Source: Limisphaerales bacterium
Lineage (GTDB): Bacteria; Verrucomicrobiota; Verrucomicrobiia; Limisphaerales; JAKEEH01
DNA: 41,077 nt
Reading direction: 5' to 3'
Assembly (NCBI GenBank): GCA_022616725.1
Contig: JAKEEH010000201.1
Span: 1 to 41,077, forward strand
Shown in pieces: positions 1 through 41,077 of this stretch. Positions within the stretch are counted from its first letter, which is position 1; each line of letters begins with the position of its first letter. Under the pieces are notes generated by a model. The model was not told where the DNA came from. It searched no databases and worked only from the letters and a program-made list of their open reading frames with translations. A program made the position numbers and the translations under genes.

Positions 1-2
1 AT

Positions 3-44
3 ATCCCAGCGGTGCTGGCGAACATCGAAGCCGAACAGGCGTAG
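3..44 (+). CDS. C-terminal end of an unidentified protein (partial, enters from the left edge)
   Basis: Open frame from the window edge reading IPAVLANIEAEQA-stop; too short to identify. Confidence 0.25.
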   Translation: MPAVLANIEAEQA

Positions 45-275
45 AAGCATTTTCAAATGAGCCACTCTAAAAACTTTCAACTAAAATGTGGACATGATCC
101 CTGCTTCGCCTGCGCCTTCTGGCCATTCTGTCGTCGGCATCCTTCGCGATAGCATTCGGGGACTGATAACGCGAGAACAAAATAAGCACTCGGGGTTCTG
201 CAAAGCCTTATAACCTGTGGCATTTAGTAACGAGATGCCAAATGATATTTTTGCCCCAAAACCCCCGTGCCCGCT

Positions 276-2077
276 TCAAAACTCGACATCGCGACACTTG
301 TGCGCGATCTGATGTGCAATTTGTTGTATCTGCTTATCCGACAGAACGGGCGGGAGGTTACGCAGCCATTTTGCAAGGCGTGTTTCGGGCATTGCTTGGA
401 CGCGATGATTGATAGGAGAAGGAATACATCCAGCAACGATGGTGACCTTTGCGGTAAGCCCTTTTGATTTCTGTAAACTCATGACTCGGACGAAATCACC
501 GTGGTCTGGCATTTCCGGCTGGGTCACGGAGGTTTGAACAACATTGAGCAGGTCTTGAACCTCTTCGGATTGAGGCAATGCGAGCAGTGATGCGCCACGT
601 AGAACTCACAGCCTTCCGAGTTCGGTGGCATCAGCGCATCGACAATTTGTGCTAATGATTGACCGCCGAGACTTTGCAAGATGGTGCGGAGTTCTCGAAA
701 TTTTGTGACCAAGGGCGTCACACTTGGCAGCGTTAACGCGCCGCTCTCAAGCGCGGTCATGGCGGCCCACGGTGAAATACCTGTTGACTCGCAGTGTTGG
801 CGCACCCGTCGATAAGCTTCGCGCCGGGTTGTGGGGCTATCGTGACCAATCCACCAGCGCAGCGCGACTCTGTCTTCATTATCAGCCAAAAGATTTAGGA
901 GGGCGAACGCCCGCTGCGCGTCTTCGCTCTCCAAAGCCTCCTCGTGGTAGAAGCTGTGAACGGCAACACCCGTCTCGGCGATGCGGTCCCGGATGCCGTA
1001 GCCAAGTAATCTTCGCGGCGTCAGAATCAGAATGTCTGCCGGCGCGTATCCCCTACCTGTCACGAGTTCGCGAACATAACGGCAAAGCCCCGCCGCTTCT
1101 TCATCAATAGTTCGCCATTGGACGATATGCAGTCTGCCTTCGGGATTGTCCGGTTTGGGACGCAAGCGAGCATCGGTTAGGGCGGGATGGTTGTGCTTAA
1201 TGAAGTGGTCTGCAACTGCCACAACGCGGGTAGGACAGCGCCGGCATTCGTCCAAAGTTTCATCGTAGGTGTTTTGATGGGTGTTGTGGAATGTTTCGAT
1301 TCCTTTGGGGTTCGCGTGACGGAAGCGATAAATCGACTGGTCAACATCCCCGACAATCGCGGTCGTACCGTTCGCTGCGAGCAGGTCGATGAGCTCCTGC
1401 TCAGCGCGATTAAGGTCCTGGTATTCGTCCACGATTACGTGGTCAAAGGCATTGCGAGCTTCGCAGGTTGGATTGTTCCGCAAAAAGCGGAGCGCTTCGG
1501 GAACGAGTTCTCCGATTAGCATGGCGCGATGGAAAACGAGCCATTCCAGCAATGCTGTCTGAAAAAGTCGGTCCGTGGCGTCGGTAGGCCAGCCGGGAGT
1601 TTGTGATTGCACTCTTGCCCAAGCCGCTTCAAACGCGCGGATGCGCTCTGTGCAATCCCGTTTTGTGCCGAAATTGCCCTGGGAAACCAAGTCTTCGAGC
1701 ATCGTCCCTCCTTCAAACTGAAGAACACCCGCTTTGCCAAACGTTACGACCGGGCGGGGAATTCGTCCGAGGAAATTGAATACTTCCTCCTTGCCAAGCA
1801 ACCGAAAGCAAAAGGCGTGCAATGTCCCTGCGACGATTTTATCGCAACCGGTGGTCCCCAGGGCATTGAGGTCTTCAACGAGGCCGGCAGCGGCGTTCCG
1901 GGTGAAGGTGACTGCCAGTACTCTTCGCGGATTGACATCTTGTTCCAAGAGCCGTGCAACGCGGCGCTTCATCGCGAATGATTTGCCGGTTCCCGGTCCT
2001 GCCATTACGCGAAGCGGGGTGGATGTCGTTGCCGCGATTTGCAGCGCGACTCCTGTCAATCCTTCGTTCCAAGTCAT
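276..2077 (-). pseudogene. UvrD/Rep-family ATP-dependent helicase, frameshifted near 580-600
   Basis: ORF 524..2077 has Walker A AGPGTGKS, VTFTRNAA, DEYQDLN and VGDVDQSIYRFRHA. ORF 276..578 continues in another frame with the late helicase motif VRVMSLQKSKGLTAKVTIVAGC. The expected C-terminal LFYVAxTRA-type motif is not recognisable. Confidence 0.8.
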
Positions 2078-2238
2078 GGTGTTGTCCTACCCGAAGGTAC
2101 GGGTGCTGACAAATATGACACTCTTGAACGACGCTGAAAAATCTTAGTCGCGTTAGCAGTGGACGTTAGCAGTTCGCGATTTTCCGTGGCGACGAAACTT
2201 CAAAACACCTTGATTTCATTGGTCGAAGCTCACTTTGG

Positions 2239-2309
2239 AGCGGGTGAAGGGAATCGAACCCTCGTCTCAGGCTTGGGAAGCCCACGTTCTACCATTGAAC
2301 CACACCCGC
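2239..2309 (-). tRNA. tRNA-Gly (anticodon CCC)
   Basis: Reverse complement gcgggtgtggttcaatggtagaacgtgggcttcccaagcctgagacgagggttcgattcccttcacccgc folds as a cloverleaf: 7-bp acceptor GCGGGTG/CACCCGC, T arm GAGGG-TTCGATT-CCCTT, anticodon loop TTCCCAA. Confidence 0.93.
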
Positions 2310-2447
2310 GACGTTTCCTTAAGTAGCAGCGTGGCCCTCAAAAGGCAAGGCTACGAACGTCATAACGTCGCAAGTATGGTCGTGTGACCTGCGGAGCCGA
2401 ATATATCCGAGAGAAACGCCACTTGGATACGCCGCAGTGTTCAATCC

Positions 2448-2609
2448 TTACGCAGCCGTTTCGTGCTCCTCGGCGGGCCGATACTCGCGCCGCGCGAGTT
2501 TCAGCCAAACCTCAAACCATTCCGACTCCGTCCAATCTGCCGGGAGTCGGTGATCCTCGCGCACCTCACGGAGTCTTTCCTCCTGGTTTCTGTTGTTCCC
2601 GTTTTCCAT
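2448..2609 (-). CDS. Small hypothetical protein (about 53 aa)
   Basis: MENGNNRNQEERLREVREDHRLPADWTESEWFEVWLKLARREYRPAEEHETAA, protein-like composition; chosen over the longer ORF start. Confidence 0.45.
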   Translation of the reverse strand: MENGNNRNQEERLREVREDHRLPADWTESEWFEVWLKLARREYRPAEEHETAA

Positions 2610-2767
2610 GTTCCAACCATCTAGCCGCGGTTGTGGCACAACAATGGAGGTCTTCGCCCGAAACGCGGCGGGCGTTTTTACCCAACACCGCCAAACTAGG
2701 GCGAGCACCCCATTGCTGGGATGGCTCCGGCGGCGAAAATTCCTCAAAAGCCAAAAAAGATACTGCC

Positions 2768-2977
2768 ATGAGCAAAAAAGCAATTTCCGAACCCTCAGAC
2801 CCGGCAAGCGAAACGTCCCCGCTCGGCCCCAAAGCGCCCAGGATGCCGATATTCGAGGACCTGGCGCGCCGCGAAAAAACCCCATTCATCATGACAAGCA
2901 CGGGTCGCACTGGGAAGAGAGCTTTGGGTTGGGAGGTCGGGCAAGCGATGCATTTCAGCCCTGACGAGCCTTCGTAG
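2768..2977 (+). CDS. Small hypothetical protein (about 69 aa)
   Basis: MSKKAISEPSDPASETSPLGPKAPRMPIFEDLARREKTPF..., in frame within the longer ORF 2384..2977. Confidence 0.3.
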   Translation: MSKKAISEPSDPASETSPLGPKAPRMPIFEDLARREKTPFIMTSTGRTGKRALGWEVGQAMHFSPDEPS

Positions 2978-2992
2978 TCGGCGGGGCTGGGC

Positions 2993-3517
2993 TCAACCCT
3001 GTCCAGTTAAGACTTCCAGCGTGTCAACATTTTCCCACACGGGCTGAAGATCAGGGTCTTTGAGAGCCAGCAGTTTGAGTTCAGGGCTGCCGTCGATTCG
3101 CAACGCGCGCCGCAGCCAATGACACGCTTCGCCGACGTTTCCAAGCCTGGCCGAGTAGCAGGCCAGGTTATACGGCACGGTCGAGTTATCGGGAAACCTG
3201 TCGCTGATGGACACGAGAGTGTCCCACGCGCGCTGCGTCTGGTTCAAGCCATGCAACGCATTGGCAGTCGCCACCCAGCCAGTCAAACGCTCCGGGGCGA
3301 TTCGCGTCAGCACGCGGGCAAATTTCAATGCTGCGCCCCAGTGCTTCAGGACGGCCGCCATAAGGAAACGCAGTTCCAGCACGTCGGGATGGGACCGAAA
3401 GCGGGCACTGATGCGGTTGAGCTCCGCACGGGCCTCGCGAAAATTTCCGAGGCCGAGCCAGCCTTCCGCCGCGTTCAGGTGCCAGCGGGCCGCATGAGTG
3501 AGGCCATTCATACCCAC
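2993..3517 (-). CDS. Tetratricopeptide-repeat-like protein
   Basis: Helical repeats HLNAAEGWLGLGNFREARAELNRI, RAWDTLVSISDRFPDNSTVPYNLACYSARLGNVGEACHWLRRAL. Confidence 0.75.
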   Translation of the reverse strand: MGMNGLTHAARWHLNAAEGWLGLGNFREARAELNRISARFRSHPDVLELRFLMAAVLKHWGAALKFARVLTRIAPERLTGWVATANALHGLNQTQRAWDTLVSISDRFPDNSTVPYNLACYSARLGNVGEACHWLRRALRIDGSPELKLLALKDPDLQPVWENVDTLEVLTGQG

Positions 3518-3923
3518 AACATTTTATCGGCAGACTGGCGGAAACCTAGAGGGGTGATCTACCCGAGGTCTGCACCGTCGAAGACCCGCCTACAGTGAGA
3601 AAACCATCGCGGAAAACCTCCGAAGACGCAGTAGAAATGCATAGGATTTTACGGATTTTACGATTTGCGGTTTACAATATTTACGGCTTATGATTTGAAA
3701 AGAGTGGACCCGTCTTTTATCCCGAAAGTAGGAATTTTCATCCTCAGCGTTGCCCAAAGGGCGGAGTGATTCGTCCGGAAATGTCTAGTGTGCGATACCA
3801 CAGAATTCCGTGCATGGCTGCCGCTCGGCCGGTTTGGGGTCATGGCGCCCGCGCCCGAGCACACCGCTGCTTGCTTCGGCTGACTCGGGCTGCAAAGCTT
3901 CGCCTGAAGCCGTTGCATCGCTA

Positions 3924-5477
3924 ATGCGTTTGGTCTGGCAAACACTCTTATTTCTTGCAGTCTGCAACCTTTCTTCGGCCGCAGAGTTCGATGTTGTGCT
4001 GCGAAATGGCCGGGTAATTGACGGGACGGGCAACCCTGCCTTCGAAGCCGACGTCGCGATCCGGGATGGCCGCATTGCCGCGATTGGCCGCGCCCTCGGC
4101 CTCGCGCATCGGAATATTGATGTCAAAGGCCTCAATGTCTGTCCCGGGTTCATCGACGTTCACACCCACGCTGAGGACGTGGATGAACTGCCTGAGGCGG
4201 AAAACTTCGTGCGTATGGGTGTGACAACGGTCGTGCTGGGGAACTGCGGGTCGTCCGTGCTCGATGTCCATGCGTTCTTCAAGAAGCTCGAGAAGACGAA
4301 CACGTCAGTGAACGTGGCGACGCTCATTGGGCATGGCAGCGTGCGTTCCAAAGTGATGGGCGGCTCCTTCATGCGCCCGCCCACGGTCGAAGAACTGGAC
4401 AGGATGAGGGCGCTGGTCGAAGAAGGCATGAAGGCGGGCGCGCTTGGATTATCCACCGGGCTGATTTATTTGCCGGGCACATTTGCGAAGACGGAGGAGA
4501 TCATCGAGTTGGCAAAAGTTGCCTCGGCGCATGGCGGGATTTATGCCAGCCACATGCGCAACGAGAGCGACGAAATCTTTGATGCGTTGAACGAGTTGTT
4601 CCGCATCGCGCGGGAGGCGAAGATTCGCGCGCAGATTTCTCACATCAAGCTGTCGGGGAAGCAGAGTTGGGGACAGCCAGAGAAGGTGATTGCCGCGATC
4701 GAACGGGCGCGCGCCGAGGGCCTCGAGATTACGCAGGACCAATATGCCTATACGGCATCGAGCACGGGCATCGGCCAATTGGTGCCGGAAGAGGCGCGGG
4801 AAGGAGGCAAGTTTGTCGAACGATTGGCCGATCCGTCCGAAAAGGCGAACATCGTTGCGGAAATGAAAGAGAAACTGCGCCGAGGCAAACGAAACGATTA
4901 TTCGTACGCGATGATTGCAGACTATAAATCGGACCGCTCGTTGAACGGGCTGAATATCGTGGAGGCGGCGCGCAAGCGCCGCGGCTCAGATTCGCTGGAC
5001 GATCAGATCGAGTTGATTCTGGACATACAGAAGAACGGCGGCGCGAGCGGCGTGTTCCACGGCATCAATGAAGAGGACCTGCGGGTTTTCATGGGGCATC
5101 CCAATACGATGATCGCTTCGGACAGCGGCGTCAGGCGCTATCGCCAGGGTGTGCCGCACCCGCGTGGTTACGGGAACAGCGCGCGCGTGCTGGCGCGGTA
5201 CGTGCGCGAACTGAAGCTTTTGCGACTGGAGGACGCGATCCGGCGAATGACGACGCTGCCCGTGACGGCGTTCCGCATCCCTGACCGAGGTCTGTTGCGG
5301 GCGGGAAACTGGGCGGATATCGTTGTGTTCGATTTGGAGAAGGTGCAGGACAACGCTACATTCTCCAATCCGCATCAATATGCGAGCGGCTATGCGCACG
5401 TCTTCGTCAATGGTTTGGAAGTGGTCACTAACGACAAGCACACAGGCGCTCGACCAGGGAAGATCATCCGCAGGTAG
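3924..5477 (+). CDS. N-acyl-D-amino-acid deacylase / amidohydrolase family protein with signal peptide
   Basis: MRLVWQTLLFLAVCNLSSAAEFDVVLRNGRVIDGTGNPAFEADVAIRDGRIAAIG, CPGFIDVHTHAE, GLSTGLIYLPG, SHMRNES, ISHIKLSG, MIASDSGVRRYRQGVPHPRGYG. Confidence 0.9.
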   Translation: MRLVWQTLLFLAVCNLSSAAEFDVVLRNGRVIDGTGNPAFEADVAIRDGRIAAIGRALGLAHRNIDVKGLNVCPGFIDVHTHAEDVDELPEAENFVRMGVTTVVLGNCGSSVLDVHAFFKKLEKTNTSVNVATLIGHGSVRSKVMGGSFMRPPTVEELDRMRALVEEGMKAGALGLSTGLIYLPGTFAKTEEIIELAKVASAHGGIYASHMRNESDEIFDALNELFRIAREAKIRAQISHIKLSGKQSWGQPEKVIAAIERARAEGLEITQDQYAYTASSTGIGQLVPEEAREGGKFVERLADPSEKANIVAEMKEKLRRGKRNDYSYAMIADYKSDRSLNGLNIVEAARKRRGSDSLDDQIELILDIQKNGGASGVFHGINEEDLRVFMGHPNTMIASDSGVRRYRQGVPHPRGYGNSARVLARYVRELKLLRLEDAIRRMTTLPVTAFRIPDRGLLRAGNWADIVVFDLEKVQDNATFSNPHQYASGYAHVFVNGLEVVTNDKHTGARPGKIIRR

Positions 5478-5530
5478 GGGAGGCTCGTTCGCAGTTGCAG
5501 GAAGGGCTGAGACTCGGCGTGGCGCTCCGA

Positions 5531-6457
5531 TCATGGAATCATTGTCGAAGCCCTCGCCAGCACGTCCAGAATACTGTGTGCGACCGCGCCTGCGATGATG
5601 CTGCCGGTGCGCTCGCGCAACCACCCAAAGATCGCGCCTGTGCCTAAAGCCGCTATTCCGAATCCCCAGGCAAACGTCCAGCGCCCGTGGAAGTAATCGA
5701 CCGAGTTTAGCGCGTGCAGGAACCCGAACAGCAGCGTCGAGAGCAGCAATCCGACACCAAACTGCAGGCCCTTAATTCGGAAAGGACGTCCGAAGGCCTC
5801 GTTGATCCTGGACTGAACATAGCCGCGATAAAACATCTCCTCGCCGACGCCAGCGCCGACAACAAGCCAAAGCGTGGTCAGCGCCGCATGTAATAGGGGG
5901 TGCCCGTAGCGCCAGGCCAAAAGCAAGGGCACGCACAGCACCGCAATTAGAACCGCGAAACACGCCGTGGGAGGGACACGGCTCAGCAGTTTTTCCTGCC
6001 GTTTCCACAGCCATCCGAGAATCAATACGCCGCCCGCACACACAAGACCGTAACCAATGCCGACAGTAAGTCCAGGCGGTCCACGGCCGGGCTCGTGCCG
6101 TATTCGCAAGACCGTGAGCAGGGCGGCGACAAAAATGATCAGTGCGCCGCAGAGCAGCCCTGCCTTCAAGCCATTCTTCCATTCCGCGAAAGTCAGCCCA
6201 TAAGCGGCAAAGCTCCTGTGGCAAATCACCAAAATCGCTACCGTAAACAGAATCATCACGGCACCAGGGGTGAAGTTGAGCTTTGCGGCGACATCAAGTT
6301 TCCCTAAGTCCGTGAAGTGTTTGATCGCGCGGAACGCCGCGTGCACAGCCGCAAACGCCAGGAGCACCTCAGCGATGGCCGTCAGCCGATTTGTTCGGCT
6401 CTTCGGCAGCGCAGCTTCAGCGGTCGTGGTTGCAGGCATGAGGGCGCGCAAGCCCAA
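5531..6457 (-). CDS. CPBP-family intramembrane metalloprotease (CAAX protease-like)
   Basis: Multi-pass hydrophobic protein with GVGEEMFYRGYVQSRI, LLFGFLHALN and AGAVAHSILDVLA. Confidence 0.85.
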   Translation of the reverse strand: MGLRALMPATTTAEAALPKSRTNRLTAIAEVLLAFAAVHAAFRAIKHFTDLGKLDVAAKLNFTPGAVMILFTVAILVICHRSFAAYGLTFAEWKNGLKAGLLCGALIIFVAALLTVLRIRHEPGRGPPGLTVGIGYGLVCAGGVLILGWLWKRQEKLLSRVPPTACFAVLIAVLCVPLLLAWRYGHPLLHAALTTLWLVVGAGVGEEMFYRGYVQSRINEAFGRPFRIKGLQFGVGLLLSTLLFGFLHALNSVDYFHGRWTFAWGFGIAALGTGAIFGWLRERTGSIIAGAVAHSILDVLARASTMIP

Positions 6458-6481
6458 CTCAATTCTGCGTTCTGTGCCTCA

Positions 6482-7822
6482 TTACAGGCTCCAGCCGGCG
6501 CGGTATTCCGGTTTGATGAACGCGTCCGCTTCGGGACAGCCACCGGCTTTCATCGCTTTAGGGTCCCATTCGATGCGCTTGCCGCAACGCAAGGCCAGGT
6601 TGCCCAGCAGTGCCGTTTCCGTAAGCCGAGCCGCGTAGTCGAAGTTTGACATTGCGGGCGAGCCACTCTTGCAGGCGGTGATCCATTCCTTGTAGTGACT
6701 CTCCGCGCGAGGGATCGACGGCGCTGGCCCGGTGAAATCGACGAATTTATCTTTCGGCAGCAACTGGAAATTGTTCGCGTTCCAATCTGGCAACAGAATC
6801 TTTCCCTTCGCGCCGATCATCAGGGTGCCGTTTTTGGGCAGTTCGTCTTTCTGCAATTGCGCTCCTTCGAAGAGTTCGCGAGCGGGCAATTTACCGCCGT
6901 CGTACCACGTAAGCTTCGCGGCCGGCAGGCCGTCTCGCGGCGGGAATTCATATCGAATGATACTCCATTGTGGGTAGGTCTCGGCATTGCCCCCGGACGA
7001 TTCCGCTTGCACCGCTGTCGGCAGACCCAGGTTCAGTGCCCAATAGGCCGTGTCCATGTTGTGGCAGCCCATGTCGCCAAGCGCACCCGTCCCGAAATCC
7101 CACCAGCCGCGCCACTTGAACGGCATATAGTCCGGATGGTAGGGCCTGTGCGGCGCGGGCCCGAGCCAGAGATCCCAGTCGATTCCGGCGGGCAGCGGAG
7201 GCGTGTCGCTGGGGCGCTTGACGCCTTGCGGCCAGATCGGGCGGTCCGTCCAGACATGGACCTCGGCTGCATCCCCGATTGCGCCGCTCTGCACGATTTC
7301 CACCACTCGGCGCGTACTGTCGAAGGAATGCCCCTGGTTTCCCATCTGCGTGGCGAGTTTGTTCCGCGCCGCCAGGTCACGCATCAGCCGCGCCTCGTGA
7401 ATGGAATGCGTCAACGGCTTCTCGCAATAGACGTGGAGGCCCAACTTCATCGCCATAACCGCCGCCACAGCGTGCGTGTGATCCGGCGTCGTAACGATGA
7501 CGGCGTCCAGCCCCTTTTCGATCTCGAGCATCTTGCGGAAGTCTTTGTATCGGCGGGCTGTGGGCAGTTTTTTGAATGCTTCCGCCGCACGATTCTCATC
7601 CACGTCGCAAAGAGCCACGATATTTTCGCCGCTCACACCGTTGATATTTTCCATGCCCTTTCCGCCCGCGCCGATGATGCCGATGTTGAGCTTCTGGTCG
7701 GGCGAGATCTGCTTTCTTGTGGATTCCGGCGAGCTATCGGCGCTCTTGCAACTTGAGGCGAGCAATCCGGCGCTGGCGGCAGCAGTGGTGAATACAAAAT
7801 GGCGGCGGGAAAGTTTGCGCAT
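6482..7822 (-). CDS. Gfo/Idh/MocA-family oxidoreductase with Tat-like signal
   Basis: [26 protein letters not shown] (RRxF twin-arginine), [31 protein letters not shown]. Confidence 0.92.
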
Positions 7823-7992
7823 AAGCCGATTTCAAGGGTCGGGCAATCGTCAGTCAAGCGGGAAGAACTTGGAAACTCGGAAACTCGGAAAGCCCCGAAC
7901 GCCCGGCAACGCCGCCCGACGACTCCTGGCAGGTGAAGGCCCACTGGCACGGGACAAGCTTATTTGGGACACAATAGGACCGAAACCGTAGT

Positions 7993-8529
7993 ATGACCGA
8001 ACGACAGCGACAAACGGCTTTCCTGAAGAGCCTGCTTAAAGACGGGACCGATGAGTGCAAGCGCCTCAAGGATCGCATTCTCAAAGCCGAACATGATGAG
8101 AACTGCATCCGCCGCGCCTTGATCCTGATGATGGCCGTTGGAGGGCTTTCCATCGTGGGAATTGGCTATTCAGCGGTCCTTTTGCCCGGTTTCTTCGACA
8201 ATGCCACGCCCTTGCTCGTAAAGATTTTTTGCGCTCTGGGCCTTGGCTCCCTGATTTGCATGGTCATTTTTGGCGTTTGCTGGGGCTGGTATCGCCAGGC
8301 TACGAATCAGATCACGCAGGACTGCCGCAACTTTGTCAAAAGACACCTTAGGCTAGGGAGCACCGAGACGACATTTATCTCTGCCTCCTCTGTCAAAAAC
8401 CAGACCGCCGATGTGTACCGGATCGAGACAGACGAGCCGACGCCGGAATCGCGAATCATCCATTTGCCGCGCCCAACCGCGACCTCGCAGTCCCTGGCGG
8501 AGCCGTACCAGAGCCGGGACGCAAGCTAA
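7993..8529 (+). CDS. Hypothetical membrane protein
   Basis: 178-aa ORF with two predicted TM segments: ALILMMAVGGLSIVGIGYSAVLLPG and IFCALGLGSLICMVIFGVCWGW. Confidence 0.6.
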   Translation: MTERQRQTAFLKSLLKDGTDECKRLKDRILKAEHDENCIRRALILMMAVGGLSIVGIGYSAVLLPGFFDNATPLLVKIFCALGLGSLICMVIFGVCWGWYRQATNQITQDCRNFVKRHLRLGSTETTFISASSVKNQTADVYRIETDEPTPESRIIHLPRPTATSQSLAEPYQSRDAS

Positions 8530-8582
8530 GAAGCGTCGCACGCCGAGAGCAACAAAAAGCCTTCTGGATGGCTAATTCAGCC

Positions 8583-8607
8583 GAGAACAAAAACCGCACG
8601 CGCGGTT
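8583..8607 (-). terminator. Rho-independent terminator downstream of rpsR
   Basis: Minus strand AACCGC-GCGT-GCGGTT followed by TTTGTT, about 20 bp after the rpsR stop. Confidence 0.7.
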
Positions 8608-8628
8608 CCAAAAATCGGCTTTCTGGGG

Positions 8629-8892
8629 CTACTTCATGAGCAGCATTTGCCGGGCGCGCTTGATGGCGCGATTGAGGCGACGCTGGTAATGGGCCGGAAG
8701 TCCAGTGTATTTGCGTGGGAGAATGCGGCCCTGATCGGTGGTAAACTGCCGCAGGAGCGTCACGTTCTTGAAATCGAGCGAATCGACCGTGAAATCAATT
8801 TTGGGCTTGGGGCGAGGCGTCCGCTTCTCAGCCGTCGATCCCTTGCCGCGGTTCTTCCGGTCGCCTTTCTCTTTGTGCGTTTTGCGAGGCAT
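8629..8892 (-). CDS. rpsR: 30S ribosomal protein S18
   Basis: IDFTVDSLDFKNVTLLRQFTTDQGRILPRKYTGLPAHYQRRLNRAIKRARQMLLM matches the S18 core. Confidence 0.95.
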   Translation of the reverse strand: MPRKTHKEKGDRKNRGKGSTAEKRTPRPKPKIDFTVDSLDFKNVTLLRQFTTDQGRILPRKYTGLPAHYQRRLNRAIKRARQMLLMK

Positions 8893-8894
8893 AG

Positions 8895-9062
8895 CTACTT
8901 GATTTCCTTGTGCAGGGTGTGACGGCGCAGAAAGGGGTTGTATTTCTTGATCTCCAACTTTTCCGTTTGGACCTTTTTGTTTCGGGTGGTCGTGTAGCGC
9001 GAGGGAGGTTTGCCTTCCTTGCGCGCTTCGGTGCACTCGATCGTGATGATCTCTCTCGGCAT
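8895..9062 (-). CDS. rpmG: 50S ribosomal protein L33
   Basis: Translated by eye: [55 protein letters not shown]. Only one Cys, so it lacks the four-Cys zinc ribbon. Confidence 0.95.
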
Positions 9063-9064
9063 AG

Positions 9065-9661
9065 CTATTCTTTGTCTTTGCCCGGCTTTTCTTCGGCCTC
9101 TTCTTCTTCTTCGGCCACCTCGACCGAGCCGGCGCTATCCACGGTGCCCAACGCGCCGAGCTTGCGCTGGCGCAAAGCGCCTTCGCGCTCAAGCTGCGCC
9201 TGAGCCTCGACGGTAAACCGGGTCCAGGGAATGGCCTCCAGGCGGGCCTTGGGAATCTGCTTGCCGGTCAGCTCACAGACCCCATACGTATTCTTTTCGA
9301 TACGTTTGAGCGCTTCTTCGATCTCGTAAATGGCATCCTGGTCGGACGAAAGAAGGCTAAGCGCGAAATCCCGGTCGAAATTGTCCGTGCCAGAATCTGC
9401 CATGTGGAGACTGTAGCCGGCCAGTTCTTCAGCGGACTCTTTGGCCAAACCGTCCATCTGATGAAGCAAGCGCTCGCGCAGTTCGAGAAGGTTTTCGTAG
9501 AACTTGGACCATTCGGGCTTGATCTTTTTCCGGCCATAAAAGGTCGTATGCCCCCTCTTGGCATTATTCGCGGCCACGCCGAGGATGGCGGCAGAAGTCG
9601 CCGAACCGTGCGGCTTGCTTCTGGCGTCGGTTTTCTTCGCAGATTTCTTATGTGTTGTCAC
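9065..9661 (-). CDS. DksA/TraR-family regulator, zinc-ligand-poor, acidic C-terminal tail
   Basis: [92 protein letters not shown] start. Confidence 0.88.
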
Positions 9662-9918
9662 AACCAGTCAAAAATCGGTTCTTTTCGCCAATTTCTTTAC
9701 CGAAAGCGGAATTTGGTTCTTTCGGCCAATTAAAGAGTGCGCGAATGTAACAAAGGAAATCCAAATTGCTACAAAAATCTTAAACTTTTTTTGGCTGTTT
9801 GAGAATGGGGTTTTACCCGTTTTGCAGACTGTTTTCCCGCCGCTCTCCCGCCGTTCAGCACCTGTTGGCCAGTTCGTCTTGTTTTGACGAGCGCAGCTAT
9901 TGCGCCTATCAAAGCTTC

Positions 9919-10836
9919 ATGCGGTTTGCCTCTATTTTCGCCACTGGATTGTGGCTCATTGTCCCGGCGCTTTGGGCTGCCGACCTCTTTCGGGTCGCCA
10001 CCTATAACGTTGAGAACCATCTGTTGCAGTCCAACGAGACGCGCCCGGCCAAACCGCAAGCGAGCCGGGACAAAGTTCGGGACCATCTCCTGGAGCTGAA
10101 GGCCGACGTCGTGGCGGTCCAGGAAATGGGCGGGGCGGCGGGCCTGGCGGACCTTCAGAAAGCGCTCCGGTCTGGCGGCCTGGATTATCCTCATTCGGAA
10201 ATTGCGTATGCGTGGGACACAAACATCCAGGTAGCGGTGTTGAGCCGATTTCCAATGACCGCCCGGCGCTCGCACACGAACGATTCGTACCTCCTGTTCG
10301 GCAAGCGGTTCCGCGTGGGCCGCGCGTTTGTTGAAGTGGATATCCGGGTCAACCCGGAGTATTCGTTCACGCTCATGACCACCCATCTCAAATCCCGCCG
10401 CCAGGTCGCTGAAGGGGACGAAGCCCAAATGCGGGAACAAGAGGCCTTGCTGCTGCGGGAGAAGATCGACGCGCTGCTCAAGGCGAATCCCGATGCCAAT
10501 TTGGTGGTGCTTGGCGATTTGAATGACGTGCGCGACTCGAAGTCGACACGGGCGGTGATTGGACGCGGACGCAATGCGCTCATCGACACGCGTCCAGCGG
10601 AGCGCAACGGGGATAATCTGCCAAATTCCAATCCGCGGTACGACCCACGGAACATCACCTGGACACACTTTTACGGCAAAGAGGACACGTATAGCAGGAT
10701 TGATTACATCCTGCTGAGCCGCGGCATGGCGAGAGAGTGGATTCAGGAAGAGACTTACGTATTCACTGCCCCGAACTGGGGTCTGGCGTCAGACCATCGG
10801 CCGGTCACGGCAGGATTTTGGGCAGAGAATCGATAA
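9919..10836 (+). CDS. Endonuclease/exonuclease/phosphatase-family protein with signal peptide
   Basis: FRVATYNVENHL, ADVVAVQEMGG, VAVLSRFPM, MTTHLKSRR, NLVVLGDLND, ASDHRPVTA. Confidence 0.92.
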   Translation: MRFASIFATGLWLIVPALWAADLFRVATYNVENHLLQSNETRPAKPQASRDKVRDHLLELKADVVAVQEMGGAAGLADLQKALRSGGLDYPHSEIAYAWDTNIQVAVLSRFPMTARRSHTNDSYLLFGKRFRVGRAFVEVDIRVNPEYSFTLMTTHLKSRRQVAEGDEAQMREQEALLLREKIDALLKANPDANLVVLGDLNDVRDSKSTRAVIGRGRNALIDTRPAERNGDNLPNSNPRYDPRNITWTHFYGKEDTYSRIDYILLSRGMAREWIQEETYVFTAPNWGLASDHRPVTAGFWAENR

Positions 10837-10891
10837 GCTCTCGAACGGCGCGTGGCTTGCAATCGCCGTCGGTTGAGCGTTGCATAACGCC

Positions 10892-11221
10892 ATGTTTCAA
10901 TACATGACGCTGGCAAAAGACAAGCACTGGCAGCCTGGGCCCTATCCTGGGGTGGAACTGCTGGTCCTGCACAGGAACGACGCGACAGGAGGCGTCACGG
11001 TGCTGCGCAAATTCCACTCTGGAGTGACGGTTCCCGCGCATACTCATCCGCAAGCAAACGAGTACGTCTATGTGCTGTCCGGGGAGTGGGAGGAATCAGG
11101 GGTCACGTACACGACCGGAGCATTTTTCTTCGCGCCGAAGGGCGAACGCCACGGGCCGCACGTGGCGAAAACGGAAGTCCTCAGCCTCACGGTTTTTGAC
11201 GGTCCGTTGACCGTTGCCTGA
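10892..11221 (+). CDS. Cupin-domain protein (ChrR-like anti-sigma cupin fold)
   Basis: WQPGPYPGVELLVLHR..TVLRKFHSGVTVPAHTHPQANEYVYVLSGEW..GAFFFAPKGERHGP. Confidence 0.85.
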   Translation: MFQYMTLAKDKHWQPGPYPGVELLVLHRNDATGGVTVLRKFHSGVTVPAHTHPQANEYVYVLSGEWEESGVTYTTGAFFFAPKGERHGPHVAKTEVLSLTVFDGPLTVA

Positions 11222-11230
11222 AATCGCGCG

Positions 11231-14200
11231 TCATTTCCCGACAGTGATTGGGTGGTCAGGCAAGGGGGTTTGGCTCTTCGAGCGTGAGAATTTTTCGCGC
11301 ATCCATGCGGCAAAATCACTGAATAGGGTATAAACAACTGGAATTATTATCAGCGTGAGGAACGTGCTGGTAAGCAAGCCGCCGACGACCGCGACCCCCA
11401 TGGGACGGCGGCTTTCCGCGCCTGCGCCGAAGCCAATGGCAATCGGCAGAATTCCGGCAACAGTGGAAAAGGCGGTCATCAGAATTGGCCGCAGCCGAAC
11501 GATGCCTGCCTGCAACATCGCTTCGTGTGAATCGACGCCGTGGGCACGCTGTTGATTAGCGAACTCGACGAGCAAGATCGAATTCTTGGTTACGAGACCG
11601 ACCAGGAGAACTAGCCCGATCTGGCTGAACAGGTTGATGTTCATCGCCGGAACGACAGGAATAATCCCGGCTTTGCCAAGGTAATCGACCAGCCAGAGCA
11701 ACCCGAGCGCACCGAGGCCGGCCAATGGAACCGCCAGGATAACTGTGATGGGGTGGACGAGGCTCTCGTACTGCGCGGCCAGCACCATGTAAACGATGAT
11801 CAGCGCCAGGATGAGGACAAACCAGACCTCCTGGCCGGCATCGCGCAAATCCCGCGACTCTCCGGACCAGTCATATAGAAATCCGATCGGCAGGTCTGTC
11901 GTGAGCATCGCTTCGACGCGTCGCACGGCGGTTCCCAGAGGCACACCGACGGGTGTGGCCGAAATCGTCGCGCTACGCAGGCGGTTGTAATGCTCGATCG
12001 TGTTGGGCGCCGAACCAGATCGGTAAGAAACGACGCTACTGAGCTGCACGAGTCCGCCGGCGGCATTGCGCACGTAGAGCTGGTCCAGGGCCTGGGGCGT
12101 GAGCCGCGAGGCGCGTTCGAGTTGGGCAATGACTTCGTACTCCTTGCCGCCTATCTTAATCCGGCTCAAGTCGAGGCCGCCGAAAAGAATCTGCAAGGTG
12201 CGCGAGATGTCCTCGATCGAGACTCCGAGCGCGGTCGCGCGATCACGGTCAATATTCAGGCGCAACTCGGGCTTGTTCACTTCGAACGACGGCCGGACGT
12301 TCTGGAGCCATGGCTCGCCGCGGAGTTTATTGACGAGTTGAGACGTGTACTTGTCAAGCGCGCCGAGGTCCTGCGCCTGGATCACCAGGTTGAAAGGCGC
12401 ATTGATGCCGCGCGTGAAAGCTTTCGGCAGGCTGGGAAACGCGAGCGCGCCTTCGACCTGTGTGAGCAGCTTGTTCCGCAAACCGTCCGGAGCGTTGACA
12501 ATCTCCTGGACGCTGCGTTTGCGATCTTCTTTGAAGTGAATAAAAAAAATCGCGTTGTTGGGTTGGCCGGGACCGCTGAACGCCGGAGCCACGATGCCCC
12601 CGAATAATCGAACTTCCGGTGTGCTGGCTAGAATGGCTTCGACTTCGCGACCCATCCGCGCGGTATATTCGGTTGTAGAACCTTCCGGCGCGGCGAGCAC
12701 GCATAACAACAAGCCCCGATCTTCGTCCGGGAGGAATTCATGCTCCAGCGCGCGGTAGGTAATCACCATCAGGGCGAAGCTTCCCACGGCAACGAGCAAA
12801 ACGGGAAAACGGTGCGCTAATGACCAGCTTAGCACGCGGCGATAGCCGTTATTGAGGGCCGTGAGAAGGCGCTCAACGCCGCGGATCACGAAATTGTGCC
12901 GGGTCTGGTGGGTCTCCTTGAGAATGCGCGCAGCCATCATTGGTGTCAGAGTCAGGGCGACAAATGCCGAGATGATCACCGATCCCGCGACGGCGACGGC
13001 AAATTCGATAAACAACCGGCCAGTGGTGCTGGTCTGAAAGGCTAAAGGAAGGAACACGGCAACCAGCGAAATGGTGATAGCGATGATGGCGAACGCGATC
13101 TCGTCCATGGCCTTGAACGCTGCCTTCATCGGCTGCACGCCTTGCTCGATGTGGCGGAAAATATTCTCCAGCACGACGATCGCGTCATCGACAACCACGC
13201 CAATGGCCAGAACCAAAGCGAGCATCGTCAAAATATTCACCGAGTAGCCGAAGGCCTGAAGAATCGAGAATGTGCCCACGATAGAGACAGGGATGGCTAC
13301 AGCGGGGATAATCGTGGACCGGAAGTCGCGCAGGAAAAGGTAAATGATTATAACCACCAGAACGAAGGCGATCCCGAGCGTCACCCAGACTTCTTCGATC
13401 GCCCGCTCGACGAATCGCGAAGAATCGTAGTTGACCACCATCTCAACTCCGGCGGGCAAGGTCGGCTTGATCCGCTCCATTTCGTCCTTGATCCCATGCG
13501 CGACCTCGACGGTGTTGGCTTTGGATTGCTTGATAATCCCGAGGAACACGCACGGCTTGCCGTTATTGCGGGCCACAGTGCGTTCGTTTTCGACTCCCTC
13601 CCGCGCCTGGCCAATGTCAAGCAGGCGGACGATTTTGACACCGGTGTTTTTTACGACGAGGCGATTGAATTCGTCGGCGGTCTTGAGTTCGCCGCGCGTT
13701 TCGATCGTCATCTCCCGATCCAGGCCTTCGACGCGTCCGCTCGGCAGTTCGATGTTTTGTTCACGCAGAGCCTGCTGCACGTCGAGGACAGTGACCTGAT
13801 GCGCGGCCATCTTTTCTGAATCCAGCCAGAGGCGCATGGCGAAGCGTTGCTCGCCGCCGATCATGACAGACGAGACCCCGCGGACAGTCTGGAAACGGTT
13901 TTTGATTTGTTTCTCGGCCAACGTGGTCAATTCGAGGGTCGAGTAACGATCGCTATTCAGCCCGAGCCAGATGATCGGGAATGCGTCGGCATCCTGTTTG
14001 GCGATGATGGGTTCATCGATAAAATCCGGCAGTAATCCGCGAGCGCGCGAGACCCGGTCGCGAACGTCCTGCGCCGCCAGGTCGATATCGCGGGATAGAT
14101 CGAACTCAATGGTGATCGTGCTCACCTGTTCTCGACTCTGGCTGGAAAGCGTTTTGATCCCCTCGATGTTGTTGACCGCCTCCTCAAGTCTTTCCGTAAT

Positions 14201-14386
14201 TTCCGTCTCGACCACGGCGGCATTCGCGCCGGGATAAACCGTCATTACGCTGACAATCGGAGGATCAATGTCGGGCAATTCGCGGACCGGCAGTCGCTGG
14301 AGGCTGATCAGCCCGAAGAGCACGAGAGCCAGGCTCATCATCGAAGCCAGGATCGGGCGCTGGATGCTTATCCGGGGAAGGATCAT
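11231..14386 (-). CDS. Efflux RND transporter permease (AcrB/HAE1 type)
   Basis: 1051 aa; PVRELPDIDPPIVSVMTVYPGANAAVVETEITERLEEAVNNIEGI, GVVVDDAIVVLENIFRH, GLVTKNSILLVEFANQ. Confidence 0.96.
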   Translation of the reverse strand: MILPRISIQRPILASMMSLALVLFGLISLQRLPVRELPDIDPPIVSVMTVYPGANAAVVETEITERLEEAVNNIEGIKTLSSQSREQVSTITIEFDLSRDIDLAAQDVRDRVSRARGLLPDFIDEPIIAKQDADAFPIIWLGLNSDRYSTLELTTLAEKQIKNRFQTVRGVSSVMIGGEQRFAMRLWLDSEKMAAHQVTVLDVQQALREQNIELPSGRVEGLDREMTIETRGELKTADEFNRLVVKNTGVKIVRLLDIGQAREGVENERTVARNNGKPCVFLGIIKQSKANTVEVAHGIKDEMERIKPTLPAGVEMVVNYDSSRFVERAIEEVWVTLGIAFVLVVIIIYLFLRDFRSTIIPAVAIPVSIVGTFSILQAFGYSVNILTMLALVLAIGVVVDDAIVVLENIFRHIEQGVQPMKAAFKAMDEIAFAIIAITISLVAVFLPLAFQTSTTGRLFIEFAVAVAGSVIISAFVALTLTPMMAARILKETHQTRHNFVIRGVERLLTALNNGYRRVLSWSLAHRFPVLLVAVGSFALMVITYRALEHEFLPDEDRGLLLCVLAAPEGSTTEYTARMGREVEAILASTPEVRLFGGIVAPAFSGPGQPNNAIFFIHFKEDRKRSVQEIVNAPDGLRNKLLTQVEGALAFPSLPKAFTRGINAPFNLVIQAQDLGALDKYTSQLVNKLRGEPWLQNVRPSFEVNKPELRLNIDRDRATALGVSIEDISRTLQILFGGLDLSRIKIGGKEYEVIAQLERASRLTPQALDQLYVRNAAGGLVQLSSVVSYRSGSAPNTIEHYNRLRSATISATPVGVPLGTAVRRVEAMLTTDLPIGFLYDWSGESRDLRDAGQEVWFVLILALIIVYMVLAAQYESLVHPITVILAVPLAGLGALGLLWLVDYLGKAGIIPVVPAMNINLFSQIGLVLLVGLVTKNSILLVEFANQQRAHGVDSHEAMLQAGIVRLRPILMTAFSTVAGILPIAIGFGAGAESRRPMGVAVVGGLLTSTFLTLIIIPVVYTLFSDFAAWMREKFSRSKSQTPLPDHPITVGK

Positions 14387-14422
14387 GGCGAAAGTGGGAA
14401 AGTGAGAGAGTGAGAAAGTGAG
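14387..14422. repeat. Octamer array / left arm of a 36-bp imperfect inverted repeat
   Basis: ggcgaaagtgggaaagtgagagagtgagaaagtgag; its reverse complement matches 14845..14880 at about 31 of 36 positions. Confidence 0.8.
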
Positions 14423-14431
14423 GGCTGCATA

Positions 14432-14839
14432 TCAGCGGTCGAGATAAGAAGCCTCCAGGAGCCACGGCGCTGGATTGTTTGCCATGACGACAAGCTTTCC
14501 AATTATGTGATCATAGCTCTGATGCAAGCGTTTCGCGAAAAGACGGTCACAGTACCGGCATTTAACGGCGTATTCGAGCCACACTTGAGTTTCAGCGGCT
14601 TCGGCTTCAGCTTCATTTAGCTTATTCACGAAGGCCGCTTTATATCGTCGGCGTCTCCAGGCTTCGGAAATACCGGCGGAAACCGATCGGGAGGAACGCC
14701 GGACCTGGTCAGTGAGAGAATACGCCTCGCTTTTCGGAAACGACTTCGACGAATCAAAAATCTCCATAGCTGCCTCAACCGAAAGTTTATAAACCTCTAG
14801 TTCCCAATGAAACTGGATTCGTTCCGGCGATCTGCTCAT
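14432..14839 (-). CDS. Four-helix-bundle protein (S23/IVP-like family)
   Basis: LEVYKLSVEAAMEIFDSSKSFPKSEAYSLTDQVRRSSRSVSAGISEAWRRRRYKAAFVNKLNEAEAEAAETQVWLEYA. Confidence 0.92.
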   Translation of the reverse strand: MSRSPERIQFHWELEVYKLSVEAAMEIFDSSKSFPKSEAYSLTDQVRRSSRSVSAGISEAWRRRRYKAAFVNKLNEAEAEAAETQVWLEYAVKCRYCDRLFAKRLHQSYDHIIGKLVVMANNPAPWLLEASYLDR

Positions 14840-14844
14840 GTTCT

Positions 14845-14880
14845 CTCACCCGCTCACTCTCTCACTTTCGCACTTTCTCC
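14845..14880. repeat. Octamer array / right arm of a 36-bp imperfect inverted repeat
   Basis: ctcacccgctcactctctcactttcgcactttctcc; inverted counterpart of 14387..14422. Confidence 0.8.
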
Positions 14881-14889
14881 CGCTCCCGC

Positions 14890-15990
14890 TCACGACCCCG
14901 CCTTCAGCCCGTTGGTCCTTTCCGGGTCGAGGTACGGCTGGGCCGCTTCGGGTGGCGCCAGTTTAACTTTGCCTCCCGGGACGACCTTTTGCGTCCCTTC
15001 CACAATGACCAACTCGCCCCCTTGCAGGCCGCTGGTGATCTCCACTTTGCCTGCCATGCGCAGCCCGGTTGTGACAGCCTTCAACTGCGCCGTATTGCCG
15101 CCGTCAATCGTATAAAGGCTGGCCTTGTCGCTGCTGATCATGACGGCGGCTTCCGGGACCAGCACAGCTTGATCGCGAACCTTTAGTGTCAAATCCAGAT
15201 TTGCAAACATGCCCGGACGCAATCGCTGCTCGGAGTTCTTGACGTAAGCTTTCACCAAAACGGTCCGCCACGCGGGATCGACGTGCGGCGACACGAAGTA
15301 AACTTCGCCCTGGAACTTCTGATCGGGATACGCCGCAACGCTCAGTTCGATGGTCTGGCCCACGCGCACTTCACTCAGGAACCGTTCGGGGACGTTGAGT
15401 TCGGCTTTGACCGGATCGAGATCCACCAGCCAGCTCAGAGTGGTGTTGCGGGCGATCACCTGCCCCGGGCTAACCTGCCGGGCGCCCATGATGCCGTCGA
15501 ACGCGGCGTGAATGCGGGCGTCCTTCATCTGACGTCTCTTCAGTTCCAGCGTGGCCTCCGCGGCATGAAATTGCGACGCGATCTGGTCAAAATCCTGCGG
15601 CGAGATCAGTTTCGAGTTGTACAGTTCCCGGCTGCGTTCGAAGTCAGCCTGTTTAAGTTTGAAATTGGCTTGCGCCTCGGCGACCGAGGCTGCCAGCTTG
15701 CTCTCGTCAAGCTTGAAAAGCAAGTGCCCTTGAGGGACACGCTGGCCTTCTTTGAAATTAATCTCCTCGACCATCCCGTCGGTGTCGGACTTGATCTCGA
15801 CCATTTCGTTGGCAGCGAGCGTGCCGACAAGGGAGAGAGTCTCGGTAACAGGCTGGCGTTTGGCTTCGACGGCAACGACCTGCACGGCGAAACCACCCGG
15901 CATGCCGGCAGTGGGAACTTTTTTCTTGCACCCTGCGATCGCAAGAGACAGTCCCGCCAGCAGCATTGTGGGGAATAAAAGCCTTCTCAT
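14890..15990 (-). CDS. Efflux RND transporter periplasmic adaptor subunit (HlyD/AcrA-type lipoprotein)
   Basis: MRRLLFPTMLLAGLSLAIAGCKKK lipobox; VSLVGTLAANEMVEIKSDTDGMVEEINFKEGQRVPQGHLLFKLDESKL. Confidence 0.94.
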   Translation of the reverse strand: MRRLLFPTMLLAGLSLAIAGCKKKVPTAGMPGGFAVQVVAVEAKRQPVTETLSLVGTLAANEMVEIKSDTDGMVEEINFKEGQRVPQGHLLFKLDESKLAASVAEAQANFKLKQADFERSRELYNSKLISPQDFDQIASQFHAAEATLELKRRQMKDARIHAAFDGIMGARQVSPGQVIARNTTLSWLVDLDPVKAELNVPERFLSEVRVGQTIELSVAAYPDQKFQGEVYFVSPHVDPAWRTVLVKAYVKNSEQRLRPGMFANLDLTLKVRDQAVLVPEAAVMISSDKASLYTIDGGNTAQLKAVTTGLRMAGKVEITSGLQGGELVIVEGTQKVVPGGKVKLAPPEAAQPYLDPERTNGLKAGS

Positions 15991-16122
15991 AACCAACCAG
16001 CTCCCGACCCGTTCGGGAAAAAACCCCGCCCACTCACCAGCGGCACACTAAAAGCGATGTCCCGGCGGGTCAATTTTTTTATGCCACACAGTGGCCAATT
16101 CCGTGTTAAATGTTGTTTGGGA

Positions 16123-18069
16123 ATGATGTGCAAGGGTATGGTTGTTTTGACGGTGGTGATGCTGCTGAATTGCGGCAATCAGGCGAGCGAATGCAAGGGT
16201 GGGGCAAACCGATTAAGGCTTCCGCAGATGGATCTCACCGCTGACCCAAATCGTGACCACGGTTTGCGCGAAATTATTCGCGCCGCTGACGGGATGATCG
16301 CCCAGTCTGAAGACCAGGAACGCGCGCTGCGCGAACATCGCAGCGAACTTCTCAGCACGAACCGCTTTGCCGAAATGTCCTACACCGAACTTAAAAGCTA
16401 TTTTTCAGAACCACGTCACTTTACTTCGGACAAGGACCGTCGCGGCTGGAAAGAATTGCGGCGGCTCGCGGCGGAAGCACTGCAAGCCTCAGACTTCGAA
16501 ACGGTCCAGGATTATTCCTGGAAAATCCGCGAGATCGCAGCCGCGATGCGCAACAACCATCGATCGCCGTCGCCGCCGCACATGGACATGCTCCAACCAC
16601 CCCTCTATTGCCTCGATTATGCCCGGAACCCGATCGGCAAGGGCGAGCGGCCCGCTTACAACCTCGAACGCGGCAGCGTCTCCGATATAAGCCTGCTGGA
16701 TCCCAGGCCATCGACCTTCTGGTCGCGACCTGCATCCGTTCCGAGTCTCGATCTCTATCACGGTTTTGGCCGCACAAACCTGCCCGACTACGAAGGCAGG
16801 ATGTGGCGCTATGCCGGGCCGAAGACCAGCTATGGCGGGTGTCCGGGGTTCGAAGCCGAATCCGGTGGCGTCAAAATAAAGGTAAAATTTGCCGAAACCA
16901 CCTCCGAACCATTCACGGCCAGAATTTTTTGGGCGCTCGGCTATCACGTCGAACCGACAGACTATGTCCATTCACTTCGACTGAAATATGACCGGAGATT
17001 CTTCCGCGAGTTCCACCTGCGCAAGGACGTGCAGATGAAGATCCGCGCGTTGTTCATCCCCGTCCATGTCGTCAACCTGCAGGAGCGGCACGACCCATTT
17101 GTGTTCATCCATGAAGCCATTCTAAAAAACGGCCAGCGGATTCCTGGTCCCGAACTCAAAGCCCGGCTGCTGCTTAACCCGGAGGTCGAACACCCGGAAG
17201 ATTTTCCCGAAAACTTTCAGACAGACTTCGAGGCCGAACTCGATTCCCTGATCACGACCCCGGCAAATGTCCAGACCCGCGAGGAAAACATCAAGAGCAT
17301 CGGCCCTTGGGACTTTCAGGGCCTCGATCATGCGGAGCGCCGCGAAGTGCGAGCGGCGGGTCTGCTTGGGGCATGGGTAGGGTGGTTTGACTCGCGGTTC
17401 GAGAATACGCGCTTAAAGATTGTCCGCGTCAATGGCGGCCGCGAATTGCGCCACTATTTTACCGATCTGGGAGGCGGGCTTGGCAAGGCCAGCGGTGTGC
17501 TCTCGCGTCATTGCGAATGTCCAAATGATTTCGGCTGGCGTTTCACCCGGCCGCCGAAACCGCAGGGCAGAGGCAAAATGACAATTCCCTTTCGGATTCT
17601 CGATTACCAGCCAATCGAGGACACGGAGGCCTTTCGCCAGATGACCTATGACGACGCTCGCTGGATGGGGCGGCTGATCGGGCAGATGACTGAATTGCAA
17701 ATCGTTCAGGCGCTGATTGGGGCGGGATTCGATTGTACTGAAGTGAAAATCTTCGCCGAAAAACTGCTCAGCCGCCGCGACTGGATGATTCGAGACCTGG
17801 ATCTGAAAGAGGAGATTGGACTGCTCCGTCCGGGACAAATCAACACGTCAGGCCTTTCCTACGATCCTTCAGCGGAACCGCCGCCCTACGCGCGCGTGGC
17901 CGGCGGCCAAATCGTCACCGCGCGCAACTCCGAGTTAGTCATTCAACACGGCCAGGTCGTGCCGGAATTGCACACGCGCACCTCACAGCAGCGAGCGCGA
18001 CTCGCCGGCCCCACACTCCCGTGCCCCTTGCACGATCTGCATCCCGCCGCGGCGGCATCCGCCCGTTAA
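16123..18069 (+). CDS. Secreted hypothetical protein with possible kinase-like motifs
   Basis: Start placed before the hydrophobic leader MVVLTVVMLLNCG (the ORF opens at 16057). IKVKFAETTSEPFTARIFWALGYHVEP and WFDSRFENTRLKIVRVNGGRELRHYFTDLGGGLGKA resemble kinase-like fold motifs. Confidence 0.75.
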   Translation: MMCKGMVVLTVVMLLNCGNQASECKGGANRLRLPQMDLTADPNRDHGLREIIRAADGMIAQSEDQERALREHRSELLSTNRFAEMSYTELKSYFSEPRHFTSDKDRRGWKELRRLAAEALQASDFETVQDYSWKIREIAAAMRNNHRSPSPPHMDMLQPPLYCLDYARNPIGKGERPAYNLERGSVSDISLLDPRPSTFWSRPASVPSLDLYHGFGRTNLPDYEGRMWRYAGPKTSYGGCPGFEAESGGVKIKVKFAETTSEPFTARIFWALGYHVEPTDYVHSLRLKYDRRFFREFHLRKDVQMKIRALFIPVHVVNLQERHDPFVFIHEAILKNGQRIPGPELKARLLLNPEVEHPEDFPENFQTDFEAELDSLITTPANVQTREENIKSIGPWDFQGLDHAERREVRAAGLLGAWVGWFDSRFENTRLKIVRVNGGRELRHYFTDLGGGLGKASGVLSRHCECPNDFGWRFTRPPKPQGRGKMTIPFRILDYQPIEDTEAFRQMTYDDARWMGRLIGQMTELQIVQALIGAGFDCTEVKIFAEKLLSRRDWMIRDLDLKEEIGLLRPGQINTSGLSYDPSAEPPPYARVAGGQIVTARNSELVIQHGQVVPELHTRTSQQRARLAGPTLPCPLHDLHPAAAASAR

Positions 18070-18380
18070 TCGTCACGCCGGTATTCGACCTCGCCCAGAT
18101 TGCTCCAGCAAAAGACAATTCGCTCCTCGCTCTTGATCGTAAGGCTGCCCGGCACGAAGCGTGGGTTGCGGTATTCCCAGTCCGCAATCTGGCCTTCGCC
18201 TTCGCCGGTACGAAGGTCGGCCCACCACGTCACATTGCCAGCCGGAACGTGTTCATCTCCCGTCAACTTCACCGCGAGCACGTGATCATTCTCCTGCATG
18301 ATCCGGATCACTTCATCGAAGTGGCCCGGGTAATGGCCGATCCATTCACCGTTTAAATCTGGTCGCTCCTCACTCATCAA
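18066..18380 (-). CDS. Hypothetical protein (about 104 aa)
   Basis: DLNGEWIGHYPGHFDEVIRIMQENDHVLAVKLTGDEHVPAGNVTWWADLRTGEGEGQIAD; lipocalin-like small beta-protein pattern; tail overlaps the previous gene by 4 bp. Confidence 0.65.
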   Translation of the reverse strand: MMSEERPDLNGEWIGHYPGHFDEVIRIMQENDHVLAVKLTGDEHVPAGNVTWWADLRTGEGEGQIADWEYRNPRFVPGSLTIKSEERIVFCWSNLGEVEYRRDD

Positions 18381-19887
18381 ACAACCGCTTCATGGCGGCA
18401 TGATGCCGCACGTCGGCTAACTCACCCTGGCACGCCACAGCGCCGTTTTCCAGCAGGAGTGCGTGCGTCATGCAAGTCGGCACGTCCTGTAAGTGATGCG
18501 TTACGGCAATGAGGCGAGTACCGTTCTGGGAAAGTTGCTCCAGCATCGCGCTAAACTCAGCCTTCGCGTCCGCGTCCAGACCGTCGAATGGTTCATCACA
18601 AATCAGAATCTTTGGTTGATGAACCAGCGCGCGCAGCAGGAGGATTTTGCGAAACTCGCCGTACGACATTTGGAGCGCGTCACGCCGGGACAGAGGCCCC
18701 AAGTCGAACCTGGAAAACAACTCGGATACGCGCCGGCTCTGCGCTCCCGTTACTTTGCCCCGCAGCCCGATGCTGGCAAAAAACCCCGAAGCGACAACTT
18801 GCGCGCCGGTGAGCGGTTCCCGATAGAGCGCCTGCAGACGAGGCGACAAATAACCGATACGTTTGCGCAAATCCCACAAAGTATTGCGCCGCGCAAGATC
18901 GAAACGTTCCACGGAAGAGCCCGCTGCCGCGGTGATGTCTCCGGCGATCAACTGCAAGAATGTGGATTTTCCCGCTCCGTTCGCGCCGAACACTGCCCAG
19001 TTTTCGCCCTCGCGCATCCGCCAATCCAAGTCGCGCAAGACGCGCTTGCGCCCCAAATAGACGTTAGCGCCCGCAATGCGGATTAATGGGGCGCGGGCGG
19101 CCTCGCCCCCTTGTTCAAAGACGCTGTTGCTCACGGCGGACGAGGCCGCCCGCGCTCCAATGCGCTTTGAAACCCTCGCGACTGCCGTTCTCACAAATCC
19201 CTGGCGGATTATCTTTCCATCGCTGAGAACCAATGCGTGTGTGATGGCCGGTATCAGTTCCTCCGGCCGGTGCGTCGTGTACACGACCTGGGTGCCGCTG
19301 GCGGCGATTCGGTCAAGAGCTTGCAATAACTTCCCTCGCGAGGGCCCGTCCAGCCCATCACACACCTCATCGAGCAGCAGGACCTGTGGCCGACCGACGA
19401 GAGCGCGGGCAACCAATACCTTGCGCAACTCTCCGCTCGAAAGCTCCTGCACATTCCGGGCCAGGAGCGGCTGGATGTCCAGCATAGCAATGCCTCCCCG
19501 AGCCGCGTCGAGTTGCTCACGAGTTGGTCGGACGTACGGATAATCTGTCCCCGCAAATCCGGTATGGACAACGTCACGCACAGTCTGTTTCCAGTCCAGT
19601 TGGAGATACCGGTCGTGCGCTTCTGGAGATACGAGCGCGAAACGCCCCTTGATTCCCACTGCGGTTCGTTGCGCTGCACCATCGACGAAATAGATTCGTT
19701 CTCCACGTCCAGGCGACGGCCACACCTCCCCGCGAAGCAAACGCAGAAAAGTGCTCTTGCCCGCGCCATTGCCGCCTAGAACCGCCCAGTGCTCGCCAGG
19801 AGCGAGACGCCAGTTGATGCGGCGCAACACGGGCTGCCCGTCGATGCGGACATCGACATCGCGCAGTTGAACTACGGGATATGGCAT
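18370..19887 (-). CDS. ABC transporter ATP-binding protein with two ATPase domains (ModF/PhnC-like)
   Basis: Starts MPYPVVQLRDVDV; two Walker A motifs (GGNGAGKST, GANGAGKST), two signature regions (LSSGELRKVLVARAL, MSYGEFRKILLLRAL), two Walker B motifs (VLLLDEVCDGLDG, ILICDEPFDGLDA). Confidence 0.93.
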   Translation of the reverse strand: MPYPVVQLRDVDVRIDGQPVLRRINWRLAPGEHWAVLGGNGAGKSTFLRLLRGEVWPSPGRGERIYFVDGAAQRTAVGIKGRFALVSPEAHDRYLQLDWKQTVRDVVHTGFAGTDYPYVRPTREQLDAARGGIAMLDIQPLLARNVQELSSGELRKVLVARALVGRPQVLLLDEVCDGLDGPSRGKLLQALDRIAASGTQVVYTTHRPEELIPAITHALVLSDGKIIRQGFVRTAVARVSKRIGARAASSAVSNSVFEQGGEAARAPLIRIAGANVYLGRKRVLRDLDWRMREGENWAVFGANGAGKSTFLQLIAGDITAAAGSSVERFDLARRNTLWDLRKRIGYLSPRLQALYREPLTGAQVVASGFFASIGLRGKVTGAQSRRVSELFSRFDLGPLSRRDALQMSYGEFRKILLLRALVHQPKILICDEPFDGLDADAKAEFSAMLEQLSQNGTRLIAVTHHLQDVPTCMTHALLLENGAVACQGELADVRHHAAMKRLFDE

Positions 19888-19971
19888 CGAATTGGGGCTA
19901 AAATGCCGCAAACGCAAGGTCGCGAAAAGAAAACAATTGGCGAAACGTGACGCTCTCATACATTCCGCGCC

Positions 19972-21327
19972 GTGAACAGCGAGCCGGCGATCGAAGAATT
20001 CCCGCCCGGATTGAATAACGCGTATTTGTTCGCGGTGTTCAATGCGCTGTCGTTTCAGTTCGTGCTGAGCAGCCCGATGATCCTCTACGCGAAGTCGCTC
20101 GGAGCCAGCGCGACTGTCCTCGGAATTATCACGGGCATGATGCCGCTGCTGGTGATCTTCCAGATCCCCGCGGCGCAGTATGTGGCTCGGGTCGGCTACA
20201 AGCGATTCGTTTACGGTGGCTGGGGGATTCGGGTCGTCTTCATTTTTGTGATGGCACTGGTACCGCTCACGTATGGCTTCCTCGATAGGACTGCGCGCCT
20301 CGGTTTGATGCTGGCGCTGCTGTTCGGGTTTAACCTCTCCCGCGGCATATCCAGTGCGGGTTGGCTGCCGTGGATCACCGCCCTGGTGCCTCCGAACGTT
20401 CGCGGCCGATATCTGGCGCGCGATGCCGCCTGGATCAACCTGGCAAGTTTCGGCAGTTTCGTGGTCGCCGCGCTTTGCCTGGGAATAGAACCGCAGCCAT
20501 GGCAGTTCGCGGTAATTTTTCTCTTCAGCTCTCTGATGGGTGCGACGAGCCTGGTATTCCTCAAGCGCATCCCCGAAGGCGCAACGCCGGAGCAGGCGCG
20601 CGCGTCTGGCACGCCCGTGCCGTGGGGAGAATTGCTGCGGTTCGAGCCTTTCCGACGATTGCTGCGCGTCGTGGTGGCATGGGCGGTCGCCAGCGGCGGC
20701 ATCACGACATTTACCGTCGCGTTCCTGAAAGTGAGGGTCGGAATGCCGGAATCGGCAATTCTGCTTGTCAACTCTATATTCTTTCTCGGCGGTTTGAGCA
20801 GTCTCTGGTTTCTGGGGTCGCGCCTGGACCATCTGGGCAGCAAGCCGATCCTGACCTTTTGCTGCCTGATCTGGATCGGCATTATGGCGGGGTGGGGTTT
20901 GCTGGCCGGCAATCTTGTCGATCCGCGGTTATGGATCATTCTCTTGCTGCAATTCGCGATGGGGCTGTTTACGGCGCTGGTGAACATGTCCAACACGCGT
21001 TTAGTTATGGCGATCGCGCCCACGATGGGCCGCAATCACTTTTTCGCGATCTTTTCCGTTTTGGCGAATGTGACGCTGGGGGTGTCGCCGATTCTCTGGG
21101 GTTTGTTGATTGACGCGATCGGATCGCGGACCGCTTCGATGGGCGCTTTCGAGTGGAATCGCTACGCCGTCTTCTTTGTGGCAGTCGCGGCTGCATTTGC
21201 CATCACACTCGGCCTGACCCGCCAAATTGCTGAGCCGCAAGCGGCCAGCCTCGACGAATTGCTGCGCGAGATCCTGATCCAGCAACCGCAACGCGTGCTG
21301 CGGATTTGGACCCGGGTCGGCCGCTAA
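19972..21327 (+). CDS. Major facilitator superfamily transporter
   Basis: 451-aa multi-pass protein with about 12 hydrophobic helices; GTG start; RVGYKRFVYGGWGIRVVFI, VNMSNTRLVMAIAPTMGRNHFFAIFSV. Confidence 0.85.
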   Translation: MNSEPAIEEFPPGLNNAYLFAVFNALSFQFVLSSPMILYAKSLGASATVLGIITGMMPLLVIFQIPAAQYVARVGYKRFVYGGWGIRVVFIFVMALVPLTYGFLDRTARLGLMLALLFGFNLSRGISSAGWLPWITALVPPNVRGRYLARDAAWINLASFGSFVVAALCLGIEPQPWQFAVIFLFSSLMGATSLVFLKRIPEGATPEQARASGTPVPWGELLRFEPFRRLLRVVVAWAVASGGITTFTVAFLKVRVGMPESAILLVNSIFFLGGLSSLWFLGSRLDHLGSKPILTFCCLIWIGIMAGWGLLAGNLVDPRLWIILLLQFAMGLFTALVNMSNTRLVMAIAPTMGRNHFFAIFSVLANVTLGVSPILWGLLIDAIGSRTASMGAFEWNRYAVFFVAVAAAFAITLGLTRQIAEPQAASLDELLREILIQQPQRVLRIWTRVGR

Positions 21328-21405
21328 GCTGAGCCCGACCGAGAACGCCGGTCAGGGTTCCGTTGCGCGAGCGCCGCTGCCGACCGGCGGACAGGGTCTG
21401 TCTGC

Positions 21406-22002
21406 CTATGCGTGGATTGGTGTAGGCGGCTCCAACTCTTCGCCAGCCACTTGAAATTTGTGCACCCCCTCCGCGAACTCCTCGATCATCTTGCGATTGA
21501 ACGCCGGGATATCGTCCGGCTTCCGGCTCGTCACCAGCCCATTGTCAACAAACACTTCCTTGTCCACCCAAATCGCGCCCGCGTTTGCCAGATCCGCTTT
21601 TATGGATGGATACGACGTTACTGTTCGTCCTTTAAGCACACCGGCGTCAATCAGTGTCTGCGGACCATGACAGATCGCCGCCACAGGCTTCTTCTGCTTG
21701 AAGAATTCACGCACCAGCCGGACAGCTTCCGGAATCAATCGTAATTTGTCCGGATTCATGACGCCGCCCGGCAGCAGCAGCGCGTCGTAGTCATCTGCGC
21801 GCGCCCGGTCCATCGGCACGTCAACGTTAAATTGGTCGCCCCACTCGGTTTCTTTCCAGCCTTTCACCCCGCCTTTGGCCGGCGAGACGATTTCGGTCCG
21901 TGCGCCAGCCTCATCCAGCGCCCGGCGCGGTTCGGTGAGTTCCACCTGTTCAAAACCATCGGTGACGAGGATGGCGACTCGTTTTCCAGTCAGTTTTGCC
22001 AT
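21406..22002 (-). CDS. DJ-1/PfpI-family type 1 glutamine amidotransferase-like protein
   Basis: KRVAILVTDGFEQVELTEP, DALLLPGGVMNPD, PVAAICHGPQTLIDAG; GGAGG Shine-Dalgarno upstream of the ATG. Confidence 0.94.
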   Translation of the reverse strand: MAKLTGKRVAILVTDGFEQVELTEPRRALDEAGARTEIVSPAKGGVKGWKETEWGDQFNVDVPMDRARADDYDALLLPGGVMNPDKLRLIPEAVRLVREFFKQKKPVAAICHGPQTLIDAGVLKGRTVTSYPSIKADLANAGAIWVDKEVFVDNGLVTSRKPDDIPAFNRKMIEEFAEGVHKFQVAGEELEPPTPIHA

Positions 22003-22181
22003 AACAACCTCCTTGGCCCAAAGTCGCTCTTGTCCCGCAAAACGCAACAACTTCGTATAACCCCATCGCGCCGGGATCATTTCCGCTTGGAAGCAAAAAA
22101 GGCCGTGTGAAACAATTTCGCTTCGAGGAGGAGTTGGGGGTCGAGTTCACCGATGCGCTGCGGAAGGTCCATGTCTAAAAA

Positions 22182-23660
22182 ATGTCAATGATTGCCATCA
22201 ACCCGCACGTAGCTAAACCCTTCCGATTCATGGGAATTTGGCATGCTTCCTTCTGCGCATGCAGCCGGATGATCGTGTCTCAACGCCTCTACGAGTGTCC
22301 CGCCTCGCGCCTTCGGCGCCCGGGAACAAGTGCTTTCGACCATCTGCTGCGGCTCCACTATTCGTTCCTGGTACCGGAAGGAATGCGCGTTCTTGACCTG
22401 AGCTGCGGCAACGGCGACCTGCTGGCCGCCCTCAAACCCCGGCGCGGAGTCGGCATCGATGCCAACCCGCAACTGCTCACACAGGCTCGCGAATGCCATC
22501 CAGACCTCGAGTTCGCCTCCGGCGATCAGCCGCCGAGGGAAAGCGAGAAGTTCGACTATATTTTGCTGGGCGACCTGCCTAATTACGTCACGGATGTGCA
22601 AAGCCTTCTCGAGCGCATTCACCGCCACTCTTACCAGCACACGCGAATTGTCCTGAGCCTCTTCAACCATCTCTGGCGCCCATTTGTCGCGCTTGGGCAA
22701 CGGTTGACGGGCCGCTCGGCCACTTTGCCGCAGAACTGGATTTCCGCCCGTGACATGGAGAATCTTCTCAACCTGGCAGGTTGGGAAATCATCAAGACGG
22801 ATTCGCGGATTCTCTGGCCCTTCAAAACACCGCTCCTGGAGCCCTTGTTTAACCGATGGCTTGCGCCGCTACTGAAGCATCTTTGCCTCACTGTTTTCAT
22901 GGTGGCGCGCCCGCGTCCTCTGCCGAGCCTCTATCGGAACTATACGTGCACGGTCGTCATTCCCGCGCGCAATGAAGCGGGAAACATCGAAGCAGCCGTC
23001 CAGCGCATACCCGAACTGGGGACCGGCACGGAAATCATCTTTGTCGAGGGCCATTCGACCGACAACACCTGGGAGGAAATTCAGCGCGCCAAGGACGCCT
23101 ATCCCCACCGCGACATTAAGATCATCAAACAACAGAGCCAAGGCAAAGGCGGCGCCGTTCGCGAAGCGTTTGCCCAGGCCACCGGCGATATCTTGTTCAT
23201 CCTCGACGCGGACCTCACTGTGCCGCCCGAAGACCTGACGAAATTTTACAATGTGATCTGCACCGGGACGGCCGACTTCGTCAATGGCGTTCGGCTGCTC
23301 TATCCGATGGAGAACGAGGCCATGCGCTTCCTGAATATGGTCGCCAACAAATTCTTCAGCCTCGCCTTCTCATGGCTGCTCGGTCAGCCCATCAAAGACA
23401 CTCTGTGCGGCACGAAAGTGCTCTTTCGCGCGCAATACGAACAGATCGCGCGCAATCGCAGCTATTTCGGCGACTTCGATCCGTTCGGGGATTTCGATTT
23501 GCTTTTCGGCGCGGCCAAACTAAATCTGCGCATGCTCGACCTGCCGATCCGCTACCGCGCTCGCACTTACGGCGAGACAAATATTTCCCGGTGGCGGCAC
23601 GGCTGGTTGTTGTTGCGCATGGTCCGCTTTGCGGCCATGCGCCTTAAATTTATTGGGTAA
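22182..23660 (+). CDS. Fusion of class I SAM-dependent methyltransferase and GT2 glycosyltransferase
   Basis: N-terminal MRVLDLSCGNGDLLAALKPRRGVGIDANPQLL; C-terminal CTVVIPARNEAGNIEAAVQRIPELGTGTEIIFVEGHSTDNTWEEIQ, GKGGAVREAFAQATGDILFILDADLTVPPEDL. The exact start is uncertain. Confidence 0.9.
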   Translation: MSMIAINPHVAKPFRFMGIWHASFCACSRMIVSQRLYECPASRLRRPGTSAFDHLLRLHYSFLVPEGMRVLDLSCGNGDLLAALKPRRGVGIDANPQLLTQARECHPDLEFASGDQPPRESEKFDYILLGDLPNYVTDVQSLLERIHRHSYQHTRIVLSLFNHLWRPFVALGQRLTGRSATLPQNWISARDMENLLNLAGWEIIKTDSRILWPFKTPLLEPLFNRWLAPLLKHLCLTVFMVARPRPLPSLYRNYTCTVVIPARNEAGNIEAAVQRIPELGTGTEIIFVEGHSTDNTWEEIQRAKDAYPHRDIKIIKQQSQGKGGAVREAFAQATGDILFILDADLTVPPEDLTKFYNVICTGTADFVNGVRLLYPMENEAMRFLNMVANKFFSLAFSWLLGQPIKDTLCGTKVLFRAQYEQIARNRSYFGDFDPFGDFDLLFGAAKLNLRMLDLPIRYRARTYGETNISRWRHGWLLLRMVRFAAMRLKFIG

Positions 23661-23767
23661 CCCGGAACAATACAGTCGCGCTCCCGTTTTCAAAACCGAA
23701 CGACTGGAACGATTGTCGTCGTAAGTGCCTGGTACAGCGGTGTTGAGCTGCTTGCATTTCGCGAAAT

Positions 23768-24014
23768 CGTTCGATTTTGTTCGATTTTTGTGTCAAGTAA
23801 TCCATAGCTTAGATCGGGTTGAAGAGGGATGGGTTGAAGGGTATTGACCGGCGACAAAACCACGGATTGCATGGATGCCCCGGATGAACAGACCCTACCC
23901 ACCCCCACTGGTGTTCAAAAATGTTCATTTTTGCGATTTTGCTCAGGTTTTTCACGGGTCGATGTTCAGAAATGTTCAGAAATGTTCAGAAATGTTCAAT
24001 TTTGTTCAATTTTA
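23768..24014. repeat. Decamer short tandem repeats (GTTCGATTTT / GTTCAGAAAT / GTTCAATTTT)
   Basis: gttcgattttgttcgatttt near 23768; gttcagaaat x3 then gttcaatttt x2 at 23962..24014; partial units near 23932. Confidence 0.85.
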
Positions 24015-24374
24015 TACAGTATAGGTAGGCAAGAACTTCCATCGTGCGGCAGTTTTGATGATGTCTGGGGAAAGAAGGGCTAAAGGCCATATTTAAGGCC
24101 ATAAACAAAATCTCGATACCAAATTTATTCATACGAGCAGCGGCTTCTCTAGTTGCTGCTAACGGACTTAGTATAGCATACTTGTCTCGATGTGCAAGGC
24201 AGAAATCCTTTGGCAAAACAATATTGCTATTGTCCGAAGCGGAGATTCTGTATTGTGAATTGGGATGAATGGGAAAGATGGGATGGATGGGTTTCAGACG
24301 GCTGATGTCCCAAGATGAAGGATGGGTTCAAAGGTTTTTAAACGCGAAGGCCGCGAAGAATGCGAGGGTTGGAA

Positions 24375-24522
24375 CTACTTCTGGGCCTGACCGCCGGGCA
24401 TGAACCGCTGCTCCCAGACCTCAAAATTGCCGTCGGGCTCGGCATGTATTTGGCCGGAACCGTCGCTGAAACCGTAGGCTTTGGCCCATTTTCCGTTCTC
24501 GGTCCGCCATGGCGGCCGCTAA
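24375..24522 (-). pseudogene. C-terminal fragment of an unidentified protein
   Basis: Open frame after a stop: RPPWRTENGKWAKAYGFSDGSGQIHAEPDGNFEVWEQRFMPGGQAQK-stop, protein-like but with no start. Confidence 0.5.
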
Positions 24523-24557
24523 ATTAGAGGAAGTAGCAAGAGTTCGCGCTAAGAGGA

Positions 24558-24965
24558 ATGCACAAAGAGCAATTTCGGGACGCCTCGGTTGTAAGACAAA
24601 GCACTGCCATGTCGTTCGATGCTGGAAGAAGTAGAATGAGCAAGTGGACACAGCTTCGGCTTCTTTTCAGGGCCTTTGCGTGTCGTGATTTGGAAGCGCT
24701 TCATGATATTGCTGCGCATTATGCTTCGTCGTACGAAGATGGCTTGTTGCCACGCAAGTATTACGATAGGGCGTTTCGCTACTACGAATATGGTGCAATG
24801 AAGGGGAATCCAGCATGCCAGTACGATTACGGCTTCATGTTGATTTTGGGGAGCGCTGGGGTGCAGGACAAAGAGCGTGGGGTGTTTTGGATCAAAAAGT
24901 CTGCTGAAGCGGGCGACTTGGCTGCCAAAGATTTTTTCGCTGATTACCCTCAATCGGAAGAGTGA
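24558..24965 (+). CDS. Sel1-like repeat protein
   Basis: YYDRAFRYYEYGAMKGNPACQYDYGFMLILGSAGVQDKERGVFWIKKSAEAGDLAAKDFFADY; a later start (24636, MSKWTQ) is possible. Confidence 0.75.
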   Translation: MHKEQFRDASVVRQSTAMSFDAGRSRMSKWTQLRLLFRAFACRDLEALHDIAAHYASSYEDGLLPRKYYDRAFRYYEYGAMKGNPACQYDYGFMLILGSAGVQDKERGVFWIKKSAEAGDLAAKDFFADYPQSEE

Positions 24966-25632
24966 GAGTATAACTGTAGTCACACTGGATTCGGAGCCAT
25001 TGTGAGTGAAGACGGCTCGCTACACTGGCCGCCAATCCGGCAGGAGCGGCCACCACCGCCTGGCTGGCGAGAGCTGTCCCGAGCGCAGCAGTTGACAGCG
25101 CGATGCCTCGTCGTTTCAAGATGGAGTGCAGTTTCTCGAGAGCGCGGGTGACCCGCATGCGCGCGGCATCTTCGGTCGTACCCAAGGCGACGCCGACGGA
25201 GCGAAAGTCGCGCTGCTCGAAAAAGCGAAGCAGGATCGCGGTGCGATCCGCTGTGCCGAGGAGGTTTATCGCCTGGTCAAGCAGTGGTGCGATGCTTTCG
25301 AGATTGTCGTGATGCTGGATCGGTTCCATCAGAGCGGCCTCACGTTCGCGGGCCCGGCGCCGCCGTTCCCGCCGCATGGTCTTGGCGGCGACAAAGCACG
25401 TGTCGCGGTGCAACCACCCGCCAAGCATGGAGTCGCGAGAGAGCTTTTGCGCGTGGCGCGAGAGGCGGGCGAAGACGGTTTGCGTGACATCCTCAGCCAA
25501 TTGCACATCACCCTCGACAATGCGAAGAGCCGTGGAATAGACGAGATTAATATAGCGCGCGACAAGTTCACGGAAAGCGGTTTCCGAGCCGTTTGCGACA
25601 TACTCGCGAAGCAGTTTTTGGCTCTCGGTCAT
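24892..25632 (-). CDS. ECF-type RNA polymerase sigma factor, apparently truncated at the C-terminus
   Basis: ETAFRELVARYINLVYSTALRIVEGDVQLAEDVTQTVFARLSRHAQKL, GWLHRDTCFVAAKTMRRERRRRAREREA, ILLRFFEQRDFRSVGVALGTTEDAARMRVTRALEKLH. The tail after AAPAGLAASVAS runs antisense into the Sel1 ORF. Confidence 0.85.
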   Translation of the reverse strand: MTESQKLLREYVANGSETAFRELVARYINLVYSTALRIVEGDVQLAEDVTQTVFARLSRHAQKLSRDSMLGGWLHRDTCFVAAKTMRRERRRRAREREAALMEPIQHHDNLESIAPLLDQAINLLGTADRTAILLRFFEQRDFRSVGVALGTTEDAARMRVTRALEKLHSILKRRGIALSTAALGTALASQAVVAAPAGLAASVASRLHSQWLRIQCDYSYTLTLPIEGNQRKNLWQPSRPLQQTF

Positions 25633-25880
25633 CTCTCGTTACCAGTAAAACCCCACACGCGGGTAAAACCGAACAAAAAGGGGGTGCAAAGCCCTTTTCC
25701 AGAACGCGTGCGCAGGAAAGGGAGGCTCCGCATATATTGGCAAAGCACCTTCGTGCCGTAGGGGCGAATCGGTCGCGATCTTCGTAAGGGGTTCTGAACG
25801 GGACTTTCGGTCTATTGTCGAGTCGTCGAGAGTTTGGCTAGCTATTGGCGGCGCGACGGAACAGTATGCATGCGGCACTC

Positions 25881-27908
25881 ATGAAGAATATCCTACGAAT
25901 CTATCTATATTCACTTTGCTGGCTGCTCTTGATGCAGTCGGCGTGGCCGGCGACGCTCAGTGCGGATTACCTGGCGGCGCTGCGCAAGGGCGATGTCCGC
26001 GTTCTGCGCGAGGCGCTGGACCGCGGGGCGTCGCCGCAGGCGCGGGATGCGTCGGGCAGTACGCCGCTGATGTTGTCGGCTGTTTACGGCGACGTTGAAT
26101 GTTTGCGGCTGCTGCTGGATCGCGGCGCGGACGTGAACGCGACGAATGCCGCCGGCGCGACGGCGTTGCTGCGGGCGGCGTATGATTTCGAGAAGGTCCG
26201 GCTCCTGGTCGAACGTCGCGCGGAGGTGAACGCCCGGTCGGCATTTGGCAATACGGCGTTGATGCTGGCGGCACGACCGGCGGATTCGCGGCGAGCGGTG
26301 GAGTTTCTCCTGTCGCACGGGGCAGACGCAAAGGCTACGAATCAGTTTGGCTCGACTGCGCTCATGGCAGCGGCGGCCGGCGGTGATGAAAGAGCGGTCC
26401 GGCTCCTGATCAAAAACGGCGCGGACGTGAACGCGCAAACAACTGCCGACGAACCGGGTTTTATCTTCGGCGGGGCGCGAACCGCACTAATGTGGGCGGC
26501 GTATCGGGGGGATATGGCGATTCTCAAGGTGCTCATCGCCGCGGGCGCGGATGTGAACGCCGTTGGAGGGCTCGGTACTGCGCTGTCGCAGGCGGCATGG
26601 GCGGATCGCACGGCGGCGGCGCGGGCGTTGATCGAGGCCGGGGCGCGCGTGGATCTGGCCGGGCCCAAGGATGGTTACACGCCGTTGCATTGGGCCGCTT
26701 CGAGCGAGGGGCGAGACAATAGGCTTGTCAAGCTGTTCCTCGACCATGGCGCTGACGCGAACCGAGGCGGGGGTGAAAATATCGACGCATTTCTGGGAAC
26801 ATCGCAAACGCCGCTGATGCTGGCGCGACGACGCGGCGAGACACCGATCCTGGCGGCATTGTCGGCGGCGGGCGCTACGAACGCGACGCCGGACCGCGTT
26901 CCGGTGATCACGCCTCCGATTCGGCAGCTTCCAGAGCGGATCGACACGGCGACGTTGCGCGCGGCAATTGCGCGGGCCGTTCCGCCGCTTGAGGAAACGG
27001 CGGTAAAGTCGAAGGAAGCTTTTGTGCGCCACGCCAGCCGGCAGGATTGCACATCGTGTCATCAACAATATCTGCCGATGGCGGCGGTCGGATTGGCGCG
27101 GAAACAGGGCGTGTCCATCGATCGTGAGGCGGAGCGGCGAATCATAGATATGGTGAGCAAGGGGGAGCTGAAGAATTTTGAGATCGATTGGCAGCCGCTG
27201 TTTCATCCGGACCCGGTTTATACGAAAGGCTATGCGGTGCTGGGGTTCGCGGGACAGGACCTGGCCGGGAACGAAGCGAGCGATGCCTGGGTGCATCATT
27301 TGGCCGCGATCCAGGGGGCGAACGGCCAATGGTTTAATAACCTGCCGCGTCCGCCGATCCAGGCGGATGATATTGGGGCGACCGCGCTGGCGGTGCACGC
27401 TCTGCAAAGATACGCGATGCCGGGGCGAAAGTCCGAACTCGCCAAACAGGTCCATCGCGCTCGCAAATGGTTGTGGGTGCAAACGCCGGAGAATAATTCG
27501 GGGCGCACATTTCAGCTCCTGGGTCTGGCGTGGGCTGGGGAATCGGCGCGAAAACTTCAGCCTCTGGCCAAGACGTTGATCGCGGAACAACGCAGCGACG
27601 GCGGCTGGGCGCAGTTGCCGGGTCTGAAGAGCGACGCCTACGCGACCGGGCAGAGTGTGTACGCGTTGCGCGTTGGCGCGGAGATTGACGCCAGTGAACC
27701 TGCCATTGATCGTGGGTTGCGGTTTCTGCTGCGGAACCAGCTCGAAGATGGCACGTGGCACGTACGCCGCCGCGCGTTTCCGTTCCAGCCCACGATGAAC
27801 AGCGGCTTCCCGCACGGTCGGGATTCCTGGATTTCCGCGGCGGCGACAAGCTGGGCAGTGATGGCTTTGAGTGTTCCGGAGCACGCGGGGACGTTGGCGC
27901 TGAGATAG
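25881..27908 (+). CDS. Ankyrin-repeat protein with CxxCH motif and C-terminal alpha/alpha-toroid (squalene-cyclase-like) domain
   Basis: Signal peptide; repeats DASGSTPLMLSAVYGDVECLRLLLDRGADVNATNAAGATALLRAAYD; HASRQDCTSCHQQYLPM; EQRSDGGWAQLPGLKSDAYATGQSVYAL, RGLRFLLRNQLEDGTWHV. Confidence 0.88.
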   Translation: MKNILRIYLYSLCWLLLMQSAWPATLSADYLAALRKGDVRVLREALDRGASPQARDASGSTPLMLSAVYGDVECLRLLLDRGADVNATNAAGATALLRAAYDFEKVRLLVERRAEVNARSAFGNTALMLAARPADSRRAVEFLLSHGADAKATNQFGSTALMAAAAGGDERAVRLLIKNGADVNAQTTADEPGFIFGGARTALMWAAYRGDMAILKVLIAAGADVNAVGGLGTALSQAAWADRTAAARALIEAGARVDLAGPKDGYTPLHWAASSEGRDNRLVKLFLDHGADANRGGGENIDAFLGTSQTPLMLARRRGETPILAALSAAGATNATPDRVPVITPPIRQLPERIDTATLRAAIARAVPPLEETAVKSKEAFVRHASRQDCTSCHQQYLPMAAVGLARKQGVSIDREAERRIIDMVSKGELKNFEIDWQPLFHPDPVYTKGYAVLGFAGQDLAGNEASDAWVHHLAAIQGANGQWFNNLPRPPIQADDIGATALAVHALQRYAMPGRKSELAKQVHRARKWLWVQTPENNSGRTFQLLGLAWAGESARKLQPLAKTLIAEQRSDGGWAQLPGLKSDAYATGQSVYALRVGAEIDASEPAIDRGLRFLLRNQLEDGTWHVRRRAFPFQPTMNSGFPHGRDSWISAAATSWAVMALSVPEHAGTLALR

Positions 27909-28072
27909 CAGGAATAATATTTCCGAACGAACTTCCCGCCCCCGACGTTGGTGAGGAATCCAGAGGCATGCGCTCCAGCAAACGACGAGGCGGTGTGCGC
28001 TATCCGGCTCCTGAAAAGGCTGGACAGAACTGAGGTAAAGGCTAAACGTCGAAGGTTGAAGTCCCAAAGGAT

Positions 28073-28117
28073 AGGACTAATGGTTGGAGAAATGGGAAGA
28101 ATGGGACCGATGGAGGA
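28073..28117 (+). repeat. Degenerate nonamer array (GGGAnnnAT) upstream of the dienelactone hydrolase gene
   Basis: ggactaatggttggagaaatgggaagaatgggaccgatggagg. Confidence 0.65.
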
Positions 28118-28143
28118 TCATCGGAATTTAAGCGAATTGTTTT

Positions 28144-28956
28144 ATGAGAAATCATCGATTGTTCACGGCGTTGGTCGTCACAAGTTTGGTTGCGTTGCCC
28201 GGGTTTGCACGGGCACAGGACTGGGCGAAGGCAAAGATTGAGAAGTCACCGCGGCACCTGGAGTTTGTGAAGGTGAAGCACGGCAACCGTGAGGTGAACT
28301 GTTTTATCGCGTATCCAGAGGTGAAGGAGAAGGCGACGGCAGTGGTGGTGATCCACGAGATTTTCGGGCTGTCCGATTGGGTGCGGAGCGTGGCAGATCA
28401 ATTTGCCGAGGCCGGATATATCGCGATAGCGCCCGACTTGCTGTCGGGATCGGCTCCCGGCGGAGGCGGCACGGCCGAGTTGGGTGGCGGAGATGCGGTG
28501 CGGAAAGCGATTTCGTCTTTGCCGGCGGACCAGATCACGGCCGATCTGAACGCGGTCACCGATCACGTGGCGAAACTGCCGGCGAGCAACGGCAAAGTGG
28601 TGGCGACTGGATTCTGCTGGGGCGGAACCCAGACGTTCCGGTTCGCGACGAACAATAAGAAGATCAAAGCGGCGTTTCCGTTTTACGGCTCCGGACCGGA
28701 GGACGCGGAAGCGATCAAGCGGATTGAATGCCCGGTTTACGGTTTTTATGGCGGCAACGACTCGCGGGTGAATGCGACGATTCCAAAATCGACGGAGTTA
28801 ATGAAGAACGCGGGCAAAAGGTATGAGCCGGTGACCTATGATGGGGCGGGACACGGGTTTATGCGCGCCGGTGAAATGCCAGACGCGAATGCGGCGAACA
28901 AAAAGGCGCGCGATGAGGCGTGGCAACGGGTGAAGGAGTTGCTGAAGAAGATTTGA
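28144..28956 (+). CDS. Dienelactone hydrolase family protein
   Basis: AVVVIHEIFGLSDWVRSVADQFAEAGYIAIAPDLLSG, VVATGFCWGGTQTFRFA, YDGAGHGFMRAGE; signal peptide. Confidence 0.93.
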   Translation: MRNHRLFTALVVTSLVALPGFARAQDWAKAKIEKSPRHLEFVKVKHGNREVNCFIAYPEVKEKATAVVVIHEIFGLSDWVRSVADQFAEAGYIAIAPDLLSGSAPGGGGTAELGGGDAVRKAISSLPADQITADLNAVTDHVAKLPASNGKVVATGFCWGGTQTFRFATNNKKIKAAFPFYGSGPEDAEAIKRIECPVYGFYGGNDSRVNATIPKSTELMKNAGKRYEPVTYDGAGHGFMRAGEMPDANAANKKARDEAWQRVKELLKKI

Positions 28957-29008
28957 GGGGGGCGGGCGGCCCAACAAGTCAAGGGAACGAGTGTTACTTT
29001 GGAGACCT

Positions 29009-29046
29009 GCGCCACCCCACTGAAGTCACTGAAGTGGGGTGTTAAC
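29009..29046 (-). repeat. REP-like hairpin element
   Basis: gcgccaccccactgaagtcactgaagtggggtgttaac; CACCCCACT/AGTGGGGTG stem with internal duplication of CACTGAAGT; related to 40327..40357. Confidence 0.75.
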
Positions 29047-29234
29047 AAGAGAGGCAGCGCGACTCGGCAGAGCCTCCCGATGATTACTCAAGTGACGGCA
29101 AACGAGTGCTATGGTGTACCACTAGTCAATGCACTGAACTGGTTGTGATGAAGCAAGGGCTTCTGCGCAATCGACCTCGCTGCCAAAAGCGGGGCAATCT
29201 TGCATGGTTTCGCCGCATAGGATAACCTTCAGGG

Positions 29235-29456
29235 GTGAGCGTGCAAGAAATTGCCGAAGCCGTGATGGAATTATCTGAGAGCGATCGTCTGGAGCTGGCG
29301 CGCCGGATCGTTGATAGCGTCGTTGCCGAGCGACAGAGTGCCGTCGAGGTAGCCAGAGCAGTTCAAGGCATTGAGGATGTGCTGACCGGAAAGGTGCGCG
29401 GCCTGAGTGAGCCGAGTTTCGGCGGGCACTGGAATGACGGTTTGCTACCACCCTGA
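29235..29456 (+). CDS. Addiction-module antitoxin-like protein
   Basis: MSVQEIAEAVMELSESDRLELARRIVDSVVAERQSA..., typical of the RelB/putative addiction module component style; GTG start with aggggtg upstream. Confidence 0.7.
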   Translation: MSVQEIAEAVMELSESDRLELARRIVDSVVAERQSAVEVARAVQGIEDVLTGKVRGLSEPSFGGHWNDGLLPP

Positions 29457-29568
29457 GTTCCCGCAGGAGATAGGAAAATATGAAGCCGGTACGGAGCCAG
29501 CTAATGGACCGTCGCACCCACTGAAGTGCCCACCGTCATCATTCGCCGTGGCAGGGTCGTCATTTTAG
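29434..29568 (+). pseudogene. Truncated RelE/ParE-like toxin start, overlapping the antitoxin
   Basis: ATG at 29434 reads MTVCYHPEFPQEIGKYEAGTEPANGPSHPLKCPPSSFAVAGSSF-stop; toxin-like N-terminus only. Confidence 0.45.
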
Positions 29569-29662
29569 GAGCGTACTCCCTGCCCGATCGGCCTCGCACC
29601 GGCGGCTCACGCGCGAAGTACTTTGATGAAATCTGGGATCGTGGCCGCTTTTGGGCGCCGGC

Positions 29663-31660
29663 TTACGCCGGCACAGGGGCGAAGCTTTCGTGCTCCACCG
29701 GTGTGGCGGCGACGCTTAACTCGGCTTTGACTTTCTCGACGGCGGCTGCGGGGGTAACGCCGTATTTCTGGCGCAGGTAATCGACCGAGGAGGCGTGTTC
29801 GATGAATTGGTCGGGCCAGCCAATGCGGACCACCGGAGTGGAAATGCGCTTGTCTGCGAACAACTCCAGGACGCTGCTGCCGTAGCCGCCGTTGAGGACA
29901 TGGTCCTCGAACGTGACCACGAGGTCGGCAGCGCGGCCAAAAAACTCCGTCGTGCCAGCGTCGATCGGCTTGGTAAAGCGCGGATTGATCAGAGCGCAAT
30001 CGAAACCGTCGGTCCTGAGTTGCTCGGCGGCTTTGCGCGCCATGGAATGCAAATTGCCGAGGCCAAAGAGAGCGACCTTTCGGCCACCGGTTTGCGCGAA
30101 ATTCTGCGTGACTTCCGCTTTGCCGATTTCCAGCAGTTTCGGCTGGTCCTTGATCGGCACGCCTTCCGCCGCGCCACGGGGGTAACGGATAAACACCGGA
30201 TGCCGCTGGTGCGTGGCGGTGAACATCATGTCCACGAGTTCGTCTTCGTCCCTGGGCGCCATGGCGATGACGTTCGGAACGCAACGCAAGTAAGCAATGT
30301 CGAACAAGCCGTGATGCGTCGGGCCGTCATTGGCCGACAACCCGGCGCGATCCATGCAGAAGATCACGGGCAGGTCCTGCAACGCGACGTCATGGATGAT
30401 GCAGTCATACGCGCGTTGGAGAAAGGTGGAGTAAATGGCGCAGACCGGGTGGAAACCCATGGTGGCCATGCCGGCGGCGAAAAGCACCGCGTGTTCTTCG
30501 GCAATGCCCACATCGAAGTATCGATTGGGCATGGCCCTTTCGAGGTATTTCAAGCTTGTGCCGCTCGGCATCGCGGCGGTGATCCCGACGAGAGTGTTGT
30601 CCTTTTGGCACAGCTTGACCATCGTTTGGCCGAATACGTCCTGATAGTTGGGTGGCGCGCCCGGTTTTGGGGCGGGGCCAGCACCGGTCTGAATATCATA
30701 GGGGCCAGTGCCGTGCAGCCGCTCGGAATGCACGAGCGCCGGGTCATAGCCTTTGCCTTTCTGGGTGAGGACGTGGAGGACGATGGGCTTTTCGTAGTTC
30801 TTCGCGTATTCCAGGCAGTTCAACAGAGTCGGCAGGTCGTGGCCATCCAGCGGCCCGAGGTAGCGAAGCCCCATCTCCTCGAAAATCAGGCTGCTGCCGT
30901 AGCCGCCTCTGCCGTCGGAATCCATTCCCTTTTCGGTCGGCTGCAACGCGACTTCGGTCATGGCGCCCTTGAAACCTTCTTCGGCCTTGTGCGCCAGCAT
31001 GATGGCCAGTTCGCCCTTGGGCATGCGGCGGATCAGGCGGCCGACGTCCTTTTGCAATTGGTTATAGCGGGGATTGGTCACGAGCTTATTGAGATAGCTG
31101 GCGATCGCGCCCACGTTCTTGGCGATGCTCCATTCGTTGTCGTTCAGGATTGCGACGAAGCGTTTGGTCGTCGTGGAAATGTTATTCAACGCCTCGAAGG
31201 AGATGCCGTTGGTCAGGGCGGCATCGCCGAAGATACAGACGATGTGCTCGTTTGTGCCGAGCCGGTCCCGCGCGGCGGCCATCCCGAGCGCCGCTGACAG
31301 GGCAGTGCCGGCGTGCCCAGCGCCGTAGCAATCGTGCTCACTTTCGGTGCGGAGGGCGAAACCGTTCAGGCCATCGGTGGTGCGGATGGTGTGGAAACGC
31401 TCCTTCCGTCCGGTGAGCAGCTTGTGGACGTAGGACTGGTGGCTGACGTCCCAGACGAATTTGTCCTTCGGAGTCGAGAAGGTGTGATGGAGCGCGAGAG
31501 TCAGCTCCACGACGCCGAGGTTGGGCCCGAGATGACCGCCATGCTTGGAGAGCTTCGTGATCAGTTCGTGGCGCACCTCCGCAGCCAACGCGCCCAGTTG
31601 ATCGATCGTCAACTTCTTGACGTGCGCGGGGCTGTCCACCATGTCCAAATATCGGCTCAT
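29663..31660 (-). CDS. dxs: 1-deoxy-D-xylulose-5-phosphate synthase
   Basis: GHLGPNLGVVELTLALHHTFSTPKDKFVWDVSHQSYVHKLLTGRK, ILNDNEWSIAKNVGAIASYLN, DVGIAEEHAVLFAAGMA, DRAGLSANDGPTHHGLFDIAYLR. Confidence 0.97.
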   Translation of the reverse strand: MSRYLDMVDSPAHVKKLTIDQLGALAAEVRHELITKLSKHGGHLGPNLGVVELTLALHHTFSTPKDKFVWDVSHQSYVHKLLTGRKERFHTIRTTDGLNGFALRTESEHDCYGAGHAGTALSAALGMAAARDRLGTNEHIVCIFGDAALTNGISFEALNNISTTTKRFVAILNDNEWSIAKNVGAIASYLNKLVTNPRYNQLQKDVGRLIRRMPKGELAIMLAHKAEEGFKGAMTEVALQPTEKGMDSDGRGGYGSSLIFEEMGLRYLGPLDGHDLPTLLNCLEYAKNYEKPIVLHVLTQKGKGYDPALVHSERLHGTGPYDIQTGAGPAPKPGAPPNYQDVFGQTMVKLCQKDNTLVGITAAMPSGTSLKYLERAMPNRYFDVGIAEEHAVLFAAGMATMGFHPVCAIYSTFLQRAYDCIIHDVALQDLPVIFCMDRAGLSANDGPTHHGLFDIAYLRCVPNVIAMAPRDEDELVDMMFTATHQRHPVFIRYPRGAAEGVPIKDQPKLLEIGKAEVTQNFAQTGGRKVALFGLGNLHSMARKAAEQLRTDGFDCALINPRFTKPIDAGTTEFFGRAADLVVTFEDHVLNGGYGSSVLELFADKRISTPVVRIGWPDQFIEHASSVDYLRQKYGVTPAAAVEKVKAELSVAATPVEHESFAPVPA

Positions 31661-31700
31661 AATCCCAAAATTGAACCCATTAACCGAGATGTTTGTTGCA

Positions 31701-31726
31701 CTTTTAACCGCTCAACCGTTCAGCGG
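31701..31726 (-). repeat. Octamer array between xseB and dxs
   Basis: Minus strand GCTGAACG GTTGAGCG GTTAAAAG; contains the xseB stop codon. Confidence 0.6.
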
Positions 31727-31963
31727 CCGGGCCACGACTTCCCCGCTGGCATTCTTCTCCAGTTTCTGAATCTTCACCTCGGCCTCGTCCAATTTGGTCT
31801 GGCACAGTTTTACCAGGCGCGTGCCTTCCTCAAAGCGTGCCAGCAGCCCTTCGAGAGGCAACTCGCCGTCTTCCATCTCGTTCACGATCGCTTCCAGCTT
31901 CTTCAGCGCCTCTTCAAAAGGCATCGGGTCGCCGGCAGCAGGGGTCTTGCTATTGGTCGCCAC
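31712..31963 (-). CDS. xseB: Exodeoxyribonuclease VII small subunit
   Basis: MPFEEALKKLEAIVNEMEDGELPLEGLLARFEEGTRLVKLCQTKLDEAEVKIQKLEK. Confidence 0.96.
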   Translation of the reverse strand: MATNSKTPAAGDPMPFEEALKKLEAIVNEMEDGELPLEGLLARFEEGTRLVKLCQTKLDEAEVKIQKLEKNASGEVVARPLNG

Positions 31964-32020
31964 AACCGAAAACTAAGGGTACATAGCCACTTCGTCCAGC
32001 GTGGAGCGAGCCCGGCGGGA

Positions 32021-33481
32021 CTAAAGCAGTTTGATCTGCATTTCTTCCTTGGCCAGCGCATCGCCGATGGCGTCGCTGCGCTGCCTTCGCCGCTCCATGA
32101 TGTGCTTGTCCACCATGGGATCGTATTCCACGGGATAGCAGCCGTCATAACAGGCCATGCAAAAAGAATCCGCCGGCAGCCCGGTCGCTTTAACCAGACC
32201 CTCTTTGGACAGGTAACCCAGCGAATCTGCGTTGAGATACTTGCAAATGTCGTCGTGTGAATAGTTGGCCGCCATGAGCTTGGAGCGATCCGGGAAATCG
32301 ATTCCATAGACGCACGGGTGCATGTGCGGCGGGCAGCTCACAAGGACGTGGACTTCCCTGGCGCCCGCCTCCTTCAAATTGTTGACGCGGGACTTGCAGG
32401 TGGTGCCGCGCACAATCGAGTCATCGACGATGATGACGCGTTTGTCCCGCACCAGTTCGGGAATGAGGTTCAGCTTCACGCGCACGTTAAAGTCGCGAAT
32501 AAGTTGGCTCGGCTGGAGAAAACTGCGGCCCACGTAGTGATTGCGGATGAAGGCCATCTCGTAGGGAATGCCCGATTCCAGGGAATAACCGAGCGCGGCG
32601 CAATTCCCGGAATCCGGCACGGGCACGACGATATCGGCCTTGAGCGGATATTCGCGCGCGAGCTCGCGGCCCATATTGACGCGCACTTTATAGACGCTGC
32701 GGTTGGCGATGGTGCTGTCCGGACGAGCAAAATAAACGTACTCGAAAATGCAAAACGCCCGGCGCTCGTGCAGTGGAAAGGCCTGCATGGATCGCATGCC
32801 GTTGCGGTTGAAGATGACGATCTCGCCCGGCTCGACCTCGCGGACGAATTTGGCGTTGATCAGATCGAGCGCGCAGGTCTCGCTCGCGAGGACCCATCCA
32901 TCGTCCAGCTTCCCAATGCATAACGGACGAAAACCGTGTGGATCCCTCACGCCGATCAATTCCTGCTCGGTCATGATGGCGAGCGAGTAGGCGCCTTCGA
33001 TGCGGTTGATGGTCTGGATGAGGTTGTTCTCGTGGCCATTCAGCGATGGCTGGGCCATGAGGTGCAGGATGATCTCGCTGTCAACGGTGGTTTGAAAAAT
33101 GGACCCGCGGGCTTCGAGTTCCTCGCGCAACTCGGACGCATTGGTCAAATTGCCGTTATGCGCAATGGCAATCTGCCCGCGCGCGCAATCGACCGTCAGC
33201 GGCTGGGCGTTGCGGATGTGCGACGAACCGGTGGTGGAATAGCGCGTATGCCCAATCGCCATGTCACCGGGCAATTGCCTCAGGATGTTGGCAGTAAACA
33301 CCTGCGAGACCAGCCCCATGCCGCGCCAGGCGTGGAATTGCTGGTCGTGGCAGCTCACGATTCCGGCGCTCTCCTGGCCACGGTGTTGCAGGGCGTAGAG
33401 GCCGTAATACGTCAGTTCCGCGGCCTTCGGATGCCCGAAGACCCCAAACACGCCGCAATAATGTTTTGGATACTTTTGCAT
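32021..33481 (-). CDS. purF: Amidophosphoribosyltransferase
   Basis: CGVFGVFGHPKAAELTYYGLYALQHRGQESAGI, RVIIVDDSIVRGTTCKSRVNNLKEAGAREVHVLVSCPP. Confidence 0.97.
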   Translation of the reverse strand: MQKYPKHYCGVFGVFGHPKAAELTYYGLYALQHRGQESAGIVSCHDQQFHAWRGMGLVSQVFTANILRQLPGDMAIGHTRYSTTGSSHIRNAQPLTVDCARGQIAIAHNGNLTNASELREELEARGSIFQTTVDSEIILHLMAQPSLNGHENNLIQTINRIEGAYSLAIMTEQELIGVRDPHGFRPLCIGKLDDGWVLASETCALDLINAKFVREVEPGEIVIFNRNGMRSMQAFPLHERRAFCIFEYVYFARPDSTIANRSVYKVRVNMGRELAREYPLKADIVVPVPDSGNCAALGYSLESGIPYEMAFIRNHYVGRSFLQPSQLIRDFNVRVKLNLIPELVRDKRVIIVDDSIVRGTTCKSRVNNLKEAGAREVHVLVSCPPHMHPCVYGIDFPDRSKLMAANYSHDDICKYLNADSLGYLSKEGLVKATGLPADSFCMACYDGCYPVEYDPMVDKHIMERRRQRSDAIGDALAKEEMQIKLL

Positions 33482-33613
33482 CGTTGCGAACGACAGCCGG
33501 TAACTATTCCATCACTCTGATAACCTGCAACCTCAAAACGGAATTTTCAACAGACTCGCTGGAAAAAGCGGGGTTACGGCGTGCGGCGACTGTTCGCGGC
33601 GCCCCATGGAGTC

Positions 33614-36600
33614 TTAGTGTTGGTGGGCATGTCCGGCTGCAGCAGCAGCCTTCGGCACGGCTCCGGAATCGGTTTCGAGAAATGCGTCAAGGTCTTTCAC
33701 GACGACGAGTTGCCCGAACATTACCTTCCAGTGTTCGGGGTACGTGCAGACGTATTCATACACGCCTGGCCGCTCGGGCGCGGCGACTTTCAGCCGCACC
33801 TTGTCTCCGGGCTCGACGAGTTTGGACGCCGCAATAATCTTCTTGCTCTTCGGGATATAGGCCCGCCCTTCCTTGTCGGGCGTGGGCTGCATTTTGTCGG
33901 CGGCTGTACCGACTTCCTCGCGCGCGCCCGGCTCAACAATGACAATGTTGTGCGGCATCATATCGACGTTTTCGAAGATGATCTCGAACGGTTTCCCGGC
34001 TTCGACGACGATCCGGGTTACATCGAAGCGCATCTGTTCCCTAACGCTCTTGATCGCAAAGACCCGCACGCCCAGGCCATTGAGCGCTTTGCGTATGCGC
34101 AGCGCCTCCGGTTGCGGCAAGAGGGTGGTCATTTCAGTCCCGGCTTGCACCGTCTCGATAAATTCCTGCGAGCTGCGTTCGCCCGACGGAACCGACTGGG
34201 CCCAGGCGAGAATGGCTTCCGCGACGGGGCCGGCGGCCTCCTTGTCCCAGGTGTCGCGCGGAAGTTGCAACACCGCGCCTGCGGTCGCTGACAACTCCCG
34301 GCCCTCCCGCAGGTAACCGGCCAATAAGGCGAAATTCTCCGCCGCATGGTCGGCACCCATCAGCGGCAGAGCCCGCAAAACGGCGCGACGCACGTCGCCC
34401 GAGGCGCTGACGTCTTTCAGCGCCGCTGTCAGCCACGGCTGAAATTTTGCCCGCATCTCCGGATCGGTAAGCAAAATGATCGAGTCGATGAGTGTCACCC
34501 GCGCCGACGAGTCGGTCCGCGTGTCGTTCCAGGCCCGTTCGGGGCCGCCGTCCGATGCCACGAGGGTTGCGTAGGCAGCCCGTTTCACCGGGGCATGACT
34601 CGCGCTACGGGAAAGCTCAGCGATTTCCTGCCGCGCATTGGCAAGACTGCCCGGATTCGCAGTCAGCAGCAGCGCGAAATCGCTGGCAACATTTGCCGGC
34701 CCTTTGCTGGCCTCCACACGACGCAGCGCGGCAACTGTCTCCGTGACGCGGTCTGTTTTGCGGAGTTTGGCCAATTCTTCGATGGCCGCGCCGCGTGTGT
34801 TCACGTCATAGCTCTTGCGCTCCAGGCGGGCCAGGAGCACCGGCTCCGAATTCGGGGCGTCCAGCAATTCTTTGTCCGAAAACCTTGGCAGGGCAGCAGC
34901 AAAAGCTTTTGGATCCTTCGGAAGAAAAAAGCCTTTTATATGTTTTTTGAGCTGCCGGGTCGTCTCGTTGAACGTGTAATCAAGGTAGTAATCGGTATCA
35001 TACTTCAGGATTTCATAAGCGATCTCCATCGCCTCAGCCGTTTCGAAAAAACTCGCGGCCCGCACGGCTTCGAGCCGCACGCGCGGCGAGTTGTCGTTGG
35101 CCGCCGCGCGCAACCGCGCCAGCGGCTGGCTGACCCGGTCGCGCCAGTAACATAGCACGCGCACTGCCGCCGCCCTGGCCCGCGGCTCGGGTGATTGGAG
35201 CATCTGCTCGAGCAGCGGTTCATTAATGACGTTATGGTGCTGATGCACCCAGAGCGCCTCGGCGAAGTGGTGTTGGTCCTGGATCTTTTTGGGACCGAAT
35301 TGCTTCGCCCATTTCTGGACGGCGGCAATCACCTGTTTGGTGTCGCGCCCGCCCAATTCAATTCTCGCGCGGGTGCGGACGTTGTTTTCAGGCTCCTTGA
35401 GGAGGTCGAGGAGTTTGTCGATTGATTGCCCCGCTACCTTTGGCGGCTTCGGCAACTCTCTGCCTTCATAAGTGATCCTGTAAATGCGCCCATGTTGATG
35501 ATCGCGGTTTGGGTCGCGAATGTGGTGCTGCATGTGACCGATGATCGGGTTGTGCCAGTCCAGGAAATAGACCGACCCATCGGGCGCCACGTCCACGGCC
35601 GAGGGCCGGAAATTGGGATCGTCCGACTGCACGAGTGGCGGCTCGAGCGTTTCGCCCCACAGGCCCGAGCCTTCCTCCTTCACCTTGACGCGATAAATTC
35701 CCTGGAACCCAATCACGTTGCAGTTCAGGAAATTGCCCTGGAACTCTTCGGGAAAGTGGCGGCTCGATAGAATGCCCGTCCCGGGGCAAGGGCGCGAAGG
35801 CCGCTCCCAGAATTGCTTCAGGCTCGAATGCTTCGCCGGGTAATCGAGGTGGCCGCTGAACGCCGGACCGAAGTACGTGTTGTTCCCGGTCGCGTCGGTG
35901 ACGAGATCATTGCCCCAGTGATCAAACACCCGTCCATGCGGGTTGGCAAAACCGTAGGAGATGTAGGTCTCGAATTTCAGGGTGCGCGGCTCGAAGCGGA
36001 ATATCGCCCCGTCATTGTTGCGTACCGGCGGTCCCCAGGCTGTTTCCGCCTGAGTGCGGTGGAAGACGCCATCGCTGAGGTAAATGGCCCCGCCGGGTTC
36101 CAACACCAGCGAGTTCGCCGTGTGGTGCGAGTCCGCCGAATCAAGTCCATTGAGGATGCGCTCCTTCCAGTCCGCCTTGCCGTCGCCATCGGTATCGCGC
36201 ACAAACCACACGTCTGGCGCCTGCACCAGGATCACGCCGTCCTTATAGAACTGGAAGCCGGTCGGGCAATTGAGATCGTCGATGAACGGCGTGCACTTGT
36301 CGGCTTTGCCATCGTTGTTCGTGTCCTCGAACACGAGCAGGCTGTCGCCTTGTTTGCTTTGAGGCAGGCGCTCCGGGTAGTTCGGCCACGCCGCCACCCA
36401 AAGGCGGCCTTTCGTGTCAAAGGCCATCTGGACCGGGTTGGCCAGCAACGGAAACTCCTCCTCGGAGGCGAACAGGTTCGCTTTGCAGCCCGGCGGCATT
36501 TGCATGCGCTTGATCGCCGCTTCTCCGCTCAAAAAGACGTGCGACCCGTCCGATTGTCGGCCGGGCTTGTTGCTCTTCACTTCGACCGGCGCAGGGAGAT

Positions 36601-37540
36601 TGTCGTCTTTCACCGCGAGATCGCCACCCTGCGCCACGGCCCAAACGCGTTTGTCACGATTGGCGGTCATCACGTCCCGCATTTCCATCTCGCGCTGCAT
36701 CGCGTCGCGATTCTTTATGCCGTCGAATTTCAGATGGGAACGCCCGCCATAGACGTTGTATCCGTCCACCGTTCTGTAGCGCGAAAACCACACCGCGTTC
36801 TTCTCGTTGACCGCAGCCCGAAGTTTCTCAAAAGCCCGCCCGCGCGTTGCCGGTGGTTCTCCGAACAACTGGCGAAACATCCCGGGCGCCAGCGCCCTGT
36901 AACCGTCGTCCCGCAGGTGAACGGCGTTGATCGTTAGCGGCTCCTTTGCCTGCGCATAAGCCTGTTGCGACACGCTGAACAGATCGACAAATGGCACGTT
37001 ATTGGCCTTCGCGATCTCCTCCATCGCATCCACGTAGTATTTGATCTGGTGGTTCAGTTCGTCGGCGTTTGGGAAATTCGGGTCCGAATGGCGCTCCGCG
37101 GCCGTCGGCGAGAATAACACCAATCGCGGCGCTCCCTTCCCGCTATAATCCGCGCTCGCGGTTTCTTTGATGAATTTCTCCACGTCCTTGCGGAACTTCT
37201 CGAGACCGTCCTGGCCCCGAAACGATTCGTTATAGCCGAAAAATGCGAACACGACCGTCGCGCCAGTGTGCTTGAGCCATTCGTCCGGCGGGCCAAACGC
37301 TTCCGAGCGCGACCGCGTGACCAATTCATCGCCGGCGAAGCCGAGATTGCGCACCACGAGTTGATGTTGCGGGAGTTTTGTGTGCAGCAGCGTCTCGAAA
37401 TAGCCCGAATGCTGCATCCGGTCGGCCAGGCCATTGCCGATGATGGCGATGTGATCGTCCTTCTCCAACGTGAGCGCAGGCGCGCCGACCGCCGGCGCCG
37501 CATTCAGCACAAGCAAGGCTAATGTCCAGAAACTTTTCAT
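33614..37540 (-). CDS. Multidomain secreted protein: SGNH/GDSL hydrolase + PVC-type membrane-bound dehydrogenase-like beta-propeller + HEAT repeats + C-terminal cupredoxin
   Basis: IIGNGLADRMQHSGYFETLL; NPVQMAFDTKGRLWVAAWPNYPERLPQSK; HEAT-like repeats mid-protein; MPHNIVIVEPGA...VYEYVCTYPEHWKVMFGQLVV (His ... Cys-x4-His-x3-Met type 1 copper pattern). Confidence 0.9.
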   Translation of the reverse strand: MKSFWTLALLVLNAAPAVGAPALTLEKDDHIAIIGNGLADRMQHSGYFETLLHTKLPQHQLVVRNLGFAGDELVTRSRSEAFGPPDEWLKHTGATVVFAFFGYNESFRGQDGLEKFRKDVEKFIKETASADYSGKGAPRLVLFSPTAAERHSDPNFPNADELNHQIKYYVDAMEEIAKANNVPFVDLFSVSQQAYAQAKEPLTINAVHLRDDGYRALAPGMFRQLFGEPPATRGRAFEKLRAAVNEKNAVWFSRYRTVDGYNVYGGRSHLKFDGIKNRDAMQREMEMRDVMTANRDKRVWAVAQGGDLAVKDDNLPAPVEVKSNKPGRQSDGSHVFLSGEAAIKRMQMPPGCKANLFASEEEFPLLANPVQMAFDTKGRLWVAAWPNYPERLPQSKQGDSLLVFEDTNNDGKADKCTPFIDDLNCPTGFQFYKDGVILVQAPDVWFVRDTDGDGKADWKERILNGLDSADSHHTANSLVLEPGGAIYLSDGVFHRTQAETAWGPPVRNNDGAIFRFEPRTLKFETYISYGFANPHGRVFDHWGNDLVTDATGNNTYFGPAFSGHLDYPAKHSSLKQFWERPSRPCPGTGILSSRHFPEEFQGNFLNCNVIGFQGIYRVKVKEEGSGLWGETLEPPLVQSDDPNFRPSAVDVAPDGSVYFLDWHNPIIGHMQHHIRDPNRDHQHGRIYRITYEGRELPKPPKVAGQSIDKLLDLLKEPENNVRTRARIELGGRDTKQVIAAVQKWAKQFGPKKIQDQHHFAEALWVHQHHNVINEPLLEQMLQSPEPRARAAAVRVLCYWRDRVSQPLARLRAAANDNSPRVRLEAVRAASFFETAEAMEIAYEILKYDTDYYLDYTFNETTRQLKKHIKGFFLPKDPKAFAAALPRFSDKELLDAPNSEPVLLARLERKSYDVNTRGAAIEELAKLRKTDRVTETVAALRRVEASKGPANVASDFALLLTANPGSLANARQEIAELSRSASHAPVKRAAYATLVASDGGPERAWNDTRTDSSARVTLIDSIILLTDPEMRAKFQPWLTAALKDVSASGDVRRAVLRALPLMGADHAAENFALLAGYLREGRELSATAGAVLQLPRDTWDKEAAGPVAEAILAWAQSVPSGERSSQEFIETVQAGTEMTTLLPQPEALRIRKALNGLGVRVFAIKSVREQMRFDVTRIVVEAGKPFEIIFENVDMMPHNIVIVEPGAREEVGTAADKMQPTPDKEGRAYIPKSKKIIAASKLVEPGDKVRLKVAAPERPGVYEYVCTYPEHWKVMFGQLVVVKDLDAFLETDSGAVPKAAAAAGHAHQH

Positions 37541-37584
37541 TTGTAACGGTTCAATGACTCAACGATTCAACGGTTCAACGGTTA
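37541..37584 (-). repeat. Octamer array filling the ThuA / SGNH-dehydrogenase intercistronic gap
   Basis: Minus strand CTGTAACC GTTGAACC GTTGAATC GTTGAGTC ATTGAACC GTTACAA-ATG. Confidence 0.85.
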
Positions 37585-38577
37585 CAGTTTGTGATCCGAG
37601 ACCTTGACGCCCTTTCTAAATGTGCCGAATCCGAAAAAGGTCGGCTTGAACTCCCCAACGTAATCCACCGCTGCCTTCGCCGGAACCTCCAGGCCAGTCA
37701 GCCAATAACAGGCGTTCACGAACAGCCGCCGCAAATCCTCGCTTTGCAAATCCACCGCCGCGCCTATCGTTGATGTCAATGCTTTTGTTGTGTTCCCAGT
37801 TTCCCATTTGTATTCCCGCACCCACACCAGCGGCATGATCGACTTGTTATAATTCGGCGGATCGTCCGGTTTCATCCCGGTGAGCACGAGTCCGTGCAGT
37901 AGTACGACATCAGCGGGCTTCAAGCGTACGATTCCGTACACGTCGGAACGACCCCAGACATCTCTCACGCTTCGCAGCACCGGATGCTTTTCCTGCGTCC
38001 CATCCACCAGGCCCCGCGCGCTCTCTTTCGCGTGTCCGCCGTGATGGCTGACCCACGTGTCTCCCAGCACTTGCTGTCCAAACCCGCCAGGCCAGTCGCT
38101 GCTGTTGTGTCCGAATTTCGCATATGGACTGCTTTTGTTGCGCCTGTAATCGAATGCGTGCGTCGAGGTCCGGATCGCGATGATTGGCTTGCCCGCCTGC
38201 AAATAATCAACAAGATGTTTCATATCCGCGTCGGGCAGCTCGCGAAAGCGGAACTGGCAAATCACAAGGTCCGCCGACCCGACGAGGTGCATCCCCGGGA
38301 CATTAGTCTGGTTGTTGGGGTTGATCGTCCCATCGGCGTCCTGCGAGAACAGGACCGTGCACTTGAAACCGTGGCGTTGCGACAGAATCTTGCCGAGCAT
38401 CGGCAACCCCTCTTCGGAGCGATACTCTTCGTCCCCTGCCATCAGGACAATGTGTTTGCCCTTTCGGGCTCCTTCCGCCCCCTCATACACGACCCACTGC
38501 TCGGCTGCTCCAGCCTGGACCGCAATCACAAGCGCCATTGCGCAAACGATCCCGAAGGATCTTCGCCACATGACCAT
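37582..38577 (-). CDS. ThuA-domain (trehalose-utilisation-like) protein
   Basis: KHIVLMAGDEEYRSEEGLPMLGKILSQRHGFKCTVLFS, ADLVICQFRFRELPDADMKHLVDYLQAGKPIIAIRTSTHAFDY. Confidence 0.92.
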   Translation of the reverse strand: MVMWRRSFGIVCAMALVIAVQAGAAEQWVVYEGAEGARKGKHIVLMAGDEEYRSEEGLPMLGKILSQRHGFKCTVLFSQDADGTINPNNQTNVPGMHLVGSADLVICQFRFRELPDADMKHLVDYLQAGKPIIAIRTSTHAFDYRRNKSSPYAKFGHNSSDWPGGFGQQVLGDTWVSHHGGHAKESARGLVDGTQEKHPVLRSVRDVWGRSDVYGIVRLKPADVVLLHGLVLTGMKPDDPPNYNKSIMPLVWVREYKWETGNTTKALTSTIGAAVDLQSEDLRRLFVNACYWLTGLEVPAKAAVDYVGEFKPTFFGFGTFRKGVKVSDHKL

Positions 38578-38633
38578 TTTACGATTCAACGGTTTAACGG
38601 TTTTAACGATTCAACGATTTAACCACTCAACAC
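38578..38633 (-). repeat. Octamer array in the ThuA leader
   Basis: Minus strand GTTGAGTG GTTAAATC GTTGAATC GTTAAAACC GTTAAACC GTTGAATC GTAAA-ATG. Confidence 0.85.
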
Positions 38634-38881
38634 TGTGCCCGGATGACACATGGTGCAATTCCGGGTGGGGCGGCACAAGCCAGAGTTTCTGGCCCCAGAA
38701 CCGGAAAAGTGAAAATTTCGGATTGGCGGGGTGCGCGGCACAGATTAGCGGCTTTAAAGATAGTGCCCTATACTTGGGAGAGCTCTGAAATCGGGCACCA
38801 GAAGAGTTGGCCTTGTTGCCTTCGGGGTGGCCGGCAAAAACGCTTTCGTCGGGAGCATGGCCTCCAATCGCGTGGCCCTGG

Positions 38882-40135
38882 TCAGGAGAGACTCCCCGGC
38901 CAGAAGAGCATGATCGCCAGACCGCCGGCGATGGCGACCGCGAAGATGAGCAGCAGGCGCACGCCGAGGCGGGCGCCGCCAAGCAGGAAGGCAACACCCG
39001 CTTTGAAAACGAGGTTGGCCAGGGAAGCAGTGAGGATAAGCCGCCAACCATGGGTGGGGTCGAGGCGTTGCTGTTCCACGAGACGCGCCGTGGACAGGGT
39101 GATGGCGTCCATGTCGGTGAGCCCCGAGGCGACGGCGATGCCGTAGAGGGCTGAGGGCGGGAACTGTTCCCTGGCAGCGCCGATGGCAAAAATCATCAGA
39201 GCGTAAATGGCCCCGAACACGAAAGCGCCCTTGAGTTCGGCCGGATTCGACGGCTCGGGCATGTTGCCGTTGGTCTGTCCACGATAGATCCAATACAGCG
39301 CGAATGAAAGGAGGACCATCCACCCGAGCATGGTCGCAAGTGGGAAGGCGAGGAGGGGCAGTTTTCCGGGAGCGACGGCGGCGATCTCGATGAGAACACG
39401 CCCGTAGGCAACCGTGGAAGCGACGAGGATGACGAACAGGACGGAATTGTGGGGCTGGGGCGCCTCTTTGCTGCGGCGCGAGTAGGAGACAGTGGTGGCG
39501 GTGCTGGAAATTAAGCCGCCAAGAATGCCGCCCAGGACGTTGCCGGCAGTTGCGCCGCATATCTTGTAGATGACGTAGCCGAAGAGGCTGATGCTGACTA
39601 TGAGCACGACCATGCGCCAAATGTCATACGGATTGAGGACGTTATATGGCCCGTAGGAGCGGTCGGGCAGCACCGGGAGAATAATGAGGGTAATGACCGT
39701 AAACTGCATGACCGCGCGCATGTCGCGTTCGCCCATCGTGGCGACAAAGCGGTGCATGGGTTCCTTGAGATGGAGGAGCACCACCATAACGCCGGCGGCA
39801 ACGAAGGCGACCGAACGCTGGCCGTTCACGAGGTAAGCGCCGAGAGCAAACGTGAGCAGGGCGGCGACTTCGGTAGTCTGACCGGGTTCGGGCGCGGGGG
39901 CTTCAGAATGGACGTGAAGGAAATTCGAGACGGCAAGGACGCCAAAGGCGGTGAGGAATCCGACGACGAGCACGCCCCAGCCAAAGTCCGCCGCCAGCAT
40001 GGCGCAAACGGTTCCAAAGACGCTGATCAGCGGGAACGTGCGTATGCCGCCCAAACGCGCTTCGGTTCGCTCCCGTTGCAAGCCGATCAAAAGCCCCAGA
40101 GCCAACGAGATGCCCAGTGTGACAAATGCTTCCAT
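38882..40135 (-). CDS. MgtC/SapB-family membrane protein with DUF4010 domain
   Basis: MEAFVTLGISLALGLLIGLQRERTEARLGGIRTFPLISVFGTVCAML; about 12 hydrophobic segments. Confidence 0.88.
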   Translation of the reverse strand: MEAFVTLGISLALGLLIGLQRERTEARLGGIRTFPLISVFGTVCAMLAADFGWGVLVVGFLTAFGVLAVSNFLHVHSEAPAPEPGQTTEVAALLTFALGAYLVNGQRSVAFVAAGVMVVLLHLKEPMHRFVATMGERDMRAVMQFTVITLIILPVLPDRSYGPYNVLNPYDIWRMVVLIVSISLFGYVIYKICGATAGNVLGGILGGLISSTATTVSYSRRSKEAPQPHNSVLFVILVASTVAYGRVLIEIAAVAPGKLPLLAFPLATMLGWMVLLSFALYWIYRGQTNGNMPEPSNPAELKGAFVFGAIYALMIFAIGAAREQFPPSALYGIAVASGLTDMDAITLSTARLVEQQRLDPTHGWRLILTASLANLVFKAGVAFLLGGARLGVRLLLIFAVAIAGGLAIMLFWPGSLS

Positions 40136-40326
40136 GGCGCGCGAGACTAGCAGGGACGGTTTGGCGCGCAAATATTCGGCGTTCAGAAACGCGTGCTCCC
40201 CCAAACGGCACTGTCATCCTGTCGGTTCTACAGTGGGCGCACGACAGAATTCTTCTGATCGGCACTTTCGTCGCTGATTCCCGACACCAAATGTATATGG
40301 ACGCATATACTCGGCGTGCCCTCTCA

Positions 40327-40357
40327 TTAACACCCCGCTTTAGCGGGGTGTGGGCGC
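40327..40357 (+). repeat. REP-like hairpin element beside the RAYT gene
   Basis: ttaacaccccgctttagcggggtgtgggcgc; perfect 10-bp stem ACACCCCGCT-TT-AGCGGGGTGT. Confidence 0.8.
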
Positions 40358-40832
40358 TGGCGGTGTTACAGAAACCGTTTCAACGGTTTTATCATCGCGC
40401 CACCTCAGTCCGTGCCTTTCCACCAGTAGCCTCAACTCGTCGGCGTAGCTCCTCTTGCGGTGATGCTCCTCCTGTTCAGCAATGTACGTCGCCACTTCTC
40501 CGACCCCGGAGTGAGAAACGGAGAATACCCCGTAACCGCGTCCCCATCCGAACTTCCCGGCAACGAATGCGTTTTGATTTATCCAGTGCGAGGATCCCCC
40601 CTTCAAGAATTGCATCATCTCCTCGATAGACAACCCGGTCGGCAGGTCCACCAGCGCATGAACGTGATCCCGGGTTCACGAAATTGATCTTCATGTAGAT
40701 GCCCTTTTCATTCGCGTAGCCACTCAGGTGGGCCGAGAGCTTCGCTGCGGCGACCTTCGTGAGCAAGGGCCGGCGTTCCAACGTGGCCCAGACCAGATGC
40801 ACCCAAACACGAGAGTACGAATGGAGAGACAT
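40340..40832 (-). mobile_element. REP-associated tyrosine transposase (RAYT, IS200-like Y1) with a single-base frameshift
   Basis: N part MSLHSYSRVWVHLVWATLERRPLLTKVAAAKLSAHLSGYANEKGIYMKINFVNP. Removing one base at CCCGGG (40670-40675) restores DHVHALVDLPTGLSIEEMMQFLKGGSSHWINQN...YIAEQEEHHRKRSYADELRLLVERHG. Confidence 0.85.
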
Positions 40833-40970
40833 GAGAGAGGTGTAGACGCGGCAGTGTGGCAAGACAAGGCGAGAAACCGTTAAAACGGTTCCTGTGTGTC
40901 GGTTCTACCGTCCAAATCCAGAAAACAACTGACAAGGCGCCGGAAACCGCTTTAATGTGCGCCACGTTCT

Positions 40971-41077
40971 ATGCCGAAACGCTCAGACATTCACTCTGTC
41001 CTCATCATCGGCGCCGGCCCAATTATCATCGGACAGGCGTGCGAATTCGATTATTCGGGGACGCAGGCCTGCAAAGC
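40971..41077 (+). CDS. carB: Carbamoyl-phosphate synthase large subunit, N-terminus (runs off the window)
   Basis: [36 protein letters not shown]. Confidence 0.95.

Follow-up and report, generated by a model that had tools for sequence, protein, structure and literature searches.

Two octamer arrays border a ThuA-like gene

The window, i.e., the whole stretch of 41,077 nucleotides analyzed here, corresponds to contig 325 in the draft genome (6.07 Mb, 583 contigs) of a Limisphaerales bacterium. On its minus strand, a ThuA-like gene (37582..38577) is followed downstream by a gene (33614..37540) encoding a GDSL/SGNH-DUF7133-HEAT-cupredoxin protein, an architecture associated with Verrucomicrobiota and their relatives. 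Open reading frames and Pfam searches bear out the ThuA/SGNH pair proposed by a model that had seen only the letters (hereafter, the sequence-only reading), the PF06283 match of the ThuA-like product being weak (E=5e-5, below the curated cut-off). A short tandem array lies on either side of the ThuA-like gene. Array A (37541..37584, minus strand) is situated between its stop codon and the ATG of the downstream gene and is composed of four full octamers with partial edge units; read on the minus strand, it runs GTAACC-GTTGAACC-GTTGAATC-GTTGAGTC-ATTGAACC-GTTACAA-ATG and wholly occupies the 41-bp gap from the stop codon (37582-37584) to the ATG at 37540. Array B (about 38577..38631, minus strand) contains approximately seven units, one of them a 9-mer, and touches the ATG of the ThuA-like gene at 38577, with the minus-strand reading GTTGAGTG-GTTAAATC-GTTGAATC-GTTAAAACC-GTTAAACC-GTTGAATC-GTAAA-ATG. 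Both arrays point in the same direction on the minus strand, which is the strand of the genes, and thus constitute a direct and not an inverted pair; no IVP gene lies between them.

TRF independently detected array A (37545-37583, period 8) and array B (38576-38631). Five GTTRAA cores are present in array B, where zero are expected, and when the window was shuffled 200 times under a Markov-1 model, GTTRAA cores at period 8 never reached three in a row, runs of two averaging 0.07. Both arrays are far above chance expectation, and the two period-8 arrays of the sequence-only reading are real, as sequence, TRF and shuffles agree. An Rfam scan of the window returned one tRNA and nothing else, with no rRNA, and a known RNA family was accordingly rejected as the identity of the arrays.

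The arrays belong to a dispersed family with a sporadic distribution

In the host genome as a whole, exact GTTRAAYC-GTTRAAYC dimers occur 192 times (121+71, overlapping positions counted), versus 0 for the reversed pattern. Eight is the most frequent tandem period in 644 kb of its sampled contigs, and the period-8 units found there (GTTGAATC, GTTGAACC, GTTAAATC, GTTGAAGG and GTTGAAGA) are composed of a GTTRAA core and two variable bases; one octamer family dominates these contigs, and several unrelated units are also present. Arrays of at least three cores number 53 in the sampled contigs, whereas three control words yielded 0, 0 and 1; these contigs are enriched for array carriers, and their array densities are not genome averages. 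The unit GTTRAAYC given in the sequence-only reading describes both window arrays; as the general form, GTTRAA plus two variable bases fits better, because arrays of GTTGAAGG, GTTGAAGA and GTTAAAAG exist in the same genome. Most arrays of this genome are solo. A comparison of the flanks of 96 of its arrays produced strong matches mostly over the arrays and few in the flanks, and a larger repeated element around the solo arrays was therefore rejected.

Among 58 genomes of the same order, the dimer was detected in 16, with more than 10 positions in four only, the host genome included, and in a broader sample of the phylum a single one of the 389 remaining genomes has a trimer. When species genomes from many phyla were scanned, the exact octamer trimer turned up in no fewer than 108 stretches, their sources including Verrucomicrobiota, Saprospiraceae, Flavobacteriaceae, Bacteroidales, Balneolaceae, Calditrichia, Chlorobiota, Anaerolineales, Gemmatimonadetes, Desulfuromonadales and other groups, as well as isolates of Leeuwenhoekiella and Flavobacterium. 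The genomes are drafts, and many of the loci discussed here were picked for carrying arrays. The distribution is one of sporadic expansion and not of single-clade inheritance; absence of the motif elsewhere, which the sequence-only reading had named as counting against it, is the opposite of this genome-wide occurrence in many phyla.

In the host genome, arrays favor whichever contig strand is richer in G (21 vs. 3 at |skew| ≥0.02), and neighboring arrays more than 500 bp apart share the same direction in 15 cases vs. 3 (contigs L031-L088 and the window). A general replication-strand bias was rejected, since other lineages show none or the opposite of this preference. Telomere-like contig ends were likewise rejected: in a Calditrichia assembly, the arrays at contig ends run in both directions, so these ends look like assembly breaks. 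Runs of GTTGAATC are a likely reason for contig breaks in some array-bearing genomes. Other dispersed repeats of approximately 40-80 bp, in dozens of copies, were observed in the genus represented by the AV genomes (L276, query 106-160; L300, query 611-725).

Position relative to genes

The position of 63 arrays was surveyed in approximately 890 kb of the host genome and its relative G034, with genes called by a simple codon model and starts therefore approximate. Forty-two of the arrays are intergenic, though intergenic sequence accounts for only 21% of the total, and inside the intergenic space their placement tracks the bases available per gap type. Within 20 bp of a start lie 6 of 42 arrays and within 20 bp of a stop 8 of 30; between codirectional genes, 8 arrays are sense and 14 antisense. 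Most arrays being just upstream of starts and in forward orientation, the pattern of TAACTGA-type repeats, is not what GTTRAA arrays display. Same-direction arrays on both sides were found for four sampled genes with unrelated products, the ThuA-like gene included, and such bracketing would sometimes be expected from a family that settles in gaps.

Long open frames contain 37 of the 219 arrays examined. The clear cases concern conserved genes, identified from the translated sequence, in which the array is in frame, among them leuS (AV4 and NGEE_A_bin31; L111, L189), thiC (AV4, AV7 and AV2; L142, L164) and nuoN (two arrays in the host genome; L040). In these clear cases the GATTCAAC strand is the coding one; it is stop-free in every frame and encodes the peptide DSTIQRFN, whereas the opposite strand has TGA in all frames. 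The leuS array directly precedes PGVDLYVGGTEH in two different genomes, and the thiC array is located within a loop variable across all relatives, where the length difference between species, 15 bp, keeps the frame. This orientation pattern is what would be left by purifying selection acting on an insertion-prone element, and we propose that the intergenic bias of the arrays reflects purging of insertions into genes, those that place the stop-free GATTCAAC strand on the coding side being spared.

Inverted pairs and the small genes between them

When opposed arrays lie within 150 bp of each other, GTTRAA precedes TTYAAC in 40 unique pairs, compared with 3 in the reverse order (p=9e-5 on the first 26 pairs), a single polarity that would not be expected from a hairpin alone. 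The loops have a median length of 35 bp and are mostly unrelated between sites, while common to orthologues; with a median local score of 5, the loops of the 40 pairs mostly lack the homologous interior that copies of a MITE or insertion sequence would share. Integron attC and core sites (GTTRRRY) were rejected as a match, since the box order is opposite (GTTRAA then TTYAAC, not RYYYAAC then GTTRRRY) and GTTGAAGG units break the Y of GTTRRRY.

Arms of a comparable design surround another gene of the window, an S23/IVP four-helix-bundle gene (23S rRNA IVP) at 14432..14839 on the minus strand (PF05635, E=5.4e-25; TIGR02436, 84.7 bits vs. a cut-off of 24; PDB relatives 2rld and 2gsc). The bAvd protein of diversity-generating retroelements belongs to the same four-helix-bundle superfamily, its fold being related to that of the IVP cargo protein. 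The left arm (14388..14424, plus strand; TRF 14390-14422) consists of tandem GAAAGTGA-type units, and the right arm (14840..14890, minus strand; TRF 14842-14879) carries the inverted GAAAGTGA-type unit (TCTCTCAC / CACTTTC), the two arms reaching an inverted score of 26. In the RNA fold of this element (-179.8 kcal/mol, z -3.4), the arms form one long stem. The host genome has five matches to the PF05635 family (one below the family cut-off), all of which, by eye, have inverted short tandem repeats on both sides; the unit differs at each of them, and 3 of the 5 pass the score threshold of 21 described below. GTTRAA arms are absent from all five IVP-family genes of this genome.

For 79 PF05635 genes from 14 genomes, the 260 bp upstream were aligned with the reverse complement of the 260 bp downstream; the threshold was set at a score of 21, approximately the 99th percentile of mismatched pairs. 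Inverted flanks at or above this score were found for 41 of the 79 IVP genes, a few of which are extended alignments of low identity and not clean arrays, vs. 1 of 225 control genes from the host genome and G034 (p=2e-27); mismatched flanks from the same genome reach it in 5%. Same-strand similarity of the flanks is less frequent (12 of 79). The arms flanking IVP genes have units of 7-9 bp that are specific to the element. Viewed in gene direction, the upstream flanks are G-rich (skew +0.19) and the downstream flanks C-rich (-0.12), with controls near 0; the polarity of the GTTRAA pairs thus extends to other units. Genes of the GxxExxY family (TIGR04256) present a similar picture, with inverted short tandem arms in 14 of 29 vs. 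2%, and with CACAGAT-, CACGAAT-, CGCAAAG- and ACAGGAT-like units (loci L356-L385; genomes G000, G034, G446-G450, G452, G454 and G458-G461). GTTRAA arms themselves directly flank IVP genes in G034 (C22), AV7 (C373), G460 (C55) and a member of Desulfuromonadales (L132). Across the order, IVP genes are present in 15 of 16 genomes with GTTRAA arrays and in 29 of 42 without; this difference is not significant (p=0.08), and IVP genes were rejected as a predictor of the arrays. A search of open PubMed Central text yielded nothing that links short tandem arrays to either gene family, IVP or GxxExxY.

An empty site and a change of arms

Two junctions within one genus illustrate how such elements vary between relatives. 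Between kdsB and pyrG, G462 has three octamers, AV7 a PF05635/TIGR02436 gene between GTTRAA arms, and AV5 the gene and the right arm. At the other junction, AV5 (L272) carries an IVP element of approximately 500 bp between two genes, while in G462 (L404) the stop and start of the same two genes overlap (GTGTGGGGATGAGATTT), with no array. An insertion with a homologous gene is present at this site in AV4 (L401), both of its arms being AACGCGG-type vs. AGTGCGG-type in AV5, and in AV2 (L403) most of the gene has been lost and the array retained. The orthologous empty site in G462 shows that arms and gene arrive as one insertion. The four-genome comparison further indicates that the arms travel with the gene and match within an element, and that gene loss leaves arrays behind, which offers one route from a full element to a solo array. 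This is the only clean empty site found; at a second candidate, which is not clean, two species have an IVP gene where G462 has another small gene. For the array elements, neither a transposase nor a clear target-site duplication was identified, the one empty site showing only a 4-bp overlap.

Interpretation of the window arrays

Considering these observations together, we favor, with a probability of roughly 0.58, the reading in which both arrays of the window represent solo copies from a selfish, dispersed family of short tandem arrays, whose fuller form is a hairpin. The family would insert or nucleate at many places, mostly intergenic; the hairpin would comprise an array, a loop and an inverted copy of the array, and the loop would hold either a small ORF, in most cases S23/IVP and elsewhere GxxExxY, or unique DNA of approximately 30-50 bp. 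Copying or a mobile short-repeat family had been among the suggestions of the sequence-only reading, and it is supported by the dispersal, the occurrence in many phyla, the insertions in conserved genes, and the orthologous sites at which arrays are present or absent or differ in their unit. The dispersed arrays look like selfish insertions, not gene switches, and those around the ThuA-like gene are ordinary members of the dispersed short-array family, for which no function has been demonstrated. The family is probably related to free-standing elements resembling the intervening sequences (IVS) of 23S rRNA; the window arrays may either derive from IVP-type hairpin elements or be alike in growth mode only. 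Counted against the selfish-family reading are the direct orientation of the window arrays, the solo state of most arrays in the host genome, the IVP genes of this genome that lack GTTRAA arms, the failure to identify a transposase or clear target duplication, the frequency of IVP genes across the order with or without GTTRAA arrays, and the mostly unrelated loops of geneless hairpins, which are unlike copies of one transposon.

As to mechanism, arms that are alike within an element, with units differing between elements, suggest that the two arms were probably copied together or one from the other. We infer a common process behind solo arrays and hairpin elements, namely mobility, with the four-helix protein as a participant. 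Synthesis at both break ends, or arm-from-arm copying, would fit the fixed polarity, the unrelated loops and the units specific to each element better than a classical transposon does, and slippage with hairpin-templated correction is a possible source of the arms. More speculatively, and with little probability in our estimate, the S23/IVP and GxxExxY genes could be cargo of an undescribed class of bacterial mobile elements with ends synthesized at the break, where both 3' ends would grow by tandem 7-9 bp units, with capture of the loop DNA between them. If true, synthesized ends would account for the fixed polarity, the unrelated loops and the element-specific unit common to both arms, and solo arrays would be sites at which only one end was extended.

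Plain microsatellite growth, in which chance GTTRAA octamers are expanded by replication slippage in many independent local events within a slippage-prone lineage, is an unlikely alternative. Copy number differs between sister species, and such change can be explained by slippage without mobility; several unrelated units coexist per genome, and long simple-sequence repeats of 5-11 nt are known in scattered bacteria (PMC4679880). Slippage, however, sits poorly with a single octamer family that is dominant in the host genome and recurrent in distant phyla, with whole arms and a gene present where a relative has no array, with inverted pairs of a single polarity, and with both arms changing together between species. 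A classical MITE or insertion sequence, its octamers incidental to terminal inverted repeats and its transposase supplied in trans, would explain the inverted arms, the cargo gene in some elements and the empty site; we consider it improbable, as the loops of separate copies are mostly unrelated, the arm unit varies by element even in one genome, and no consistent target duplication was seen. Least probable, in our view very much so, is the regulatory leader or intercistronic element of the sequence-only reading, with a protein binding the octamers in mRNA or DNA near starts as proposed for the TAACTGA repeats of Beggiatoaceae: both window arrays do adjoin start codons and the majority of TAACTGA sets lie just upstream of starts (PMC4679880), but genome-wide neither starts over stops nor the sense strand is preferred, and some arrays are within coding regions. 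Array positions random relative to genes had been named in advance as speaking against the earlier reading; this is essentially what was found, and it bears on the regulatory part. Octamers of the GTTRAA kind therefore call for caution before they are interpreted as regulatory sites.

Comparison with known systems

In the open PubMed Central text, the nearest works concern the IVS of 23S rRNA and the TAACTGA repeats. The IVS of Coxiella burnetii has a 28-bp terminal stem and is excised by RNase III (PMC4990558). In an IVS with an S23/IVP ORF, as in the hairpin elements, complementary termini pair into one long stem around a small ORF for a four-helix bundle, and IVS are also sporadically distributed and suspected to be selfish or mobile (PMC4990558). 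The window element at 14388-14890 possesses such an ORF and complementary termini, which arrays A and B do not. None of this lies inside 23S rRNA: the IVS resides in rRNA, whereas the elements described here are found between or inside protein genes, and their stem is built of tandem arrays whose 7-9 bp unit is particular to each element. The function and origin of IVS are still called unclear (PMC4990558), and the origin and movement of the S23-bearing IVS have been a long-standing question since their discovery in 23S rRNA. Now that free-standing copies carrying array arms, one empty site and orthologous insertions with different arms are at hand, IVS movement becomes testable in genomes and in the laboratory.

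The arrays themselves resemble the TAACTGA heptamer direct repeats of Beggiatoaceae, Cyanobacteria and Bacteroidetes (MacGregor 2015, PMC4679880), which are short tandem intergenic arrays with many sets per genome, scattered across phyla; the GTTRAAYC arrays differ in having an 8-bp unit and no start-codon enrichment, and the TAACTGA study does not report inverted pairing around cargo genes (PMC4679880). Long simple sequence repeats (LSSR) and the cyanobacterial STRR are similar in their tandem 5-11 bp units and lineage-specific abundance, and the arrays described here are, as in LSSR, tandem runs beyond chance in their genome; LSSR and STRR are, however, catalogued as single arrays, whereas those reported here also form polarized inverted arms around small genes. 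Several short tandem families also accumulate elsewhere in the window: the gene-poor interval 23640-24560 contains adjacent GTTGAAGG-like, ATGTTCAGAA (x3.7), TGTTCAATTT, GATGGGAA-like and AACCACGGATTGCATGGATG families and looks like a graveyard of short-array elements.
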